A stretch of DNA of 64,000 bases from Bacillota bacterium (GTDB lineage: Bacteria > Bacillota > Dethiobacteria > Dethiobacterales > Dethiobacteraceae): positions 1 to 64,000 of the forward strand of contig JAAYMK010000032.1 of assembly GCA_012521405.1 (NCBI GenBank). The letters are read 5' to 3'. Positions 1-64,000 of this stretch are shown here, one piece after another (the stretch's first letter is position 1; the number at the start of each line of letters is the position of its first letter). The notes under the pieces are model-generated. The model made no database searches and had not been told where the DNA came from. It saw only the letters and a program-made list of their open reading frames with translations. The translations under genes and the position numbers were made by a program.

Positions 1-44
1 ACCGCCGTGAAAGGGCGGTGTCTTAACCGCTTGACCAAGGGGCC
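1..44 (-). tRNA. tRNA-Glu (UUC), 5' part only
   Basis: Read on the complementary strand from base 44 leftward this is the 5' half of a tRNA. It has a GGCCCCT acceptor strand, a D arm and an anticodon stem CCGCC/GGCGG around the loop CTTTCAC, giving anticodon UUC for glutamate. The window edge cuts it after the anticodon arm, so the variable loop, T arm and 3' end are missing. It lies 4 bases behind tRNA-Lys and is probably co-transcribed with it. Confidence 0.93.
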
Positions 45-48
45 GAAA

Positions 49-124
49 TGGTGAGCCATCCGCGACTCGAACGCGGGACTCCCTGATTAAAAGTCAGGTG
101 CTCTACCAACTGAGCTAATGGCTC
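49..124 (-). tRNA. tRNA-Lys (UUU)
   Basis: A complete cloverleaf reads on the complementary strand. The acceptor pair is GAGCCAT/ATGGCTC with discriminator A and an encoded CCA (bases 49-51). The D arm, the anticodon stem CCTGA/TCAGG around loop CTTTTAA (anticodon UUU) and a T arm with GTTCGAGTC are all present. It is the first gene of a tRNA unit downstream of dnaB, with its own consensus promoter just upstream. Confidence 0.97.
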
Positions 125-144
125 AAAGCGTCTTACGGATCAAA

Positions 145-173
145 ATGATACTATAAATTACGCCGCCTGTCAA
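145..173 (-). promoter_or_regulatory. sigma-A promoter of the tRNA unit
   Basis: On the complementary strand TTGACA (168-173) and TATCAT (145-150) are separated by 17 bases. They stand 20 bases before tRNA-Lys, the expected place for a strong housekeeping promoter driving the tRNA genes. Confidence 0.75.
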
Positions 174-217
174 TAGTAAATTTTAACAAATACTCCTTCT
201 TTACCGCAAAAATACTA

Positions 218-1564
218 CTAGAGCATAGCTTCTTGATAATCGTGACTGATACTGACAAATTTATTCAGGTTTTCTTTGAAGTATAAATGTACACTCCCCA
301 CCGGACCGTTGCGTTGTTTGGCAATAATAATCTCCGTGTCGTGTTTATTTTCAGCATTTGGATTATAATAGGCCTCGCGATAAATAAAAGCCACCAAGTC
401 GGCATTGGCTTCAATTCCTCCCGACTCCAACAAATCGCTCAGCACTGGCCGTTTCTTTTCTCGCTGTTCTACAGCCCGCGAAAGCTGGGATAACGCCACC
501 ACCGGCACATTCAATTCCTTGGCCAAGGCCTTTAAAGAACGGGAAATAGCGGATATTTCCTGCTGCCGATTTTCTGCCCGCCCGTCTCCCCGCATTAATT
601 GCAGGTAATCAATAAAAATAGCCGCAAGGCCGTGTTCTGCCTTTAAACGACGTGCCTTTGCCCGCATTTCCCGCACGGAAATTGCGGCCGTATCATCAAT
701 ATAAATAGGTGCTTCCGACAGCGGACCTGCTGCTTTAGTCAATTTGGGATAATCTTCTTCCGTTAAAAAGCCGCGGCGCAGGCGCTGGGCATCAATATTG
801 GCCTGGGCACAAAGCATGCGCTGGACCAATTGTTCTTTGGACATTTCCAGGGAAAAGATGGCTACAGGCAGCCCTTCATTGACGGCAATATGCTGGGCAA
901 TATTTAAGGCAAGGGTAGTTTTCCCCATACTTGGTCTGGCTGCAATAATAATCAGGTCTGAATTTTGCAAACCACAGGTTAAGTTGTCTAAATCGGGAAA
1001 ACCGGTAGGCACCCCGGTTACGCCGCCTTTATTTTCCCACAATTGATCAATGCGCTCAAAAGTATTTTTCAGAATTTCTCTCATACTGCTGAAGCTATTA
1101 GAGGTAGAACGCTGTGAAATCTCCAGGATAGCTTTTTCTGCATCATCTAAAATTTCTTCCACATCATCTTTTGCTTCAAAGCAGCGGGAAACAATCTGGG
1201 TAGCTGTATTGATCATGGTACGTAAAATTGCCTTTTCCTGCACAATCCGTGCATAGTAAGACACATTGGCGGCGGTAGGTACAATATTGGCTAAAGTGGT
1301 CAAATAACCAATACCACCCACGCTTTCCAACAGGTTCTGCTGTTCCAGTTCTGCAGACAAAGTAATTAAATCAACCGGTTCGCCCCGCTCCGAAAGCGCC
1401 AGCATGGCTTCAAAAATTTTTTGATGGCTCTCCCGGTAGAAATCAGTGGGGCGAATGATTTCCGAGGCAATGATGATTGCCTCCCGATCAATAAGCATTG
1501 AACCTAAAACAGATTGTTCCGCTTCAAGATTCTGTGGTGGAATACGTTCCATCGTTGCACTCAT
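218..1564 (-). CDS. dnaB: Replicative DNA helicase DnaB
   Basis: Hexameric 5'-3' helicase that unwinds DNA at the replication fork; 448 residues, normal for the family. The N-terminal domain opens with the family motif PPQNLEAEQSVLG (about residue 10). The RecA-like ATPase core has Walker A ARPSMGKT near residue 209 and the Walker B region IDYLQLM. The start is uncertain: AAGGAG at 1578-1583 is followed by in-frame TTG, GTG, TTG and ATG codons. I chose the ATG at 1564 (spacer 13); TTG at 1570 (spacer 7) is the main alternative. It follows lonC by 17 bases and ends the rplI-lonC-dnaB unit. Its loader is not in this unit; a DciA-like protein at 23190 is a candidate. Confidence 0.97.
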   Translation of the reverse strand: MSATMERIPPQNLEAEQSVLGSMLIDREAIIIASEIIRPTDFYRESHQKIFEAMLALSERGEPVDLITLSAELEQQNLLESVGGIGYLTTLANIVPTAANVSYYARIVQEKAILRTMINTATQIVSRCFEAKDDVEEILDDAEKAILEISQRSTSNSFSSMREILKNTFERIDQLWENKGGVTGVPTGFPDLDNLTCGLQNSDLIIIAARPSMGKTTLALNIAQHIAVNEGLPVAIFSLEMSKEQLVQRMLCAQANIDAQRLRRGFLTEEDYPKLTKAAGPLSEAPIYIDDTAAISVREMRAKARRLKAEHGLAAIFIDYLQLMRGDGRAENRQQEISAISRSLKALAKELNVPVVALSQLSRAVEQREKKRPVLSDLLESGGIEANADLVAFIYREAYYNPNAENKHDTEIIIAKQRNGPVGSVHLYFKENLNKFVSISHDYQEAML

Positions 1565-1581
1565 AGTCAACACCAAACTCC

Positions 1582-3507
1582 TTACCCAATACTTATCCCC
1601 CTGACTTTATCCCCAAACAACCAAGGTAAAGCTTCTTCAACAGTTTTTACCGGGATTACACGCATTCCCGCCAGTTCAGGGACTTCATCTTTATTTTCAA
1701 AGGGAACAAGCACAGTCTGAATACCGGCCAGACGAGCACCAAAAAGCTTTTCGGCAATACCGCCTACGGGACGAACCTGTCCCTGTAGGGACACTTCTCC
1801 CGTCACCGCCACCTGCTGGGAAACAGGCCACCCTTTAATGGCACTTAGAAGCACAACTACCATGGCTAACCCGGCGGAAGGCCCATCAATACGCCCGCCA
1901 CCAATCACATTGATATGCAAATCATAATTATGCAGTTTTTCACCGGTCAGGCGCCGGATAACCGCCGCCGCATTAAAAACGGAATCCCTGGCCATGCTGC
2001 CGGCCGTTTCATTAAAACGGATCATACCTTTCCCGGCTTCGGCGGCAGCAAAGGCAACCGCCTCAATCTCCAGCACACTGCCCAAAAAACCGCTTACTCC
2101 CAAACCGTATACTTTACCCACCGTTTCGCCCGCAAGATTCTTCTTTACTGCATGGGCCACATAGCGGCCGGCACGCAAAGTTTCCAGGACCAAATCCTGA
2201 GTAATAACAACCGGATCCTTTTCCTGGCGGCGCCGGTAGAGCGCCAAGCCGAAGGCGTCTGCCAACAAATTAACCGCCTGCCGGCCCTCTGTAGTATAAT
2301 CGGCAATTAAAGCGGCAGCTCCCTCGGCCAATTCGACATTCAACTTGGCTGCCGCCGCCTCCACGATGGCTTCCACATGTTTAGGTGTCAGCGGTTCAAA
2401 AAACACAGCGCTGCAACGGGAACGCAGTGCAGGGTTAATGGCATGGGGCGGTCGCGTTGTGGCTCCGATTAAAACAAAATCAGCCGGCGCCCCTTCCGTA
2501 AACAGCTGGTGGATATATTTAGGCACTTGCGGATCAGTAGGGTCGTAGTACGCCGATTCAAAATAGACTTTTTTATCTTCCAGTACTTTCAACAATTTAC
2601 TTTGCAGCTGCAAATCCATTTCGCCAATTTCATCAATAAAAAGAATGCCGCCATGTGCTTCCGTCACTAAACCGGGTTTAGGTTCCGGCACGCCGCCGTC
2701 AACTAAATCCCGGCGGGCACCCTGATAAATGGGATCATGTACCGAACCCAACAGCGGATTTGCTATTTCCCGGGGATCCCAGCGCAGCGTCGTCCCGTCC
2801 ACTTCAATAAAGGGGGCATCTTCGGCAAAGGGGCTTGCTTTGATTTTTTTTGCTGCCTCCAAAGCCAAGCGTGCCGCCGTTGTTTTGCCCACACCGGGCG
2901 GACCATAAATAATAATATGCTGCGGGTAAGGGGAAGCCAGTTTGGCTAAAAGCGCCGTAACCGCCTTTTCCTGGCCCACAATCTCCTCCAGTTTTTGCGG
3001 GCGCAAAAGCTCCAAAACAAAGCGGTTTAACTTTTTCTTTTTTAATTTTTCCAGCTGTGCATATTTTTTCAGAGTTTGGGGATTCTCCGGTCCCTTTTCC
3101 TCTTTGAGCAACTGCTTTTTGATTTCCAGCAGGTATTCATCATGTTTTTCCTGCATTTTCGCCGCTACTTTTTGCTCAATAGTCTCTTCCACTGTCCGCA
3201 GTGCAATCTGCTCTGCCAGTTCATCATATAAATCCTGCAAAATTTCCGGGATCGCTTCCGGGGCAGGCACTTCCTTTAAAGCCGGATTATTATAAATAAC
3301 AATCTGCAGTCCCAATACACGTTCCTGCAGATTTTGTGAGCGCAAAAGATTTAAAGCTTCCAATTTACCGGCTTTTAAAACAAGCTTTTCTGCCCCTAAC
3401 ATCCCAGCCAGCAAACTATACAGGGCGTTTACTTCCCGCTCCAGCTGTTTTGCTTCGGAAAGTAAGTTTCTCTGTGCTGTCAATCTGGATGTTGATGTTT
3501 GTTCCAT
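1582..3507 (-). CDS. lonC: Lon-family ATP-dependent protease (LonC type)
   Basis: Cytoplasmic AAA+ serine protease of 641 residues. It lacks the typical long Lon N-terminal substrate domain. Residues 1-170 are helical and charged, with probable coiled coil around 95-165. The AAA+ module follows with Walker A GPPGVGKT at 202-209 and Walker B ILFIDEI at 288-294. The C-terminal protease domain carries the Ser-Lys dyad: Ser544 in DGPSAG and Lys587 in EKLFGA. The length and the position between rplI and dnaB match the LonC group of Clostridia. It begins 3 bases after the rplI stop, so translation is probably coupled. Which substrates it degrades cannot be seen from sequence. Confidence 0.9.
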   Translation of the reverse strand: MEQTSTSRLTAQRNLLSEAKQLEREVNALYSLLAGMLGAEKLVLKAGKLEALNLLRSQNLQERVLGLQIVIYNNPALKEVPAPEAIPEILQDLYDELAEQIALRTVEETIEQKVAAKMQEKHDEYLLEIKKQLLKEEKGPENPQTLKKYAQLEKLKKKKLNRFVLELLRPQKLEEIVGQEKAVTALLAKLASPYPQHIIIYGPPGVGKTTAARLALEAAKKIKASPFAEDAPFIEVDGTTLRWDPREIANPLLGSVHDPIYQGARRDLVDGGVPEPKPGLVTEAHGGILFIDEIGEMDLQLQSKLLKVLEDKKVYFESAYYDPTDPQVPKYIHQLFTEGAPADFVLIGATTRPPHAINPALRSRCSAVFFEPLTPKHVEAIVEAAAAKLNVELAEGAAALIADYTTEGRQAVNLLADAFGLALYRRRQEKDPVVITQDLVLETLRAGRYVAHAVKKNLAGETVGKVYGLGVSGFLGSVLEIEAVAFAAAEAGKGMIRFNETAGSMARDSVFNAAAVIRRLTGEKLHNYDLHINVIGGGRIDGPSAGLAMVVVLLSAIKGWPVSQQVAVTGEVSLQGQVRPVGGIAEKLFGARLAGIQTVLVPFENKDEVPELAGMRVIPVKTVEEALPWLFGDKVRGISIG

Positions 3508-3510
3508 TGC

Positions 3511-3963
3511 TTACTCCTTCTCCTGGGGAGTTACCACCAATTCAATCGTTACCTCCACTTCCGGATGCAGTTTAATGCGCACCGGATAAGTCCCTGTACT
3601 TTTAATATTCTCAGGTAGCTCTATTTTCCGTTTATTAATAGTAAAACCTTGCTTTTGCAATTTTTCTGCCAAATCCCCGCTGGTGACGGAGCCAAAAAGA
3701 CGTCCGCCCTCGCCGACCTTCATGGCAATTTCAAACTTTTTGCCGGCAAGTTGAGCGGCTTGTGCTTTTGCCTCCGCCAAAATTTTTGCTTCTTTATTTT
3801 CTTGCTGTTGCTGCAATAATTCATATTCTTTCATTTTGCTGGGGGTGGCTTCCACTGCCAGCTTCCGCGGCAGCAAAAAGTTGCGTGCGTAGCCGTCTGC
3901 CACTTCTTTAACTTCGCCTTTTTTCCCCAGTTTCTTCACATCCTGCAGTAAAATTACCTTCAT
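3511..3963 (-). CDS. rplI: 50S ribosomal protein L9
   Basis: Large-subunit ribosomal protein of 150 residues, the usual length. The N-terminal 23S rRNA-binding domain begins [17 protein letters not shown] and includes the [10 protein letters not shown] signature at about 24-34. A long connecting helix (about 40-75) and the C-terminal domain follow. The start has GGAGG 7 bases upstream. It is the first gene of rplI-lonC-dnaB and is separated from rpsR by a terminator, so it is probably transcribed from its own promoter in 3964-4083, where I see no clear consensus. Confidence 0.97.
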
Positions 3964-4083
3964 AGCATTACCTCCAAAATATTCCTCCTATAAACGGTTC
4001 CGTGACATACTCATTTCTGCACAGTCTTATCTAACTCCTGCTCTTAACAGGCTTTATCACCTTGCTAATTTTTGTACGTAAAT

Positions 4084-4110
4084 AAAAAGCGCCCAATTTT
4101 GCGGGCGCTT
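4084..4110 (-). terminator. Rho-independent terminator after rpsR
   Basis: On the complementary strand a GCGCCC/GGGCGC stem (extended by AA/TT pairs) closes over a short loop and is followed by TTTTTATTT. It lies just past the rpsR stop and ends the rpsF-ssb-rpsR operon. Confidence 0.85.
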
Positions 4111-4124
4111 ACATGGCTTAAACT

Positions 4125-4355
4125 CTAATCTGCCGTATACGGGAGCAGGGCAATATTGCGGGCACGCTTAATGGCCCTGGTCAGCTGACGCTGGTGTTTG
4201 GCACAATTACCGGAAATACGGCGGGGCAGAATTTTACCCCTTTCGGTAATATATCTGGCCAGTTTATTTGTTGCTTTATAATCTATATGCTCTATTTTTT
4301 CAACGCAGAAGCTACAGACTTTACGTCTGCCCTTACGACCGCGCTCTTTCCGCAT
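4125..4355 (-). CDS. rpsR: 30S ribosomal protein S18, zinc-binding form
   Basis: Small-subunit protein of 76 residues that partners S6 in the 30S platform. The S18 core is recognisable from [13 protein letters not shown] and the ILPRRISG motif. The N-terminal region has a CSFC pair (Cys15, Cys18) and later NCAKH (Cys50, His53). This is the zinc-binding arrangement of the C+ paralogue, while many bacteria use a cysteine-free form. It is the last gene of rpsF-ssb-rpsR, 50 bases after ssb and immediately before a terminator. Confidence 0.97.
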
Positions 4356-4405
4356 CTTCTAACCTCCTTTACAGGACACCTCTTTTGCCACAGGCTTCGC
4401 TGAGA

Positions 4406-4786
4406 TTAAAATGGCACATCATCGTCGCCAATTAAAGTATCATCGAAAACAGGTGGTTCATCTTCAGAACGCTTACCACGCCGGTCAAGGAACTGGACGC
4501 TCTCGGCAACCACTTCAGCAACAGTTCGACGTTGGCCCTCCAGCTCATAACTGCGGATTTGCAGGCGGCCTTCCACCGCCACCAGGCTTCCCTTCACTAA
4601 ATATTTTGCACAGTTTTCCGCCTGAGCGCGCCAAACCACAATGGGGATAAAATCTGCCTCCTGTTGTTGGGAAAAACGCCGGTTTACGGCCAGCGTAAAA
4701 GTAGTTACAGCTACACCATTGGCAGGTGTATAACGAAGTTCAGGATCGCGCGTTAAGCGCCCAATTAAAATTACGCGGTTAAGCAT
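4406..4786 (-). CDS. ssb: Single-stranded DNA-binding protein SSB
   Basis: Coats single-stranded DNA at forks and recruits repair proteins; 126 residues from the chosen start. The OB fold begins [19 protein letters not shown] and continues through the conserved region around TLAVNRRF. The acidic C-terminal tip ends DDDVPF, the partner-docking tail. An upstream ATG at 4822 would lie inside rpsF. The ATG at 4786 has GGAG 7 bases before it and gives the standard N terminus. The C-terminal linker is short compared with many SSBs. It sits between rpsF and rpsR, the classic arrangement. Confidence 0.97.
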
Positions 4787-4802
4787 TCCGTTTCTCCACC
4801 CC

Positions 4803-5093
4803 TTATTCTTCCTCTTTAACAATGAGGTAACGGATTACATCATCAACAATCCGGAAATTCCGCTCCAGTTCCGCCGTTACATTCGGCTCACCTTTGAAGT
4901 TAATGAGCACATAATAACCTTCGCGGTATTTTTTCTTTACCTCATAGGCCAATTTACGTTTTCCCATGCGCTCAAGATTAGTTACTTCGCCGCCTTCAGC
5001 TTCAATGAGCCCTGTAAATCTTTCAATCAAGGCTGTATAAGCATCTTCTTCCAGGTCCGGTTTTAAAATGAACATGGTTTCGTATTTAATCAT
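4803..5093 (-). CDS. rpsF: 30S ribosomal protein S6
   Basis: 96-residue small-subunit protein that binds 16S rRNA together with S18. It starts [16 protein letters not shown], the typical S6 N terminus. It contains the [22 protein letters not shown] region that forms the central strands and helix. It is the first gene of rpsF-ssb-rpsR, with a good sigma-A promoter 68 bases upstream. In other bacteria this operon is autoregulated by S6-S18; no leader structure was checked here. Confidence 0.97.
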
Positions 5094-5160
5094 GGCCTAT
5101 TCACCTCCTCCCTCTGGACTTTGGCCCCCGAACTTGCGGGAGCAGGGAAGCACAAACAAT

Positions 5161-5189
5161 ATAATACCACAACCGGTAAGCCGTGGCAA
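5161..5189 (-). promoter_or_regulatory. sigma-A promoter of rpsF-ssb-rpsR
   Basis: On the complementary strand TTGCCA (5184-5189), a 17-base spacer and TATTAT (5161-5166) face rpsF. It lies between the terminator of the preceding unit (5239-5274) and the rpsF start. Confidence 0.72.
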
Positions 5190-5238
5190 GAAAATTGTCA
5201 CACAGGCCGCAATGTAATTTTGGCCGTTACCAAACCCG

Positions 5239-5274
5239 ATAAAAGCGTGCTGATCCTTGAAAGCACGCTTTTTT
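5239..5274 (-). terminator. Terminator after the DUF951 gene
   Basis: The stem AAGCGTGC/GCACGCTT (5243-5250 with 5263-5270) encloses a 12-base loop. On the complementary strand it is followed by a T-rich tract. It ends the leftward adk/DUF951 unit ahead of the rpsF promoter. Confidence 0.8.
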
Positions 5275-5285
5275 CGCCACAACAA

Positions 5286-5465
5286 TTAGGGCAGGCGCTG
5301 GCGGACGCTTTTTTCAAATTTTGCCCGCGGAAGCATAACACTGCGCCCACAAGTTGTACACTTAATACGAAAGTCCATCCCCACACGAATAATGGTCCAA
5401 ATATCTCCACCACAGGGATGAGGTTTTTTCATGCGGACTTTTTCTCCAATTGAGAAATCAGCCAT
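5286..5465 (-). CDS. DUF951 small protein
   Basis: A 59-residue cytoplasmic protein of the DUF951 family, conserved in Firmicutes near the origin but of unknown function. It contains the family pattern KKPHPCGG...W near residue 12 and a CTTCGR knuckle in the middle, giving three cysteines that could bind metal. The longer reading to 5504 would overlap adk. The ATG at 5465 has the strong site GGGAGGGG upstream. It follows adk by 25 bases and is probably co-transcribed with it. A nucleic-acid-binding role is only a guess from its small basic zinc-ribbon look. Confidence 0.85.
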   Translation of the reverse strand: MADFSIGEKVRMKKPHPCGGDIWTIIRVGMDFRIKCTTCGRSVMLPRAKFEKSVRQRLP

Positions 5466-5490
5466 CAGCGCCCCTCCCTTTTGCTTTTGT

Positions 5491-6177
<687 letters not shown>

Positions 6178-6238
6178 TCATTTGTTGTGCAATATATTCT
6201 TCCCTGCCACGGGAAAATCCTGCAGTAATCCTTTAAAT

Positions 6239-6871
6239 CTAAAAATATTGCAGCACAAAATCGGCGGCCCTGACCAGGTATGAATGGGTTAAATCAGCCT
6301 GCCAAAATCCTGCCGTAAAAAATAAAGACAAACTATCCAGCACGAAACACAAAAGCAAAGCAAGGATAAAACCATAGAGGGCACCGCAAAAAAAGCCTAA
6401 ATAATGCTGACTTTTTATTTCACTTTGCCCGTTAAGTTTTAAGGTGTATAAATCCAGGCAATAACGAGACAAAATCACCAGAAAGAAAAACACCGCCACC
6501 AAGACAAGAAAGCGCAAAAAAATTGCCGCCGTCACCTGTATGGCTGTGCCGCTGCTTGTTACCGGCAGTGCATACTGCGGGGGTAAAAGCCGGAGGAGAA
6601 ATTTGCCTGCCAGCGGTGGCAAAGATAATGCGGAAAATGAGCCGCCTGCTGTTTCTATGCTTTGCCCTCGCCCCAGCCAACCGACTAAAATCGACTCAAG
6701 GGGCCACTGATCGTTAATAAATTGCGCTACAGGTTGGGAAAATCTATAAGCAACCGGCAGGGCCAGAACCAGTAATACTAATTGTAAGACCGTTAGCCAA
6801 GCGCCTTTAAGATATCCCCTGGCAGCTCCCCATAAAATCAGCGCCAGGCCGGCCAAATCCACCCATGACAT
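6239..6871 (-). CDS. CvpA-family membrane protein
   Basis: A 210-residue integral membrane protein. The N-terminal motif MSWVDLAGLALILWGAARGY and the hydrophobic helix after it match the CvpA family (colicin V production protein, related to YshB). Further hydrophobic segments lie near residues 25-45, 100-125 and 145-175. CvpA-like proteins have been linked to envelope stress, but their molecular function is not established. The longer frame to 6976 runs through the promoter region. The ATG at 6871 has GGGGGGAG 4 bases upstream. It is divergent from yyaC and upstream of adk. Confidence 0.82.
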   Translation of the reverse strand: MSWVDLAGLALILWGAARGYLKGAWLTVLQLVLLVLALPVAYRFSQPVAQFINDQWPLESILVGWLGRGQSIETAGGSFSALSLPPLAGKFLLRLLPPQYALPVTSSGTAIQVTAAIFLRFLVLVAVFFFLVILSRYCLDLYTLKLNGQSEIKSQHYLGFFCGALYGFILALLLCFVLDSLSLFFTAGFWQADLTHSYLVRAADFVLQYF

Positions 6872-7001
6872 CAAACTCCCCCCAAAAAACATAGTTATTC
6901 CCTGGGAAATATTAAAAGATACAATTTCCTGTACTTGGCTTCGTATAAAACTTACTTTAATTCCATATACTATCATATACTATGTATTATGGGGGCTTGC
7001 T

Positions 7002-7607
7002 ATGTATAGTAACCTGCCCAAAAATAATCCGGTTTCCTTTCGGATAGACGGCTCAGATCTCTTTGCCGTCATGAAAACAAAACAGGCGCTGGAAACTTTA
7101 TTGCAAGCACACTATCAGCCGGAAACACAGCAGCTGGTAATTTTATGTATCGGCACTGACCGTTCCACCGGTGATGCCCTCGGCCCCCTGGTGGGCACAA
7201 AACTGCAAAAACTCCTGCCTTTAAATACAGATATTTACGGCACTTTAGATACTCCGGTTCATGCCGTTAATCTTAGTGAAACCATTGAAAAGATCGAAAA
7301 AAAATACGCTTTTCCCTTTATCATCGCGGTCGATGCTTGCTTGGGAAGACAAGAAAGTGTTGGTTGTGTCGACTTAGGACTAGGACCTACTCGTCCCGGG
7401 GCCGGTGTTAACAAAGATTTGCCGCCTGTAGGCCAGATCCATATTAACGGCATTGTTAATGTGGGCGGGTTTTTAGAATATTTTGTCCTGCAAAATACCC
7501 GTTTAAGTCTGGTCATGCGCATGGCAGACACTATTGCCTACGGACTATATTTAACACTGCAAAAACTACATAAATCCGCCACAAAGACTGAAGCCATCCG
7601 CCTTTAA
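7002..7607 (+). CDS. yyaC: Spore protease YyaC
   Basis: A 201-residue protein of the YyaC family, related in fold to the Gpr germination protease and to hydrogenase maturation proteases. Family motifs are CIGTDRSTGDALGPLVG (about residues 49-65), TPVHAVNL, VDACLG and the LGPTRPGAGV loop. The family is confined to endospore formers, so the gene marks the organism as one. Its exact substrate is not known. It is the only rightward gene of the left arm, has a G-rich ribosome site (GGGGG) before the ATG, and its stop codon lies in the loop of a terminator hairpin. Confidence 0.92.
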   Translation: MYSNLPKNNPVSFRIDGSDLFAVMKTKQALETLLQAHYQPETQQLVILCIGTDRSTGDALGPLVGTKLQKLLPLNTDIYGTLDTPVHAVNLSETIEKIEKKYAFPFIIAVDACLGRQESVGCVDLGLGPTRPGAGVNKDLPPVGQIHINGIVNVGGFLEYFVLQNTRLSLVMRMADTIAYGLYLTLQKLHKSATKTEAIRL

Positions 7608-7624
7608 CGGATGGCTCTTTTTCC
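7593..7624 (+). terminator. Terminator overlapping the yyaC stop
   Basis: The stem GCCATCCG/CGGATGGC is followed by TCTTTTT. The yyaC stop TAA (7605-7607) is inside the loop, so the 5' arm is coding sequence. Confidence 0.85.
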
Positions 7625-7646
7625 GACGTTTTTTCCGCCAGTAAGC

Positions 7647-8561
7647 TTATTCGCTTACCTTTACAGCTTCCTTATATGCCTTTGGCACCAATAGGGACAA
7701 TGCTTTCGCCGCCACTTCAATGGTGAAGGGGGTTGTCCCCGCCATTTCCCCATCGGCCTGCACATCAAGGGGAACATTACTGCGGATACTGATGCGGCGA
7801 CCGCGCCAAACCTGCACCACATCAAGGTCAATATGTTTGCCGCTATATACAAGGGGAAAAAGATAAAGAAAACGAAAAACAGACATTTCATTAACTATAA
7901 TTACATCAAAGAAACCATCTCCAGGATCTGCTTGCGGAGCAATTTTCATACCGCCTCCCAAATATTTGCCATTGGCTATACTTACAAGCCAGCCTTTAAC
8001 CTGGTGAGTCTGCCCGTCTATCTCCAATTCCAGCAAAGCTGGCCGGTAAAGAATCAATTGACGGATTAACGCCAGCACATAGCCAAACTTACCGGAAAAT
8101 TTTTTAAAAATCCGGTTTGCATCAGCCGCCACCTTTGCATCCAGGCCGGCACCTAAAATATTGCAAAAACCTCTTCCGTTAAATATACCTAAATCAACTT
8201 CCACAAACTCACCCTGCAAAATCACCCGGCAGGCTTCAACGGGGTCTTTTGGCAAACCAAAACTACGGGCAAAATCATTACCCGAACCTGCCGGGATAAT
8301 ACCGAAGTGAGTTTTCGATCCTTTTAAAGCCGTAGCGATGCGGGAAATAGTGCCGTCTCCCCCTACACCTACCACAGTATATCCTCCATGGGAAGCCTCC
8401 CCTGCCAATAAAGAGACATGCTCCGCATCCCTACTAAAAACAGCTTCATATTGTGCCTGCTGCGCTTTTAAAAAGATCTCTACTTGTTGCCAAGTTTTCA
8501 GTACACGTCCACTGTTTGCTTGAGGATTAATAATAAAAAAATACTTTTTACTCGCTTTCAC
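7647..8561 (-). CDS. Diacylglycerol/lipid kinase (YegS/DgkB family)
   Basis: A 304-residue cytosolic kinase that most likely phosphorylates diacylglycerol or a related lipid to recycle it into phospholipid synthesis. The N-terminal nucleotide domain has INPQANSG near residue 11, the GGDGT motif at 67-71 and GIIPAGSGNDFAR near 90, all hallmarks of the DAGK catalytic family. The C-terminal beta domain has the conserved GAGLDA stretch. Its start overlaps the DUF4446 gene by 14 bases, implying coupled translation. Members of the family differ in lipid substrate, so the exact lipid is not assigned. Confidence 0.9.
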   Translation of the reverse strand: MKASKKYFFIINPQANSGRVLKTWQQVEIFLKAQQAQYEAVFSRDAEHVSLLAGEASHGGYTVVGVGGDGTISRIATALKGSKTHFGIIPAGSGNDFARSFGLPKDPVEACRVILQGEFVEVDLGIFNGRGFCNILGAGLDAKVAADANRIFKKFSGKFGYVLALIRQLILYRPALLELEIDGQTHQVKGWLVSIANGKYLGGGMKIAPQADPGDGFFDVIIVNEMSVFRFLYLFPLVYSGKHIDLDVVQVWRGRRISIRSNVPLDVQADGEMAGTTPFTIEVAAKALSLLVPKAYKEAVKVSE

Positions 8562-9066
8562 TGTCTACCTCTACTTTTTCGCCTAAAGCTTTTCTTCTCA
8601 TGGCCAAGGCTTTTTTAATGGCTTCTTTTTCTTCTTCACTTAAAGGATAAATTGATTTCCCTTCCTGCAACGGTTTAGCGTAGGTGCGTGCTTCTTCCCG
8701 GCCATAAATACTGGTAATAACTACACCATTTTTCTGGGCATCAACAAAAGCCACAGAAAAACTTAAATCACCGCCGGTATCCTGAAAAGCATTAAAGCGA
8801 ACCACGCCTATACCTTGAAAGGTATAATCCAATAATAAAGCCAATTTACGCAATAAACGCTCCTGAACACCAATCTCATTTTGCACTTTCTCCAGTTCTC
8901 TTTGGAGGGCAAATAATTTTGCTTCTAAATTTAAACCGTTGCTACCGGTCATAAACTGCCGATAGCGCCTTTGCAGGCGCAAAAAATTGATTAGCAAAAT
9001 TACACAAAAGAGAAACAACAAAAATACACTTAAGGGCAGCAAATATTGTACTAAATCCCAATCCAT
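8548..9066 (-). CDS. DUF4446 membrane-anchored protein
   Basis: A 172-residue protein with one N-terminal membrane helix (about residues 7-30). A coiled-coil stretch (about 45-80) follows, then a cytoplasmic domain with GIGVVRFNAFQDTGGDLSFS and FVDAQKNGVVITSI. These motifs identify the DUF4446 family, found near parB in many Clostridia; its function is unknown. The ATG at 9066 has GGAGG 8 bases upstream and is preferred over the longer start at 9087. It ends inside the start of the lipid kinase gene. The next upstream gene is 204 bases away, and that gap shows no gene. Confidence 0.88.
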   Translation of the reverse strand: MDWDLVQYLLPLSVFLLFLFCVILLINFLRLQRRYRQFMTGSNGLNLEAKLFALQRELEKVQNEIGVQERLLRKLALLLDYTFQGIGVVRFNAFQDTGGDLSFSVAFVDAQKNGVVITSIYGREEARTYAKPLQEGKSIYPLSEEEKEAIKKALAMRRKALGEKVEVDSESE

Positions 9067-9270
9067 ATAGACAACCTCCGGCAGCAAAACTGGTTAAACA
9101 AAAAGTCACTCCACATTTATTTTACAAGATTACGTCTTTCTAGCCCTGTAGGGATGGCCGCCCATAGGCTGCATGCGCTCTCACTACACTACAAACTTAA
9201 GAAAGCATCCCCGGAAAAACTCCAATAATAAAAGAAAGAATCTTTAGATTAATAATTCCCCGGAAAATAG

Positions 9271-9978
9271 TTAGAAAAACGGCAAGAAAATTCCTGCCAC
9301 AAACAAGCAAATAAACGCCGGCAAGAAATTGGCAACTTTTATTTTCGTTAACTCTAACATATTTAGGCCAATAGCTATAATTAAAAGACCCCCCACACCG
9401 GTAATCTCACCAATTATTGCCTCTCCTAAATAAGGTTGCACCCAGCCGGCTGCCAGTGCTATTCCCCCTTGAAAGAGAAAAACCGGCACTGCCGACAAAC
9501 AAACACCCGGTCCCATAGTGGCGGCGAAGGCTATAGCCGTAACACCATCCAACAAAGATTTCACATAAAGAGTTTGGTGCTGGCCCAAAAGACCGCTTTC
9601 CAAGGCTCCTGTAATGGACATGGCCCCCACCATGTAGACAAGTGAGGCAAAAACAAAAGCGTGAGCTACGCCTGAACCGGCAGCAGCTGCCCGCTTTTCT
9701 ATCCAAAGTCCTAATTTTTGGAGCCGACCGTCAAGGTTGACTACTTCCCCCACCACCCCACCTAAAATCAAACTAAAAATCGCCACTACTAAATTTTGCA
9801 AACGCAAACCCATCTGTATACCAATAACCAATACCGCCAGGGCAATACCTTGCATCATAATTATTTTAATTCGTTCCGGTAATTTGCCACCAATAGTAAT
9901 TCCTAAAAAGCCGCCAACAATAATTGTTGCTGCATTAACTATTGAACCTTGCAGTACGCTCATTACTTCTAAAACCAT
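9271..9978 (-). CDS. DUF554 integral membrane protein
   Basis: A 235-residue multi-pass membrane protein of the DUF554 family (YdfK/YqgA-like). It has a glycine-rich first helix (GSIVNAATIIVGGFLG) and about seven hydrophobic segments. Conserved GDNLDG-like loops appear as VVNLDGRL. The family is often placed next to parB in Clostridia and is suspected to be a transporter, without proof. The longer frame to 10071 would translate both parS sites. The ATG at 9978 has GGAGG 5 bases upstream and is chosen instead. Confidence 0.88.
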   Translation of the reverse strand: MVLEVMSVLQGSIVNAATIIVGGFLGITIGGKLPERIKIIMMQGIALAVLVIGIQMGLRLQNLVVAIFSLILGGVVGEVVNLDGRLQKLGLWIEKRAAAAGSGVAHAFVFASLVYMVGAMSITGALESGLLGQHQTLYVKSLLDGVTAIAFAATMGPGVCLSAVPVFLFQGGIALAAGWVQPYLGEAIIGEITGVGGLLIIAIGLNMLELTKIKVANFLPAFICLFVAGIFLPFF

Positions 9979-9991
9979 TCCTACCTCCGTG

Positions 9992-10007
9992 TGTTTCACG
10001 TGAAACA
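9992..10007. other. parS site 1
   Basis: TGTTTCACGTGAAACA is a perfect 16-base palindrome. It differs at one base from the Bacillus subtilis consensus TGTTCCACGTGAAACA. It lies between parB and the DUF554 gene, 13 bases before the DUF554 start codon. It is expected to be loaded by ParB (Spo0J) for origin segregation and SMC recruitment. Confidence 0.95.
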
Positions 10008-10024
10008 TTAAAAAAAGCCGGAAA

Positions 10025-10040
10025 TGTTTCACGTGAAACA
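10025..10040. other. parS site 2
   Basis: A second identical perfect palindrome (extended by one pair to 10024-10041), centred 33 bases from the first. It ends 2 bases before the parB stop codon. The 33-base spacing is close to three helical turns, placing both sites on the same face of the DNA. Confidence 0.95.
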
Positions 10041-10042
10041 TT

Positions 10043-10897
10043 TTATAATAAAATTTCACACAGGCGTTCAAGTTCCGTTAAATCACGAAAATGTATTTCC
10101 AATTTCCCTTTCCCGCTACGGGAAATACGCACATTTACGGCGGTGCCGCAAGAAAGGCGCAATCTCTCTTCTAAATCAAGAATATAGCGATCCTTCTCTA
10201 TACGTTTTTTTCTTTGTGATTTTTCCGTTTTTTTCTGCATTTCACTAATTAAACGTTCCGTTTCACGCACCGACAGGTTTAACTCAATGACTTTTAGCGC
10301 CGCCGCCGGCTGTTTTTCTAAAGGTAAAGCCAAAATTGCCCGGGCATGTCCCTCTGTAAGCAAGCCGTCCAGGAGCATTTTGCGTACGTCACTATGTAAA
10401 CTTAATAAGCGCAGCGTATTGGCGATGGCTGAACGGCTTTTTCCCACCCTTTGTGCCATTTGTTCTTGGGTATAATTATATTCTTCCATTAAACGTTTAT
10501 AAGCTTCCGCTTCCTCCAGCGGATTTAAATCTTCTCTTTGCAAGTTTTCAATTAAGGCAATCTCCATCATTTCCCGATCGCTTAAAGTACGGATTAACAC
10601 CGGCACATGGGTTAAGCCGGCCATTTTTGCGGCACGCAAGCGTCTTTCCCCCGCCACCACTTCATAACCGTCCCCATGGGGGCGCACAATTAATGGCTGT
10701 AATATTCCGTGCTGTTCCACAGAACGGGCAAGTTCGGCCAAACTTTCCTCATCAAAATTTTTCCGCGGCTGGTTGGGGTTTATTTGAATCTTTTCCGTTT
10801 CCACATCAATGGCATCTGAGGTAGTGTCGGAAAGAGGAGTATCGTCCAGCGCCGGGATGAGTGCATGAATTCCCTTACCCAACCCTCTTTTGCTCAT
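10043..10897 (-). CDS. parB: Chromosome partitioning protein ParB (Spo0J)
   Basis: A 284-residue CTP-dependent DNA clamp that loads at parS and organises the origin. The N terminus MSKRGLGKGIHALIP is typical. The ParB/Srx nucleotide domain (about 35-125) has PNQPRK and the CTP-binding GERRLRAA motif near 83-90. The helix-turn-helix (about 140-165) includes VGKSRSAIANTLRLL. The C-terminal dimerisation region has LEERLRLSCGT. It overlaps parA by 23 bases and lies next to both parS sites. This is the true ParB; its paralogue at 11781 is Noc-like. In spore formers ParB and ParA also connect chromosome status to sporulation. Confidence 0.96.
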   Translation of the reverse strand: MSKRGLGKGIHALIPALDDTPLSDTTSDAIDVETEKIQINPNQPRKNFDEESLAELARSVEQHGILQPLIVRPHGDGYEVVAGERRLRAAKMAGLTHVPVLIRTLSDREMMEIALIENLQREDLNPLEEAEAYKRLMEEYNYTQEQMAQRVGKSRSAIANTLRLLSLHSDVRKMLLDGLLTEGHARAILALPLEKQPAAALKVIELNLSVRETERLISEMQKKTEKSQRKKRIEKDRYILDLEERLRLSCGTAVNVRISRSGKGKLEIHFRDLTELERLCEILL

Positions 10898-11651
10898 TGG
10901 CGATCACTTCCTTTGCCAATTCTAAGTAAGTCTGTGCCCCTTTCGAGCGTTCATCATAGAGAATAATAGGTTGTCCATGGCTGGGTGCTTCACTGAGCCG
11001 CACATTACGGGGAATAATAACTTTAAATACTTGGCTGCCAAAATACTTGCGGACTTCTTCTGCCACTTGAATAGAGAGATTGGTGCGCGCATCATACATA
11101 GTTAAAAGTACACCTTCAACCTCTAGGTCTTTATTTAAATGTTTTTGCACCAATTTTATCGTATTGGTAAGCTGGCTTAAACCCTCTAAAGCATAATATT
11201 CACACTGGATTGGTACTAACACGGTATTGGCAGCAGCTAGAGCATTAATGGTTAAAAGCCCCAGAGAAGGAGGGCAGTCAATAATCACATAATCATAATC
11301 CAGATAAACATCCTGTAAAACATGCTTTAAACGTACTTCCCTGGAAATAATGGAGACAAGTTCTATCTCGGCACCCGCCAACTGGATGCTAGCCGGAACC
11401 ACATCCAGGTTTGCAATTTGCGTTTCCCGGATAATATTGCGTAAAGGTAATTCATTAATTAGTGCATCATAAATACAAGTTTTTATTTCTCTTTTCTCCA
11501 AACCTACTCCACTGGTGGCGTTTCCCTGCGGATCCACATCCATTAATAAGACTTTTTTCCCTAAAGTAGCCAAGCAGGCACTCAAATTTACTGCTGTCGT
11601 CGTTTTTCCTACGCCACCTTTTTGATTCGCCACAGCAATGACACGAGTCAT
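10875..11651 (-). CDS. parA: Chromosome partitioning ATPase ParA (Soj)
   Basis: A 258-residue deviant Walker ATPase that binds DNA nonspecifically in its ATP form and moves or signals together with ParB. The N terminus MTRVIAVANQKGGVGKTTT has the deviant Walker A KGGVGKTT at about residues 11-18. The Walker A' region is DVDPQGNAT and Walker B is VIIDCPPSLG. It is short, without the HTH extension of plasmid ParAs. The frame extends to 11777, but the ATG at 11651 with GAGGTG 5 bases upstream gives the usual N terminus. It overlaps parB by 23 bases. Confidence 0.96.
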   Translation of the reverse strand: MTRVIAVANQKGGVGKTTTAVNLSACLATLGKKVLLMDVDPQGNATSGVGLEKREIKTCIYDALINELPLRNIIRETQIANLDVVPASIQLAGAEIELVSIISREVRLKHVLQDVYLDYDYVIIDCPPSLGLLTINALAAANTVLVPIQCEYYALEGLSQLTNTIKLVQKHLNKDLEVEGVLLTMYDARTNLSIQVAEEVRKYFGSQVFKVIIPRNVRLSEAPSHGQPIILYDERSKGAQTYLELAKEVIANEQKRVG

Positions 11652-11780
11652 GCTTACACCTCGCTCTCTGCAGTAACTTACATATTCGCGTCTAAAAAGA
11701 TTATTCCCTGCAGAAAAAGCGGAGTTTTTGTTGAAAGCTGGTTTTTGCCTTTTCCGAGAAAAAAGTTTCTGCCACATGGT

Positions 11781-12668
11781 TTACCTGCCCATTGCCTGGG
11801 AAATAGTCTTGCCCTGGTCTTGTGTAAGTTTTTCTTTTACGTCTTTTTTATTTTTTGGAACAGTAATGGTAATTTCCAAATAGTCCCCCAAATCTTTTTC
11901 CTTAAGCTTTGGGCCTAAGCCGCCTGACTCTAAAAGTGTCACCGCTTGGCGAATAGTATTTAAAAAAATACGAATATCCCGTATGATAACTTTTTTTCTT
12001 TCTTTCTGCGGACCTGCCAACTGTTGCAAGTAGTCGGCAACTCTTTGTTCCGTCTGTTTCACCGTATACCCTAAATTGCAGATTTCACGCAGGATTTTTT
12101 CTTGGGCTTCCTCAGTGGGCAATTTCAAAAGCGCCCGGGCATGTCTTTCCGTTAAATCATGGGCAATTAACTTTTCTTTAATTTTCGGAGGCAGTTTTAA
12201 GAGACGCAATTTATTGGCAATGGTGGATTGACTCTTACCTATCCTTTGTGCCAGCACCTCCTGCGTTAAATTAAATTCGCGGAGCAATCTTTCATAACCG
12301 GCTGCCTCTTCAAAATAAGAAAGATTCTCCCGCTGCAAATTTTCTATCAAAGCCACTGTGGCCATGGCACTTTCAGAAAATTCTTTAATTACAGCCGGTA
12401 TTTCCGTCCACCCCAACTGCTCACAGGCACGCAAACGCCTTTCTCCTGCCACCAACTCAAAACCTGCCTTTGCTTTACGCACAATAATAGGCTGTAAAAG
12501 CCCATATGTTTTAATTGACTGCATTAATTCGTCGATTTTTTCCGGTTCAAAATCCTGGCGCGGCTGGTAGGGATTAGGTCGAATATTTTTTATGGGTATA
12601 TTATGTATCTGTTCCTGGGAATAATGACTTTCCTCAAGATCCATCAATATTCTCCAATCTTCTCCCAT
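11781..12668 (-). CDS. noc: Nucleoid occlusion protein Noc (ParB paralogue)
   Basis: A 295-residue ParB-family protein with the nucleotide domain motif GERRLRAC and PNPYQPRQDF. Its helix-turn-helix contains IGKSQSTIANKLRLL. Its place between rsmG and parA, and its second copy status beside a true parB, fit Noc, which blocks division over the nucleoid. The short N-terminal extension before PIKNIRPNPYQPR could include the membrane-targeting segment known from Bacillus Noc; this is not proven here. The start has AAGGAGG 8 bases upstream. Lacking a binding test, a second ParB with another site preference remains possible. Confidence 0.85.
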   Translation of the reverse strand: MGEDWRILMDLEESHYSQEQIHNIPIKNIRPNPYQPRQDFEPEKIDELMQSIKTYGLLQPIIVRKAKAGFELVAGERRLRACEQLGWTEIPAVIKEFSESAMATVALIENLQRENLSYFEEAAGYERLLREFNLTQEVLAQRIGKSQSTIANKLRLLKLPPKIKEKLIAHDLTERHARALLKLPTEEAQEKILREICNLGYTVKQTEQRVADYLQQLAGPQKERKKVIIRDIRIFLNTIRQAVTLLESGGLGPKLKEKDLGDYLEITITVPKNKKDVKEKLTQDQGKTISQAMGR

Positions 12669-12762
12669 AAATTTAACCTCCTTAAGACCGTCCTGTTACG
12701 CTGAATTATTCGACAGATAATAGGGATATCCTTCCATTAATTTAAGTTTATTCCCAATAAAG

Positions 12763-12808
12763 AAAAAAACCGTCACCGTCTGAAAATGCTTTTTTCAGAC
12801 GGCGACGG
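12763..12808 (-). terminator. Strong terminator after rsmG
   Basis: On the complementary strand a long hairpin of about 17 pairs (two CCGTC/GACGG blocks with one mismatch and a TCTGAAAA/TTTTCAGA continuation) precedes TTTTTTTCTTT. It ends the mnmE-mnmG-rsmG unit. Confidence 0.9.
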
Positions 12809-12819
12809 TACCAACGAGT

Positions 12820-13533
12820 CTACTTTATAGGCCTTTTGGCAGGAATCCCGGCCCTTCGCGGATATTTTGCCGGTGTGGGCTTTACTTTTTTGACAAAAAT
12901 TAATGCACGCTCTCCCATCCCCCCCGGCAACTGGTAACTCCAGGTTTCCGCAATTTCGCCACCCAATTCCTGCAGCGCAAGCTTGGCTTCTTCCACTTCC
13001 TGCTCGCTCTCAGGTCCTTTATAAGCCACAAAGCAACCGCCCACCTGCACAAAGGGAAGGCACAATTCCAAAAGTACATTTAAACGGGCCACTGCCCGGG
13101 AGACCACCAAAGGGAATTGCTCCCGAATATTTACTTCCTTGGCTAAATCTTCCGCCCGGGCATGGATTACATTAACATCTTTTAACGCCAGTAAGGTAAC
13201 TACTTCCTGTAAAAAAGAAACTCGCTTTTGCAGTGAATCCACCAAGGTGAGTTTAATTTCCGGCACGGCAATTTTTAAAGGAATGCCCGGCAAGCCCGCG
13301 CCGCTGCCCACATCCAAAACCGCCCCGGCCAGGGTAGGCATTTTCTTTAAAAGCGCCAGGGAATCCCAAAAATGTTTTACGGCAATTTCCTCTAAATCCG
13401 TGATGCGCGTTAAATTCATTTCTTGATTCCTTTGTAGCAGCAGTTGAGCATACCGGCTAAAAAGCTGATGTGATTTTGCCTCCAGATTCACCGGTAAACC
13501 TACTTCCGGGAAAAAGAAAGCTTTAGTCATCAC
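12820..13533 (-). CDS. rsmG: 16S rRNA (guanine-527-N7)-methyltransferase RsmG
   Basis: SAM-dependent methyltransferase of 237 residues that modifies G527 of 16S rRNA. The SAM-binding motif [15 protein letters not shown] is near residues 92-106. NLTRITD before it and the basic tail [10 protein letters not shown] are family signatures. It overlaps the end of mnmG by 11 bases (13523-13533) and is the last gene before a strong terminator. Loss of RsmG is known to cause low-level streptomycin resistance in other bacteria. Confidence 0.96.
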
Positions 13534-15418
13534 TTTGCCTCCGCTTGTTTTGCTCTAAATAAACCAGCAAAACAGCAATATCTGCAGGCGAAACGCCGGA
13601 AATACGACTTGCTTGACCCACTGAACGCGGTTTAATTTTTGCCAGTTTTTCCGCCGCTTCACGGGAGATTCCTTCTAACTCTTGATAAGGAAAATCTTCC
13701 GGTAAAAGTTTGTTCTCCATCTTCTTAAATTTATCAATTTGCTGCTGCTGTTTCACAATATAGCCTTCATACTTGATTTGGATTTCCACCTGTTCGGCCA
13801 CTTCAGGGGAAAGGCTAGTTTTTTCCTCTAAAAGCTCCAAAATGTCTTGATAACTTATTTCATGCCGCTTCAAAAGTTGTGCCGCCGTCACCGGGCTCTC
13901 CAGGGGCCTTGTGCCTAAACTTACCAATTTATCATTTACCCGGTCACTGGCCGGGATGCGAGTTTTTTCCAAACGCATGCGTTCCGCGGCAATCTGTGCT
14001 TTTTTTGCTGTAAATTTGGCAAACCTTTCCGCAGAGATCAGGCCCACCTCCGCACCGATTGGTGTTAGCCTTAAATCTGCATTATCTTGTCGTAAAAGTA
14101 AGCGGTATTCAGCCCGGCTTGTCATCATCCGGTAAGGCTCCGGTGTGCCTTTGGTAACTAAATCATCAATGAGCACGCCTATATAAGCCATGGAGCGATC
14201 AAGAATTAACGGTTTTTGCCCGCGAATTTTACGGACGGCATTAATCCCGGCCACAAGTCCCTGGGCTGCCGCTTCTTCATAACCGGAAGAACCGTTAATT
14301 TGCCCGGCGCTAAATAAACCATCCACCGCCTTCAACTCTAAAGTGGGCTTTAACTGGCGCGGATCCAAACAGTCATATTCAATGGCATATCCGGGGCGTA
14401 AAATCTTTACCTTTTCCAGTCCCGGAATTGTCCTGAGCATGGCCAACTGCACATCTTCCGGTAAACTGGTGGACATACCCTGCACATAATATTCGGCAGT
14501 ATGACGACCTTCCGGTTCCAAAAAAACCTGATGGGAAGGACGGTCGCGGAAACGCACCACTTTATCTTCAATGGAGGGACAGTACCGCGGCCCTACCCCT
14601 TCTATCATGCCGGAATAAAGCGGAGAGCGGTGCAAATTATCTAAAATAATTTGGTGAGTTTCTTCCGTGGTGTGGGTTAACCAGCAGGGGATTTGTTCTT
14701 CCTGCGGCAAAGAAAGTTCATCGGCCACAAAGGAGAAAGTATAATTTTTTTCATCCCCGGGCTGCATAATTGTTTTACTAAAATCAATGGAATCACGATG
14801 TATTCTAGCGGGAGTACCCGTCTTAAAACGCATCAATTCCAGCCCCAGTTGCTTTAAAGAACCAGAAAGTTGCGTACTGGCCAATTGCCCGTTGGGACCG
14901 CCACGGTAATGCAATTGACCAATAATAATCCGTCCGCACAAATATGTTCCCGACGTTAAAACTACTGCTTCCGCTGCAAATTCTGCCCCCGTTTGCGTCA
15001 CTACTCCCGTCACACGTCCCCCGCGGACCAAGATCCGCTCCACCATGGCTTGCTGCAAGTGCAAGTTAGGCGTATTTTCCAGGGTACGACGCATTTCCCA
15101 CTGGTATAATTGTTTATCCGCCTGTGCCCGCAAAGCACGCACAGCCGGTCCCTTTGCCGTATTTAACATGCGAATTTGAATTCTTGTTTTATCAATATTT
15201 TTGGCCATTTCTCCGCCTAAAGCATCTATTTCCCGGACCAAATGACCTTTAGCCGGACCGCCCACCGCCGGGTTGCACGGCATCAGCGCCACGGCATCAA
15301 GGTTAATCGTTAAAAGTAATGTGCGGCAGCCTAAACGGGCCGCTGCTAAAGCTGCTTCGCAGCCGGCATGTCCGGCGCCAATTACAATTACATCATATTC
15401 ACCTGCAAAATATGTCAC
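13523..15418 (-). CDS. mnmG: tRNA uridine-34 5-carboxymethylaminomethyl synthesis enzyme MnmG
   Basis: A 631-residue FAD enzyme that works with MnmE to modify wobble uridine 34 of several tRNAs. The FAD-binding motif [19 protein letters not shown] starts at residue 11. The conserved [23 protein letters not shown] stretch and the C-terminal helical MnmE/tRNA-contact region ([21 protein letters not shown]) are intact. Length is normal. It lies 18 bases after mnmE, so the two subunits are co-expressed. Confidence 0.97.
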
Positions 15419-15436
15419 TGGAGCACACCTCGTTCT

Positions 15437-16822
15437 CTACTTACCTATACAGAAGTTACTAAAAATTTCTCTGGTTAAATCGGCACTGACCGATTCGCCG
15501 GTAACCTGACCCAAACTTTCCACGGCGGTATGGAGATCTATGGCCAAAAGGTCCACTGCCATACCGGCTTCCACGGCTCCAGACAAATCTAAAAGCGCTT
15601 CCCTTGCCTTGTGTAAAGCATCTTTATGGCGTGTTGAAGTAACCATGGCCGACTCCACAGCCGGCACTTTGCCCTGAAATATTTCCGCCTTAATGGCTTC
15701 TTCCAGCTCGGCAATGCCTTGAGCATAAAGAAGTGACATGGCCACGATTTTTTTGGGCTGAAATTTTTGGGCCAAAAACGCAAGCTTTGTTTGAGGATCG
15801 GGCAGTAAATCTATTTTATTGGCAATCACAATACACGGCCTGCCCGCGATTGCTTGCCAGATTTCTTCTTCCTCGCGGCTCACTGCTTGTGAAATATCAA
15901 TGACAAAAAGAATCAAATCGGCATTTTGGATAGCTTGTTTGGAGCGCTCCACCCCGATTTTTTCCACTTCATCTTCCGTATTACGGATTCCGGCCGTATC
16001 GGCAATCGTTAAAGCAATACCGCCAAGATTTATACTTTCCTCCAGTACATCGCGCGTCGTTCCCGGAATATTGGTCACAATGGCCCGCTGCTCGCGTAAG
16101 AGTGCATTTAAAAGCGAGCTTTTTCCCACATTAGGCTTGCCCACAATCACGGTACGTACACCTTCACGCAGGATTCTCCCGTGGTGGGCGGTGGCCAGCA
16201 ATGCTTCGATTTTGGCCAAACATTCTTTTGTTTTGCTGGCGATTTCTTCCCGGGCCACCTCTTCCACGTCTTGATGTTCAGGAAAATCAATGGAAGCTTC
16301 CACATGTGCCAAAAGCGACAGTAAAGTTTGACGAATTTCTTTTACTTTTTGCGAAAGTCCTCCTGACAGCTGGTTCACACCAAGTCGCATGGCTGCCTCA
16401 GTCTTCGCTCGAATGATTTGAATGACAGCTTCAGCTTGTGCCAAATCGAGGCGGCCGTTAAGAAAAGCGCGCTTTGTAAATTCACCCGGTTCCGCCAAAC
16501 GGGCGCCACAGGCCAAAATTATTTCCAAAGTTTTTGCCAGCGGCATGATGCCGCCGTGGCAGTTAACTTCCACCACATCTTCTTTTGTATACGTATGCGG
16601 TGCCCGCATAAAGCTAATTAAAGCTTCATCAATAATAGTCTTATCTTTAGGATCAACAACATGTCCGTAATAAAGCCGGTGGCTTTCTATTTCTTCTCTT
16701 TTACGTTTAAATAAAAAAATTTGCTTACCAATGGCAAAAGCTTCCGGCCCGCTAATGCGGACAATACCGATGCCGCCTTCACCGGGCGGTGTGGAAATGG
16801 CGGCAATTGTATCATCAATCAT
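15437..16822 (-). CDS. mnmE: tRNA modification GTPase MnmE
   Basis: A 461-residue GTPase that forms the MnmEG complex for U34 modification. The N-terminal formyl-tetrahydrofolate-binding domain (MIDDTIAAISTPPGEGGIG) is followed by a helical domain. An inserted G domain carries GKPNVGKSS (G1), the GTTRD switch, DTAG and NKID. The C terminus ends in CIGK, the family's catalytic tail. The frame extends to 16891, but the ATG at 16822 with GAGGTG 6 bases upstream gives the standard start. A terminator between jag and mnmE separates it from the rpmH operon. Confidence 0.97.
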   Translation of the reverse strand: MIDDTIAAISTPPGEGGIGIVRISGPEAFAIGKQIFLFKRKREEIESHRLYYGHVVDPKDKTIIDEALISFMRAPHTYTKEDVVEVNCHGGIMPLAKTLEIILACGARLAEPGEFTKRAFLNGRLDLAQAEAVIQIIRAKTEAAMRLGVNQLSGGLSQKVKEIRQTLLSLLAHVEASIDFPEHQDVEEVAREEIASKTKECLAKIEALLATAHHGRILREGVRTVIVGKPNVGKSSLLNALLREQRAIVTNIPGTTRDVLEESINLGGIALTIADTAGIRNTEDEVEKIGVERSKQAIQNADLILFVIDISQAVSREEEEIWQAIAGRPCIVIANKIDLLPDPQTKLAFLAQKFQPKKIVAMSLLYAQGIAELEEAIKAEIFQGKVPAVESAMVTSTRHKDALHKAREALLDLSGAVEAGMAVDLLAIDLHTAVESLGQVTGESVSADLTREIFSNFCIGK

Positions 16823-16875
16823 GGCATGCACCTCGCAAATAAGCAAAAAGAGTAGCTCAAGCAAGCTTTTACCGG

Positions 16876-16900
16876 ATAAAAAAACCGCCACTTGGGCGGT
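16876..16900 (-). terminator. Terminator after jag
   Basis: On the complementary strand the stem ACCGCC/GGCGGT with a 5-base loop is followed by TTTTTTT. It marks the end of rpmH-rnpA-yidD-yidC-jag. Its arms lie upstream of the mnmE start codon. Confidence 0.85.
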
Positions 16901-16911
16901 GGTATGCTAGC

Positions 16912-17532
16912 TTACTTGGGCGCAATAACTACTTTTCTGTAAGGTTCAGTCCCTTCACTAAAAGTAGTAACGGCACGATTTTCTTGCAAAGCAGTATGAA
17001 TAATTCTTCTTTCCTGCGGTGTCATTGGCTCCAAAACTATTTCCCGGCGTGTCCGTATAGCTTTTTTCGCCAAATTTTCTGCCAGTGTGCGCAATGTTTC
17101 TTCCCTTTTGGCGCGGTAATTTTCCACATCTAAGATCAGGCGCCCTTCCTGATCGGGAAATTTTTTATGGTAAATCACATTTAGTAGGTATTGTAAAGCA
17201 TTTAAAGTCTGTCCCCGCTTACCGATTAATATACCCATTTTTTGGCCGGTTACATGCAATCTAATGGTGTCATTTTCTGCTTCTACCGCAATCTTTCCTT
17301 CCAGCTTCATAAATTTCATAATTTGGTGCAAGAAATCATGCATATATTCCTTTGGTGTGACAATTTCCGTGACACGCACTTTAGCTTGTTTTGCACCAAA
17401 AAGACCAAACAATCCGCTGCTTGGTTCCACAAGAACTTCTACTTCCACGCGGTCTCTGGGCAAGTCTAATTCGGCCAAAGCTTTATTTACCGCTTCTTCT
17501 ACAGTTTTCCCACTGGTTTCCAGTACTCTCAT
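16912..17532 (-). CDS. jag: RNA-binding protein Jag/KhpB
   Basis: A 206-residue cytoplasmic RNA-binding protein. It has an N-terminal Jag_N domain ([19 protein letters not shown]), a KH domain containing GILIGKRGQTLNALQYL (about 118-134) and a C-terminal R3H domain ending with RRIIHTAL and YRKVVIAPK. In other Firmicutes it pairs with KhpA and influences cell elongation and sporulation. Its start overlaps the yidC stop by 4 bases (ATGA). This follows the rpmH-rnpA-yidD-yidC chain. Confidence 0.95.
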   Translation of the reverse strand: MRVLETSGKTVEEAVNKALAELDLPRDRVEVEVLVEPSSGLFGLFGAKQAKVRVTEIVTPKEYMHDFLHQIMKFMKLEGKIAVEAENDTIRLHVTGQKMGILIGKRGQTLNALQYLLNVIYHKKFPDQEGRLILDVENYRAKREETLRTLAENLAKKAIRTRREIVLEPMTPQERRIIHTALQENRAVTTFSEGTEPYRKVVIAPK

Positions 17533-18182
17533 TCTTCACTAACCGCTCCCTTCATTGGCCGCCGGTTAACGATTAAATGTTGTGCTAAACTCAGCAAATT
17601 ACTTACAACCCAATAAAGGACAAGGCCGGACTGAACTTTAATACTAAAGTACAGCAAAAGTAAAGGCATCATAAAAGTCATTGCCCTTTGCGAATTGTCG
17701 GTCATGGCTATCTTTTGGTATAAAAAAGTTGTCGCTGCAGACAAAAACACCAAAATCCAATAGCCAGGATAAGTCTGCCAACCATATGCAGTCTGGAGCG
17801 CTTGCAGCATATCTATACCTAAAAAAAGTGTGCTTCCCGTCAATCCTTCCGGCGATCTTAACACCTGAAACATGGCCCAAAGAATTGGCAATTGAATTAA
17901 TAGCGGAAGGCAACCTGCCAAAGGATTAACATTATATTTCTGCCACAATTCCATGGTGGCTTGATTTAATTTTGCCTGATCATTTTTATATTTTTCCTGA
18001 ATTTTTTTTAGCTCCGGCTGCATTTCCTGCATGGCTCTGGCAGAAGCCAATTGTTTACTCATTAAGGGCCAGGTAATTATTTTGATGATGAACGTTAAAA
18101 CAATAATGGTAAGGCCGTAGTTGTGGGTAAAACTGTTAATGGCCAGTAAAATACTGTTCATCAAATTGATGATTGCACTCAT
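17529..18182 (-). CDS. yidC: Membrane protein insertase YidC (SpoIIIJ type)
   Basis: A 217-residue membrane insertase of the short Gram-positive type. It has about five hydrophobic segments. The coiled cytoplasmic hairpin [19 protein letters not shown] and the [15 protein letters not shown] segment are family signatures. No lipoprotein signal with a lipobox cysteine is visible at the N terminus. In the first conserved helix the groove residue, usually arginine, is lysine (Lys34 in IIKIITWPL). It overlaps jag and yidD by 4 bases each. In spore formers SpoIIIJ-type YidC is needed for forespore development; a second paralogue may exist elsewhere. Confidence 0.95.
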
Positions 18183-18412
18183 GAACGGGCCTCCTTCGTA
18201 TTTTTCTCCACAGGGTCATACCCCCCGGGATGGAATGGATGGCAACGGCTGAGGCGACATAGTGACATCCACATGCCCTTCATCACACCATATTTCTCCA
18301 CAGCTTCGATGGCATATTGAGAACAGGAGGGAATAAAGCGACAAGTAGGCAGCTTTAAAGGTGAAATAAACTGGCGATAAAAACGCAGACAAAAAATTAT
18401 TAGCCGTTTCAT
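18179..18412 (-). CDS. yidD: Membrane insertion efficiency factor YidD
   Basis: A 77-residue protein that assists YidC at the membrane. It has an amphipathic N terminus ([17 protein letters not shown]), the conserved [19 protein letters not shown] block (about 24-42) and the [16 protein letters not shown] end. All conserved cysteines are present. It overlaps rnpA and yidC by 4 bases at each side. Confidence 0.96.
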
Positions 18413-18801
18413 TCCTTTTCACCTGCTTCCTGAGGTGCAGGTTTTGCAGATTTGTGAGAAACCGGAATCAGGCCGGCCTTTTTTAATAGCCGGTTCATCT
18501 CTTCTACGGCCTGACTAAATTGGATGTTTGCCGCCGTCGGCCTTGCAACAAATACCAAGTCGTACCCGTTCATAATGTTACCGGCCAACCGCCGATAACT
18601 TTCCTTCAGCAATCTTTTCACCCGATTCCTCTTCACGGCATTTCCCACTTTTTTACTCACAACAAATCCGGCACGTGTCACATTTTCCTGATTGGCAAAC
18701 ATGTACAGTACTAGTCGGCGCGTTGCCATGGAGGTGCCGTATTTAAATACAGTTTGATATTGGTAATTTTTTCTTAGACGCAGATCTTCTTTGCTTTTCA
18801 T
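18409..18801 (-). CDS. rnpA: Ribonuclease P protein component
   Basis: The 130-residue protein subunit of RNase P, which supports the RNA subunit in trimming tRNA 5' ends. The family signature [14 protein letters not shown] is at about 57-70, and the N terminus has [15 protein letters not shown]. The C-terminal tail beyond about 112 is basic and unconserved. Its ATG directly abuts the rpmH stop (TAAATG), so translation is coupled to L34. Confidence 0.96.
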
Positions 18802-18936
18802 TTAAGCAGAAAGTCTCTTTCTTCCTTTTGCCCGCCTTCTTTTAATAATGATCCGTCCGGCCGTAGTCGACATACGTTTACGAAAACCGTGCATTTTCTT
18901 TCTTCTTCTTACTTTGGGTTGAAAAGTTCTTTTCAT
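18802..18936 (-). CDS. rpmH: 50S ribosomal protein L34
   Basis: A 44-residue, very basic ribosomal protein. It starts [20 protein letters not shown] and ends in KGRKRLSA, matching L34 over its whole length. It is the first gene of the leftward operon. GGGGAGGTG is 9 bases before the ATG, and a consensus promoter (18981-19009) is upstream. It directly borders oriC, the classic bacterial arrangement. Confidence 0.97.
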
Positions 18937-19342
18937 CGTCTGTTACACCTCCCCATTTCTTCCAAGCCTATATCACACAGATTATAACTTTTTCACTTTT
19001 TAATGTCAAGGTGAACTAAGGGCAAAACCCTTGATCACTCCTGCATTCCTGAAGTTTATCCACAATCACTATTGCGGCTGCGGACAGATTTTGTTAAGAT
19101 AATGTTAACAATCATTAACAACATACTTTTACCAGAACTTATCCACAATATACACAATTTTTTTGTACTAAATGTGAATAACTATCCCACTTAGATGTAC
19201 AAAAAGCCTTATTTTGAGGCTGTTTTATATTTTATCCACAAGTTATGTGGACAAAATCCCTCTTTTGTGGATAAGTATGCTAAGAATTGATTTTTTCACT
19301 TATCTTCTTGTGGATAACTACTATTAACGGGGGAGGTACATA
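18937..19342. other. oriC, left part: DnaA-box cluster between rpmH and dnaA
   Basis: A 406-base gene-free region. Perfect or near-perfect DnaA boxes (TTATNCACA) read forward at 19056-19064, 19139-19147 and 19232-19240. They read reverse at 19173-19181, 19266-19274 and 19309-19317, with a weaker reverse box at 19246-19254. Three TTAACAA heptamers (one inverted, 19091-19121) and AT-rich stretches are also present. The right part, past dnaA, holds more boxes, so the origin is bipartite as in B. subtilis. The unwinding site is not identified here. Confidence 0.9.
18981..19009 (-). promoter_or_regulatory. Consensus sigma-A promoter of the rpmH operon
   Basis: On the complementary strand TTGACA (19004-19009), exactly 17 bases and TATAAT (18981-18986) match both consensus hexamers perfectly. 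They face rpmH. Confidence 0.88.
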
Positions 19343-20707
19343 ATGGAACAGCAACTGCTGGAAGTCTGGCAGGCCACTTTAGATGAAATTGAAAAAAAAG
19401 TTAGTAAACCCAGTTTTGAAACCTGGTTAAAAACAACCAAACCTGTTTCCATGCAGGATAATACTTTTATTATTAGTGTACCCAATGATTTTACAAAGGA
19501 TTGGCTGCAAGGCCGTTATGTGGACTTGATTACAGATAATCTCAAAGAAGTAACCAACAACGATAAAATGCAGGTTAAATTTGTTACACCGGCCATTGTG
19601 GAAAAAAAAGAGGAGAATTTTCCGGAAGAAGAAGTTCCCTTGCCACAGAGACTCCCCGAACATCCTCCCGTACCATCATCTTCCTGGCTTAATCCCAAAT
19701 ATACCTTTGATACTTTTGTTATTGGCAACAGTAACCGCTTTGCCCATGCTGCCGCCTTGGCTGTGGCCGAAGCACCGGCCCGTGCTTATAACCCCCTGTT
19801 TATCTACGGCGGTGTCGGTTTAGGGAAAACCCATCTTATGCACGCCATTGGCCATTATGTGATTAATAACATACCTTCCTACCGCGTGCTTTATATTTCC
19901 TCGGAAAAATTCACCAATGAATTCATTAGTGCCATTCGCGACAACAAAACTGTGGAGTTTCGCAATAAATACCGTACCATAGACGTCCTCCTCATTGACG
20001 ATATTCAGTTTTTAGCCGGTAAAGAACAAACCCAGGAAGAATTTTTCCATACCTTTAACGCTCTCCATGAAAGCAACAAACAGATTATTATCTCCAGTGA
20101 CAGGCCGCCCAAAGAAATTCCCACCCTGGAAGATCGCCTGCGTTCACGTTTCGAATGGGGTCTTATTACTGATATTCAACCGCCCGATTTGGAAACAAGA
20201 ATTGCCATCTTGCAAAAGAAAGCCAGCTCGGAAAGATTAAACATTGACAATGATGTGATCTTATACCTGGCCAATAATATCGATACCAATATTCGCGAAC
20301 TGGAAGGCGCCTTTATTCGTGTCATTGCCTATGCTTCATTAAAATCAAGAGATATTGATGTAGAGTTGGCCCAGGAGGCTTTAAAGGGAATTCTCCCCAA
20401 TAAGGATAAACCTAAAGTCATCACCATTCCCACCATTCAAAAAGTTGTGGCCGAACATTTTGCTTTGAAAGTGGAAGAATTAAAAGCAAAAAAACGCACG
20501 CGAAATGTTGCTTTTCCGCGTCAAATTGCCATGTATTTATCTCGCGAACTAACAGACGCTTCTTTACCGAAAATAGGTGAGGAATTCGGCGGACGCGACC
20601 ATACAACAGTGATGCATGCCCATAAAAAAATTACGGATGATCAGAAAAAAGACGCCCAATTGCGCAGCATCATCGAACAGTTGATTGAAAAAATTAACAA
20701 ATGTTAG
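19343..20707 (+). CDS. dnaA: Chromosomal replication initiator protein DnaA
   Basis: A 454-residue AAA+ initiator that binds DnaA boxes and opens oriC. Domain I is at 1-85 and a short proline-rich linker at about 95-112. The AAA+ domain starts near YTFDTF and has Walker A GGVGLGKT (156-163) and Walker B LLIDD (216-220). The C-terminal helix-turn-helix contains [11 protein letters not shown] (416-426), which contacts DnaA boxes. The start has GGGGGAGG upstream. It is flanked on both sides by DnaA-box clusters, which probably also allow autoregulation. Confidence 0.99.
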
Positions 20708-20956
20708 CAACCTGTGGATAACTTTGTGTAGATACTTTTGGTAATTTGGGTATAAAAAATCTAACTTTGTGGATTTGTGTAAATTGTGGATGAAAAAAAA
20801 ACATATCCACAGGTAAATCCACATGTCTAACACCCGGCATGATACTTATCCAACTTAAGTTTCCACATTGTCCACAAGCATTAATACTAAAAAGACTGAG
20901 TTTATATATATACGTAATGTTAGTATAAAAGATGACAAAAATAAGGGGTGAAATGA
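20708..20956. other. oriC, right part: DnaA boxes between dnaA and dnaN
   Basis: A 249-base intergenic region with a perfect reverse DnaA box at 20713-20721. Boxes with one mismatch lie at 20785-20793 (reverse), 20803-20811 and 20868-20876, and weaker TCCACA-bearing sites at 20768-20776 and 20815-20823. Next to dnaN is a strongly AT-rich stretch (about 20880-20935, including TTTATATATATA) that could be the unwinding element. By analogy with B. subtilis this corresponds to incC; the DNA-unwinding role is inference. Confidence 0.82.
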
Positions 20957-22060
20957 GTGCAATTAACCCTTCCACAAAAAACTTTAGCCCAACAATTACA
21001 AATCGTCACAAGAGCCTTGCCCCTCAGAAGTACTGTCAGTGCCGTTGAAGGTGTATTATTTTCCAGTGACGGGCAAACTCTTTCCCTGACGGCCACCAAC
21101 CTGGAAATGGGGATCCGCACACAAATAAACGTCAATTCCCAGAAAAAAGGACAAGTTGTACTTCCGGGAAAAATCATGGAAATTGTCCGACGTCTACCGG
21201 GTGATTCCGTTAGTATCTCTGTTAATCCGGAAAATTTTTTAACCACCATCCTCAGCGGACAAGCTGAATTTCAAGTTTACGGTTTGAATGCTGCAGACTA
21301 CCCGGAATTGCCCGCCTTTTTACCTGAGCAAGCAAAACTTTCTTTTTCCGTGAAAACAGCAGATCTGCGCCGGGCTTTGCGGCAAACTCTATTTGCTGTT
21401 TCCACCGATGAATCTAAACCGGCCTTTACCGGTGTGCTCTTTACTCTCCAGGATAATTCCCTGCGGCTGGTGGCTTCAGATACTTTCCGTTTAGCGGCCA
21501 CTTACTGCCAGTTGGAAGAAATGAGTACTGCAGGAGAATTTTTAGTGCCGGCAAAAAGCCTGCAGGAAGTTTTGCGTATTCTTACTGACGATGAAACTAT
21601 AGTTCAAGCTGCCGTCATTGGCAACCAGCTTTTCCTGCAGTATGAAGCAATTAACTTTTCCACCCGCCTGCTGGATGAAAATTTCCCCAATGTGGAAAGA
21701 GTCATCCCCCAGGAATTTTGCGGTGAAGCAACCCTGGAGACAGAAAATTTTTTGCATACCATTGAGAGGGCGGCACTTTTATCGGCAGAAGATAACAATA
21801 TTGTCCATTTATCAATTGGGTCCGGCAGTATGGTTGTCCGTGCTTCCTCCAAATTAGGGAAAATTCAGGAAAGCATTCCCCTGGAACTGGAGGGTGAAGG
21901 TGTGGAAATCGCACTGAATGCACGCTTTCTGTTGGACATGTTAAGAATTACTGAAGGTCATCAATGTTTTTTGCAAATCACCGGTCCCAACAAACCTTGT
22001 ATTTTAAAAGATTCCTTAGACACCGACTATCTGTACTTGGTCTTACCCATTAAGCTGTAG
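20957..22060 (+). CDS. dnaN: DNA polymerase III beta subunit (sliding clamp)
   Basis: A 367-residue processivity clamp that dimerises into a ring on DNA. The three repeated clamp folds are present. The N terminus MQLTLPQKTLAQQLQIVTRA and the C terminus ending YLVLPIKL (beta-clamp hydrophobic pocket region) are typical. It starts with GTG behind AAGGGGTG. It is the first gene after the right origin half. No S4-domain gene (yaaA) follows it, unlike many Firmicutes. Confidence 0.98.
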   Translation: MQLTLPQKTLAQQLQIVTRALPLRSTVSAVEGVLFSSDGQTLSLTATNLEMGIRTQINVNSQKKGQVVLPGKIMEIVRRLPGDSVSISVNPENFLTTILSGQAEFQVYGLNAADYPELPAFLPEQAKLSFSVKTADLRRALRQTLFAVSTDESKPAFTGVLFTLQDNSLRLVASDTFRLAATYCQLEEMSTAGEFLVPAKSLQEVLRILTDDETIVQAAVIGNQLFLQYEAINFSTRLLDENFPNVERVIPQEFCGEATLETENFLHTIERAALLSAEDNNIVHLSIGSGSMVVRASSKLGKIQESIPLELEGEGVEIALNARFLLDMLRITEGHQCFLQITGPNKPCILKDSLDTDYLYLVLPIKL

Positions 22061-22069
22061 GACAGGGAA

Positions 22070-23203
22070 GTGGTATTTGTCTTGCATATGGAAAAATTAG
22101 CCCTGCATCATTTTCGCAATTACAAAATATTAACACTTACTTTAGATCGCAATCTAAATGTTTTTTTTGGAGCTAATGCCCAGGGTAAAACAAATCTCTT
22201 GGAAGCCATAGTTTTTGTCGCCTCGGGGCGCTCCTTTCGGACAAAAAGAGAAACGGAATTAATTCGCTGGGAGGCAAAGGCTTGTCAAGTTAGTGCTTTA
22301 ATTGCGCGCGGGGAAAGTACAGAAAAATTGCAACTTTTGCTCTCACGGGAGCCTGCAAAAAAAACATATTTTTCCGCCGGCAAACCCGTCAAAAGAGCAC
22401 ATTATCTGGGACGATTGCTCACTGTACTTTTTACGCCGGAAGATTTAGCCATTATCAAAGGAGCTCCCCAGCAAAGAAGAAATTTTCTCGACGAATTGAT
22501 CAGTAAAGTTTCGCCTGTTTTTGAAGCTGAACTGCAGCGTTATTCACAGATTTTACGGCAAAAAAATCAACTTTTACGTACTTACGGCGAGAAAATTTTT
22601 GCCTCCCCTGAACTGGCAAGCTGGAATGAACAATTGGCCCGCCAGGGCGCAAAAATTATCACCAGACGGTTATTTGTTTTACGGCGCCTTAACCTGTTAG
22701 CAAGACTTGCACACCGCCGCCTAACCCAAGGGGAAGAAACTTTGGAACTAACTTATCACAGCGCCGTTTTTTTGCCGGAAAAAAATGAGGAAAAAGAGAT
22801 TGAGGCGGCATTATTGGCCGGGATGCAGGAAAAAAGCAAACAAGAAACAAAAACAAAACAAACCCTGGTAGGTCCGCATCGTGACGAAATTTTGCCGTGT
22901 ATAAATGGGGTTAATGCCCGTTTATATGCCTCTCAAGGTCAACAACGAACGGCGGTTTTGGCACTTAAACTGGCGGAAATGGAGTTTCTGAAAGGGGAAA
23001 GCGGAGAATATCCGCTACTTTTACTTGATGATGTCTTTTCCGAACTGGATAGCCTGCGCCGTAAAAGTCTGGTGGAAGCCATTGACGGGCGGGTACAGAC
23101 TTTTCTCACCGGTACGGCGGCAGAAAATTTAACCGCATTTTTGCCGGCAGGAAAATTTTTTTCCATTCACCGTGGTGAGGTGAAGCTTTATGCTCCCCAT
23201 TAG
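22070..23203 (+). CDS. recF: DNA replication and repair protein RecF
   Basis: A 377-residue SMC-like ATPase that helps load RecA at gaps. Walker A GANAQGKT is at about 34-41. The signature YASQGQQRT precedes Walker B LLLLDDVFSELD. The GTG at 22070 is used; an ATG six codons later (22088) is also possible and would give MEKLALHHFRNYK, which fits the family equally well. It overlaps the next gene by 14 bases. Confidence 0.96.
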   Translation: MVFVLHMEKLALHHFRNYKILTLTLDRNLNVFFGANAQGKTNLLEAIVFVASGRSFRTKRETELIRWEAKACQVSALIARGESTEKLQLLLSREPAKKTYFSAGKPVKRAHYLGRLLTVLFTPEDLAIIKGAPQQRRNFLDELISKVSPVFEAELQRYSQILRQKNQLLRTYGEKIFASPELASWNEQLARQGAKIITRRLFVLRRLNLLARLAHRRLTQGEETLELTYHSAVFLPEKNEEKEIEAALLAGMQEKSKQETKTKQTLVGPHRDEILPCINGVNARLYASQGQQRTAVLALKLAEMEFLKGESGEYPLLLLDDVFSELDSLRRKSLVEAIDGRVQTFLTGTAAENLTAFLPAGKFFSIHRGEVKLYAPH

Positions 23204-23747
23204 TGAAATTTTGCCAAAAACTTTAAAGGAATTACCTGCTGCGCATAAAATTACGGCGCAATTTATCATCGACAGCTGGCCGGAAGTGGTGGGAGAATAT
23301 ATTGCCCAGAAAACTAAAGCAGTTTCGGTAAAGCAGGGCGTTTTATTGGTACGCGTTTCCGATTCAATCTGGGCGCAACATCTAGTGCTGCAAAAAAGAC
23401 AAATTCTCCAGAAGTTAAACCGCAGGCAGAAAACAAAAATCCTCAAAGATATTCGCTTTCAAGTTGGCAGTTTAGAAACTGCCACGGGGGAAAAACCGCA
23501 ACGGGAAAAACAGGATTCCTGGCGCAAGGAAACTTTGACGGAGGAAGAAGTGGCACAAATTGAGGAAGGTCTCAAAGAGACAGCTCTTCCCCCTGAATTG
23601 GCCCACAGCATAAAAAAATTTTTTATGTCTCAGAAAAAACTGCAAAAATGGTTTTTTAAACAAGGCAGTCCCGCTTGTAAAAAATGCGGTTTACCCATGG
23701 TTAAAACTGCGGAACAAATTTATTGTTTACGCTGTAAAACGGAATAA
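23190..23747 (+). CDS. DciA/DUF721 family protein with C-terminal zinc ribbon
   Basis: A 185-residue protein. Residues 1-95 match the DUF721/DciA domain (ITAQFIIDSWPEVVGEYIAQKTKAV and the SDSIWAQHLVLQKRQIL signature). In bacteria lacking DnaC/DnaI, DciA helps load the DnaB helicase. A charged linker (about 95-150) and a CKKC...CLRC zinc knuckle (Cys163, 166, 179, 182) follow. Its place after recF and overlap with it are typical of actinobacterial and clostridial origins. The helicase-loading role here is inferred from the family; the zinc ribbon is not part of the minimal DciA domain. Confidence 0.85.
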   Translation: MLPISEILPKTLKELPAAHKITAQFIIDSWPEVVGEYIAQKTKAVSVKQGVLLVRVSDSIWAQHLVLQKRQILQKLNRRQKTKILKDIRFQVGSLETATGEKPQREKQDSWRKETLTEEEVAQIEEGLKETALPPELAHSIKKFFMSQKKLQKWFFKQGSPACKKCGLPMVKTAEQIYCLRCKTE

Positions 23748-23780
23748 CTTGGATAAAATATTAATATTGGGGGGAATTTC

Positions 23781-25977
<2,197 letters not shown>

Positions 25978-25991
25978 GGAGGTGAAAAGAG

Positions 25992-28442
25992 ATGATGGAT
26001 TTTTCTCAAGGCAAAATTTTACCGCAACCCATTGAAGAAGAAGTAAAAAGTTCATTTCTGGATTATGCCATGAGTGTGATTGTCAGTCGGGCTCTTCCTG
26101 ATGTCCGTGACGGTTTAAAGCCTGTACATCGTCGCATTCTTTATTCCATGTATGAATTGGGCATGTGGCCCGATCGACCTTATAAAAAATCTGCCCGGAT
26201 TGTAGGGGAAGTTTTAGGTAAATATCATCCTCACGGCGATGCCGCCGTTTATGATGCCATGGTACGCCTGGCACAAGATTTTTCCATCCGCTACAAACTT
26301 GTTGACGGCCACGGTAATTTTGGTTCCATTGACGGAGATCCGGCGGCAGCCATGCGTTATACGGAAGTACGTTTGGCCAAAATTGCAGTGGAAATGCTGG
26401 CCGATATCCAAAAAAACACGATTGATTTCCGGCCTAATTTTGATGAAACACTGCAGGAACCGGTAGTACTGCCGGCACGTTTTCCCAACTTGCTGGTGAA
26501 CGGTTCTGCCGGCATTGCTGTGGGCATGGCAACCAATATACCTCCCCATAATTTACGTGAAGTCATTGACGCGCTTATTTATCTCATTGATCATCCTGAC
26601 TGCGAGGATACAGAACTTTTTAAACGCATCCCCGGTCCCGATTTTCCCACCGGCGGCATCATTTTAGGCCGGGAAGGAATTCGTACTGCTTACCGGACGG
26701 GGCGGGGCATTATTAAGATCAGGGCGCAGGCACAGATAGAACATCTAAAAAACGATAAAACACAAATTGTCATCACAGAACTTCCCTACCAGGTGAATAA
26801 AGCCAAAACCCTGGAAAGAATTGCTGAACTAGTCAGAGATAAAAGAATTGAAGGCATTGCCGATTTGCGTGATGAGTCGGACCGCAATGGCATGCGCATG
26901 ATTATTGAATTAAAGAAAAACACCAACCCGCAAATTGTGCTTAACCAGTTATATAAATTCAGCCAGCTACAGCAAACCTTTGGCATTATTATGCTGGCGC
27001 TGGTGGATGATCAACCGAAAATTTTAAATCTGCGTCAGCTTTTAACGCATTATCTTGCTCACCAAAAGGAAGTTATTACTAGGCGTACCCGTTATGATCT
27101 GGAAAAAGCGGAAAACAGGGCCCATATCCTGGAAGGCCTGCGCATTGCGCTGAAGAATTTAGATGCCATTATTAAACTGATCCGTTCTTCACGTACCACC
27201 GAGGAAGCCCGGACAGGCTTGATGGAAAAGTTTTCCCTCACGGAAGTACAAGCACAAGCCATTTTAGATATGCGTTTGCAAAAATTAACCGGTTTGGAAA
27301 GAGAAAAACTGGAAGAAGAATATTTAGAACTCATTAAAAAAATTGCTTATTTGCGTGAAGTGCTGGCAAACGAGAGATTAATTTATCAAATTATTAAAGA
27401 AGAAATTAGCGTAGTCCGGGATAAATACGGCGATGAACGGAGAACGAAAATAGTTGCCCAGGAAGATGACCTTTTGGTGGAAGATTTAATTGCCGAAGAA
27501 GACGTAGTAATTACTTTGACCCATAAAGGCTATATCAAACGGCAACCTGTTGATACCTACCGTACACAGCGGCGGGGAGGACGCGGCGTCACCGCCATGC
27601 AGCCCAAAGATGATGATTTTGTGGAGCATGTCTTTGTGGCCTCTACACATGCTTATTTATGCTGTTTTACTAATCGCGGGAAAATGTACCGGAAAAAAGT
27701 TTATGAAATCCCCGAGGCCGGCCGCCAGGCAAGGGGAACGGCCATTGTGAATTTACTGGATGTGGAACCGGGTGAAACTGTGACCACGGTGATCCCTGTA
27801 CGCGAGTTTACTTCGGGACAGTACATGGTTTTTGCCACTAAAGAAGGTCTCATTAAAAAAACGCCCCTGGATGATTTTGTTAATGCCCGTAAAAGCGGCA
27901 TTATTGCCATTTCTCTGCGTGAAAATGATGAACTTATTTCTGTCCGCCTCACAGACGGGAATTATCAGGTAGCAATGGTTACCGCCGGTGGATTCTCCAT
28001 TCGTTTTGCAGAAGAAGACGTACGTCCCATGGGCAGAACGGCACAAGGGGTACGCGGCATTGATTTAAATGCAAAGGATGAAGTCATTGCCATGGAAGTA
28101 ATACCGGCAGATAAAGAAGATGAAGGGGAACTTTTGGTGGTAACGGAAAACGGGTACGGTAAACGTACGCCCTTCTCGGAATACCGCTTACAGAAACGGG
28201 GCGGCAAAGGTATTTATACCATAAAAGTCATGGCAAAAAACGGACCCCTAGTGGCGGCAAAGATGGTGCAACCGGAAGATGAATTGATGATTATTACTGC
28301 CGGAGGAATTATGATTCGCCAGGATGTTAACGATATTTCCCTTCAAGGGCGCCATACACAAGGGGTAACACTTATTCGTTTAGATGAGGGTGACCGGGTA
28401 GTCAGTGTGGCACGTGTAATTGCGGAAGAAGAGGAAAAGTAG
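25992..28442 (+). CDS. gyrA: DNA gyrase subunit A
   Basis: The 816-residue cleavage subunit of gyrase. The catalytic tyrosine is Tyr123 in AAMRYTE. The C-terminal beta-pinwheel contains the GyrA box QRRGGRG, identifying gyrase rather than topoisomerase IV. The quinolone region reads [10 protein letters not shown], so the position equal to E. coli Ser83 is Ala84. It is 14 bases after gyrB; the next gene starts 9 bases after its stop. Confidence 0.98.
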
Positions 28443-28451
28443 GCGAAGATC

Positions 28452-29798
28452 ATGGGGAAAAGGAGAAAGAAAAGACAAGTGGCACGCCTTGCTGTACAAA
28501 CTTTTTTCTTTGGCATCATTGTCATGGTGCTGCTCATGCACTATGCTTTTGTTGAGCACACGCCCACTTTTCCGCCTCAACCGAAAAGTTATGATGTTAT
28601 TGTGGTAGGTCAAGGTTTGGCCGCTGATTTGGCGGCCATTACCGCTGCCGACAAAGGAGCGCTTGTGCTTTATCTGCAAATGAGTGAACCGGAAGCAGAC
28701 ACTTCCAGTGTCTATCTTCCGGTTTTCTGGGCTGCAGATTCCAGTTATCAGCGCATTGCCGGTATTGAATATCTTCCTGAAACCATGGCCAATGAAATTT
28801 ATCGCCAGGGAGAATTTTTTGGTTCTTACCCGCAAATTTTAGCCCTGAGCCTGGCTTCGGCAGAAAGTTTGCGCTCCTTAACTACCCTAACCGGTCAGCA
28901 GTTTATACAGCTCGATCCCGATAATCCCGGGCTACACTGGGGAGAGGAAGATGCTGTCAAAGAAATTGCCTTACGCTTGGCTGAAAAGCTGGAAACCCGG
29001 GATTTAATTGAAAAAGCTAACATGCAGCCCCAAAGTTTACTGACAGAAAAGGGCCAGGTTGTCGGTTTGGTGGCAATAGGGCCCGACGGGCATGAAGAAA
29101 AAATTTATTCCCGGGCGGTAATTTTGGCAGACGGAGGTTTTGGTTCCAATCTGGAACTTTTACGGAAATATTCCGGCATTGAAGGCGTCATGAAACGGCC
29201 GGAGGCGGGACATCTGGGAAGAGGGCTGCAGTTGGCCCAAGAAATTGGCGCCAGGACGGTTGCTTTAGATCTGGTACATCTGGAAGTCCTGGCGGTGGGT
29301 ACAGGTAAACTTTTTACCCTTCCCCAGTCTTTAGTGGCTGAAGCATATATTTTTGCCGCAGACGGCCGTCGTTTGGAGCTGCAGGAAGGTGAAAGTTTCA
29401 CTGATCTTTTACAGCAAAACGGAGGTAAAGCATTTTTGGTCTTTACCGGAGAGCAACCTGCTTTAGTTCCCTTCAAACCCACAGTGGTGAAAGATCAGGA
29501 ATTTTTAGCTTTTGCTTTAAAGACAAGTCCTTCCGTATTGAAGGAGCAACTGGCAGAACTGCCGCCTCCCTACCAATTACTTTCCGTGGGGCTCGTGGCT
29601 CTTACACCAGGGGGGCTTGCCGTAAATGAAAATTATCAGGTTATGGCTGCAGTGGAACCCATTACAGGCTTGTATGCCTGCGGTGAACTAACAGGGGGAC
29701 TGCACGGCAGAGCCGCCATCTGCCAGCTTTTTTTCACGGAAACCATCGTCAGCTCGCTTTTAGCAGGGGAGAATGCTGCCCATTATGCTTTGCGCTAA
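28452..29798 (+). CDS. Membrane-anchored FAD-binding (fumarate reductase-like) protein
   Basis: A 448-residue protein with a basic N terminus and one membrane helix (about 12-33), then a flavoprotein domain. The dinucleotide motif VIVVGQGLAADLAA (about 49-62) and the C-terminal GLYACGELTGGLHGRAAICQ place it in the FAD_binding_2 group of succinate/fumarate-type and GlpB-like enzymes. The third glycine of GxGxxG is alanine and the substrate-site residues cannot be assigned. It lacks a heme domain. It follows gyrA by 9 bases and precedes apgM by 25. Reaction and electron donor are unknown. Confidence 0.7.
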   Translation: MGKRRKKRQVARLAVQTFFFGIIVMVLLMHYAFVEHTPTFPPQPKSYDVIVVGQGLAADLAAITAADKGALVLYLQMSEPEADTSSVYLPVFWAADSSYQRIAGIEYLPETMANEIYRQGEFFGSYPQILALSLASAESLRSLTTLTGQQFIQLDPDNPGLHWGEEDAVKEIALRLAEKLETRDLIEKANMQPQSLLTEKGQVVGLVAIGPDGHEEKIYSRAVILADGGFGSNLELLRKYSGIEGVMKRPEAGHLGRGLQLAQEIGARTVALDLVHLEVLAVGTGKLFTLPQSLVAEAYIFAADGRRLELQEGESFTDLLQQNGGKAFLVFTGEQPALVPFKPTVVKDQEFLAFALKTSPSVLKEQLAELPPPYQLLSVGLVALTPGGLAVNENYQVMAAVEPITGLYACGELTGGLHGRAAICQLFFTETIVSSLLAGENAAHYALR

Positions 29799-29823
29799 AT
29801 ATCATAGTATGGGAGAGGGAAAA

Positions 29824-31059
29824 ATGAAGTATATCGTTGTCTTAGGAGACGGAATGGCAGATTATCCGGTGACGGAGTTGGAGGGGAAAACACCTCTACA
29901 GGTGGCAAAAAAACCTCACCTGGATGCACTGACGCGTCAAGGTGTTTTAGGTTTAGTGCGGACTGTACCTGAGGGTATGCAACCCGGAAGCGATACAGCC
30001 AATTTATCAGTTTTAGGATATGATCCAAAGACATGCTATACCGGCCGTTCTCCCTTGGAAGCTGCCAGTATGGGAATAGAGCTGCAGTCTGACGATATGA
30101 CTTTTCGCTGTAATTTGGTTACCCTTTCTGGCGACGGCGCTTATGAGGAACGCATTATGCTTGATAACAGTGCCGATGAAATTTCCACGGAAGAAGCACG
30201 TCCCCTCATTGCCGAGCTTGACCGCCGGTTTGGTCATGATGGCCTGCGTTTTTATCCCGGCGTTGCTTACAGGCACCTTTTAGTATGGCAAAATGGACCG
30301 CAAACATGGCAAACTACACCGCCCCACGATATTTTAGACCGGCCCATTGCCTCCTATTTACCCCAGGGGCCGGCGGCGGAAAAACTGGTGAAGCTCATGA
30401 AAGAAAGTGCCGCCCTTTTAGAGCACCACCCTGTCAATCAAAAGCGGGTGGCAAAGGGGCGGAAGCCGGCCAATTCCATTTGGATTTGGGGTGAAGGCAA
30501 AAAACCCAGTTTGCCTTCCTTTACAGCCAAGTACGGGCTGCGCGGCGGCGTTATCTCCGCCGTAGATTTAATTAAAGGCATTGGTGTCTGTACCGGTTTG
30601 GAAGTAATCAACGTGGAAGGTGCCACCGGCTACCTGGAGACAAATTATCGCGGAAAAGCCGATGCCGCCATCAACGCGTTGCAAAAGGGTTTGGATTTTG
30701 TCTACATCCATATAGAAGCACCCGATGAATGCGGTCACCGCCAGGAAAGAGAAAATAAAATTAAAGCCATTGAATATATAGATGAAAGCATTATCGGCCC
30801 CATAAAAAAAGCCATGGATGCTGCAGGCCAGGCATATAAAATGCTGGTGTTGCCAGATCATGCCACCCCGCTGGCTTTACGCACGCATACAGATGATCCG
30901 GTGCCCTTTGTGATTTATGACAGCACCAATCCCCTTGCCGGGGGCCCACAAAGTTTTGATGAGCAAACTGCTGCCCAAACGGGCTTTGTAGTGGAAAAAG
31001 GTCATACCTTAATGGAGATTTTTTTAGCGCCAGGGAGGCAAGAAGATGTCAGCAATTAA
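29824..31059 (+). CDS. apgM: ApgM-family phosphotransferase, probable homoserine kinase
   Basis: A 411-residue metalloenzyme of the cofactor-independent phosphoglycerate mutase (archaeal ApgM) family, related to alkaline phosphatase. Motifs include GDGMADYP (residue 8), GSDTANLSVLGYDP (about 55-68), GRSPLEAAS, and C-terminal DHATPLALRTHTDDPVPF with metal ligands. The frame extends to 29773; the ATG at 29824 is used with GGGAGAGGG upstream. It overlaps thrC by 14 bases. Members of this family next to threonine genes are predicted, and in some bacteria reported, to act as homoserine kinase. Here that is likelier than a glycolytic role, but not certain. Confidence 0.85.
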   Translation: MKYIVVLGDGMADYPVTELEGKTPLQVAKKPHLDALTRQGVLGLVRTVPEGMQPGSDTANLSVLGYDPKTCYTGRSPLEAASMGIELQSDDMTFRCNLVTLSGDGAYEERIMLDNSADEISTEEARPLIAELDRRFGHDGLRFYPGVAYRHLLVWQNGPQTWQTTPPHDILDRPIASYLPQGPAAEKLVKLMKESAALLEHHPVNQKRVAKGRKPANSIWIWGEGKKPSLPSFTAKYGLRGGVISAVDLIKGIGVCTGLEVINVEGATGYLETNYRGKADAAINALQKGLDFVYIHIEAPDECGHRQERENKIKAIEYIDESIIGPIKKAMDAAGQAYKMLVLPDHATPLALRTHTDDPVPFVIYDSTNPLAGGPQSFDEQTAAQTGFVVEKGHTLMEIFLAPGRQEDVSN

Positions 31060-32536
31060 TTATAAAAGTACACGACAGGAAGGTCATTATGTGACGGCGG
31101 CAGAAGCAATTTTAACGGGCATTGCTCCGGACGGAGGTTTATATGTGCCTACGCGCTTCCCGCAGATGGAAAAAACTTTAGAGGAGCTGGCCGCCTTGGA
31201 TTACCGGCAGCTGGCGGTTTATCTTTTAAGTCTTTATCTTACAGATTTTACAGAGGCTGAAATCAAAGAAGCGGTGGCAAGGGCCTATGATGCCAAATTT
31301 ACCACCCCGCAAGTGGCACGTTTGGAGACAAAAAATGAAACTCATTTTTTAGAACTATTTCACGGTCCCACCTTGGCCTTTAAAGATATGGCCCTTGCCC
31401 TTTTGCCGTATCTTTTAAAGCTGGCGGCCCAAAAAACCGGGCAAAAAAAAGAAATTGTCATTTTAACGGCCACTTCCGGCGACACAGGCAAAGCGGCTTT
31501 AGAGGGTTTTGCCGATGTGGAAGGGACCAAAATCATTGTTTTCTTCCCGGAACATGGTGTTAGCCGTGTACAAAAAAGACAAATGGTGACGCAAAAAGGA
31601 AAAAATACATATGTTATCGGCATTGAAGGAAATTTTGACGATGCGCAAAACGGTGTGAAAGCCATATTTACCGATCCTGTCATGCGGCAAAAGCTGGACA
31701 ATAAGGGCTACATGTTTTCTTCCGCCAATTCCATTAATATCGGGAGACTCCTTCCCCAGGTTGTATATTATGTCTGGGCTTATCTGGAACTTTTACGGCG
31801 GGGAGAAATTGTAGCAGGGCAAAAGCTTAATTTTTGTGTACCCACAGGCAATTTCGGCAATATTTTGGCTGCTTATTATGCGCAGCAAATGGGCTTGCCG
31901 GTAGGGAAGCTGATTTGTGCTTCCAATAAAAATAAAGTGCTTTATGACTTTTTTACCACCCAAATCTATGATCGCAAGCGTGAATTTTTTGTGACGATTT
32001 CGCCCTCTATGGATATTTTAATCTCCAGCAATTTGGAGCGCCTCCTTTACCATGCTTCCCAAAATAATGCTGCACAAGTCAGAGCATGGATGGAGGAGTT
32101 AAAAAATAAGGGCAGCTATGAAATTCCCGCGGAAATGGCGGCGGCGTTAAAAATTTTTGCGGCCGGCTTTGCCACGGAGGCAGAAACAAAAGCAGCCATC
32201 CGTGAAGTTTTCGAGACTTCCGGGTACCTGATTGATACCCATACCGCTGTGGCTTACTCGGTGCTGCAAAAATATCAAAAACAAACCGGCGACAAGACGC
32301 CGGCTGTGGTGGTGGCCACAGCCAGCCCCTATAAATTTTCTAAAGATGTTTTATGTGCCCTTGAGGAAAAATTTGTTCACGTGGATGATTTTGCCCTCTT
32401 TAGTGAGATGGAAAAGATTTCGCAGATTAAAATCCCCGCCCCCATCCGCGACTTGGAAAAACGTCCTGTTTTACACCAAAAAGTTTGCCGCCCGGAAGAA
32501 ATGCCGCAGGTTGTCAGCGAGATTTTAGGTTTATAA
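31046..32536 (+). CDS. thrC: Threonine synthase
   Basis: A 496-residue PLP enzyme that converts O-phosphohomoserine to threonine. The N terminus YKSTRQEGHYVTAAEAILTGIAPDGGLYVP and the PLP lysine in LAFKDMALALLP (about 113-124) are typical of the long ThrC form, with SGDTGKAALEGF after it. It starts inside the end of apgM, behind GGGAGG. No thrB gene is visible, so the upstream ApgM-like enzyme is the best candidate to supply its substrate. Confidence 0.96.
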   Translation: MSAINYKSTRQEGHYVTAAEAILTGIAPDGGLYVPTRFPQMEKTLEELAALDYRQLAVYLLSLYLTDFTEAEIKEAVARAYDAKFTTPQVARLETKNETHFLELFHGPTLAFKDMALALLPYLLKLAAQKTGQKKEIVILTATSGDTGKAALEGFADVEGTKIIVFFPEHGVSRVQKRQMVTQKGKNTYVIGIEGNFDDAQNGVKAIFTDPVMRQKLDNKGYMFSSANSINIGRLLPQVVYYVWAYLELLRRGEIVAGQKLNFCVPTGNFGNILAAYYAQQMGLPVGKLICASNKNKVLYDFFTTQIYDRKREFFVTISPSMDILISSNLERLLYHASQNNAAQVRAWMEELKNKGSYEIPAEMAAALKIFAAGFATEAETKAAIREVFETSGYLIDTHTAVAYSVLQKYQKQTGDKTPAVVVATASPYKFSKDVLCALEEKFVHVDDFALFSEMEKISQIKIPAPIRDLEKRPVLHQKVCRPEEMPQVVSEILGL

Positions 32537-32552
32537 AGGGAAGGAGCAAAAA

Positions 32553-34232
32553 ATGACCACGCGTTTTTCCGAGTTTACTTACCGGCGTCCCGATTTTTCC
32601 GCCTTTAGCCAGGAGTTTAAAACTTTAGTGGCAGATTTTAAAGGAGCCAAAACGGCACAAATGCAGCTTGAAATCGTGCAACAAATAAATAAGCTGCGCA
32701 GTGTTTTTCTTACGCAGGCAAAACTTGCCCGGATCCGTTATACGCAAAATACGGCCGCTGCATTTTACAGTCAGGAACAGGAATTTTTTGATGAAACTGA
32801 ACCTCTTTACGAGCATTTAATTCATGAATATTATCAAGCTTTAGTTGCTTCACCTTTCACAAAAGAACTGGCCCAAAATTTAGGAGAACAGCTCTTTACT
32901 TGGGCACGGCAGATTTTACAAACTTTTTCTTCCCAAGTTATTGACAGTTTACAAGCGGAAAATAAACTTATCAGCCGTTATAAAAAACTTTTGGGCAGTG
33001 CGGAAATCAGTTTTGCCGGAAAAAAATGCAATCTTAATGAGCTTGCTTTTTACCAGCAGCTACCGGATCGGGCGGTACGGCAGGAAGCTTATGTAGCCCG
33101 GGCGCAATTTTTTCAGCAACATGAGGAAGAATTTGCGGAAATTTTTTACCAGCTGGTGCATTTGCGTACAGAAATTGCCCGCCGGTTAGGCTTTGCCAAT
33201 TTTATTCCTTTAGGTTATCTGCGTCGCTGTCGCAGTGATTATAACGCCCAGGATGTGGCTTCCTTTCGCCAAAAAATTAAAGCTTACTGCGTGCCGTTGA
33301 CGGAAAAAATCCGCCACCGGCAACAACGCCGTTTGGGACTGGAGACTTTTAAATTTTATGACGAAAGTCTTTTCTCGCCGGAAGGCAATCCTGTTCCGGA
33401 AGGTTCGCCCACGGAAATCTTACAGCAGGGCATGCGCATGTATGCAGAGCTTTCCCCGGAAACAGGTGAGTTTTTTGCCCACATGGTGGAACGCCAATTA
33501 TTGGACGTTTTCAGCCGCAAAGGAAAAGCCCCCGGCGGTTACTGTGACTATATACCTGCCTATGAAGTACCTTTTATTTTTGCTAATTTTAACGGTACAG
33601 CCCAGGATGTGGACGTTCTAACTCATGAGGCAGGTCATGCTTTTCAATTATGGCTCTCCCGCCCCCAAATTCCTGAATATGAATTTCCCACCATGGAAGC
33701 GGCAGAAATTCCCTCCATGGGCATGGAGTTTTTCACCTGGCCCTGGATGGAACTCTTTTTTGGCGCACAGGCGGATCTTTACCGCCGGCAGCATTTAAGT
33801 GAAGCCTTCTTATTTTTACCGTATGGAGCCCTGGTGGATCATTTTCAACATGAAGTCTATGCTCAAAGTCACTTCACCCCAAAAGAGCACCGCAAGCTTT
33901 GGCGCCAACTGGAAAAAGAGTACCTGCCTTACCGCGATTATGATGGTATAGCTTTTTATGAAGAAGGTGGTTACTGGTATCAACAGGGCCATATTTTTGA
34001 AGTACCCTTTTACTACATTGATTATGTTTTGGCACAAATCTGTGTCTTTGCACTTTGGCAGCGGATGCATAAAGACCGGCAGCAAGCCTGGCAAGATTAC
34101 TTGGCTTTCTGCCGGGCAGGCGGCAGTCTTTCCTTTTTCGCCTTACTACCTTTGGCCAATTTATCTACTCCCTTTGCAGAAACGGCCGTGAAAAACAGCA
34201 CTGCATATGTGCAAAAATGGCTTAACCTCTAA
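32553..34232 (+). CDS. M3-family oligoendopeptidase
   Basis: A 559-residue zinc peptidase of the oligoendopeptidase F group. The HEAGH zinc motif is in VLTHEAGHAFQLW (about 357-369), with the distal glutamate in the PTMEAAEIPSMGMEF block downstream, as in M3 enzymes. No signal peptide is present, so it acts in the cytoplasm, probably on peptides. It is 16 bases after thrC and ahead of a strong terminator, so it may share the apgM-thrC transcript. Confidence 0.92.
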   Translation: MTTRFSEFTYRRPDFSAFSQEFKTLVADFKGAKTAQMQLEIVQQINKLRSVFLTQAKLARIRYTQNTAAAFYSQEQEFFDETEPLYEHLIHEYYQALVASPFTKELAQNLGEQLFTWARQILQTFSSQVIDSLQAENKLISRYKKLLGSAEISFAGKKCNLNELAFYQQLPDRAVRQEAYVARAQFFQQHEEEFAEIFYQLVHLRTEIARRLGFANFIPLGYLRRCRSDYNAQDVASFRQKIKAYCVPLTEKIRHRQQRRLGLETFKFYDESLFSPEGNPVPEGSPTEILQQGMRMYAELSPETGEFFAHMVERQLLDVFSRKGKAPGGYCDYIPAYEVPFIFANFNGTAQDVDVLTHEAGHAFQLWLSRPQIPEYEFPTMEAAEIPSMGMEFFTWPWMELFFGAQADLYRRQHLSEAFLFLPYGALVDHFQHEVYAQSHFTPKEHRKLWRQLEKEYLPYRDYDGIAFYEEGGYWYQQGHIFEVPFYYIDYVLAQICVFALWQRMHKDRQQAWQDYLAFCRAGGSLSFFALLPLANLSTPFAETAVKNSTAYVQKWLNL

Positions 34233-34258
34233 GACAGTGAAACAAGGTTTTTTGCTCT

Positions 34259-34293
34259 AAAACTACCGGTAAACATCTCGCCGGTAGTTTTTT
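34259..34293 (+). terminator. Terminator after the M3 peptidase gene
   Basis: The stem AAAACTACCGG/CCGGTAGTTTT with an 11-base loop is followed by further T residues. It is perfect over 11 pairs. Confidence 0.9.
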
Positions 34294-34386
34294 ACCCCCT
34301 TGCCCTACCGGCAATTTCCGCAGCAGTGCAGGAAAATGGCGGCAGTTGTCGAATATGCCTGGAAACAGGGTAAAAGGGGTATTTCT

Positions 34387-35958
34387 ATGAAGCGATACAT
34401 AGCAGTGCTGTTGACTCTGTCTTTATGTTTTTTGGTAATTTTTCTTTTCTCAGCATCTTTTCTCAGGGTGGAAGCAGAGGAGGAAGCATGGGACAAGCTT
34501 TGGAATGAAGCCGGAGTTTTCGGTCCTTCAGAAGGTTTAAGCACCGTGACCGGTAAAGCAGCCGTGGCCACCGGCCACATTGAACTGCGCAATTTGGTAA
34601 TTGACGGTGACTTGTATCTTCTGCCCTCTGCCGGCAATGCACCTGTAACGTTAAACAATGTTACCGTTACCGGTGAACTTCATATCCTTGGGGGAAGCAC
34701 CGTTACCATCAGGGACGGGCAAATCAATTATGTAGAAGTAAATAATCCGGCCAATGCCGTTTCTGTCCTGGCGGAAGGCAATGCCGCCCTTTGGAGCGTC
34801 CGGGTACGGACAGAATGCCTTTTAGAAGAAAAAACAGGCAGTGAGGCTTATGGCTTTGGCCATATTTATAGTACAACCCATGATACCTTGACCTTATCCG
34901 GTAATTTCCCCACCCTGACGGTGGAAAACTTGCAAGGTGCCGTTAACTTCCGTTCCGGTCAGATCGGCAAAGTTTATATGGAATCGCAAGCTGACGGTTC
35001 CGTTTTGACCTTGGGTGAACAGACAGAAATAGAGGTACTGGATCTGGTCAGTGCCGTGCATGTAAAAGGCAGCGGTACCATTGGGCGTGTGGTGGTATTG
35101 GCCAATGGTTCCGTTTTAGAGATGGAAGCAAAAGAGTATGAATTTGGCGAAAATATGTCCATTATCGTTAAGGGCGGTGTGGTGGACGCTACCGGTAAAC
35201 ATGAAATCACCCTGGCGGAATTGGGGAATGTGGTTCTGGAACCGGGTAAATCTACAGAGAAAACCATTACGGTGGACCCGGTCGATGCCCATATTACTGC
35301 TACCTCCGCCAATCCTGACGTGGCTACAGTGAACCTGACAAATAAAAAACTAACCATTCGTGCCTTGGCGGCCGGCAGGGCCACCATTACGGTGACGGCG
35401 GCCAAAGAGGGATACAGTACGGCACAACAAAGTTTTACCGTTACTGTCAATACGCCGCAGAAGCCGCAGGTTACCCTGCAGGGAATTAAGGATTTAACGC
35501 TTGAGGAGGGTAAAGCCGGCACGCGTAATGTAGTTACCAATCCTGCTGACGCTAAGGTTAGTGCCACTTCCAGTAACACCAAAGTGGCCACCGTCAATGT
35601 TTCCGGCTCCACCATTACCGTCACTGCCAAAGAAGCGGGGACAGCCACCATTAATGTGACGGCGGAAAAAGCAGGTTATCTCAAAGGCGGCGTTACTTTT
35701 AAAGTAACCGTCAAAGGCAAAGCTGCCGATAACGGTACCCCCGGAACCCCTGCCACTCCTACTTATACAGTCATTGCCCGGGAACCGACCTTGGTGGGCA
35801 GGGAACTGGTAGTGGTGAAACTAAATACCTCGGAACCGCAAAATTACGACGTCATCATGGCTGACGGCACAAAACTTAACTATCTGCCCGCAGAAAAAGT
35901 TTTCAGCGGTGAAGTCAAAGAAGGCACAGCCGTCAGCGCGGTAAAGAAAAAAGAGTAG
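34387..35958 (+). CDS. Exported surface protein with Ig-like (Big_2) domains
   Basis: A 523-residue protein not tied to a known function. It has a signal peptide (MKRYIAVLLTLSLCFLVIFLF, cleavage likely near residue 30). A long region of short beta-rich motifs (about 35-275) could form a beta-solenoid. Two Big_2/Ig-like repeats follow: about 279-355 and 361-443, both with TITV...ATINVT patterns. A proline/threonine linker and a final small domain end it. The frame extends to 34300; the start at 34387 has AAGGGG upstream. Its neighbour encodes a wall hydrolase with a shared exported character, so the pair may form one surface unit. No sortase or SLH motif is evident. Confidence 0.75.
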   Translation: MKRYIAVLLTLSLCFLVIFLFSASFLRVEAEEEAWDKLWNEAGVFGPSEGLSTVTGKAAVATGHIELRNLVIDGDLYLLPSAGNAPVTLNNVTVTGELHILGGSTVTIRDGQINYVEVNNPANAVSVLAEGNAALWSVRVRTECLLEEKTGSEAYGFGHIYSTTHDTLTLSGNFPTLTVENLQGAVNFRSGQIGKVYMESQADGSVLTLGEQTEIEVLDLVSAVHVKGSGTIGRVVVLANGSVLEMEAKEYEFGENMSIIVKGGVVDATGKHEITLAELGNVVLEPGKSTEKTITVDPVDAHITATSANPDVATVNLTNKKLTIRALAAGRATITVTAAKEGYSTAQQSFTVTVNTPQKPQVTLQGIKDLTLEEGKAGTRNVVTNPADAKVSATSSNTKVATVNVSGSTITVTAKEAGTATINVTAEKAGYLKGGVTFKVTVKGKAADNGTPGTPATPTYTVIAREPTLVGRELVVVKLNTSEPQNYDVIMADGTKLNYLPAEKVFSGEVKEGTAVSAVKKKE

Positions 35959-35978
35959 TGCGGCGAGGGGGGAAGAAA

Positions 35979-38246
35979 ATGCAAAAACCTGCCAGTCTTC
36001 GCATCATTGTTTTTACACTGCTTGTTTTCCTGTGCTTATCCGGTACTGCCTTTGCCGCCATTGAAAGTGTCATTGCTAAAAATGCCAAGGGAGAATATTT
36101 TGTCTACGACTATGCAGAGGTCCTGCGCTCCTATACGCAAAAAATTTTACAGCAAAAAGCTCCCCTCTATGAAGATTTTGCGCAAAAAAGCGTGGTGGCC
36201 GTCAGTTCCGCAAAAAGCGGCTACATTGATTATGCTGATGTTTTGGCAAGCTACACCAGCTCCATTGTCAAAGGCCAAGCATTCGACCTTTTACAGTATA
36301 TAGAAACAAAAGAAGCCAAGCGCTATACGCCTGTTGCCGGCACGAAAAAAGTCAGTGAAAAAAACGGCAGCCTGGTGTTTACGGACTGGGATTTACCTGC
36401 AGACAATACTTTGCTGCAAAAAATTAATGCCGTCAAAGACGCTGAGGCGATGGTTGCTACCCTGGTCCAACATGCAGCAGAGCTGGAATTGAATTTGACT
36501 GCTTTTCAAAATTTAACACTTTCCCAGCAAAAACAAGTGGGGGAAAAAGTTTTGCAAAAACGTCCCCAAGGAGGTTATACAAGCCTTAATGCCCTCAAAC
36601 AAGAGCTGAAAAGCGCTTTTAATCATGCAGTTTCCGCACAAAATGAAGCATTAAAAGCCGTTAACGAGGCAAAAACTACGGCACAAATGCGGCAAGCACT
36701 GCAAAAAAATGCCAGTGTCTTGGATTTAAAATTGACTGCTTTTTTAGAATTACAGCCGCAAGAACAGGAACTTGTGTTGGCTGATTTGGTAAAGGGTCGT
36801 CCCTATGCCACCGCTTTTGCCCTGCAGGAGGCTTTTACTGCCGCTATGGAAAGGGACCGGTCCGTTTTAAGTTTAATTAATGAAATCACTGAGAATAAAG
36901 CAATGCAGGATGCCCTGGTGGCACACGCAGAAGCTTTGCGTTTGCAGCTTGATGATTATCACCGGCTCAATACATTTGGCAAGGTACAAGTGGCCGATCA
37001 GGTGCTCAGAAAGCGCCCTGCCGGAGGCTATCCCGACATTGCACAAGTAAAAACTGTTTTTGAAACGGCGGTAACAAACGCCCTTAATGCACAAAATAAA
37101 GCATTGCAGGCCGTCAACCAGGCGGTCACCCCGGAATCTTTGCGGACAATTTTTTCTGCCCATGCTTTAGTGTTGGAGCTGGATTTGACGCGTTTTAACC
37201 GGCTGCAACCTGCTGTCCAGGATACTGTGTTAGAAATCTTATTTGCCGGTCGCCCCTACAGTACGGTCCATGTTTTCCAGAACGCTTTTCATAATGCTTT
37301 AAACAGCCTGGAATCAACGAGAATTATCCAGTATGTGGATTATCCTATAACCTTTAATGAAGTGGTGACGAGGCAAATGAACTGCAATCCGCAGACAGAC
37401 CTTTTAGGCGGCGGCTGGCAGACGGCGGACAGGAATTTGGTGGCGTATTATCTCAATGCAGATAATTTTATGGAGGAAATGCGACCCGCAGCCATCATTA
37501 AAGCCGGACCGGCCAGGATGCGCTCCGGCCCGGGACTTACCTATGATCTTGTGACGCTTTTGGAAACAGGAAGCGGCCCTTACTTCATTATTGATCAGGC
37601 AGAAGACAGTTCCGGTTACACTTGGTACCGCCTGTTAACGGATTATCGCGCCGGTTGGGTGCGGGAGGATTTACTAACTTTAACTGCGCGCAAGGGTGAA
37701 GGCATTTTCCAATTTCTTGTCTTGTCTGAATCCACCAATGTTAACCCGGCGGAAATTAATGAAAAAATTCTGCAGGGTAAAGGTATCCTGGAAGGGATGG
37801 CCGATGTCTTTGTGGCTGCAGCCAGGCGCTACAATCTCAATGAAGTCTTTTTAGTGGCTTTAGCTTTACATGAAAGCGGAGAGGGAAGGAGCCTTTTAGC
37901 CAATGGGGTGGAATATAACGGTACAGTAGTTTATAATATGTTCGGTATAGGAGCCATAGATGCCGATCCCATTTTAAAAGGTGCAGAACGTGCTTATCAG
38001 GAAGGCTGGTTTACGCCTGAGGAAGCCATTTTCGGCGGCGCCAAGTTTATTTCCGAGCAATATATCAACCATCCCCTTTATCACCAAAACACATTGTATA
38101 AAATGCGCTGGAACCCGGCGTATCCCGGTGAACACCAGTATGCCACCGATATTGGCTGGGCTTATAAACAAGTGGTAAAGATTAAAACCCTTTACGATCA
38201 ACTTACCACCTATGTGCTGCGCTTTGAAATTCCCAGGTACAAATAA
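35979..38246 (+). CDS. Exported N-acetylglucosaminidase-like protein with SH3b and helical repeats
   Basis: A 755-residue secreted protein. A signal peptide (about 1-27) is followed by two short copies of a DYADVLASYT motif (about 44-57 and 84-97). Four helical repeats of about 73-78 residues cover about 145-443. A bacterial SH3 domain lies at about 505-565. The C-terminal glucosaminidase-like domain (about 600-740) has ALALHESGEGRS, where Glu632 is the likely catalytic acid. It probably trims peptidoglycan or another glycan at the surface. The start at 35979 has GGGGGGAAG upstream and it follows the Ig-like protein by 20 bases. No membrane or SLH anchor was seen beyond the SH3b domain. Confidence 0.8.
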   Translation: MQKPASLRIIVFTLLVFLCLSGTAFAAIESVIAKNAKGEYFVYDYAEVLRSYTQKILQQKAPLYEDFAQKSVVAVSSAKSGYIDYADVLASYTSSIVKGQAFDLLQYIETKEAKRYTPVAGTKKVSEKNGSLVFTDWDLPADNTLLQKINAVKDAEAMVATLVQHAAELELNLTAFQNLTLSQQKQVGEKVLQKRPQGGYTSLNALKQELKSAFNHAVSAQNEALKAVNEAKTTAQMRQALQKNASVLDLKLTAFLELQPQEQELVLADLVKGRPYATAFALQEAFTAAMERDRSVLSLINEITENKAMQDALVAHAEALRLQLDDYHRLNTFGKVQVADQVLRKRPAGGYPDIAQVKTVFETAVTNALNAQNKALQAVNQAVTPESLRTIFSAHALVLELDLTRFNRLQPAVQDTVLEILFAGRPYSTVHVFQNAFHNALNSLESTRIIQYVDYPITFNEVVTRQMNCNPQTDLLGGGWQTADRNLVAYYLNADNFMEEMRPAAIIKAGPARMRSGPGLTYDLVTLLETGSGPYFIIDQAEDSSGYTWYRLLTDYRAGWVREDLLTLTARKGEGIFQFLVLSESTNVNPAEINEKILQGKGILEGMADVFVAAARRYNLNEVFLVALALHESGEGRSLLANGVEYNGTVVYNMFGIGAIDADPILKGAERAYQEGWFTPEEAIFGGAKFISEQYINHPLYHQNTLYKMRWNPAYPGEHQYATDIGWAYKQVVKIKTLYDQLTTYVLRFEIPRYK
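36411..37307 (+). repeat. Four tandem 73-78 residue helical repeats in an A-B-A-B order
   Basis: Within the glucosaminidase gene, repeats 1 and 3 share KRPxGGY while repeats 2 and 4 share GRPYxT. All share an opening KxVNEAxT-like helix and an xLxLxLTxFxxLxP core. The alternation suggests that an A-B pair was duplicated as a block. Confidence 0.8.
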
Positions 38247-38261
38247 ATTTTGGCCTTTACC

Positions 38262-38290
38262 GGGGACTCCCTGGGGGAGTCCCTGTTTTC
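38262..38290 (+). terminator. Terminator after the glucosaminidase gene
   Basis: GGGACTCCC/GGGAGTCCC closes over a 3-base loop and is followed by TGTTTTC. It ends the exported-protein pair. Confidence 0.75.
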
Positions 38291-38374
38291 TTAAAATGGC
38301 AAAAATAAAATCCTTAAGTGTGACCGGAATAATTTTGGTGCATACTATAGGGGCTTAAAGAAAGGATGATGCTG

Positions 38375-38893
38375 ATGAAAAACCCAAAGATAACCATTGA
38401 AATGGAAAATGGCGAGAAAATTACGGCAGAATTATATCCGCAAATTGCTCCCAATACAGTGCGCAATTTTATCTCTTTAGTGCAGAAAGGTTTTTATGAT
38501 GGCCTGATTTTTCATCGTGTCATTGCCCAGTTTATGATTCAAGGGGGCTGCCCCGAGGGCACAGGCATGGGCGGGCCCGGCTATACCATTAAAGGGGAAT
38601 TTACCGCCAATGGCTTTCCCAATCCCTTGCAACATGAACGCGGCGTTCTCTCCATGGCACGAGCCCAACATCCCGATTCGGCCGGATCACAGTTTTTTAT
38701 TATGCATGCCGACGCCCCGCATTTAGACGGGAGCTACGCCGCCTTTGGCAAAGTCTTAGACGGCATGGATGTGGTGGATAAAATTGCTGAAACGGAAACA
38801 GATGCATTTGATCGCCCCTTAAAGGAGCAGCGGATAAAAAAGATCACTGTGGAAACTTTCGGTCAACATTTTGCGGAGCCGGAAAAAATTTAA
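38375..38893 (+). CDS. Cyclophilin-type peptidyl-prolyl isomerase
   Basis: A 172-residue cytoplasmic prolyl isomerase. The cyclophilin core is clear: FHRVIAQFMIQGGCPEGTGMGGPGY (about 46-70), FSMARAQHPDSAGSQFFI and HLDGSYAAFGKV. No signal peptide is seen. Of the two in-frame ATGs the second (38375) has AAAGGA 8 bases upstream. It forms a single-gene unit, downstream of a terminator. Confidence 0.95.
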   Translation: MKNPKITIEMENGEKITAELYPQIAPNTVRNFISLVQKGFYDGLIFHRVIAQFMIQGGCPEGTGMGGPGYTIKGEFTANGFPNPLQHERGVLSMARAQHPDSAGSQFFIMHADAPHLDGSYAAFGKVLDGMDVVDKIAETETDAFDRPLKEQRIKKITVETFGQHFAEPEKI

Positions 38894-38898
38894 AAGGA

Positions 38899-38937
38899 GA
38901 ACAGGCCCAAGGAAGATAGTATCCAACCGGCCTGTTC
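38899..38937 (+). terminator. Possible terminator or mRNA hairpin after the cyclophilin gene
   Basis: GAACAGGCC/GGCCTGTTC forms 9 pairs around a loop of 21 bases. The T-run after it is poor (TTCGCTTG), so it may be a weak terminator or only a hairpin between the cyclophilin and cysteine desulfurase genes. Confidence 0.4.
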
Positions 38938-39033
38938 TTCGCTTGTGCAGGAAAAAAGCAAAAATCCCTCAATATTGGGGAGAATTTTATGATAAAATAC
39001 TAAAAGAATTTAAGGATATACTGGAGGGCTTCC

Positions 39034-40191
39034 ATGCAAGTCTATTTAGATCATAGTGCCACAACTCCTGTACTGCCCGAAGTAGCCCAGGTGATGCAGG
39101 AAATCATGGTGCATGAGTTTGGCAACCCTTCCTCGTTGCATGCCATGGGGGTTCGCGCCGAGCGCCACTTGGACAAGACGCGCCAGATTTTGGCGCAAGC
39201 ATGCGCCGTCAGGGCAGAAGAAATTATTTTCACTTCCGGTGGTACGGAAGCAAATAATCTGGCCATCAAAGGCGTTGCCCGCCGCTTAAAACGCCGTGGC
39301 AACCACCTGATGACCACCCAAGTGGAACACCCCTCGGTCCTGTATGCCTATAAAGCCCTGGAGGAGGAAGGTTTTGCCGTTACTTATTTGCCGGTGGACA
39401 GGAACGGTCAGGTGGACGTGGCTGATGTGGTGGCCAACTTGCGTCCCGACACCCTTTTGGTCAGTATCATGCATGTTAATAATGAAGTGGGCACCATTAT
39501 GCCGGTGGCGGAAATTGGCCGCGCCCTGAAAGCAAAAAATGCGCACACGCTTTTTCATGTGGATGCGGTGCAATCTTTCGGGAAGCTTGCCGTAGAGCCG
39601 CAAAGATGGCAGGCGGATTTAGTAACTTTTTCCGCTCATAAAATCCACGGCCCCAAAGGCTGCGGCGCCCTTTACTGCCGTAAAGGAGTTTTACTGGCCC
39701 CCCTTCTGCATGGGGGCGACCAGGAAAGGGGATTGCGTCCCGGCACAGAAAATGTGGCCGCCATTGCCGGTTTCGGTCGTGCCGCCCTCCTTGCCTTGGC
39801 GGAAAGGGAAAGCAAAATGGAGAAAATTGCCGGCTTGAAAAAACTTTTGTGTGAAGGCATTTGCCGGCAGATTCCGGAAGTAACCATTAACAGCCCCCCC
39901 AACGGAGCCCCCCATATTTTAAATGTCACCTTTGCCGGCGTGAAAGGTGAAGTTTTAGTCCATGCTTTGGCGGAAGCAGGGATCTATGTTTCCACCGGCT
40001 CGGCTTGCCACTCACACAGAGCCGATCCGAGCCATGTGCTGCTGGCTATGCAGCGCAAACCTGAGGAAATAGAAGCCACTTTGCGTTTTAGTTTTTCCGC
40101 CTACAACACGGAAGCGGAAATAGAATATACACTAGAAAAACTGCGCCATGCGGTGGAAACGCTGCGCATGCTGACACGGAGGAAAAAATGA
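39034..40191 (+). CDS. Cysteine desulfurase (NifS/IscS family)
   Basis: A 385-residue PLP enzyme that takes sulfur from cysteine as a protein persulfide. The PLP lysine is in SAHKIHGPKG (about 205) and the catalytic cysteine is in TGSACHSH (about 326-333). The N terminus YLDHSATTPV and the GGTEANNLAI motif are intact. Its stop overlaps the thiI start (ATGA). This pairing implies it serves ThiI, as NifZ does in B. subtilis, rather than bulk Fe-S assembly. A scaffold gene (iscU) is not nearby. Confidence 0.95.
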   Translation: MQVYLDHSATTPVLPEVAQVMQEIMVHEFGNPSSLHAMGVRAERHLDKTRQILAQACAVRAEEIIFTSGGTEANNLAIKGVARRLKRRGNHLMTTQVEHPSVLYAYKALEEEGFAVTYLPVDRNGQVDVADVVANLRPDTLLVSIMHVNNEVGTIMPVAEIGRALKAKNAHTLFHVDAVQSFGKLAVEPQRWQADLVTFSAHKIHGPKGCGALYCRKGVLLAPLLHGGDQERGLRPGTENVAAIAGFGRAALLALAERESKMEKIAGLKKLLCEGICRQIPEVTINSPPNGAPHILNVTFAGVKGEVLVHALAEAGIYVSTGSACHSHRADPSHVLLAMQRKPEEIEATLRFSFSAYNTEAEIEYTLEKLRHAVETLRMLTRRKK

Positions 40192-41354
40192 CCACACTTT
40201 TTCTCATACGTTACGGCGAAATCGCGCTTAAAGGGAAAAACCGTGCTTTTTTTGAAAAAACTTTGCTTCAAAATATAAAAAAAGCATTGCGGGATCTGGC
40301 CCCATGCCGCATTTACCGTACACACGGTCGTCATTTTGTGGAAGTGACGGAAGGTGATGCCACGGCAGTGGCAAAGCGCCTGCAGGAGATTTTCGGCATA
40401 GTTTCCATTAGCCCGGTGGCGGTGGCAGACTTATCTCTGGAAGCAATTAAAGCGGCGGCACTGGAGGAGTTTGCCAAGGTAGCCCGTCCCGGTATACGTT
40501 TTAAAGTAAATACCAAAAGGGCCAATAAGCAATTCCCCCTGAACTCCATGGAGGTCAGCGCCAAGGTGGGAGCACATCTTTTAAAAAATCTTTCCGGCCT
40601 GGTGGTGGATGTGCATGAGCCGGAAGCAGTTTTAGATATGGAGATCAGGGAAGAAAAAGCTTTTATTTACACTGAGCGCCTACCTGGTCTGGGAGGTTTG
40701 CCTGTGGGCGTGGCCGGAAAAGGAATGCTTTTGCTTTCCGGCGGCATTGACAGTCCGGTAGCCGGGTATTTGGCGCTGAAGCGCGGTGTCACTTTGGAGG
40801 CGCTGCATTTTCACAGCCCGCCCTTTACCAGCGAGCGAGCCAAAGAAAAAGTTATTGATCTTTGCCGCCGTCTCGCTTATTATGGAGGTAAAATCAATCT
40901 GCACTTGGTCCACTTTACGGAAGTCCAAAAAGAACTCCGCCTGAAAACACCGGAACGTCTTATGGTGACTTTAATGCGGCGCCTGATGTTCCGCATTGCC
41001 CAGCGTTTGGCTGAAAAAAGAGGTGCTTTAGCTCTCATCACCGGGGAAAGCCTGGGGCAGGTTGCCAGTCAGACCATGGAAAGCATGAATGTGATAGAAC
41101 GGGTGACTTATCTTCCGGTTTTACGTCCTTTAATTGGGATGGATAAACATGAAATTATAGCTCTTGCCCAAAAAATTGAAACCTACCCCATTTCCATCCG
41201 ACCCTATGAAGATTGTTGTACGCTTTTCCTGCCTGATTTTCCCGCCACCCGTCCCCGCCTGCAGCAGGTGGAGGAAGCGGAAAAAGCGCTAGACATTGAA
41301 GCTTTAGTGGCGGGCTGTTTGGAAAAAACAGAAGTTTTAACCATAGAATTGTAA
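40188..41354 (+). CDS. thiI: tRNA 4-thiouridine synthase ThiI
   Basis: A 388-residue enzyme that thiolates U8 of tRNA and often supplies sulfur to thiazole. An N-terminal ferredoxin-like domain and THUMP domain (about 1-165) precede a PP-loop ATP pyrophosphatase with SGGIDSPVA (near 185). There is no C-terminal rhodanese domain, so the sulfur must be delivered by the preceding cysteine desulfurase, as in B. subtilis. It overlaps that gene by 4 bases. Confidence 0.95.
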   Translation: MTTLFLIRYGEIALKGKNRAFFEKTLLQNIKKALRDLAPCRIYRTHGRHFVEVTEGDATAVAKRLQEIFGIVSISPVAVADLSLEAIKAAALEEFAKVARPGIRFKVNTKRANKQFPLNSMEVSAKVGAHLLKNLSGLVVDVHEPEAVLDMEIREEKAFIYTERLPGLGGLPVGVAGKGMLLLSGGIDSPVAGYLALKRGVTLEALHFHSPPFTSERAKEKVIDLCRRLAYYGGKINLHLVHFTEVQKELRLKTPERLMVTLMRRLMFRIAQRLAEKRGALALITGESLGQVASQTMESMNVIERVTYLPVLRPLIGMDKHEIIALAQKIETYPISIRPYEDCCTLFLPDFPATRPRLQQVEEAEKALDIEALVAGCLEKTEVLTIEL

Positions 41355-41365
41355 ATTTCAGCCAT

Positions 41366-41391
41366 AGAGTGACGCTGTCACTCTTTTTTTA
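41366..41391 (+). terminator. Terminator after thiI
   Basis: The perfect stem AGAGTGAC/GTCACTCT with a 3-base loop is followed by TTTTTT. It separates thiI from the redox operon. Confidence 0.9.
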
Positions 41392-41436
41392 CGTTTTCTA
41401 AGGCAAAACTTCGTAATTCTTACCAAAGATCAGGTG

Positions 41437-41466
41437 TTTACACGATTTGTGTATACATGTTATACT
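41437..41466 (+). promoter_or_regulatory. Candidate promoter with operator-like inverted repeat before the redox operon
   Basis: TTTACA (41437-41442), an 18-base spacer and TATACT (41461-41466) resemble a sigma-A promoter. GTATA-CATGT-TATAC (41451-41465) is an inverted repeat overlapping the -10 hexamer. ACAC and GTGT (41440-41452) form another short inverted pair. A repressor could bind here; none is identified. Confidence 0.4.
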
Positions 41467-41553
41467 TGCATTGTGTCAATAATTTTTCTTTATACTCGCA
41501 CAAGCCTATGGAAATAGTTGTATATGTAAAATTAAGGGAAAGGAGTATGTAGT

Positions 41554-41841
41554 ATGGGGTTACGCGCCTATCTTTTAGTGGCAGTTACTGATGACTGCAA
41601 AGATGAGTTTTTTCAGGATTTAATGGCAGAAATTAAAAATTTCGCTGAAGTTGATTTTGCCGACCCGGTTGTGGGGGCAGCCGATCTCGTGATTATGGTT
41701 GAGGCAAACAACTTGGAAGCTGTGGCGGAAAAAATCGCCGCTTTAAAAGGAGTGGACAAGGTAGAAATTTTACGCGTAACCAGCGTCCTGGAAAGACATC
41801 GTACGTCCAAAACGGCGCTGCTGCAAAAACTTCAAGCCTAA
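41554..41841 (+). CDS. Stand-alone Lrp/AsnC-type ligand-binding (RAM/ACT-like) protein
   Basis: A 95-residue protein resembling the C-terminal effector domain of Lrp/AsnC regulators, starting MGLRAYLLVAVTDDCKDEFF. It has no helix-turn-helix. The pattern of alternating strands and helices (VEANNLEAVAEKIAALKGVDKVEILRV) fits this small dimeric alpha/beta fold, which in other proteins binds amino acids. It comes 34 bases before the NuoE-like gene, with GGGAAAGGAG before its ATG. It probably senses a metabolite and may regulate enzyme or expression in this operon; that link is inferred from position. Confidence 0.75.
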   Translation: MGLRAYLLVAVTDDCKDEFFQDLMAEIKNFAEVDFADPVVGAADLVIMVEANNLEAVAEKIAALKGVDKVEILRVTSVLERHRTSKTALLQKLQA

Positions 41842-41875
41842 TGAATCTACAATCTGGATTAAAGGGGTTTTTAGG

Positions 41876-42421
41876 ATGAGAAAAGAAACAAATTTGGCCG
41901 TCAAGGATCCTCTGGCTGCCATTGATGCCATTGTCCGGCGGCATAATATCACTGCCGGAGCCACCATTCCCATCCTTCAGGAAATTCAAAATACTTTTGG
42001 TTTTGTTGCTCCGGAAGCATTAACTCGCATCTCTGATCTTACCGGAATTCCGGAAAGTGAATTGTACAGTATTGTGACTTTTTATGCCCAATTTCGCTTA
42101 CAGCCCATGGGCAAAAACATAATTAGTGTCTGCCACGGCACTGCCTGCCACCTGGCCGGTGCAGAAAAAGTAACGGAAACAATTCAGTTTGCCGCCGGCG
42201 CCAAGCCGGGAGAAACCAGTGCAGACGGATTGTTTAGCCTGGAAAAAGTGGCCTGTTTAGGTTGTTGCAGTTTGGCTCCCGTGGTCAACGTTAACGATGA
42301 AACACACGGGCGTGTGACACCGGACAAAGCCCAGGCACTGATTCAGTCCCTGCGTGAAGCGGACCAGAAAGAAAACAGTGGTAGCAAGGGGGAGAGCCGG
42401 AATGGGAAACCAGCCGTATAA
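41876..42421 (+). CDS. nuoE: NuoE/HydC-like [2Fe-2S] subunit
   Basis: A 181-residue thioredoxin-fold [2Fe-2S] protein of the 24-kDa complex I subunit family. The four ligand cysteines are Cys86 and Cys91 (CHGTAC) and Cys127 and Cys131 (CLGCC). In electron-bifurcating enzymes such as HydABC, its counterpart transfers electrons beside the NADH-binding NuoF-like subunit. Its stop overlaps the next start by 20 bases. The symbol refers to the family; the organism shows no complex I genes here. Confidence 0.92.
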   Translation: MRKETNLAVKDPLAAIDAIVRRHNITAGATIPILQEIQNTFGFVAPEALTRISDLTGIPESELYSIVTFYAQFRLQPMGKNIISVCHGTACHLAGAEKVTETIQFAAGAKPGETSADGLFSLEKVACLGCCSLAPVVNVNDETHGRVTPDKAQALIQSLREADQKENSGSKGESRNGKPAV

Positions 42422-44204
42422 AGTAAGAGTAGGCATGGGTACCTGCGGCATTGCCGCCGGTGCCAATAAAACGTATGAAGCCATTCTGCCCTTATTACAG
42501 GAGCAGGGAATAACGCCCGTTAAAACCGGCTGTATGGGTATGTGTTACAAGGAACCGCTGGTGGAGGTAATTACCGCCGACGGAAAAAGTTATCTCTACG
42601 GCAATGTGGGTCCCAAAGAAGCAGAAACCATCGTACAAGAGCATATTGTCAACAACAAGCCCGTCAAAGAGCTTTTAGTCCTGGCGGATGAAGAGAAAAC
42701 TGAGCATGCTCCCTTTATGGAAAAACAGCACCGCATGCTGTTGGCACATTTAGGTCGCATAAATCCAGAAAGCATTGAAAGCTACCTGGAAGTGGGCGGT
42801 TATGAGGCTACCAAAAAAGCCATCGGTACCATGACACCGGAAGAAGTTATTGCCGAAATTGAAGCTTCCGGCCTGCGCGGCCGCGGCGGTGCCGGTTTCC
42901 CCACCTATATGAAGTGGAAGCTGACACGGGAAGCCGAAGGTGAGCAAAAATATGTGGTCTGCAACGCCGACGAAGGAGATCCCGGCGCTTTTATGGACCG
43001 CAGTATTCTGGAAAGTAACCCCCATGGGGTTTTAGAGGGCATGATTATTGCCGGATACGCCATCGGAGCAACGGAAGGTTATATTTATTGCCGGGCCGAA
43101 TATCCGCTGGCTATCCGCAACTTAAAAAAGGCCATTGCCGATGCCACCGCCCATGGATTTTTAGGGGAAAATATTTTAGGTTCCGGCTTCAATTTTAGCA
43201 TTCAAATTCGTGAAGGTGCCGGTGCCTTTGTGTGCGGTGAGGAAACTGCCCTTTTAATGTCCATTGAAGGTAAAAGAGGGATGCCGCGTTTCCGGCCGCC
43301 CTACCCGGCCCAAAAAGGTCTTTTTGGCCATCCCACCTGTATTAATAACGTGGAAACACTGGCCAATATTCCCTGTATTATTGCCCGCGGTGCGGAAGCT
43401 TACAGTGCTTTAGGTACGGAAAAAAGTAAAGGCACTAAAGTTTTTGCCCTGGCGGGAAAAGTTAAACGGGGCGGTTTGGTGGAAGTGCCCATGGGGTTGA
43501 CCATTAATGAAATCGTCTTTGATATCGGCGGCGGTATTTCCACCGGCAAAGCCTTTAAGGCGGTACAAACCGGCGGTCCTTCCGGCGGATGTATCCCGGC
43601 TGCTTTAGGGGATACCCCCGTTGATTATGATTCCCTGCAAGCCATAGGCGCCATTATGGGTTCGGGCGGTATGCTCATTATGGATGAAGAAACCTGTATG
43701 GTTGATGTGGCACGCTTTTTCTTAAGCTTTACCTGTGAAGAATCCTGCGGTAAATGTACCTTCTGCCGTGCCGGTACAAAGAAAATGCTGGAGATTTTAG
43801 AGGCCATCACCGAAGGCAGAGGTACGGAAAGCGATATTGATTTATTAGAACAGTTGGCGCACCAGGTAAAGGCCGGTTCTATGTGCGGTTTAGGGCAAAC
43901 GGCACCTAATCCGGTTTTAACAACAATCAAGTATTTCCGTGACGAATATCTAGCCCATGTCCGGGAAAAACGCTGCCCGGCTAAACAATGTAAAGCATTG
44001 ATCTACTACGAAATCGATCCGGAAAAATGTGTGGCCTGCGGTCTTTGCCGCCGCAACTGTCCTGTTAATGCCATTAGCGGAGCCAAGAAAACGCCGCATG
44101 TCATAGATCAGGAAAAATGCATTCGCTGTGGTCTGTGTGTCAACAGTTGCAAGTTTGACAGCATTGAAGTAAAATCAGGCAAACCGGAAACTGCAGTACA
44201 GTAA
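42402..44204 (+). CDS. nuoF: NuoF/HydB-like NADH- and FMN-binding subunit
   Basis: A 600-residue soluble iron-sulfur flavoprotein. An N-terminal thioredoxin-like domain has three cysteines (15, 44, 48). The NuoF core has the FMN/NADH motif GRGGAGFPT (160-168) and a [4Fe-4S] site at Cys449, 452, 455 and 495. The C terminus carries two ferredoxin clusters (Cys543/546/549/553 and 573/576/579/583). This is the HydB/BfuB architecture rather than that of complex I NuoF, which lacks both extensions. The ATG at 42402 has AGGGGGAGAG upstream. It precedes the large fusion gene by 32 bases. Confidence 0.93.
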   Translation: MGNQPYKVRVGMGTCGIAAGANKTYEAILPLLQEQGITPVKTGCMGMCYKEPLVEVITADGKSYLYGNVGPKEAETIVQEHIVNNKPVKELLVLADEEKTEHAPFMEKQHRMLLAHLGRINPESIESYLEVGGYEATKKAIGTMTPEEVIAEIEASGLRGRGGAGFPTYMKWKLTREAEGEQKYVVCNADEGDPGAFMDRSILESNPHGVLEGMIIAGYAIGATEGYIYCRAEYPLAIRNLKKAIADATAHGFLGENILGSGFNFSIQIREGAGAFVCGEETALLMSIEGKRGMPRFRPPYPAQKGLFGHPTCINNVETLANIPCIIARGAEAYSALGTEKSKGTKVFALAGKVKRGGLVEVPMGLTINEIVFDIGGGISTGKAFKAVQTGGPSGGCIPAALGDTPVDYDSLQAIGAIMGSGGMLIMDEETCMVDVARFFLSFTCEESCGKCTFCRAGTKKMLEILEAITEGRGTESDIDLLEQLAHQVKAGSMCGLGQTAPNPVLTTIKYFRDEYLAHVREKRCPAKQCKALIYYEIDPEKCVACGLCRRNCPVNAISGAKKTPHVIDQEKCIRCGLCVNSCKFDSIEVKSGKPETAVQ

Positions 44205-44236
44205 AGCAGCGAGATTGTAAGTAAAGAGGTGTTAAA

Positions 44237-47200
44237 ATGCCAAAAGTGCAAATTTGGATCGATGAAAAAGAAGTTTGGGCAGAAGAAGGCAGTAATCTCC
44301 TGGAAGCTGCATTGGCTGCCGGTATTCATATACCCCATCTTTGCCACGATCCACGGCTGAAACCGTTCGGTTCCTGCCGCCTCTGCTTTGTGGAAATTGA
44401 AGGCAGACGCGGCCCGGTACCGGCTTGTGGCAATATTGTGCAAGCAGGCATGAAAGTAACCACCAATAATGAAACTATCCGTGCCTTGCGTAAAAAGGCA
44501 TTGGAATTGTTAATGACAGAACACTGTGGCGATTGTGTTGCCCCTTGTCAGTTGGCTTGCCCGGCGCATATTGATATTCAAGGCTTTATTGCCCATATCG
44601 CCAATGGCCGGCGCGATGCCGCCGCCGCGCTTATTAAGGAACAGCTGCCTTTTCCTTCCGTGTGCGGCCGCGTTTGCCCGCGCTTTTGTGAGGCAGAGTG
44701 CCGTCGCAATATTGTAGATGAACCGGTAAATATTTGCGCCTTGAAGCGGTACGCCGGTGACTATGATTTGGTGAATTATAACAAGTATGCGCCTACACCT
44801 TTGCCTCCCACCGGTAAAACAGTGGCCGTGGTGGGCGGGGGTCCCGCCGGTTTGACGGCAGCCTACTACCTGGCGCTGATGGGCCATGCTGTTACCATTT
44901 ATGATAGAGGCCCGGAACTAGGCGGGATGCTGCGTTACGGCATTCCCGAATACCGCCTGCCCAAAGCAACCTTGGATCAGGAAATAAAACTGATTACCGA
45001 TTTATGTGCCGAGGTGCGTTTAGGCCAGGTTTTTGGCCGGGACTTTACCCTGGAATCTTTACAAGAAGCATATGATGCCGTCTTTTTAGGTTTGGGCAGT
45101 CAAGCGGCGCAGATGCTGGGTCTGGAAAATGAAGATACCCCAGGTATCTTAAACGGTATTGGTTTTCTGCGTGCTGTGGCAGAAGGCAACCCGCCGGATA
45201 TTGGCCGGAATGTGGTTGTGGTGGGCGGCGGTAACACCGCCATGGATGCTGCCCGCACCGCCATCCGCCTGGGCGCAGAAAACGTCACTGTTGTTTATCG
45301 CCGTGGCCGTGAAGAAATGCCGGCCAATATTGTGGAAATTGAAGAAGCGGAAGAAGAAGGAGTTAAATTCCAGCTTTTAGCCAATCCCACCGGTTATATT
45401 TGCAGTCCCGACCATGTGGAAGGTGTGGAATGTGTGCGCATGGAACTGGGTGAACCTGACGCTTCTGGTCGTCGTCGTCCCATTGCCGTGCAAGGTTCAG
45501 AGTTTACCCTGCCTGCCGATACGGTGATTTTAGCCATTGGGCAAAAACTGCAAGCGGAAGAAGTGACAAGCTGTGGCCTTTTAATTTGCGACCGCGGCAA
45601 TGTGAAAGCGGATGAAAATACAGGTGTCACCAGTATCCCCGGCGTTTTTGCTGCCGGCGACTGCGTCACCGGACCGAAAACGGTGGTGGAAGCGGTGGGA
45701 GCGGCCAAGCGGGTGGCCCTGGCCATGGATCAATACCTGCGGGGTGTGGAAATTACGCCCGAGAAGCAGGAATTTAACTGCACCATGGGCGAACACTGGC
45801 AAGAGATTAACCCGGCATATTTTGCTGACCGGGAGAAAATTGCCCGCAGAAATGAAGTCCTCCTAAAAGCGGCGGAGCGCAAAACTAACTTTAAAGAATT
45901 TAATTTAGGTCTGACGCCGGAAATGGCCAAGAAAGAAACAGAACGTTGCCTGTCTTGCGGTTGTCAGGATGCCTTTGACTGCAAACTGCGGCTCTATGCC
46001 GGTGAATACGAAGTAGATATTAAGCGTTTAGGAACCCAGGAAAAACGCTACGAAATCATTACCGGCGATTATATCGTGCAAGACGAAAATAAATGTATTC
46101 TCTGCGGTAATTGTGTGCGCATTTGCCAGGAAGTGCAAGATAACGGTGTGATGGGTTTTGTTAACCGTGGTTTCGACACCACCGTCAAACCCAATATGGG
46201 TGTACCCCTTGCGCAAACACAATGTGAATCCTGCGGTCAATGTCTTTCCGCCTGCCCAACCGGTGCATTAACGGCGGCAAGTATTTTGGCCAAACCTGGT
46301 CCCTTCAAAGACGACCGCGTTGTGACTACCACTTGCACCATGTGCAATACCGGCTGCACCCTGGAGCTGCATATTGCAGCAGACACCATTACCAAAGTTA
46401 CTTCACCCTTACGCACCGGCCATAATGACGGCAACCTCTGCAACTTGGGGCGTTTTGCCGATAGAATCGTGCACGATGAAAATCGTCTGACTAAACCGCT
46501 TGTGCGTGATGGTGCTACCCATAAGGAAGTTAGCTGGGAAAAAGCTGTGCAAATTACCGCCGGTATTTTGGCGGAAGCACAAAAATATCAAGGTGCCGAC
46601 GGTATAGCCGTGCTGGTTTCTCCGGCTTTAACCAACGAGGAAAACTACTTGGCACAAAAATTTGCCCGTACTGTTCTTGGTACTAATAATATTGAAAGCA
46701 CAAATCCTGTGCCTGAACTGCTGCCGGTCAAAACTGCCACCTTTGCCGAGGTAGAAGCAAGTGATTATATTTTACTGGTAGGGGAAGATATTACTCTGGA
46801 CTTCCCCATTGTGGCGCAAAAAATCCGCAAGGCTGTGGAAAATGGTGCTCAACTGGTGGTGCTGGCCGAAGAACCTACACGTCTGGATAAGTTTGCGCAC
46901 CACACCCTTTTAGTTAATTTCCACCGCCTGCCGGAAGTTCTCCTGGTCCTGTACGCCTGGGGGAAACAAAAAGGTCTGTTGACGCCGACGGCGCAACTTC
47001 CTTACGCCGGGGAAGATTTGCAGCGTTTAATTAACGCACTGCCCAACATGGTGCGCGTCAAAGCGGACAAAGTTACAGGAATGCTTGCTGATTTTGCCGC
47101 GGCTAAACGTCCTGTCATTATTGCCAACGGCGACAGCCTCGGAGATGAAGAACATTATCTTTTAAATGAAATCCTTGCCGGCACCGGCAAGACCGGTCAA

Positions 47201-47746
47201 GGCAGTGGCCTTGTCTGCCTCTATCGTGGCGGCAACGCCTACGGGCAGACGGAAATGGGAGTTCACCCCGATCTGCTACCGGGCCGCCTGCCCGTAAACA
47301 GTAAAGAGGCACAACAAAAAGTAGGCTACCTGCTGCCGCAACTTTTAGAGAAAGCAAGCCGTAATGAAATTTTAGCCCTGGTGATTCTGGGTGATGATTT
47401 CATCCTCTCACCCGAAATCATTGGTAAAGATACCATGGTTGTGGTGGCCGCCAGCACCTGGCGCGATGATTTGGCTTTAGCCGATGTAGTACTGCCCTTG
47501 GCTACCTTTGCCGAAAGCGACGGTACCGTTATTAACTGTGAAGGCAGGCTGCTTCCGGTTAATGCCGCCCTGGAACCTTTTGGCGGTAAAAACAACTTGG
47601 AAATCATCTATGATTTGGCGAAGGCTCTAGGCAAACCTTTGTCCCAGCAGTCCGCAGCAGAGATCCTTGCTGAAGCAAAGGCAGCGGGAGCTTTGCAGAT
47701 AGTTGCTGATGACCTCGCCAGCGACGAAGCAGACGCCATTGCTTAA
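44237..47746 (+). CDS. Fused NuoG-like/GltD-like/ferredoxin/degenerate molybdopterin oxidoreductase
   Basis: A 1169-residue multidomain redox protein. Order: [2Fe-2S] domain (Cys36, 47, 50, 64); GltD-type N-terminal cluster region (Cys97-155); a GltD/NfnB-like flavoprotein with GGGPAG (200-205) for FAD and GGGNTA (330-335) for NAD(P); an extra CLSCGC motif (571-576). Then two [4Fe-4S] clusters (Cys620-630 and 663-673), then a molybdopterin-oxidoreductase-like part with a fourth cluster (Cys700, 703, 707, 735). Where formate dehydrogenases hold the metal-binding Cys/Sec, this protein reads GTNNIEST (815-822), so a catalytic Mo/W site is unlikely. No C-terminal cofactor barrel is apparent. It probably conducts electrons between NAD(P)H sites and ferredoxin in a complex with NuoE/NuoF. 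Confidence 0.85.
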   Translation: MPKVQIWIDEKEVWAEEGSNLLEAALAAGIHIPHLCHDPRLKPFGSCRLCFVEIEGRRGPVPACGNIVQAGMKVTTNNETIRALRKKALELLMTEHCGDCVAPCQLACPAHIDIQGFIAHIANGRRDAAAALIKEQLPFPSVCGRVCPRFCEAECRRNIVDEPVNICALKRYAGDYDLVNYNKYAPTPLPPTGKTVAVVGGGPAGLTAAYYLALMGHAVTIYDRGPELGGMLRYGIPEYRLPKATLDQEIKLITDLCAEVRLGQVFGRDFTLESLQEAYDAVFLGLGSQAAQMLGLENEDTPGILNGIGFLRAVAEGNPPDIGRNVVVVGGGNTAMDAARTAIRLGAENVTVVYRRGREEMPANIVEIEEAEEEGVKFQLLANPTGYICSPDHVEGVECVRMELGEPDASGRRRPIAVQGSEFTLPADTVILAIGQKLQAEEVTSCGLLICDRGNVKADENTGVTSIPGVFAAGDCVTGPKTVVEAVGAAKRVALAMDQYLRGVEITPEKQEFNCTMGEHWQEINPAYFADREKIARRNEVLLKAAERKTNFKEFNLGLTPEMAKKETERCLSCGCQDAFDCKLRLYAGEYEVDIKRLGTQEKRYEIITGDYIVQDENKCILCGNCVRICQEVQDNGVMGFVNRGFDTTVKPNMGVPLAQTQCESCGQCLSACPTGALTAASILAKPGPFKDDRVVTTTCTMCNTGCTLELHIAADTITKVTSPLRTGHNDGNLCNLGRFADRIVHDENRLTKPLVRDGATHKEVSWEKAVQITAGILAEAQKYQGADGIAVLVSPALTNEENYLAQKFARTVLGTNNIESTNPVPELLPVKTATFAEVEASDYILLVGEDITLDFPIVAQKIRKAVENGAQLVVLAEEPTRLDKFAHHTLLVNFHRLPEVLLVLYAWGKQKGLLTPTAQLPYAGEDLQRLINALPNMVRVKADKVTGMLADFAAAKRPVIIANGDSLGDEEHYLLNEILAGTGKTGQGSGLVCLYRGGNAYGQTEMGVHPDLLPGRLPVNSKEAQQKVGYLLPQLLEKASRNEILALVILGDDFILSPEIIGKDTMVVVAASTWRDDLALADVVLPLATFAESDGTVINCEGRLLPVNAALEPFGGKNNLEIIYDLAKALGKPLSQQSAAEILAEAKAAGALQIVADDLASDEADAIA

Positions 47747-47773
47747 AAAAAAAAGCCGGCTAGTACCGGTAGA

Positions 47774-47810
47774 AAAAAGCTTCCAAGCAAAAATTGCTTG
47801 GAAGCTTTTT
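47774..47810 (+). terminator. Terminator after the redox operon
   Basis: A perfect 17-pair stem (AAAAAGCTTCCAAGCAA and its complement) with a 3-base loop. The T-run lies within and after the 3' arm. It reads as a terminator on the forward strand and could work in reverse too. Confidence 0.9.
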
Positions 47811-47883
47811 CTCTTAAGCAAAGCCACCTTGGCGTGTGCTCATGACATAACCCTCTGCCGGAGGTGGGAAGAAATATTCCGGT

Positions 47884-47914
47884 AAAAAAACGTGGCGTTT
47901 TTAAACACCACGTT
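47884..47914 (-). terminator. Terminator after aspB
   Basis: On the complementary strand AACGTGGTG/CGCCACGTT (one G-T pair) is followed by TTTTTT. It faces the redox operon terminator across a short convergent gap. Confidence 0.82.
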
Positions 47915-47930
47915 ATTTAGAGAATAGATG

Positions 47931-49124
47931 CTAATTTTCCAGTTTGCCGATAAACTCCTCGATGCGCTCCAGGCCTTCCTTGGCCTGTTCCAAAGCCAGC
48001 GCATAGGAGAGGCGAATGTAGTCGGGGGCACCGAAGCCGGTACCGGGCACCACCGCTACCTGTGCATGTTCCAGTAAAAGCGAGGCAAAATCATCACTGG
48101 AATTAATGGCCTGGCCGTTAAACTTACGGCCGAAAAGTTTGCTCACATCCACAAAAATATAAAAGGCACCTTTAGGTTCAATGCAGGACAGGCCGTCAAT
48201 GGTGGCAATTTTTTTCACCATGTAATCCCGCCGTTTGGCAAAGGCGGCCTTCATTTTCACGACGCAGTCCTGGGGACCAAGCAGCGCCGCAATACTTGCT
48301 TTTTGCGCAATGGAGTTGGCGTTGCTGGCGGTATGGCTCTGTACACTGCTCATAATCTTCGCCAGTTCCGCCGTGGAGGCGGTAAAACCTATGCGCCAAC
48401 CGGTCATGGCATAAGTTTTGGAAACACCGTTGACCACAATGGTCCGGGCTTTAATCTCAGGATTTAACGCGGCAATACTGACATGCTGATATTGGTCATA
48501 AACTAATTGTTCGTAGATTTCATCGGACACTATGTATAAATTATGCTGCAGGGCAAAATCGGCAATGGCCTGCAGTTCCTGGCGTGTGTAAATTTGTCCG
48601 GTGGGATTATTGGGGCTATTGAGCAAAATAACTTTTGTCCGCTCCGTGAAAGCATTTTGTAAATCCTCTACCGTTATTTTAAAATCGTTTGCGGCCGCTG
48701 TCGGGACAATGACAGGGACACCGTCATTTAACTTGACTATTTCCGGGTAACTGACCCAAAAGGGAGCAGGGATAATTACTTCATCGCCCGGGTTTAAAAG
48801 GGCGGCAAAAGCATTGGTTAATGCATGTTTTGCACCGTTGCTGACAACAATCTCCGTTTCTTGATACGCTAAATTATTGTCCCTTTTTAACTTCTCACAG
48901 ATGGCGGCGCGCACATCCAGCATGCCGGCCACCGGTGTGTAACGGGTAAAACCTGCTTCAATGGCGGCTATGGCTGCTGCTTTGATATGCTCCGGTGTTT
49001 CAAAATCCGGTTCCCCGGCGCCAAAGCCGATAATATCAATGCCTTCACTTTTCATTTGTTTGGCTTTGGCATCAATGGCCAGTGTCGGGGAGGGGGAAAT
49101 GGCCTGCGCTTTTTTTGCAAACAT
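47931..49124 (-). CDS. aspB: Aspartate/class I aminotransferase
   Basis: A 397-residue PLP aminotransferase of the aspartate type Ib. The PLP lysine is in SKTYAMTGWRIGF (about 233-245). NSPNNPTG, the GAKHAL block and the start region ISPSPTLAIDAKAKQMK fit AspB-like enzymes. It probably makes aspartate from oxaloacetate, feeding homoserine and threonine. The ATG at 49124 has GGAGGAG just upstream; the frame's first ATG (49139) would place that site inside the coding region. A terminator separates it from serC. Confidence 0.9.
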   Translation of the reverse strand: MFAKKAQAISPSPTLAIDAKAKQMKSEGIDIIGFGAGEPDFETPEHIKAAAIAAIEAGFTRYTPVAGMLDVRAAICEKLKRDNNLAYQETEIVVSNGAKHALTNAFAALLNPGDEVIIPAPFWVSYPEIVKLNDGVPVIVPTAAANDFKITVEDLQNAFTERTKVILLNSPNNPTGQIYTRQELQAIADFALQHNLYIVSDEIYEQLVYDQYQHVSIAALNPEIKARTIVVNGVSKTYAMTGWRIGFTASTAELAKIMSSVQSHTASNANSIAQKASIAALLGPQDCVVKMKAAFAKRRDYMVKKIATIDGLSCIEPKGAFYIFVDVSKLFGRKFNGQAINSSDDFASLLLEHAQVAVVPGTGFGAPDYIRLSYALALEQAKEGLERIEEFIGKLEN

Positions 49125-49212
49125 TTTTTTCTCCTCCATGCAAACTAACTAAAAATCCTTTCCCGTCTTGCAAACTTTTTAGCTGCCGTTAATTCCTCTT
49201 AGATTATTGTAT

Positions 49213-49252
49213 TAAAAAGCCTGCTTTTAAGGAACCCCTTAAGCAAGCTTTT
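49213..49252 (-). terminator. Terminator after serC
   Basis: On the complementary strand AAGCTTGCTTAAGG pairs with CCTTAAAAGCAGGCTT (one G-T pair and a two-base bulge) and is followed by TTTTAA. Confidence 0.7.
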
Positions 49253-49272
49253 CCAAGAAGTACTGGCCTCAT

Positions 49273-50358
49273 TTAACTGTGCTTTTTCGCAAAATCCTCC
49301 ATGAAGGATGCTAAAGTTTCACAGCCTTTCCGGCTCATGGCATTGTAAATGGAGGCGCGAATGCCGCCCACTGTGCGGTAACCTTTTAAGCCCACAAGCC
49401 CAATCTCAGCTGCTTCTTGGACAAATTTTTGCTCCAATTCTTCCGCAGGCAGGCGGAAAGTAACATTCATCAAACTACGGCTTTTTTTCTCCGCATAACC
49501 TTTGTAAAAATCATACCGGTCGATTACTTCATAAATCAGTGCGGCCTTTTCTTGATTATGTTTGGCCATGGCTTCCAAGCCGCCTTGAGCTTTAAGCCAT
49601 TGCAGTACCAGCTGCAACATATAAATGCCAAAGGTCGGGGGTGTGTTGTACAAGGAATTCTTTTTTGCCAAGGTGTTGTAATTAAAAATTGCAGGTAAAG
49701 TGTCAGGCACTTTCTCCAGCATTTTTTTGCTGATACCTACCACCACCACGCCGGCGGGACCCAAATTCTTTTGCGCACCGGCATAGAACAAGGCAAACTT
49801 TTTATAATCCAAGGGGCGGCTTAAAATGTCGCTGGACATATCGGCCACCAGGGGAACACCGTTGGTTTCAGGAATGTAGTGCCACTGGGTACCGTAGACG
49901 GTATTATTGGTGGTTATATGTAAATAAGCGGCATCGGCGGGAATGTCCAATTCTTCCTGTCTGGGGATTTTCGTATATTTATTATCCGCCGTATTGACGG
50001 CGACATGAGTTTCGCCGATTTTTTGGGCTTCTTCATAAGCTTTTTTGGCGAAATTTCCTGTAATGGCATAGGCGCCTCTTTTACCCGGGGAAAGGAAATT
50101 TAATGGTATAAGGGCAAACTGCTGGCTAGCGCCGCCTTGCAGGAATAAAATGCGGTAATCATCCCCGACACCACTAATTTCTTTAAAAAGAGCTTCTGTG
50201 TTAAACACAATCTCTTCAAAATCTTTAGATCGATGGGACATTTCCATCACGGACATGCCGGTGTTTTGATAGTTTAAAAGTTCCGCTTGAGCATGCTCTA
50301 AAACCGGAAGCGGCAAAGTGGCGGGACCGGGATTAAAATTGAAAACTCGCTTCTCCAT
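49273..50358 (-). CDS. serC: Phosphoserine aminotransferase
   Basis: A 361-residue PLP enzyme that converts 3-phosphohydroxypyruvate to phosphoserine in serine synthesis. The N terminus FNFNPGPATLPLPVLE, the PLP site AGAQKNLGPAG (about 191-201) and the C-terminal GYRTVGGIRASIYNA are all family marks. It is transcribed leftward with a terminator before aspB. serA and serB are not in the window. Confidence 0.96.
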   Translation of the reverse strand: MEKRVFNFNPGPATLPLPVLEHAQAELLNYQNTGMSVMEMSHRSKDFEEIVFNTEALFKEISGVGDDYRILFLQGGASQQFALIPLNFLSPGKRGAYAITGNFAKKAYEEAQKIGETHVAVNTADNKYTKIPRQEELDIPADAAYLHITTNNTVYGTQWHYIPETNGVPLVADMSSDILSRPLDYKKFALFYAGAQKNLGPAGVVVVGISKKMLEKVPDTLPAIFNYNTLAKKNSLYNTPPTFGIYMLQLVLQWLKAQGGLEAMAKHNQEKAALIYEVIDRYDFYKGYAEKKSRSLMNVTFRLPAEELEQKFVQEAAEIGLVGLKGYRTVGGIRASIYNAMSRKGCETLASFMEDFAKKHS

Positions 50359-50507
50359 AAGACTACCTCCAGAGGATATTTCCTTAGATTATATCGATCT
50401 CATGTCAAAAGCTCAAGGTTTTTGGAAAAAAATCTTGTGAAAAAAATAACTTTTTTTAAAAACGTCCCGGGATAGAAAAAAATTTTTTATTTTTAAGTAA
50501 AAAAGGT

Positions 50508-50536
50508 TTGACAGCGGCACCGGGGGCTGATATCAT
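50508..50536 (+). promoter_or_regulatory. sigma-A promoter for the SAM riboswitch operon
   Basis: TTGACA (50508-50513), exactly 17 bases and TATCAT (50531-50536) lie 43 bases before the riboswitch. It is placed as expected for a leader promoter. The rest of the gene-free 50359-50751 stretch is this leader plus the divergent serC upstream region. Confidence 0.85.
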
Positions 50537-50578
50537 AGTATCCAAATCGGTATGCTGGAAAATAAAATATTTTTGCAT

Positions 50579-50722
50579 TCTTATCAAGAGAGGTGGAGGG
50601 ACTGGCCCAATGAAACCCGGCAACCCCAGGAAACTGGAAGGTGCCAATTCCTGCAGGATTATCCTGACAGATAAGAAGGTAGGCAAGACAATTAACCTCT
50701 TCTGTTCAGGAAGGGGTTTTTT
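50579..50722 (+). promoter_or_regulatory. SAM-I (S-box) riboswitch with terminator
   Basis: The P1 stem TCTTATC/GATAAGA (50579-50585 with 50670-50676) encloses the conserved core. The core has AGAGAGGTGGAGGGA, the kink-turn, TGAAACCCGGCAACC and a GGTGCCAATTCCTGC segment. A downstream hairpin (50694-50702 with 50710-50718) followed by a T-run is the terminator. High SAM should stabilise the aptamer and stop transcription of metY-metX. The alternative antiterminator was not modelled. Confidence 0.95.
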
Positions 50723-50751
50723 GTATCTTTAAACGAAAAGGAGGAGAAAAA

Positions 50752-52038
50752 ATGTCAAAAAAATATCGTTTTGACACCCAGGCAATTCATGCCGGTCAAG
50801 TACCTGACCCTACCACAGGGTCCAGAGCCGTTCCCATTTATCAAACTACTTCCTATGTTTTTCAAAATACGGAACATGCCGCCAACCTTTTTGCCCTCAA
50901 GGAAACAGGCAATATTTATACACGCATCATGAATCCTACCACGGATGTTTTGGAAAACAGGCTGGCTGCTTTGGAGGGAGGCGTAGGAGCTGTGGCCGTT
51001 TCCAGCGGTCAAGCGGCCATTACGCTGGCGCTTTTAAACCTGGCGGGACATGGTGATGAAATTGTTTCCGCCGCCAGCCTCTACGGCGGCACCTATACTC
51101 TTTTTGCTTACACCTTTGCCAAATTAGGTATCACCGTCCGTTTTGTAGATCCTGCCGATCCGGAAAATTTCCGCCGCGCCCTTACCGAGAAAACAAAAGC
51201 TATATATTTAGAATCTATTGGCAATCCTAAACTGGACGTACCCGATTTTGCTGCCATTGCCGCCATTGCCCATGAAGCCGGCGTACCTTTAGTGGTGGAC
51301 AATACGGTGCCGACGCCCTACCTCTTGCGCCCCATTGAACACGGAGCCGACATCGTTATTCATTCCCTCACCAAATTTATTGGCGGCCACGGGACCTCCA
51401 TCGGCGGTATCATTGTAGATTCCGGTAAATTCCCTTGGGATAACGGCCGTTTCCCGGCCTTCACCGAACCGGATCCCAGTTACCACGGGCTTCGCTATGT
51501 GGAAACTTTCGGACCGCTGGCCTATATTGTCAAAGTGCGCGTACAGCTTTTGCGGGATGTGGGCACCAGTCTTTCCCCCTTCAATGCCTTTCTCTTCCTG
51601 CAAGGCTTGGAAACCCTGCACCTGCGGATGCAGCGCCACAGCGAAAGTGCACAGAAAATTGCCGAATTTTTAGCCGGCCATCCGGCCGTAAGCTGGGTCA
51701 ATTATCCGGGACTGCCCAGTCACAGTTCCTATGCCCAGGCGCAAAAATATTTGCCCAAAGGCTGCAGCGCTATTATTGGCTTTGGGATTAAAGGCGGCCG
51801 CGATGCCGGTGCGCGCTTTATTGAAGCACTGGAGCTTTTCTCCCATCTGGCCAATATCGGCGACGCCAAATCTTTGGCCATTCATCCGGCCACTACCACT
51901 CACTCCCAATTAACACCCGCGGAACAAGTACAAACCGGTGTTACAGACGATTTTGTCCGCCTTTCCATCGGCCTGGAAGATCCGCAAGATTTAATAGCAG
52001 ATTTAGAGCAAGCGCTGCAGGCAGCCGTGGGGAGGTAA
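50752..52038 (+). CDS. metY: O-acetylhomoserine sulfhydrylase (MetY)
   Basis: A 428-residue PLP enzyme that makes homocysteine from O-acetylhomoserine and sulfide. The PLP lysine is in [15 protein letters not shown] (about 207-221). [21 protein letters not shown] and [14 protein letters not shown] fit the MetY group of the Cys/Met enzymes. It starts behind AAAGGAGG downstream of the SAM riboswitch. metX is 4 bases later. Sulfide assimilation directly through this route is likely. Confidence 0.95.
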
Positions 52039-52042
52039 AAAG

Positions 52043-53185
52043 ATGCTGGTGAAGCCGGAGATGCAATATTTTAAAGGGGAGTGGCCGGCACCAAAAACTT
52101 TTACCTTTGCACGACCACCGCATTATTTCCGGCTGGAATCGGGAAAATATTTAGGACCCATTACGGTGGCTTATGAAACATATGGGAAGCTTGCCCCCGA
52201 CGGCGAAAACGGTGTTTACATTGCCCATGCCTTAACGGGCACCGCCCAAGCCGGCGGTGGCAGCGGCCCGGAAAAAGGGTGGTGGGAGCCCCTCATCGGG
52301 CCCGGGAAAGTCTTTGATACCAATAAATACTTTATTGTTTGTGCCAATGTCCTGGGAGGGTGCTACGGCACCACCGGGCCCGCTTCCCTCAATGAAAAAA
52401 CAGGTATGCCCTATGCCATGGATTTTCCCGTGGTCACCATCCGGGATATGGTGCGGGTGCAAAAGCGCCTTTTAGATTATCTGGGCGTTAAACGCTTAAA
52501 AATTGTCAGCGGCGGTTCCCTAGGCGGCATGCAGGCCTTGGAATGGGCCGTCACTTATCCGGAACTGGTGGATGTGGTGATTCCCGTGGCGGCTTCGGAA
52601 AGATTAACGCCTTTAGCCATTGCTTACAATCAGGCCGGCCGCAAAGCCATTATGAACGATCCCAACTGGTTAGGCGGCAGGTATTACGGTCGGACTTTCC
52701 CCGTAAACGGCCTGGCTTTAGCCCGCATGATCGGCACCCTTACTTACAAAACAAACGAAACCTTTGAGGAACGTTTTGGGCGTAAGCTGGCCGGCAAAAG
52801 CCGTGATCTGTATAATTTTTTCCAGGACTTTGAGGTGGAAAGCTATTTTAATTACCAGGGGCAGAAACTGGTAAAGCGTTTTGATGCCAATAGCTACCTT
52901 TACCTGACAAAGGCCATGGATCTGCATGATTTAGGCCGCGGTTACCCTTCCATTTTAACGGCTTTGCGCCGTATCAAAAGTAAAGTCTTGCTCATTGGCA
53001 TCAGTAGCGACCTGCTTTTTCCGCCTGCGGAAATTCGCGGCCTGGCGGTGGAGCTGCGCCGTGTAGGCGTTGATGCCACTTACAGGCAGTTGCAGTCCAC
53101 CTTTGGGCATGATGCTTTCCTGCTGGAGTTTGCGCAATTAAGTCAGATCATTGGGGAGTATTTGGCGGCAATTGGCCTGGATTAA
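52043..53185 (+). CDS. metX: Homoserine O-acetyltransferase
   Basis: A 380-residue alpha/beta-hydrolase-fold enzyme that acetylates homoserine. The catalytic Ser is in SGGSLGGMQALEW (about 153-165). The DLLFPP (Asp) and FGHDAFLLE (His) blocks complete the triad. The N-terminal region AYETYGKL and TGTAQAGG are typical of MetX. It is co-transcribed with metY under SAM control and draws on the same homoserine pool as the ApgM-ThrC pair. Confidence 0.95.
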   Translation: MLVKPEMQYFKGEWPAPKTFTFARPPHYFRLESGKYLGPITVAYETYGKLAPDGENGVYIAHALTGTAQAGGGSGPEKGWWEPLIGPGKVFDTNKYFIVCANVLGGCYGTTGPASLNEKTGMPYAMDFPVVTIRDMVRVQKRLLDYLGVKRLKIVSGGSLGGMQALEWAVTYPELVDVVIPVAASERLTPLAIAYNQAGRKAIMNDPNWLGGRYYGRTFPVNGLALARMIGTLTYKTNETFEERFGRKLAGKSRDLYNFFQDFEVESYFNYQGQKLVKRFDANSYLYLTKAMDLHDLGRGYPSILTALRRIKSKVLLIGISSDLLFPPAEIRGLAVELRRVGVDATYRQLQSTFGHDAFLLEFAQLSQIIGEYLAAIGLD

Positions 53186-53235
53186 CCTTTTCCTGCCCGG
53201 TAAAGGATTTTTGCTCCGCAAGGAAGAAAGTTATT

Positions 53236-53269
53236 TGTCAAGGCAAACTGCCCGGTTAATGCTTTGACA
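53236..53269 (+). promoter_or_regulatory. Hairpin directly before the MBL gene ribosome site
   Basis: TGTCAAGGCA pairs with TGCTTTGACA (one G-T pair) around a 14-base loop. The hairpin ends within 2 bases of AAAGGAGG, with no T-run behind it. It may protect the message, or hold the ribosome site in some conditions. Confidence 0.4.
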
Positions 53270-53280
53270 TAAAGGAGGTT

Positions 53281-53910
53281 ATGGCTTTGCGCATAAAAAG
53301 CATCGAAGTAGGTTCCTTTGCTGCCAATTGCTATCTGGTGAGCTGTGAAGACACAAAAGAAGCCGTCCTAATTGACCCCGGCGCCGAAGCAAAGAAAATT
53401 TTGCAAATGGTTGCGGAAGCAGGTGTCACCGTTAAGTACGTTTTAAATACACACGGTCATATTGACCATATGGGAGCTGATGCGGAAGTAAGCCAGGCTT
53501 TGGGTGCACCTTTATATATCCATGAAGGGGATCACCTGCTCATCCAAAATCCCCGGGATGATTTGGCCGCCTATCAAGGTGTGGCAAAACCGGCAAAGGC
53601 GGACGGTTTCCTGCAAGACGGCGATATTATCCGTTTTGGTAAGGAAGAACTAAAGGTGTTATCTACACCGGGCCACAGTCCGGGCAGTGTATGTTTTTAC
53701 AACGAAAAGGAAAAAGTTTTGTTCAGCGGTGATACATTATTTGCCGGCTCCATCGGCCGCACAGACTTTCCCGGCGGTTCCTTTCCCCAGATTATCAGCT
53801 CCATTAAAGAAAAACTTCTCGTTTTGCCGGAAGACACCGTAGTTTTACCGGGACACGGTCCCGCCAGCACCATCGGTGCGGAAAAAAGATATAATCCCTT
53901 TTTACAATAA
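53281..53910 (+). CDS. MBL-fold metallo-hydrolase (glyoxalase II-like)
   Basis: A 209-residue metallo-beta-lactamase-fold hydrolase. The metal site THGHIDHMG (about 57-65), the TPGHSPGSV block, the FSGDTLFAGSIGRTDFPGG loop and the LPGHGPAS end fit the YqgX/YcbL class of glyoxalase II-like proteins. The natural thioester or other substrate is not known. The ATG at 53281 lies only 2 bases after GGAGGTT; the TTG at 53287 has better spacing (8) and may be the real start. It is downstream of metX but separated by 95 bases with a hairpin. Confidence 0.88.
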   Translation: MALRIKSIEVGSFAANCYLVSCEDTKEAVLIDPGAEAKKILQMVAEAGVTVKYVLNTHGHIDHMGADAEVSQALGAPLYIHEGDHLLIQNPRDDLAAYQGVAKPAKADGFLQDGDIIRFGKEELKVLSTPGHSPGSVCFYNEKEKVLFSGDTLFAGSIGRTDFPGGSFPQIISSIKEKLLVLPEDTVVLPGHGPASTIGAEKRYNPFLQ

Positions 53911-53913
53911 AAA

Positions 53914-53945
53914 GACGGCTGACCCTGGTGTCAGCCGCTCTTTTT
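53914..53945. terminator. Bidirectional terminator between the MBL and PBP genes
   Basis: CGGCTGAC/GTCAGCCG with a 6-base loop has CTCTTTTTG on the forward side and TCTTTTTATT on the reverse side. It can end both converging genes. Confidence 0.85.
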
Positions 53946-53981
53946 GTGCCCTACATTTTTTGTGTACAACTTTTTCCTTCC

Positions 53982-56162
53982 CTAGCGCACTTCCATAAAA
54001 TCGCGCATTCTTTCTTCCCATTCCTCCCACCAGTGATTGCTGTTTTCCTTCTCTTCACCAGGGTTATCGCCATCACTGTCCTCAAAAGTGTCATTGGGCT
54101 CACCTGCAGGCAGGTTAAGCCACCAGCCGCCGTTCCAGTCCCAATCCGGCTCGGGTGGGCAATAGGGACATTTAGGCCAACTGCACTGCTCCCGCGGTTC
54201 TGTACCCGGGATAAACCATTCGCGTATGGGCTGCTGGGAGCAGCGCGGGTTATGTAAAAGGCCTGTGACGGGGCAGATGCGAATTTCCCGTAAACCGGCG
54301 GGGCGGGTAAAATCGGTGGGGGGAATATCCTTTAAGGCCAAGCGGAGAAAATTGGCCCAAATTTGACCGGCCCGTACAGAGCCTGTTTGCCCCCATCCCA
54401 GGGATAAGTTATTATCATTTCCTACCCAGACTGCCACCACCAGTTCCGGCGTGTAGCCCACCGTATAAGAATCGCGGTGATCTTGTGAGGTGCCTGTTTT
54501 GGCTGCCGCCGGCCGCTGCAGTATCTGCCCCAGCGAGGAAGCGGTACCTTCCGGCCCCAGGACACTTTTCAGCATGTCTGTCATCAGGTAGGCAATTTGG
54601 GGATCAAGGACGGCGGTGCGCTCCGGCGGCGGTGCTTCATATAAAACGCGACCGTCCGTATCGGTGATACGCGTAATAAAACGCGGTTGTACCCGCACGC
54701 CCTCATTGGCAAAGGCAGCATAAGCCACAGCCATTTCCAGTGGCGTTACTTCTGAAGAACCCAAAGGTAAAGACAGTACTTCCTGCAGCGGGCTTTCAAT
54801 ACCTAGCCGCTTTGCCATTTCCACAGTTTTTTCCGGCCCGATTTCATCATTGATTTTAACAGCCACAATATTACTGGAGCGGGCAATGGCTTCGCGCAGC
54901 CTTAAGGATCCGTAAAAACGGCCGCCGTATTCTGTAGGTTCATATGGTTCGGCGCCGGGAATGGGAAAGGATACAGGTACGCTTTCCCGGACTGTAGCCG
55001 CAGTAAAGCCGTTTTCCAGCGCGGCGGCAAAGGTAAAAGGTTTAAAGGAGGAACCGGGGGAGCGTTTGTTGACGGCCCGGTTAAACTGGCTGGTCTGAAA
55101 ATCGCGTCCGCCCATAAAGGCCAGCACAGAACCATCCTGCGGATCCAGTGCCACCAGTGCCGCCTGCAGGGGAACCTCCTGGCCTTCATCGTTGGTAATG
55201 CTTGCCGGCAGGTAGTTGGGATTGGCAAAAACCTCTTCGGCAATCTGCTGCATTTTCTTGTCCAAGGTGGTGTAGATATGCAGCCCGCCCCGGTAAATAA
55301 TGCGCGGATCATCGGTATAAGACTCCAGTTTGGGCATGATTTCATGCATAATGAGGTAATCAATGAAATAGGCGGCAAATCTGTGCGCACTGCGCAGCGA
55401 TTCCCGGCCCGAAAAGACTAATTCCGCTTGCAATGCTTCATTTTTTTCCTCTTCCGTAATATAGTTTTCTTCTACCATGCGGGTGAGAATGGCTTCTTGC
55501 CGTTTAAAGGCGGCTTTTCTCGTTTCTTCGCTCAGGTATGGCGAATAAACGCTGGGACCGCGGGGAATGGCGGCCAAAAGGGCCGCTTCGGCCAAAGTCA
55601 GGTCCTTGGCTGATTTGGCAAAATAGGTGCGGGCGGCCGCTTCAATGCCGTAGGCGGCATGGCCGAAATAAATAGTATTCAAGTACTTTTCCAGGATTTC
55701 TTCCTTGGAATATTTGCGCTCCAACTGTAAAGTCAAAAGCATTTCTTGAATTTTGCGGGAAAGAGTTCTTTCGTGGGTTAAAAAGAGATTACGGGCCAGC
55801 TGTTGCGTAATGGTGCTGCCGCCTTCCACCACCCGCCCCTCCCGCAAATTGCGGTATAAAGCGCGCAAAAGCCCTTGTAAGTCCAGACCGAAATGCTGGT
55901 AAAAACGGTGATCTTCAATGGCAATAAAGGCTTCCGGTATATAAGACGGCAGTTCATCCAGGGAAACTTCAAAACGATTTTGTTCAAAGCGTGTGGAAAT
56001 GACCTCCCCGTGACGATCATAAAATGTGCTGGTTAAAGGCGTTTGCGCCTCGGGAAGATCACCCATCCCTACCACGGTTGCCGCCAAAAACCCTATTGTG
56101 CCTATACCTAAAACCACGAAAACGAGCAATACAGTTATGGCAAAGCGGGAAAATGGACGCAT
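53982..56162 (-). CDS. Class A penicillin-binding protein (PBP1A-type)
   Basis: A 726-residue bifunctional cell-wall synthase. A single N-terminal membrane helix (about 9-30) anchors it. The glycosyltransferase domain has the catalytic Glu83 in IEDHRFYQHFG and GGSTITQQLARN. The transpeptidase has SxxK at Ser371-Lys374, SSN at 429-431 and KTGTS at 555-559. The C-terminal tail beyond about 620 is unusual: five cysteines (630, 641, 660, 665, 668) and tryptophan-rich, acidic sequence. It is a single leftward gene, against the direction of fork movement. Confidence 0.95.
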   Translation of the reverse strand: MRPFSRFAITVLLVFVVLGIGTIGFLAATVVGMGDLPEAQTPLTSTFYDRHGEVISTRFEQNRFEVSLDELPSYIPEAFIAIEDHRFYQHFGLDLQGLLRALYRNLREGRVVEGGSTITQQLARNLFLTHERTLSRKIQEMLLTLQLERKYSKEEILEKYLNTIYFGHAAYGIEAAARTYFAKSAKDLTLAEAALLAAIPRGPSVYSPYLSEETRKAAFKRQEAILTRMVEENYITEEEKNEALQAELVFSGRESLRSAHRFAAYFIDYLIMHEIMPKLESYTDDPRIIYRGGLHIYTTLDKKMQQIAEEVFANPNYLPASITNDEGQEVPLQAALVALDPQDGSVLAFMGGRDFQTSQFNRAVNKRSPGSSFKPFTFAAALENGFTAATVRESVPVSFPIPGAEPYEPTEYGGRFYGSLRLREAIARSSNIVAVKINDEIGPEKTVEMAKRLGIESPLQEVLSLPLGSSEVTPLEMAVAYAAFANEGVRVQPRFITRITDTDGRVLYEAPPPERTAVLDPQIAYLMTDMLKSVLGPEGTASSLGQILQRPAAAKTGTSQDHRDSYTVGYTPELVVAVWVGNDNNLSLGWGQTGSVRAGQIWANFLRLALKDIPPTDFTRPAGLREIRICPVTGLLHNPRCSQQPIREWFIPGTEPREQCSWPKCPYCPPEPDWDWNGGWWLNLPAGEPNDTFEDSDGDNPGEEKENSNHWWEEWEERMRDFMEVR

Positions 56163-56236
56163 ACCGTCACCTTCTTTGCTGAAAATAAATACCTCTGGCC
56201 TAATTATTCTTTCCGAAAACTATCTGTAAGAATTAT

Positions 56237-56264
56237 TTGCACCGGCAAAATTATGTGGTATAAT
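56237..56264 (+). promoter_or_regulatory. Promoter of the polyamine operon
   Basis: TTGCAC (56237-56242), 16 bases and TATAAT (56259-56264) precede the arginine decarboxylase gene by 80 bases. A TGCCCA/TGGGCA pair in the leader follows. Confidence 0.65.
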
Positions 56265-56344
56265 TCTTTCGATATGCCCAAAAAGAACACATGAATCTCC
56301 TGTTGTGGGCACATGATAAGAAAAGGTGGAAAAGGAGGAAAAGC

Positions 56345-56803
56345 ATGTTACCTACACCGAAAAAGTTTAAAATCGTAGCGGCTGCCGCCGAGGGCGGTCA
56401 CAATTTAACAGCCTTTGACAATGCACTTTTGGCAGCAGGGATCGGTAATGTTAACCTGGTACGTATCTCCAGCATCCTGCCGCCGGCAGCCCAATATGAT
56501 CCGGATTTAGTCCTGCCACCCGGTTCACTGGTGCCCACAGCTTACGGCGCCATTGTTTGCGATGAACCGGGTAAAAAAATTGCCGCTGCCGTTGGCATTG
56601 GTTTTTCCGCCGACACTTTTGGTGTCATTATGGAGTATTCCGGCTACTGCAGTAAAGAGGAAGCTGAAGCCAAAATTCAACAGATGCTGGAAGAAGCCTT
56701 TGCCAGCCGGGGCATGGAACTGGTGAAAACAGAAATACGCGGTGTGGAACATACCGTTGAAGCTATAGGGTGTGCTTTAGCCGCCGTTACCTTATGGTAT
56801 TGA
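56345..56803 (+). CDS. pdaD: Pyruvoyl-dependent arginine decarboxylase
   Basis: A 152-residue proenzyme that makes agmatine from arginine. Self-cleavage at a Ser-Ser pair creates the pyruvoyl cofactor; here the pair is Ser42-Ser43 in VRISSILPP. IVAAAAEGGHNLTAFDNALLA and GIGNVNLV at the N terminus and GTVHGCALAA-like VEAIGCALAAVTLW at the C terminus fit the archaeal/bacterial PvlArgDC family. The ATG at 56345 has AAAGGAGG upstream; the frame's first ATG (56291) is in the leader. It starts the pathway completed by speE and speB. Confidence 0.93.
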   Translation: MLPTPKKFKIVAAAAEGGHNLTAFDNALLAAGIGNVNLVRISSILPPAAQYDPDLVLPPGSLVPTAYGAIVCDEPGKKIAAAVGIGFSADTFGVIMEYSGYCSKEEAEAKIQQMLEEAFASRGMELVKTEIRGVEHTVEAIGCALAAVTLWY

Positions 56804-56829
56804 GAGTTTAAAATGGGGAAGGGATAAAA

Positions 56830-57656
56830 ATGGAACTTTGGTATACGGAAAAACAAACACCTTCTTTGGGCATTACCTGTTTAATACGAGAAACCCTTTG
56901 CCGTAAACAAACAAAATACCAGGATTTAGCCATCATCGACACGGTGCAATTTGGCAAAATGCTCGTCCTTGACGGTATGGTACAAACTACCGAAAAAGAC
57001 GAATTTGTCTATCATGAAATGCTTGCCCATGTTGCCATGCAAGCCCATCCCAACCCGCGCCATGTACTGGTGGTGGGCGGCGGCGACGGCGGTGTTATCC
57101 GGGAAGTGTTAAAATATGATACCGTGGAAAGTGCCACCCTGGTGGAAATCGATGATGAAGTCATTGCGGCGGCCAAAAAATATTTACCGCAAATTGCCAG
57201 CGGTTTAGAAGACCCCCGGGTAACGGTGCTGGTAAAAGACGGCATTGAGCATGTGAAAGCGTCCGTGGGTGAATATGATGTTATTTTCATCGATTCCACC
57301 GAACCGGTAGGGCCGGCGGTAGGTCTTTTTAGCGAAGATTTTTACCGCAATATTTACCGCGCCTTAAAAAAAGACGGGCTGATGGTGGCACAAACGGAAT
57401 CTCCCTTTTTTAATCAGGATTTAATTGCCAATGTTTACTCCAGATTAAACCGGGTTTTTCCCCTGACTAAACTTTATTTAGCCAGTGTTCCTACTTATCC
57501 CAGTGGTCTTTGGAGTTTTACGGCGGCTTCAAAATGCTACGATCCGCAGGAGTGCAGACAAAAACCTGTGGTAACTAAGTATTATAATTATGATGTGCAC
57601 CAGGGCGCCTTTGCGCTGCCCAATTTTGTCCAAGAGCTTTTAAAGGAGCAAGCAAA

Positions 57657-57660
<4 letters not shown>
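56830..57660 (+). CDS. speE: Spermidine synthase (polyamine aminopropyltransferase)
   Basis: A 276-residue transferase that adds aminopropyl groups from decarboxylated SAM to putrescine. The SAM-binding-type motif [19 protein letters not shown] (about 77-95) and DSTEPVGPA (about 155) are diagnostic. The gene order pdaD-speE-speB joins arginine decarboxylation to spermidine. The stop overlaps the speB start by 4 bases. The aminopropyl donor needs a SAM decarboxylase (speD), which is not in the window. Confidence 0.96.
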
Positions 57661-60196
<2,536 letters not shown>

Positions 60197-60229
60197 AATA
60201 TTTTCTTTACCCTGTTGTTTTTTTTGTGA

Positions 60230-60460
<231 letters not shown>

Positions 60461-60485
60461 ATTTAATTTAAAGGCAGAGCAAAAA

Positions 60486-60510
60486 ATGAGGGCGCAATGC
60501 CCTCTTTTTT
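60486..60510 (+). terminator. Terminator after the ferredoxin gene
   Basis: GAGGGC/GCCCTC around a 5-base loop followed by TTTTTT. Confidence 0.9.
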
Positions 60511-60622
60511 GTCCCGTTTTGGTCCGGAAAAACTATTGCCCGTCTCCTTAGCGCTTGGCTTTTGTATAATCACCGTATTGCAGGGAGAAATTACAGATAA
60601 AAGCGGAAGGAAGGTGATGGGC

Positions 60623-60715
60623 ATGCTTTTTTTCCGGCGAAAATCCCGACTGCAACGCCTCTGGGACTGGTTTCTCTCAATCTTTGCCGGCCTGCGGCGC
60701 TGGCTGCTTAAATAA
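60623..60715 (+). CDS. Possible 30-residue cationic membrane-active peptide
   Basis: A short open frame with AAGGAAGGTG 6 bases before the ATG at 60623 (an ATG two codons earlier abuts that site). The product is rich in Arg/Lys, Trp and Phe and would form an amphipathic helix. A TATAAT-like hexamer lies at 60564. It sits between the ferredoxin terminator and the spo0F promoter. I do not recognise a family, and the frame could be a chance one; its ribosome site and unusual composition are the only support. Confidence 0.35.
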   Translation: MLFFRRKSRLQRLWDWFLSIFAGLRRWLLK

Positions 60716-60746
60716 ATGGCGGATTTTGCAAAAGAAAGCAGAGTAA

Positions 60747-60775
60747 AAAGGAAATGGCCTCCCTATGCCGAATAT
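60747..60775 (+). promoter_or_regulatory. sigma-H-type promoter of spo0F
   Basis: AAAGGAAAT (60747-60755), 11 bases and GCCGAATAT (60767-60775) match the B. subtilis sigma-H consensus RnAGGAWWT-N11/12-RnnGAATWW at every fixed position. It lies 46 bases before the spo0F start. In B. subtilis spo0F is also transcribed by sigma-H at the onset of sporulation. Confidence 0.75.
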
Positions 60776-60821
60776 ATCCATAAAATGTTTATTGGATGTA
60801 GGAACAGGGAGGTGATTTTAT

Positions 60822-61193
60822 ATGTCTGCAACCATTCTGGTAGTCGATGATCGTGTCGGAATTCGCCGGCTCTTGCAAGAGGTTTTACAGGGAGCCGGTT
60901 ACAAAGTTTTAACGGCCGCCGGCGGTAGTGAAGCCATGGAGATTACCAGAGAAAATGATGCGGACATGGTGCTGCTTGATATGAAAATGTCGGGGATGGA
61001 CGGGTTGGAGACTTTAACGCGGCTGAAGAAAGAATCACCGCATTTAATTATTTTAATTATGACGGCCTATGAAGAACTGGAAGTTCTGAAAGAAGCAAAG
61101 CGCCGCGGCGCTGCCGGTTATATTTCCAAGCCCTTTGATATTGAAGAGTTAAAGGAAATTATTGCGGAAAAACTACGAGCCGCAAGCGCCTAA
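60822..61193 (+). CDS. spo0F: Sporulation response regulator Spo0F
   Basis: A 123-residue single-domain receiver protein, the middle step of the sporulation phosphorelay. Acidic pocket Asp9/Asp10, phosphorylated Asp53 in LLDMKM, Thr81 and Lys103 (SKPF) agree with Spo0F numbering (54, 82, 104 in B. subtilis). It has no output domain. Its start has GGGAGGTG upstream. The neighbouring genes spo0F-fba-fsa-glpX copy the B. subtilis order, supporting the name over CheY-like alternatives. Confidence 0.9.
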   Translation: MSATILVVDDRVGIRRLLQEVLQGAGYKVLTAAGGSEAMEITRENDADMVLLDMKMSGMDGLETLTRLKKESPHLIILIMTAYEELEVLKEAKRRGAAGYISKPFDIEELKEIIAEKLRAASA

Positions 61194-61250
61194 TTACATT
61201 TCCGTCCCGAAAATCCTTACCAAACACCTGCCGTACTGAAGATAGATTTT

Positions 61251-61279
61251 TTGGCATATAGTTTTATTAATGGTATTAT
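61251..61279 (+). promoter_or_regulatory. sigma-A promoter of fba
   Basis: TTGGCA (61251-61256), 17 bases and TATTAT (61274-61279) lie 43 bases before the fba start, so fba is not dependent on the spo0F transcript. Confidence 0.72.
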
Positions 61280-61321
61280 TAATGATACAACCCTGTGAAA
61301 GTTGTTAAAGGGGGGGAATAT

Positions 61322-62176
61322 ATGTCCTTTGTTACTTTATGCGAAGTACTTGCCGAAGCACAAAAACATCATTATGCCGTAGGTGCTTTTAATGCCAATA
61401 ATATGGAAATAGTGCAAGCCATTATTGAAGCGGCGGAAGAAGAAAGGGCTCCTGTGATTTTACAGGCCAGCCAGGGAGCTTTAAAATACGCAGGCATTGA
61501 ATATATTACCGCCATGGTAAAAGCCGCCGCCCAAAAGGCTACAGTACCGGTTGTGCTGCATCTGGACCATGGCACAAGTTTTGCGCAAGCCATGCAGTGC
61601 CTCCGCTATGGCTTTAGTTCTGTCATGTTTGACGGCTCCAAATACCCGCTGGCAGAAAATATCGCCAAAACCCGCCAGGTAGTCCAAGTGGCTCACGCCA
61701 TGGGTGTTTCGGTGGAAGGAGAATTAGGAAGAATCGGCGGTACGGAAGACGATATTTCCGTGGAGGAAAGGGATGCCTTTTTTACCGATCCCGCGGAAGC
61801 GGCAGAATTTGTGGCCGCCACGGAAGTGGATGCCTTGGCCGTGGCCATCGGTACCGCCCACGGGCCTTATAAGGGGGAACCGGTGCTGGATTTTGCGCGC
61901 TTAAAAACCATCAAAGAAAAAACCAATGTGCCCCTGGTTCTGCACGGCGCTTCGGGCGTGCCGGCGGAAAGTATCAAAAAAGCCATTGAAATAGGTGTAC
62001 GCAAAATTAATATTGATACAGATCTCCGTCAGGCCTTTACCCGCGCCATTAAAGAGGTACTGGCGGAAAATCCTGCGGAAATTGATCCCCGCAAAATTCT
62101 GGGGCAGGCAAAAGCAGCCATGAAAGCCGTCATTAAAGAAAAAATGCGCCTTTTCGGCTGTTCCGGCAAAGCATAG
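61322..62176 (+). CDS. fba: Class II fructose-1,6-bisphosphate aldolase
   Basis: A 284-residue zinc aldolase for glycolysis and gluconeogenesis. LHLDHGTS (zinc His), [20 protein letters not shown] and the GTAHG and LHGASG loops are typical of class II enzymes. The frame begins at 61295, but ATG 61322 has GGGGGG before it and gives MSFVTL. fsa follows after 10 bases. Confidence 0.95.
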
Positions 62177-62186
62177 GAGTGAGAAG

Positions 62187-62834
62187 ATGAAATTATTTTT
62201 AGATACAGCCAATCTGCAAGAAATAGAGCAAGCTATGCAGTGGGGTGTCATTGACGGTGTTACCACCAACCCCACTTTAGTAGCCAAAGAAGGCGGCAAT
62301 TTTCAGGCATTACTAAAAGAAATCTGTCACCTGGTGCCGGGCCCTGTTTCCGCCGAAGTCATTGCCACGGAAGCGGAAGCAATGGTAGAAGAGGCCAAGG
62401 AATTGGCGGCCATTGCCCCGCAAATTGTGATAAAAATTCCTCTGACCCCCGATGGTCTTAAGGCGGTAAAAATTTTAAGCGCCGACGGTATCCACTGTAA
62501 TGTAACCCTGATTTTTTCTTTCCAGCAGGCACTTTTGGCGGCGAAAGCCGGTGCCGCCTATGTAAGCCCCTTTTTGGGACGCCTGGACGATATTGGCCAT
62601 GACGGTGTAAGCTTGGTGGCAGATATCTGCCAAGCCTTTACCTATTATGATTTACCCTGTGAAGTAATTGCCGCCAGCATCCGTCACCCGCAGCATGTAC
62701 TGGCGGTGGCCAAGGCCGGCGCCCATATTGCCACCATACCATTTTCCGTGCTGGAAAAGATGTTCCACCATCCCTTAACCGATCTGGGGATAGAGCGCTT
62801 TTTGGCCGATTGGCAAAAAGCGCAACAAAGTTAA
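62187..62834 (+). CDS. fsa: Fructose-6-phosphate aldolase / transaldolase-like protein
   Basis: A 215-residue TalC/FSA-family aldolase with a Schiff-base lysine in [15 protein letters not shown] (about 84). [12 protein letters not shown] at the start and [14 protein letters not shown] are signatures. In the same place B. subtilis has ywjH. Whether it is a transaldolase or a fructose-6-phosphate aldolase cannot be told from sequence. Confidence 0.93.
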
Positions 62835-62873
62835 ACTTCATAGACACTCGACAGTAATGAGAAAAATTTTTCT

Positions 62874-62905
62874 GCCGGGAAGGAAAGGCTGATCTCCTTC
62901 CCGGC
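62874..62905 (+). terminator. Hairpin between fsa and glpX
   Basis: GCCGGGAAGGA pairs perfectly with TCCTTCCCGGC around a 10-base loop. It is followed by GGGAGTTTT rather than a clean T-run, so it may be a weak terminator or a processing hairpin. Confidence 0.45.
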
Positions 62906-62927
62906 GGGAGTTTTAAGGGGGAGGACA

Positions 62928-63905
62928 ATGGAGAGAGAATTGGCATTGGAATTTGTGCGTGTCACAGAAGCAGCCGCTTTAGCCGCCGGCCGCCTCATGG
63001 GAAGAGGAGATAAGGAAGGAGCGGATCAGGCTGCCGTAGAGGCCATGCGCAGAGTTTTTGAAACCATCCATATAGACGGAACAGTGGTCATCGGTGAAGG
63101 TGAAATGGACGAAGCTCCCATGCTTTACATTGGCGAGAAAGTGGGTACCGGTAGTGAGCCGGAAGTTGATGTGGCCGTTGACCCGTTGGAAGGAACTAAT
63201 TTGGTGGCAAAAGGCCTGCCTAATGCTCTGTCCGTGGTTGCCGTTGCCCCCAAAGGGTGCCTTTTACATGCTCCCGATATTTATATGGATAAAATTGCAG
63301 TGGGCCCCAAAGCCAAGGGCTGTATTGATTTGGATGCTCCTGTAGAAGAAAACCTGAAAAATGTGGCCGCCGCTTTGGGCAAAAATGTGGAAGACGTTAC
63401 GGCCATTATTTTGGACCGGCCCCGCCATGCGGAAATCATCAAACAAATCCGCCAAGCCGGCGCCCGCGTCAAATTAATTTCCGACGGTGATGTTTCTGCC
63501 GCCATTGCCACCGCCATTGAAGGTACCGGCGTCGATATCCTTTTTGGCATTGGGGGCGCTCCCGAAGGTGTCTTGGCCGCCGCCGCCTTGAAATGCTTGG
63601 GTGGGGAAATGCAAGGCCGCTTAAAACCGGAGGGGGAAGAAGAATTGGCAAGGGTCCGCAAAATGGGTTTAAGCGACCCCAATAAACTTTTGCACCTTGA
63701 CGATTTGGTGCAGGGTGATGATGTCTTCTTTGCCGCCACCGGCATTACAGACGGTGATATGTTGCGCGGCGTCCGTTATGAAGGCCAAACGGCCAAGACC
63801 CATTCTTTAGTGATGCGCGGCATTACCGGGACCATCCGTAATATTGAAGCAACGCATATTCTCACCCGCAAACCGCATTTTGTGGCCCGCCAACCAAACT
63901 GCTAA
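62928..63905 (+). CDS. glpX: Class II fructose-1,6-bisphosphatase
   Basis: A 325-residue phosphatase of the GlpX family, the gluconeogenic counterpart of the aldolase upstream. GEGEMDEAP (about 56-64) and DPLEGTN (about 85) are the metal-binding motifs, and [14 protein letters not shown] (about 204) is present. The ATG has GGGGGAGG upstream. The murA gene that separates ywjH and glpX in B. subtilis is absent. Confidence 0.96.
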
Positions 63906-63927
63906 ATTTCCGTGCAGAAAAAATTAA

Positions 63928-63951
63928 GGGAAGACCGTCGTAAGTCTTCCC
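63928..63951 (+). other. Hairpin after glpX
   Basis: GGGAAGAC/GTCTTCCC with an 8-base loop. It has no T-run and is followed 6 bases later by the stronger terminator. Confidence 0.5.
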
Positions 63952-63957
63952 GGCAAG

Positions 63958-63980
63958 CGCTGTGGCAACACAGCGTTTTT
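63958..63980 (+). terminator. Terminator after glpX
   Basis: CGCTGTG/CACAGCG with a GCAA tetraloop followed by TTTTT. Confidence 0.9.
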
Positions 63981-64000
63981 ATGCTTTTGGGCGCCTGTAT

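Follow-up and report, generated by a model that had tools for sequence, protein, structure and literature searches.

A single-frame 1169-residue fusion protein of a Bacillota bacterium is very probably the StnC subunit of a StnABC (NfnABC) transhydrogenase

Which enzyme is built around a protein that joins NuoG-like, GltD/NfnB-like, ferredoxin and degenerate molybdopterin domains in one chain? This domain order was proposed by the initial annotation for a 1169-residue fusion in the 64,000-nucleotide stretch of Bacillota DNA that was analysed (the window), and both the single frame and the order were borne out. The gene at 44237-47746 is one uninterrupted, ATG-initiated frame with 0 internal stops, and the Pfam domain search returned, from the N-terminus, Fer2_4 (3-78), Fer4_20 (94-177), Pyr_redox_2 (195-489), Fer4_Nqo3 (610-679), Molybdop_Fe4S4 (694-746) and Molybdopterin (750-1129, 92 bits). 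The gene and its parts are as follows.

44237..47746, + strand: predicted stnC (NfnA-large / BfuA of Nfn-Bfu), a single frame with matches to solved relatives
44243..44470, + strand: [2Fe-2S] NuoG-type domain (PF13510 Fer2_4; Cys36/47/50/64)
44516..44767, + strand: GltD-type cluster domain (PF14691 Fer4_20; His96, Cys100/104/108/147/151/155, Lys170)
44819..45703, + strand: FAD and NADP(H) two-Rossmann domain (PF07992 Pyr_redox_2; GGGPAG 200-205, GGGNTA 330-335, Arg240)
46064..46273, + strand: 2x[4Fe-4S] NuoG/ferredoxin-like domain (PF22117 Fer4_Nqo3; Cys620/623/626/630 and 663/666/669/673)
46316..46474, + strand: molybdopterin oxidoreductase [4Fe-4S] domain (PF04879; Cys700/703/707/735)
46484..47623, + strand: degenerate molybdopterin (FdhF-like) domain (PF00384; aligned with the genome's own selenocysteine FdhA)

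The solved proteins closest to this chain were 9bov_A (863 bits), 8oh5_C (S. ovata StnC, 722 bits) and 9n5u_A (“NfnA”, 660 bits). The scores for these three Stn/NfnABC complexes were far above those of formate dehydrogenases and hydrogenases, and the matches that followed them in the structure search spanned single modules only. The features of Stn/NfnABC were found together at this locus, namely the stnA-stnB-stnC gene set, the NuoG [2Fe-2S], GltD/NfnB, 2x[4Fe-4S] and FdhF-like parts of the large subunit, the Lys170 ligand, the arginine near the FAD and the inactive Mo site. Judged from the sequence, 44237-47746 very probably encodes StnC of StnABC (NfnABC, Nfn-Bfu), the NADH-dependent ferredoxin:NADP+ oxidoreductase. 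Two points count against the assignment: the similarity to the assayed enzymes is moderate only, and Ile replaces Cys114 of S. ovata. Work published in 2020 purified and assayed the Stn complex and gave it its name (PMC7483475); a structure followed in 2023 (PMC10482914), and the complex has been classed as Nfn-Bfu within the Bfu family (PMC9304861). The protein is therefore already known in kind, an ordinary member of a family characterised biochemically and structurally.

A chain of this composition could also be produced by an assembly error or a frameshift that fused two genes. No point in support of this reading was found, and it was rejected: the search for the same fusion in other genomes found an equal full-length frame, open and uninterrupted, in 23/60 related genomes (the search's own count, with the window's own genome included among the 23), in relatives of 39-88% identity, and solved proteins with lengths of 1172 and 1178 aa contain the same fusion. 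Because so many related genomes encode the same uninterrupted protein, chance, frameshift and a missed stop are excluded, and the probability left to an artefact is practically nil. A second StnC group (L024-L030), about 40% identical and about 1240 aa long, was also observed within the class, and even within the family, to which the near group belongs; it carries Ala at position 114 and lacks Cys97/143/167.

The StnC alignment showed which residues have been retained. The four [2Fe-2S] cysteines, the His, the six Cys and Lys170 of the GltD-type region, the CxxCxC(x5)C set (Cys 571, 574, 576 and 582), the C-terminal [4Fe-4S] site, and the FAD and NADP motifs with Arg240 were invariant in 23/23 sequences, and the cysteines of the dicluster domain (620-673) were conserved in 22-23/23. 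Throughout the alignment the cluster ligands were thus conserved, bar two Cys in one relative. The invariant residues include Lys170, the unusual residue that ligates cluster C7 in S. ovata, and Arg240, which corresponds to S. ovata R239, the arginine near the FAD. As in S. ovata StnC, the arrangement of cysteines is consistent with one [2Fe-2S] and six [4Fe-4S] clusters, and not with the five or six Fe-S motifs counted at the outset. The alignment against the FdhA of the same genome suggests that His96 on one side and Cys571/576/582 on the other correspond to a NuoG His/Cys cluster whose two halves have been split by the GltD insertion. Integration of a GltD module into the NuoG-type part has been described by Kremp et al.

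The position of S. ovata Cys114, which helps to tune cluster C7, bears on whether the complex bifurcates electrons at all. A StnABC-like NADPH oxidoreductase that does not bifurcate, for example a sulfur or oxygen reductase or a simple NADH:NADP+ transhydrogenase, would agree with the loss of this cysteine and with the same domain fusion in Thermococcus litoralis NsoC (PMC7483475), and an NADPH-dependent sulfur or oxygen reductase was the first proposal for Thermococcus NsoABC. Two homologues whose activity is poorly known were reported to have Val or Ile at the same position (PMC10482914, 2023). However, StnB has lost neither its C-terminal clusters nor its other conserved cysteines, and bifurcation has been shown for a close archaeal relative, that of T. 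sibiricus (PMC9304861), which makes a non-bifurcating enzyme very unlikely. The bifurcating Stn/NfnABC transhydrogenase is also what the two neighbouring genes indicate.

41876..42421, + strand: stnA, HydC/NuoE-like [2Fe-2S] subunit, 181 aa (PF01257; matches to solved relatives)
42402..44204, + strand: stnB, HydB/NuoF-like subunit, 600 aa (PF01512, PF10589 and two C-terminal [4Fe-4S] motifs)

The stnA and stnB frames share 20 bases, and stnB starts with ATG. The closest solved chains were 9bov_B (867 bits), 9n5u_B (838) and 8oh5_B (811) for StnB, and 9n5u_C, 9bov_C and 8oh5_A for StnA. The subunits of Hyd hydrogenases trailed these top matches by smaller margins than they did for StnC, as is expected from the shared core. 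StnB adjoins StnC in all relatives found, and stnA lay upstream in 19/19 relatives whose upstream stretch was long enough to show it. StnB retains the N3-type cluster, and it shares Cys525/530 and the two C-terminal [4Fe-4S] sets with all homologues. The features of the BfuABC (HydABC-type) family are present, with the FMN domain, the N3-type cluster and the C-terminal 2x[4Fe-4S] in BfuB and the [2Fe-2S] in BfuC. The extra C-terminal clusters of the StnB type are present in bifurcating Bfu enzymes and absent from their non-bifurcating relatives (PMC9304861). From the matches of all three genes and the conserved gene order, it follows that the window carries an stnABC operon.

The molybdopterin-like end raises a further question, whether StnC could be the alpha subunit of an Fdh-Bfu formate dehydrogenase that keeps Mo/W catalysis and has gained an NADPH module. 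The Molybdopterin (92 bits) and Fe4S4 domains speak for this, and S. ovata StnC itself carried a formate dehydrogenase annotation. StnC was compared with the genuine formate dehydrogenase of the same genome.

Contig C136, L004 973-3651, - strand: selenocysteine formate dehydrogenase with an in-frame TGA (GTNNVDHCARL-Sec-HSPT; PF01568 present)

The Sec of this enzyme aligned with Pro826 of StnC (46712-46714), so that the Mo/W ligand column holds proline, and the His that follows the ligand was also gone; both were missing in all aligned StnC homologues. The Mo-dinucleotide-binding cap domain PF01568, present in the FdhA, was not found in StnC by the Pfam search. These three losses bear out in substance the earlier claim that the Mo/W site is degenerate, but the motif on which it had been based, GTNNIEST (815-822), stops just short of the ligand column. 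With ligand and cap domain both missing, the reading as an active Mo/W enzyme was rejected. Moreover, the intact selenocysteine enzyme is separate and adjoins its own StnB/HydB-like subunit, forming an Fdh-Bfu enzyme, and S. ovata Stn was without formate activity (PMC7483475). A formate dehydrogenase at 44237-47746 is thus extremely improbable. In S. ovata StnC the FdhF-like domain is catalytically inactive, and after its deletion no functionally active complex could be purified (PMC10482914). In the Stn/NfnABC complex of the window this end would not take part in metal catalysis and may serve assembly or stability.

The initial annotation had suggested a soluble bifurcating NADH/NADPH/ferredoxin enzyme formed with the two upstream subunits. 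This agrees with the predicted Stn/NfnABC assignment, and it fits the best explanation because the complex is a transhydrogenase of this kind. The two pyridine nucleotide sites that it had placed in the fusion hold for the complex as a whole; StnC has one NADPH/FAD site, the NAD(H)/FMN site lies in StnB, and so, probably, does the ferredoxin site. The sequences show directly the order of genes and of domains, and that the cluster and nucleotide motifs are all conserved. The direction of electron flow, the site of bifurcation and the oligomeric state would be those of the solved or assayed homologues, in which the reduction of NAD+ plus ferredoxin is driven by NADPH, with no formate activity (PMC7483475, PMC10482914), and the FMN of StnB bifurcates while the FAD of StnC does not (PMC10482914). 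By analogy, the FAD in StnC's GltD/NfnB-like part would accept a hydride from NADPH, and the [4Fe-4S]/[2Fe-2S] chain of the same subunit would relay single electrons to the FMN in StnB. The split may occur there, gated by the [2Fe-2S] of StnA, with one branch leading to NAD+ and the other to ferredoxin by way of the ferredoxin-like domain at the C-terminus of StnB. The predicted net reaction is 2 NADPH + NAD+ + Fd(ox) <-> 2 NADP+ + NADH + Fd(red), and the reverse direction would yield NADPH.

The host genome, a 2.1-Mb draft, was consistent with this function. NfnAB was not found in it, the only match to the DHODB-type domain (PF10418) being PyrK beside PyrD; this matches a survey of acetogens in which Stn and Nfn proved almost mutually exclusive (PMC7483475). 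The genome encodes formate-tetrahydrofolate ligase (Fhs), two copies of acetyl-CoA synthase (AcsB), RnfC and an AcsE-like methyltransferase, the last named from its sequence. A further pair of genes was located as follows.

Contig C67 near 70 kb, L008: HydB-like and [FeFe] hydrogenase HydA genes, the third enzyme with a NuoF-like core

Fhs, the two AcsB, RnfC, Fdh-Bfu and HydAB are the setting in which Stn works. The finding of StnC alters no concept. It adds a genome with two other Bfu enzymes, a formate dehydrogenase and a [FeFe] hydrogenase, to those that encode the Stn/NfnABC transhydrogenase, and three enzymes on one NuoF-like core represent clear modular reuse within a single genome. Elsewhere in the window, a SAM riboswitch was detected at 50578-50677 (+) with 100.6 bits, and methionine-biosynthesis genes (sulfhydrylase-like and homoserine acetyltransferase-like) lie downstream of it.

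The only detail of the locus that looks unreported is a small frame that precedes stnA and shares a promoter-like site with it.

41437..41466, + strand: promoter-like site TTTACA-18-TATACT with TG (consensus scan, 10/12 matches; sequence likeness alone)
41554..41841, + strand: small ORF, 95 aa, Lrp/AsnC ligand-domain-like, no HTH (PF01037 E 4.7e-5, below its cut-off)

The 95-aa ORF and the stn genes are probably in the same transcript. In the 60-genome search the ORF was present in the window's genome and in ten others, all of one bacterial family and always just upstream of stn, and it was absent from the StnC-bearing genomes of other families; no second copy was found in the host genome. The members share the invariant motif EVD(F/Y)xDPVVG...ERHR, and 6/10 of them showed weak likeness to the Lrp/AsnC ligand domain. 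Confidence in the single-sequence structure model was low, with a mean pLDDT of 63.6, and its matches to ACT/Lrp-like folds were weak, the best with E 3e-3. A comparable small partner was absent from the published Stn descriptions examined. We tentatively propose that in this one family the stn operon might start with a dedicated Lrp/AsnC-like protein, possibly a ligand-sensing regulator or an assembly or regulatory partner of Stn.

Among the known systems, classical NfnAB shares the GltD-like NADPH/FAD module with StnC but lacks the NuoE, NuoF and NuoG parts, and it is NfnAB's own FAD that bifurcates. The NfnA/NfnB/NfnC complex (9N5U/9N5V) contains the same fusion as StnC to about residue 810, whereas its NfnA is a shorter form of 963 aa with about 200 residues fewer at the molybdopterin-like end. 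S. ovata StnABC (8OH5/8OH9; PMC7483475, PMC10482914) has the same three subunits in the same domain order, and its StnC of 1172 aa, compared with 1169 aa here, likewise ends in an inactive FdhF-like part. The two StnC proteins have K170, the R239 equivalent and all cluster ligands in common; they differ in the exchange of Cys114 for Ile and in the C-terminal third, which is weakly conserved in sequence. The highest-scoring solved relative for both StnC and StnB was NfnABC of Caldicellulosiruptor saccharolyticus (9BOV/9BP5, identified as such in a citing paper that names 9BP5), from which the complex of the window differs, as far as compared, in sequence divergence only.
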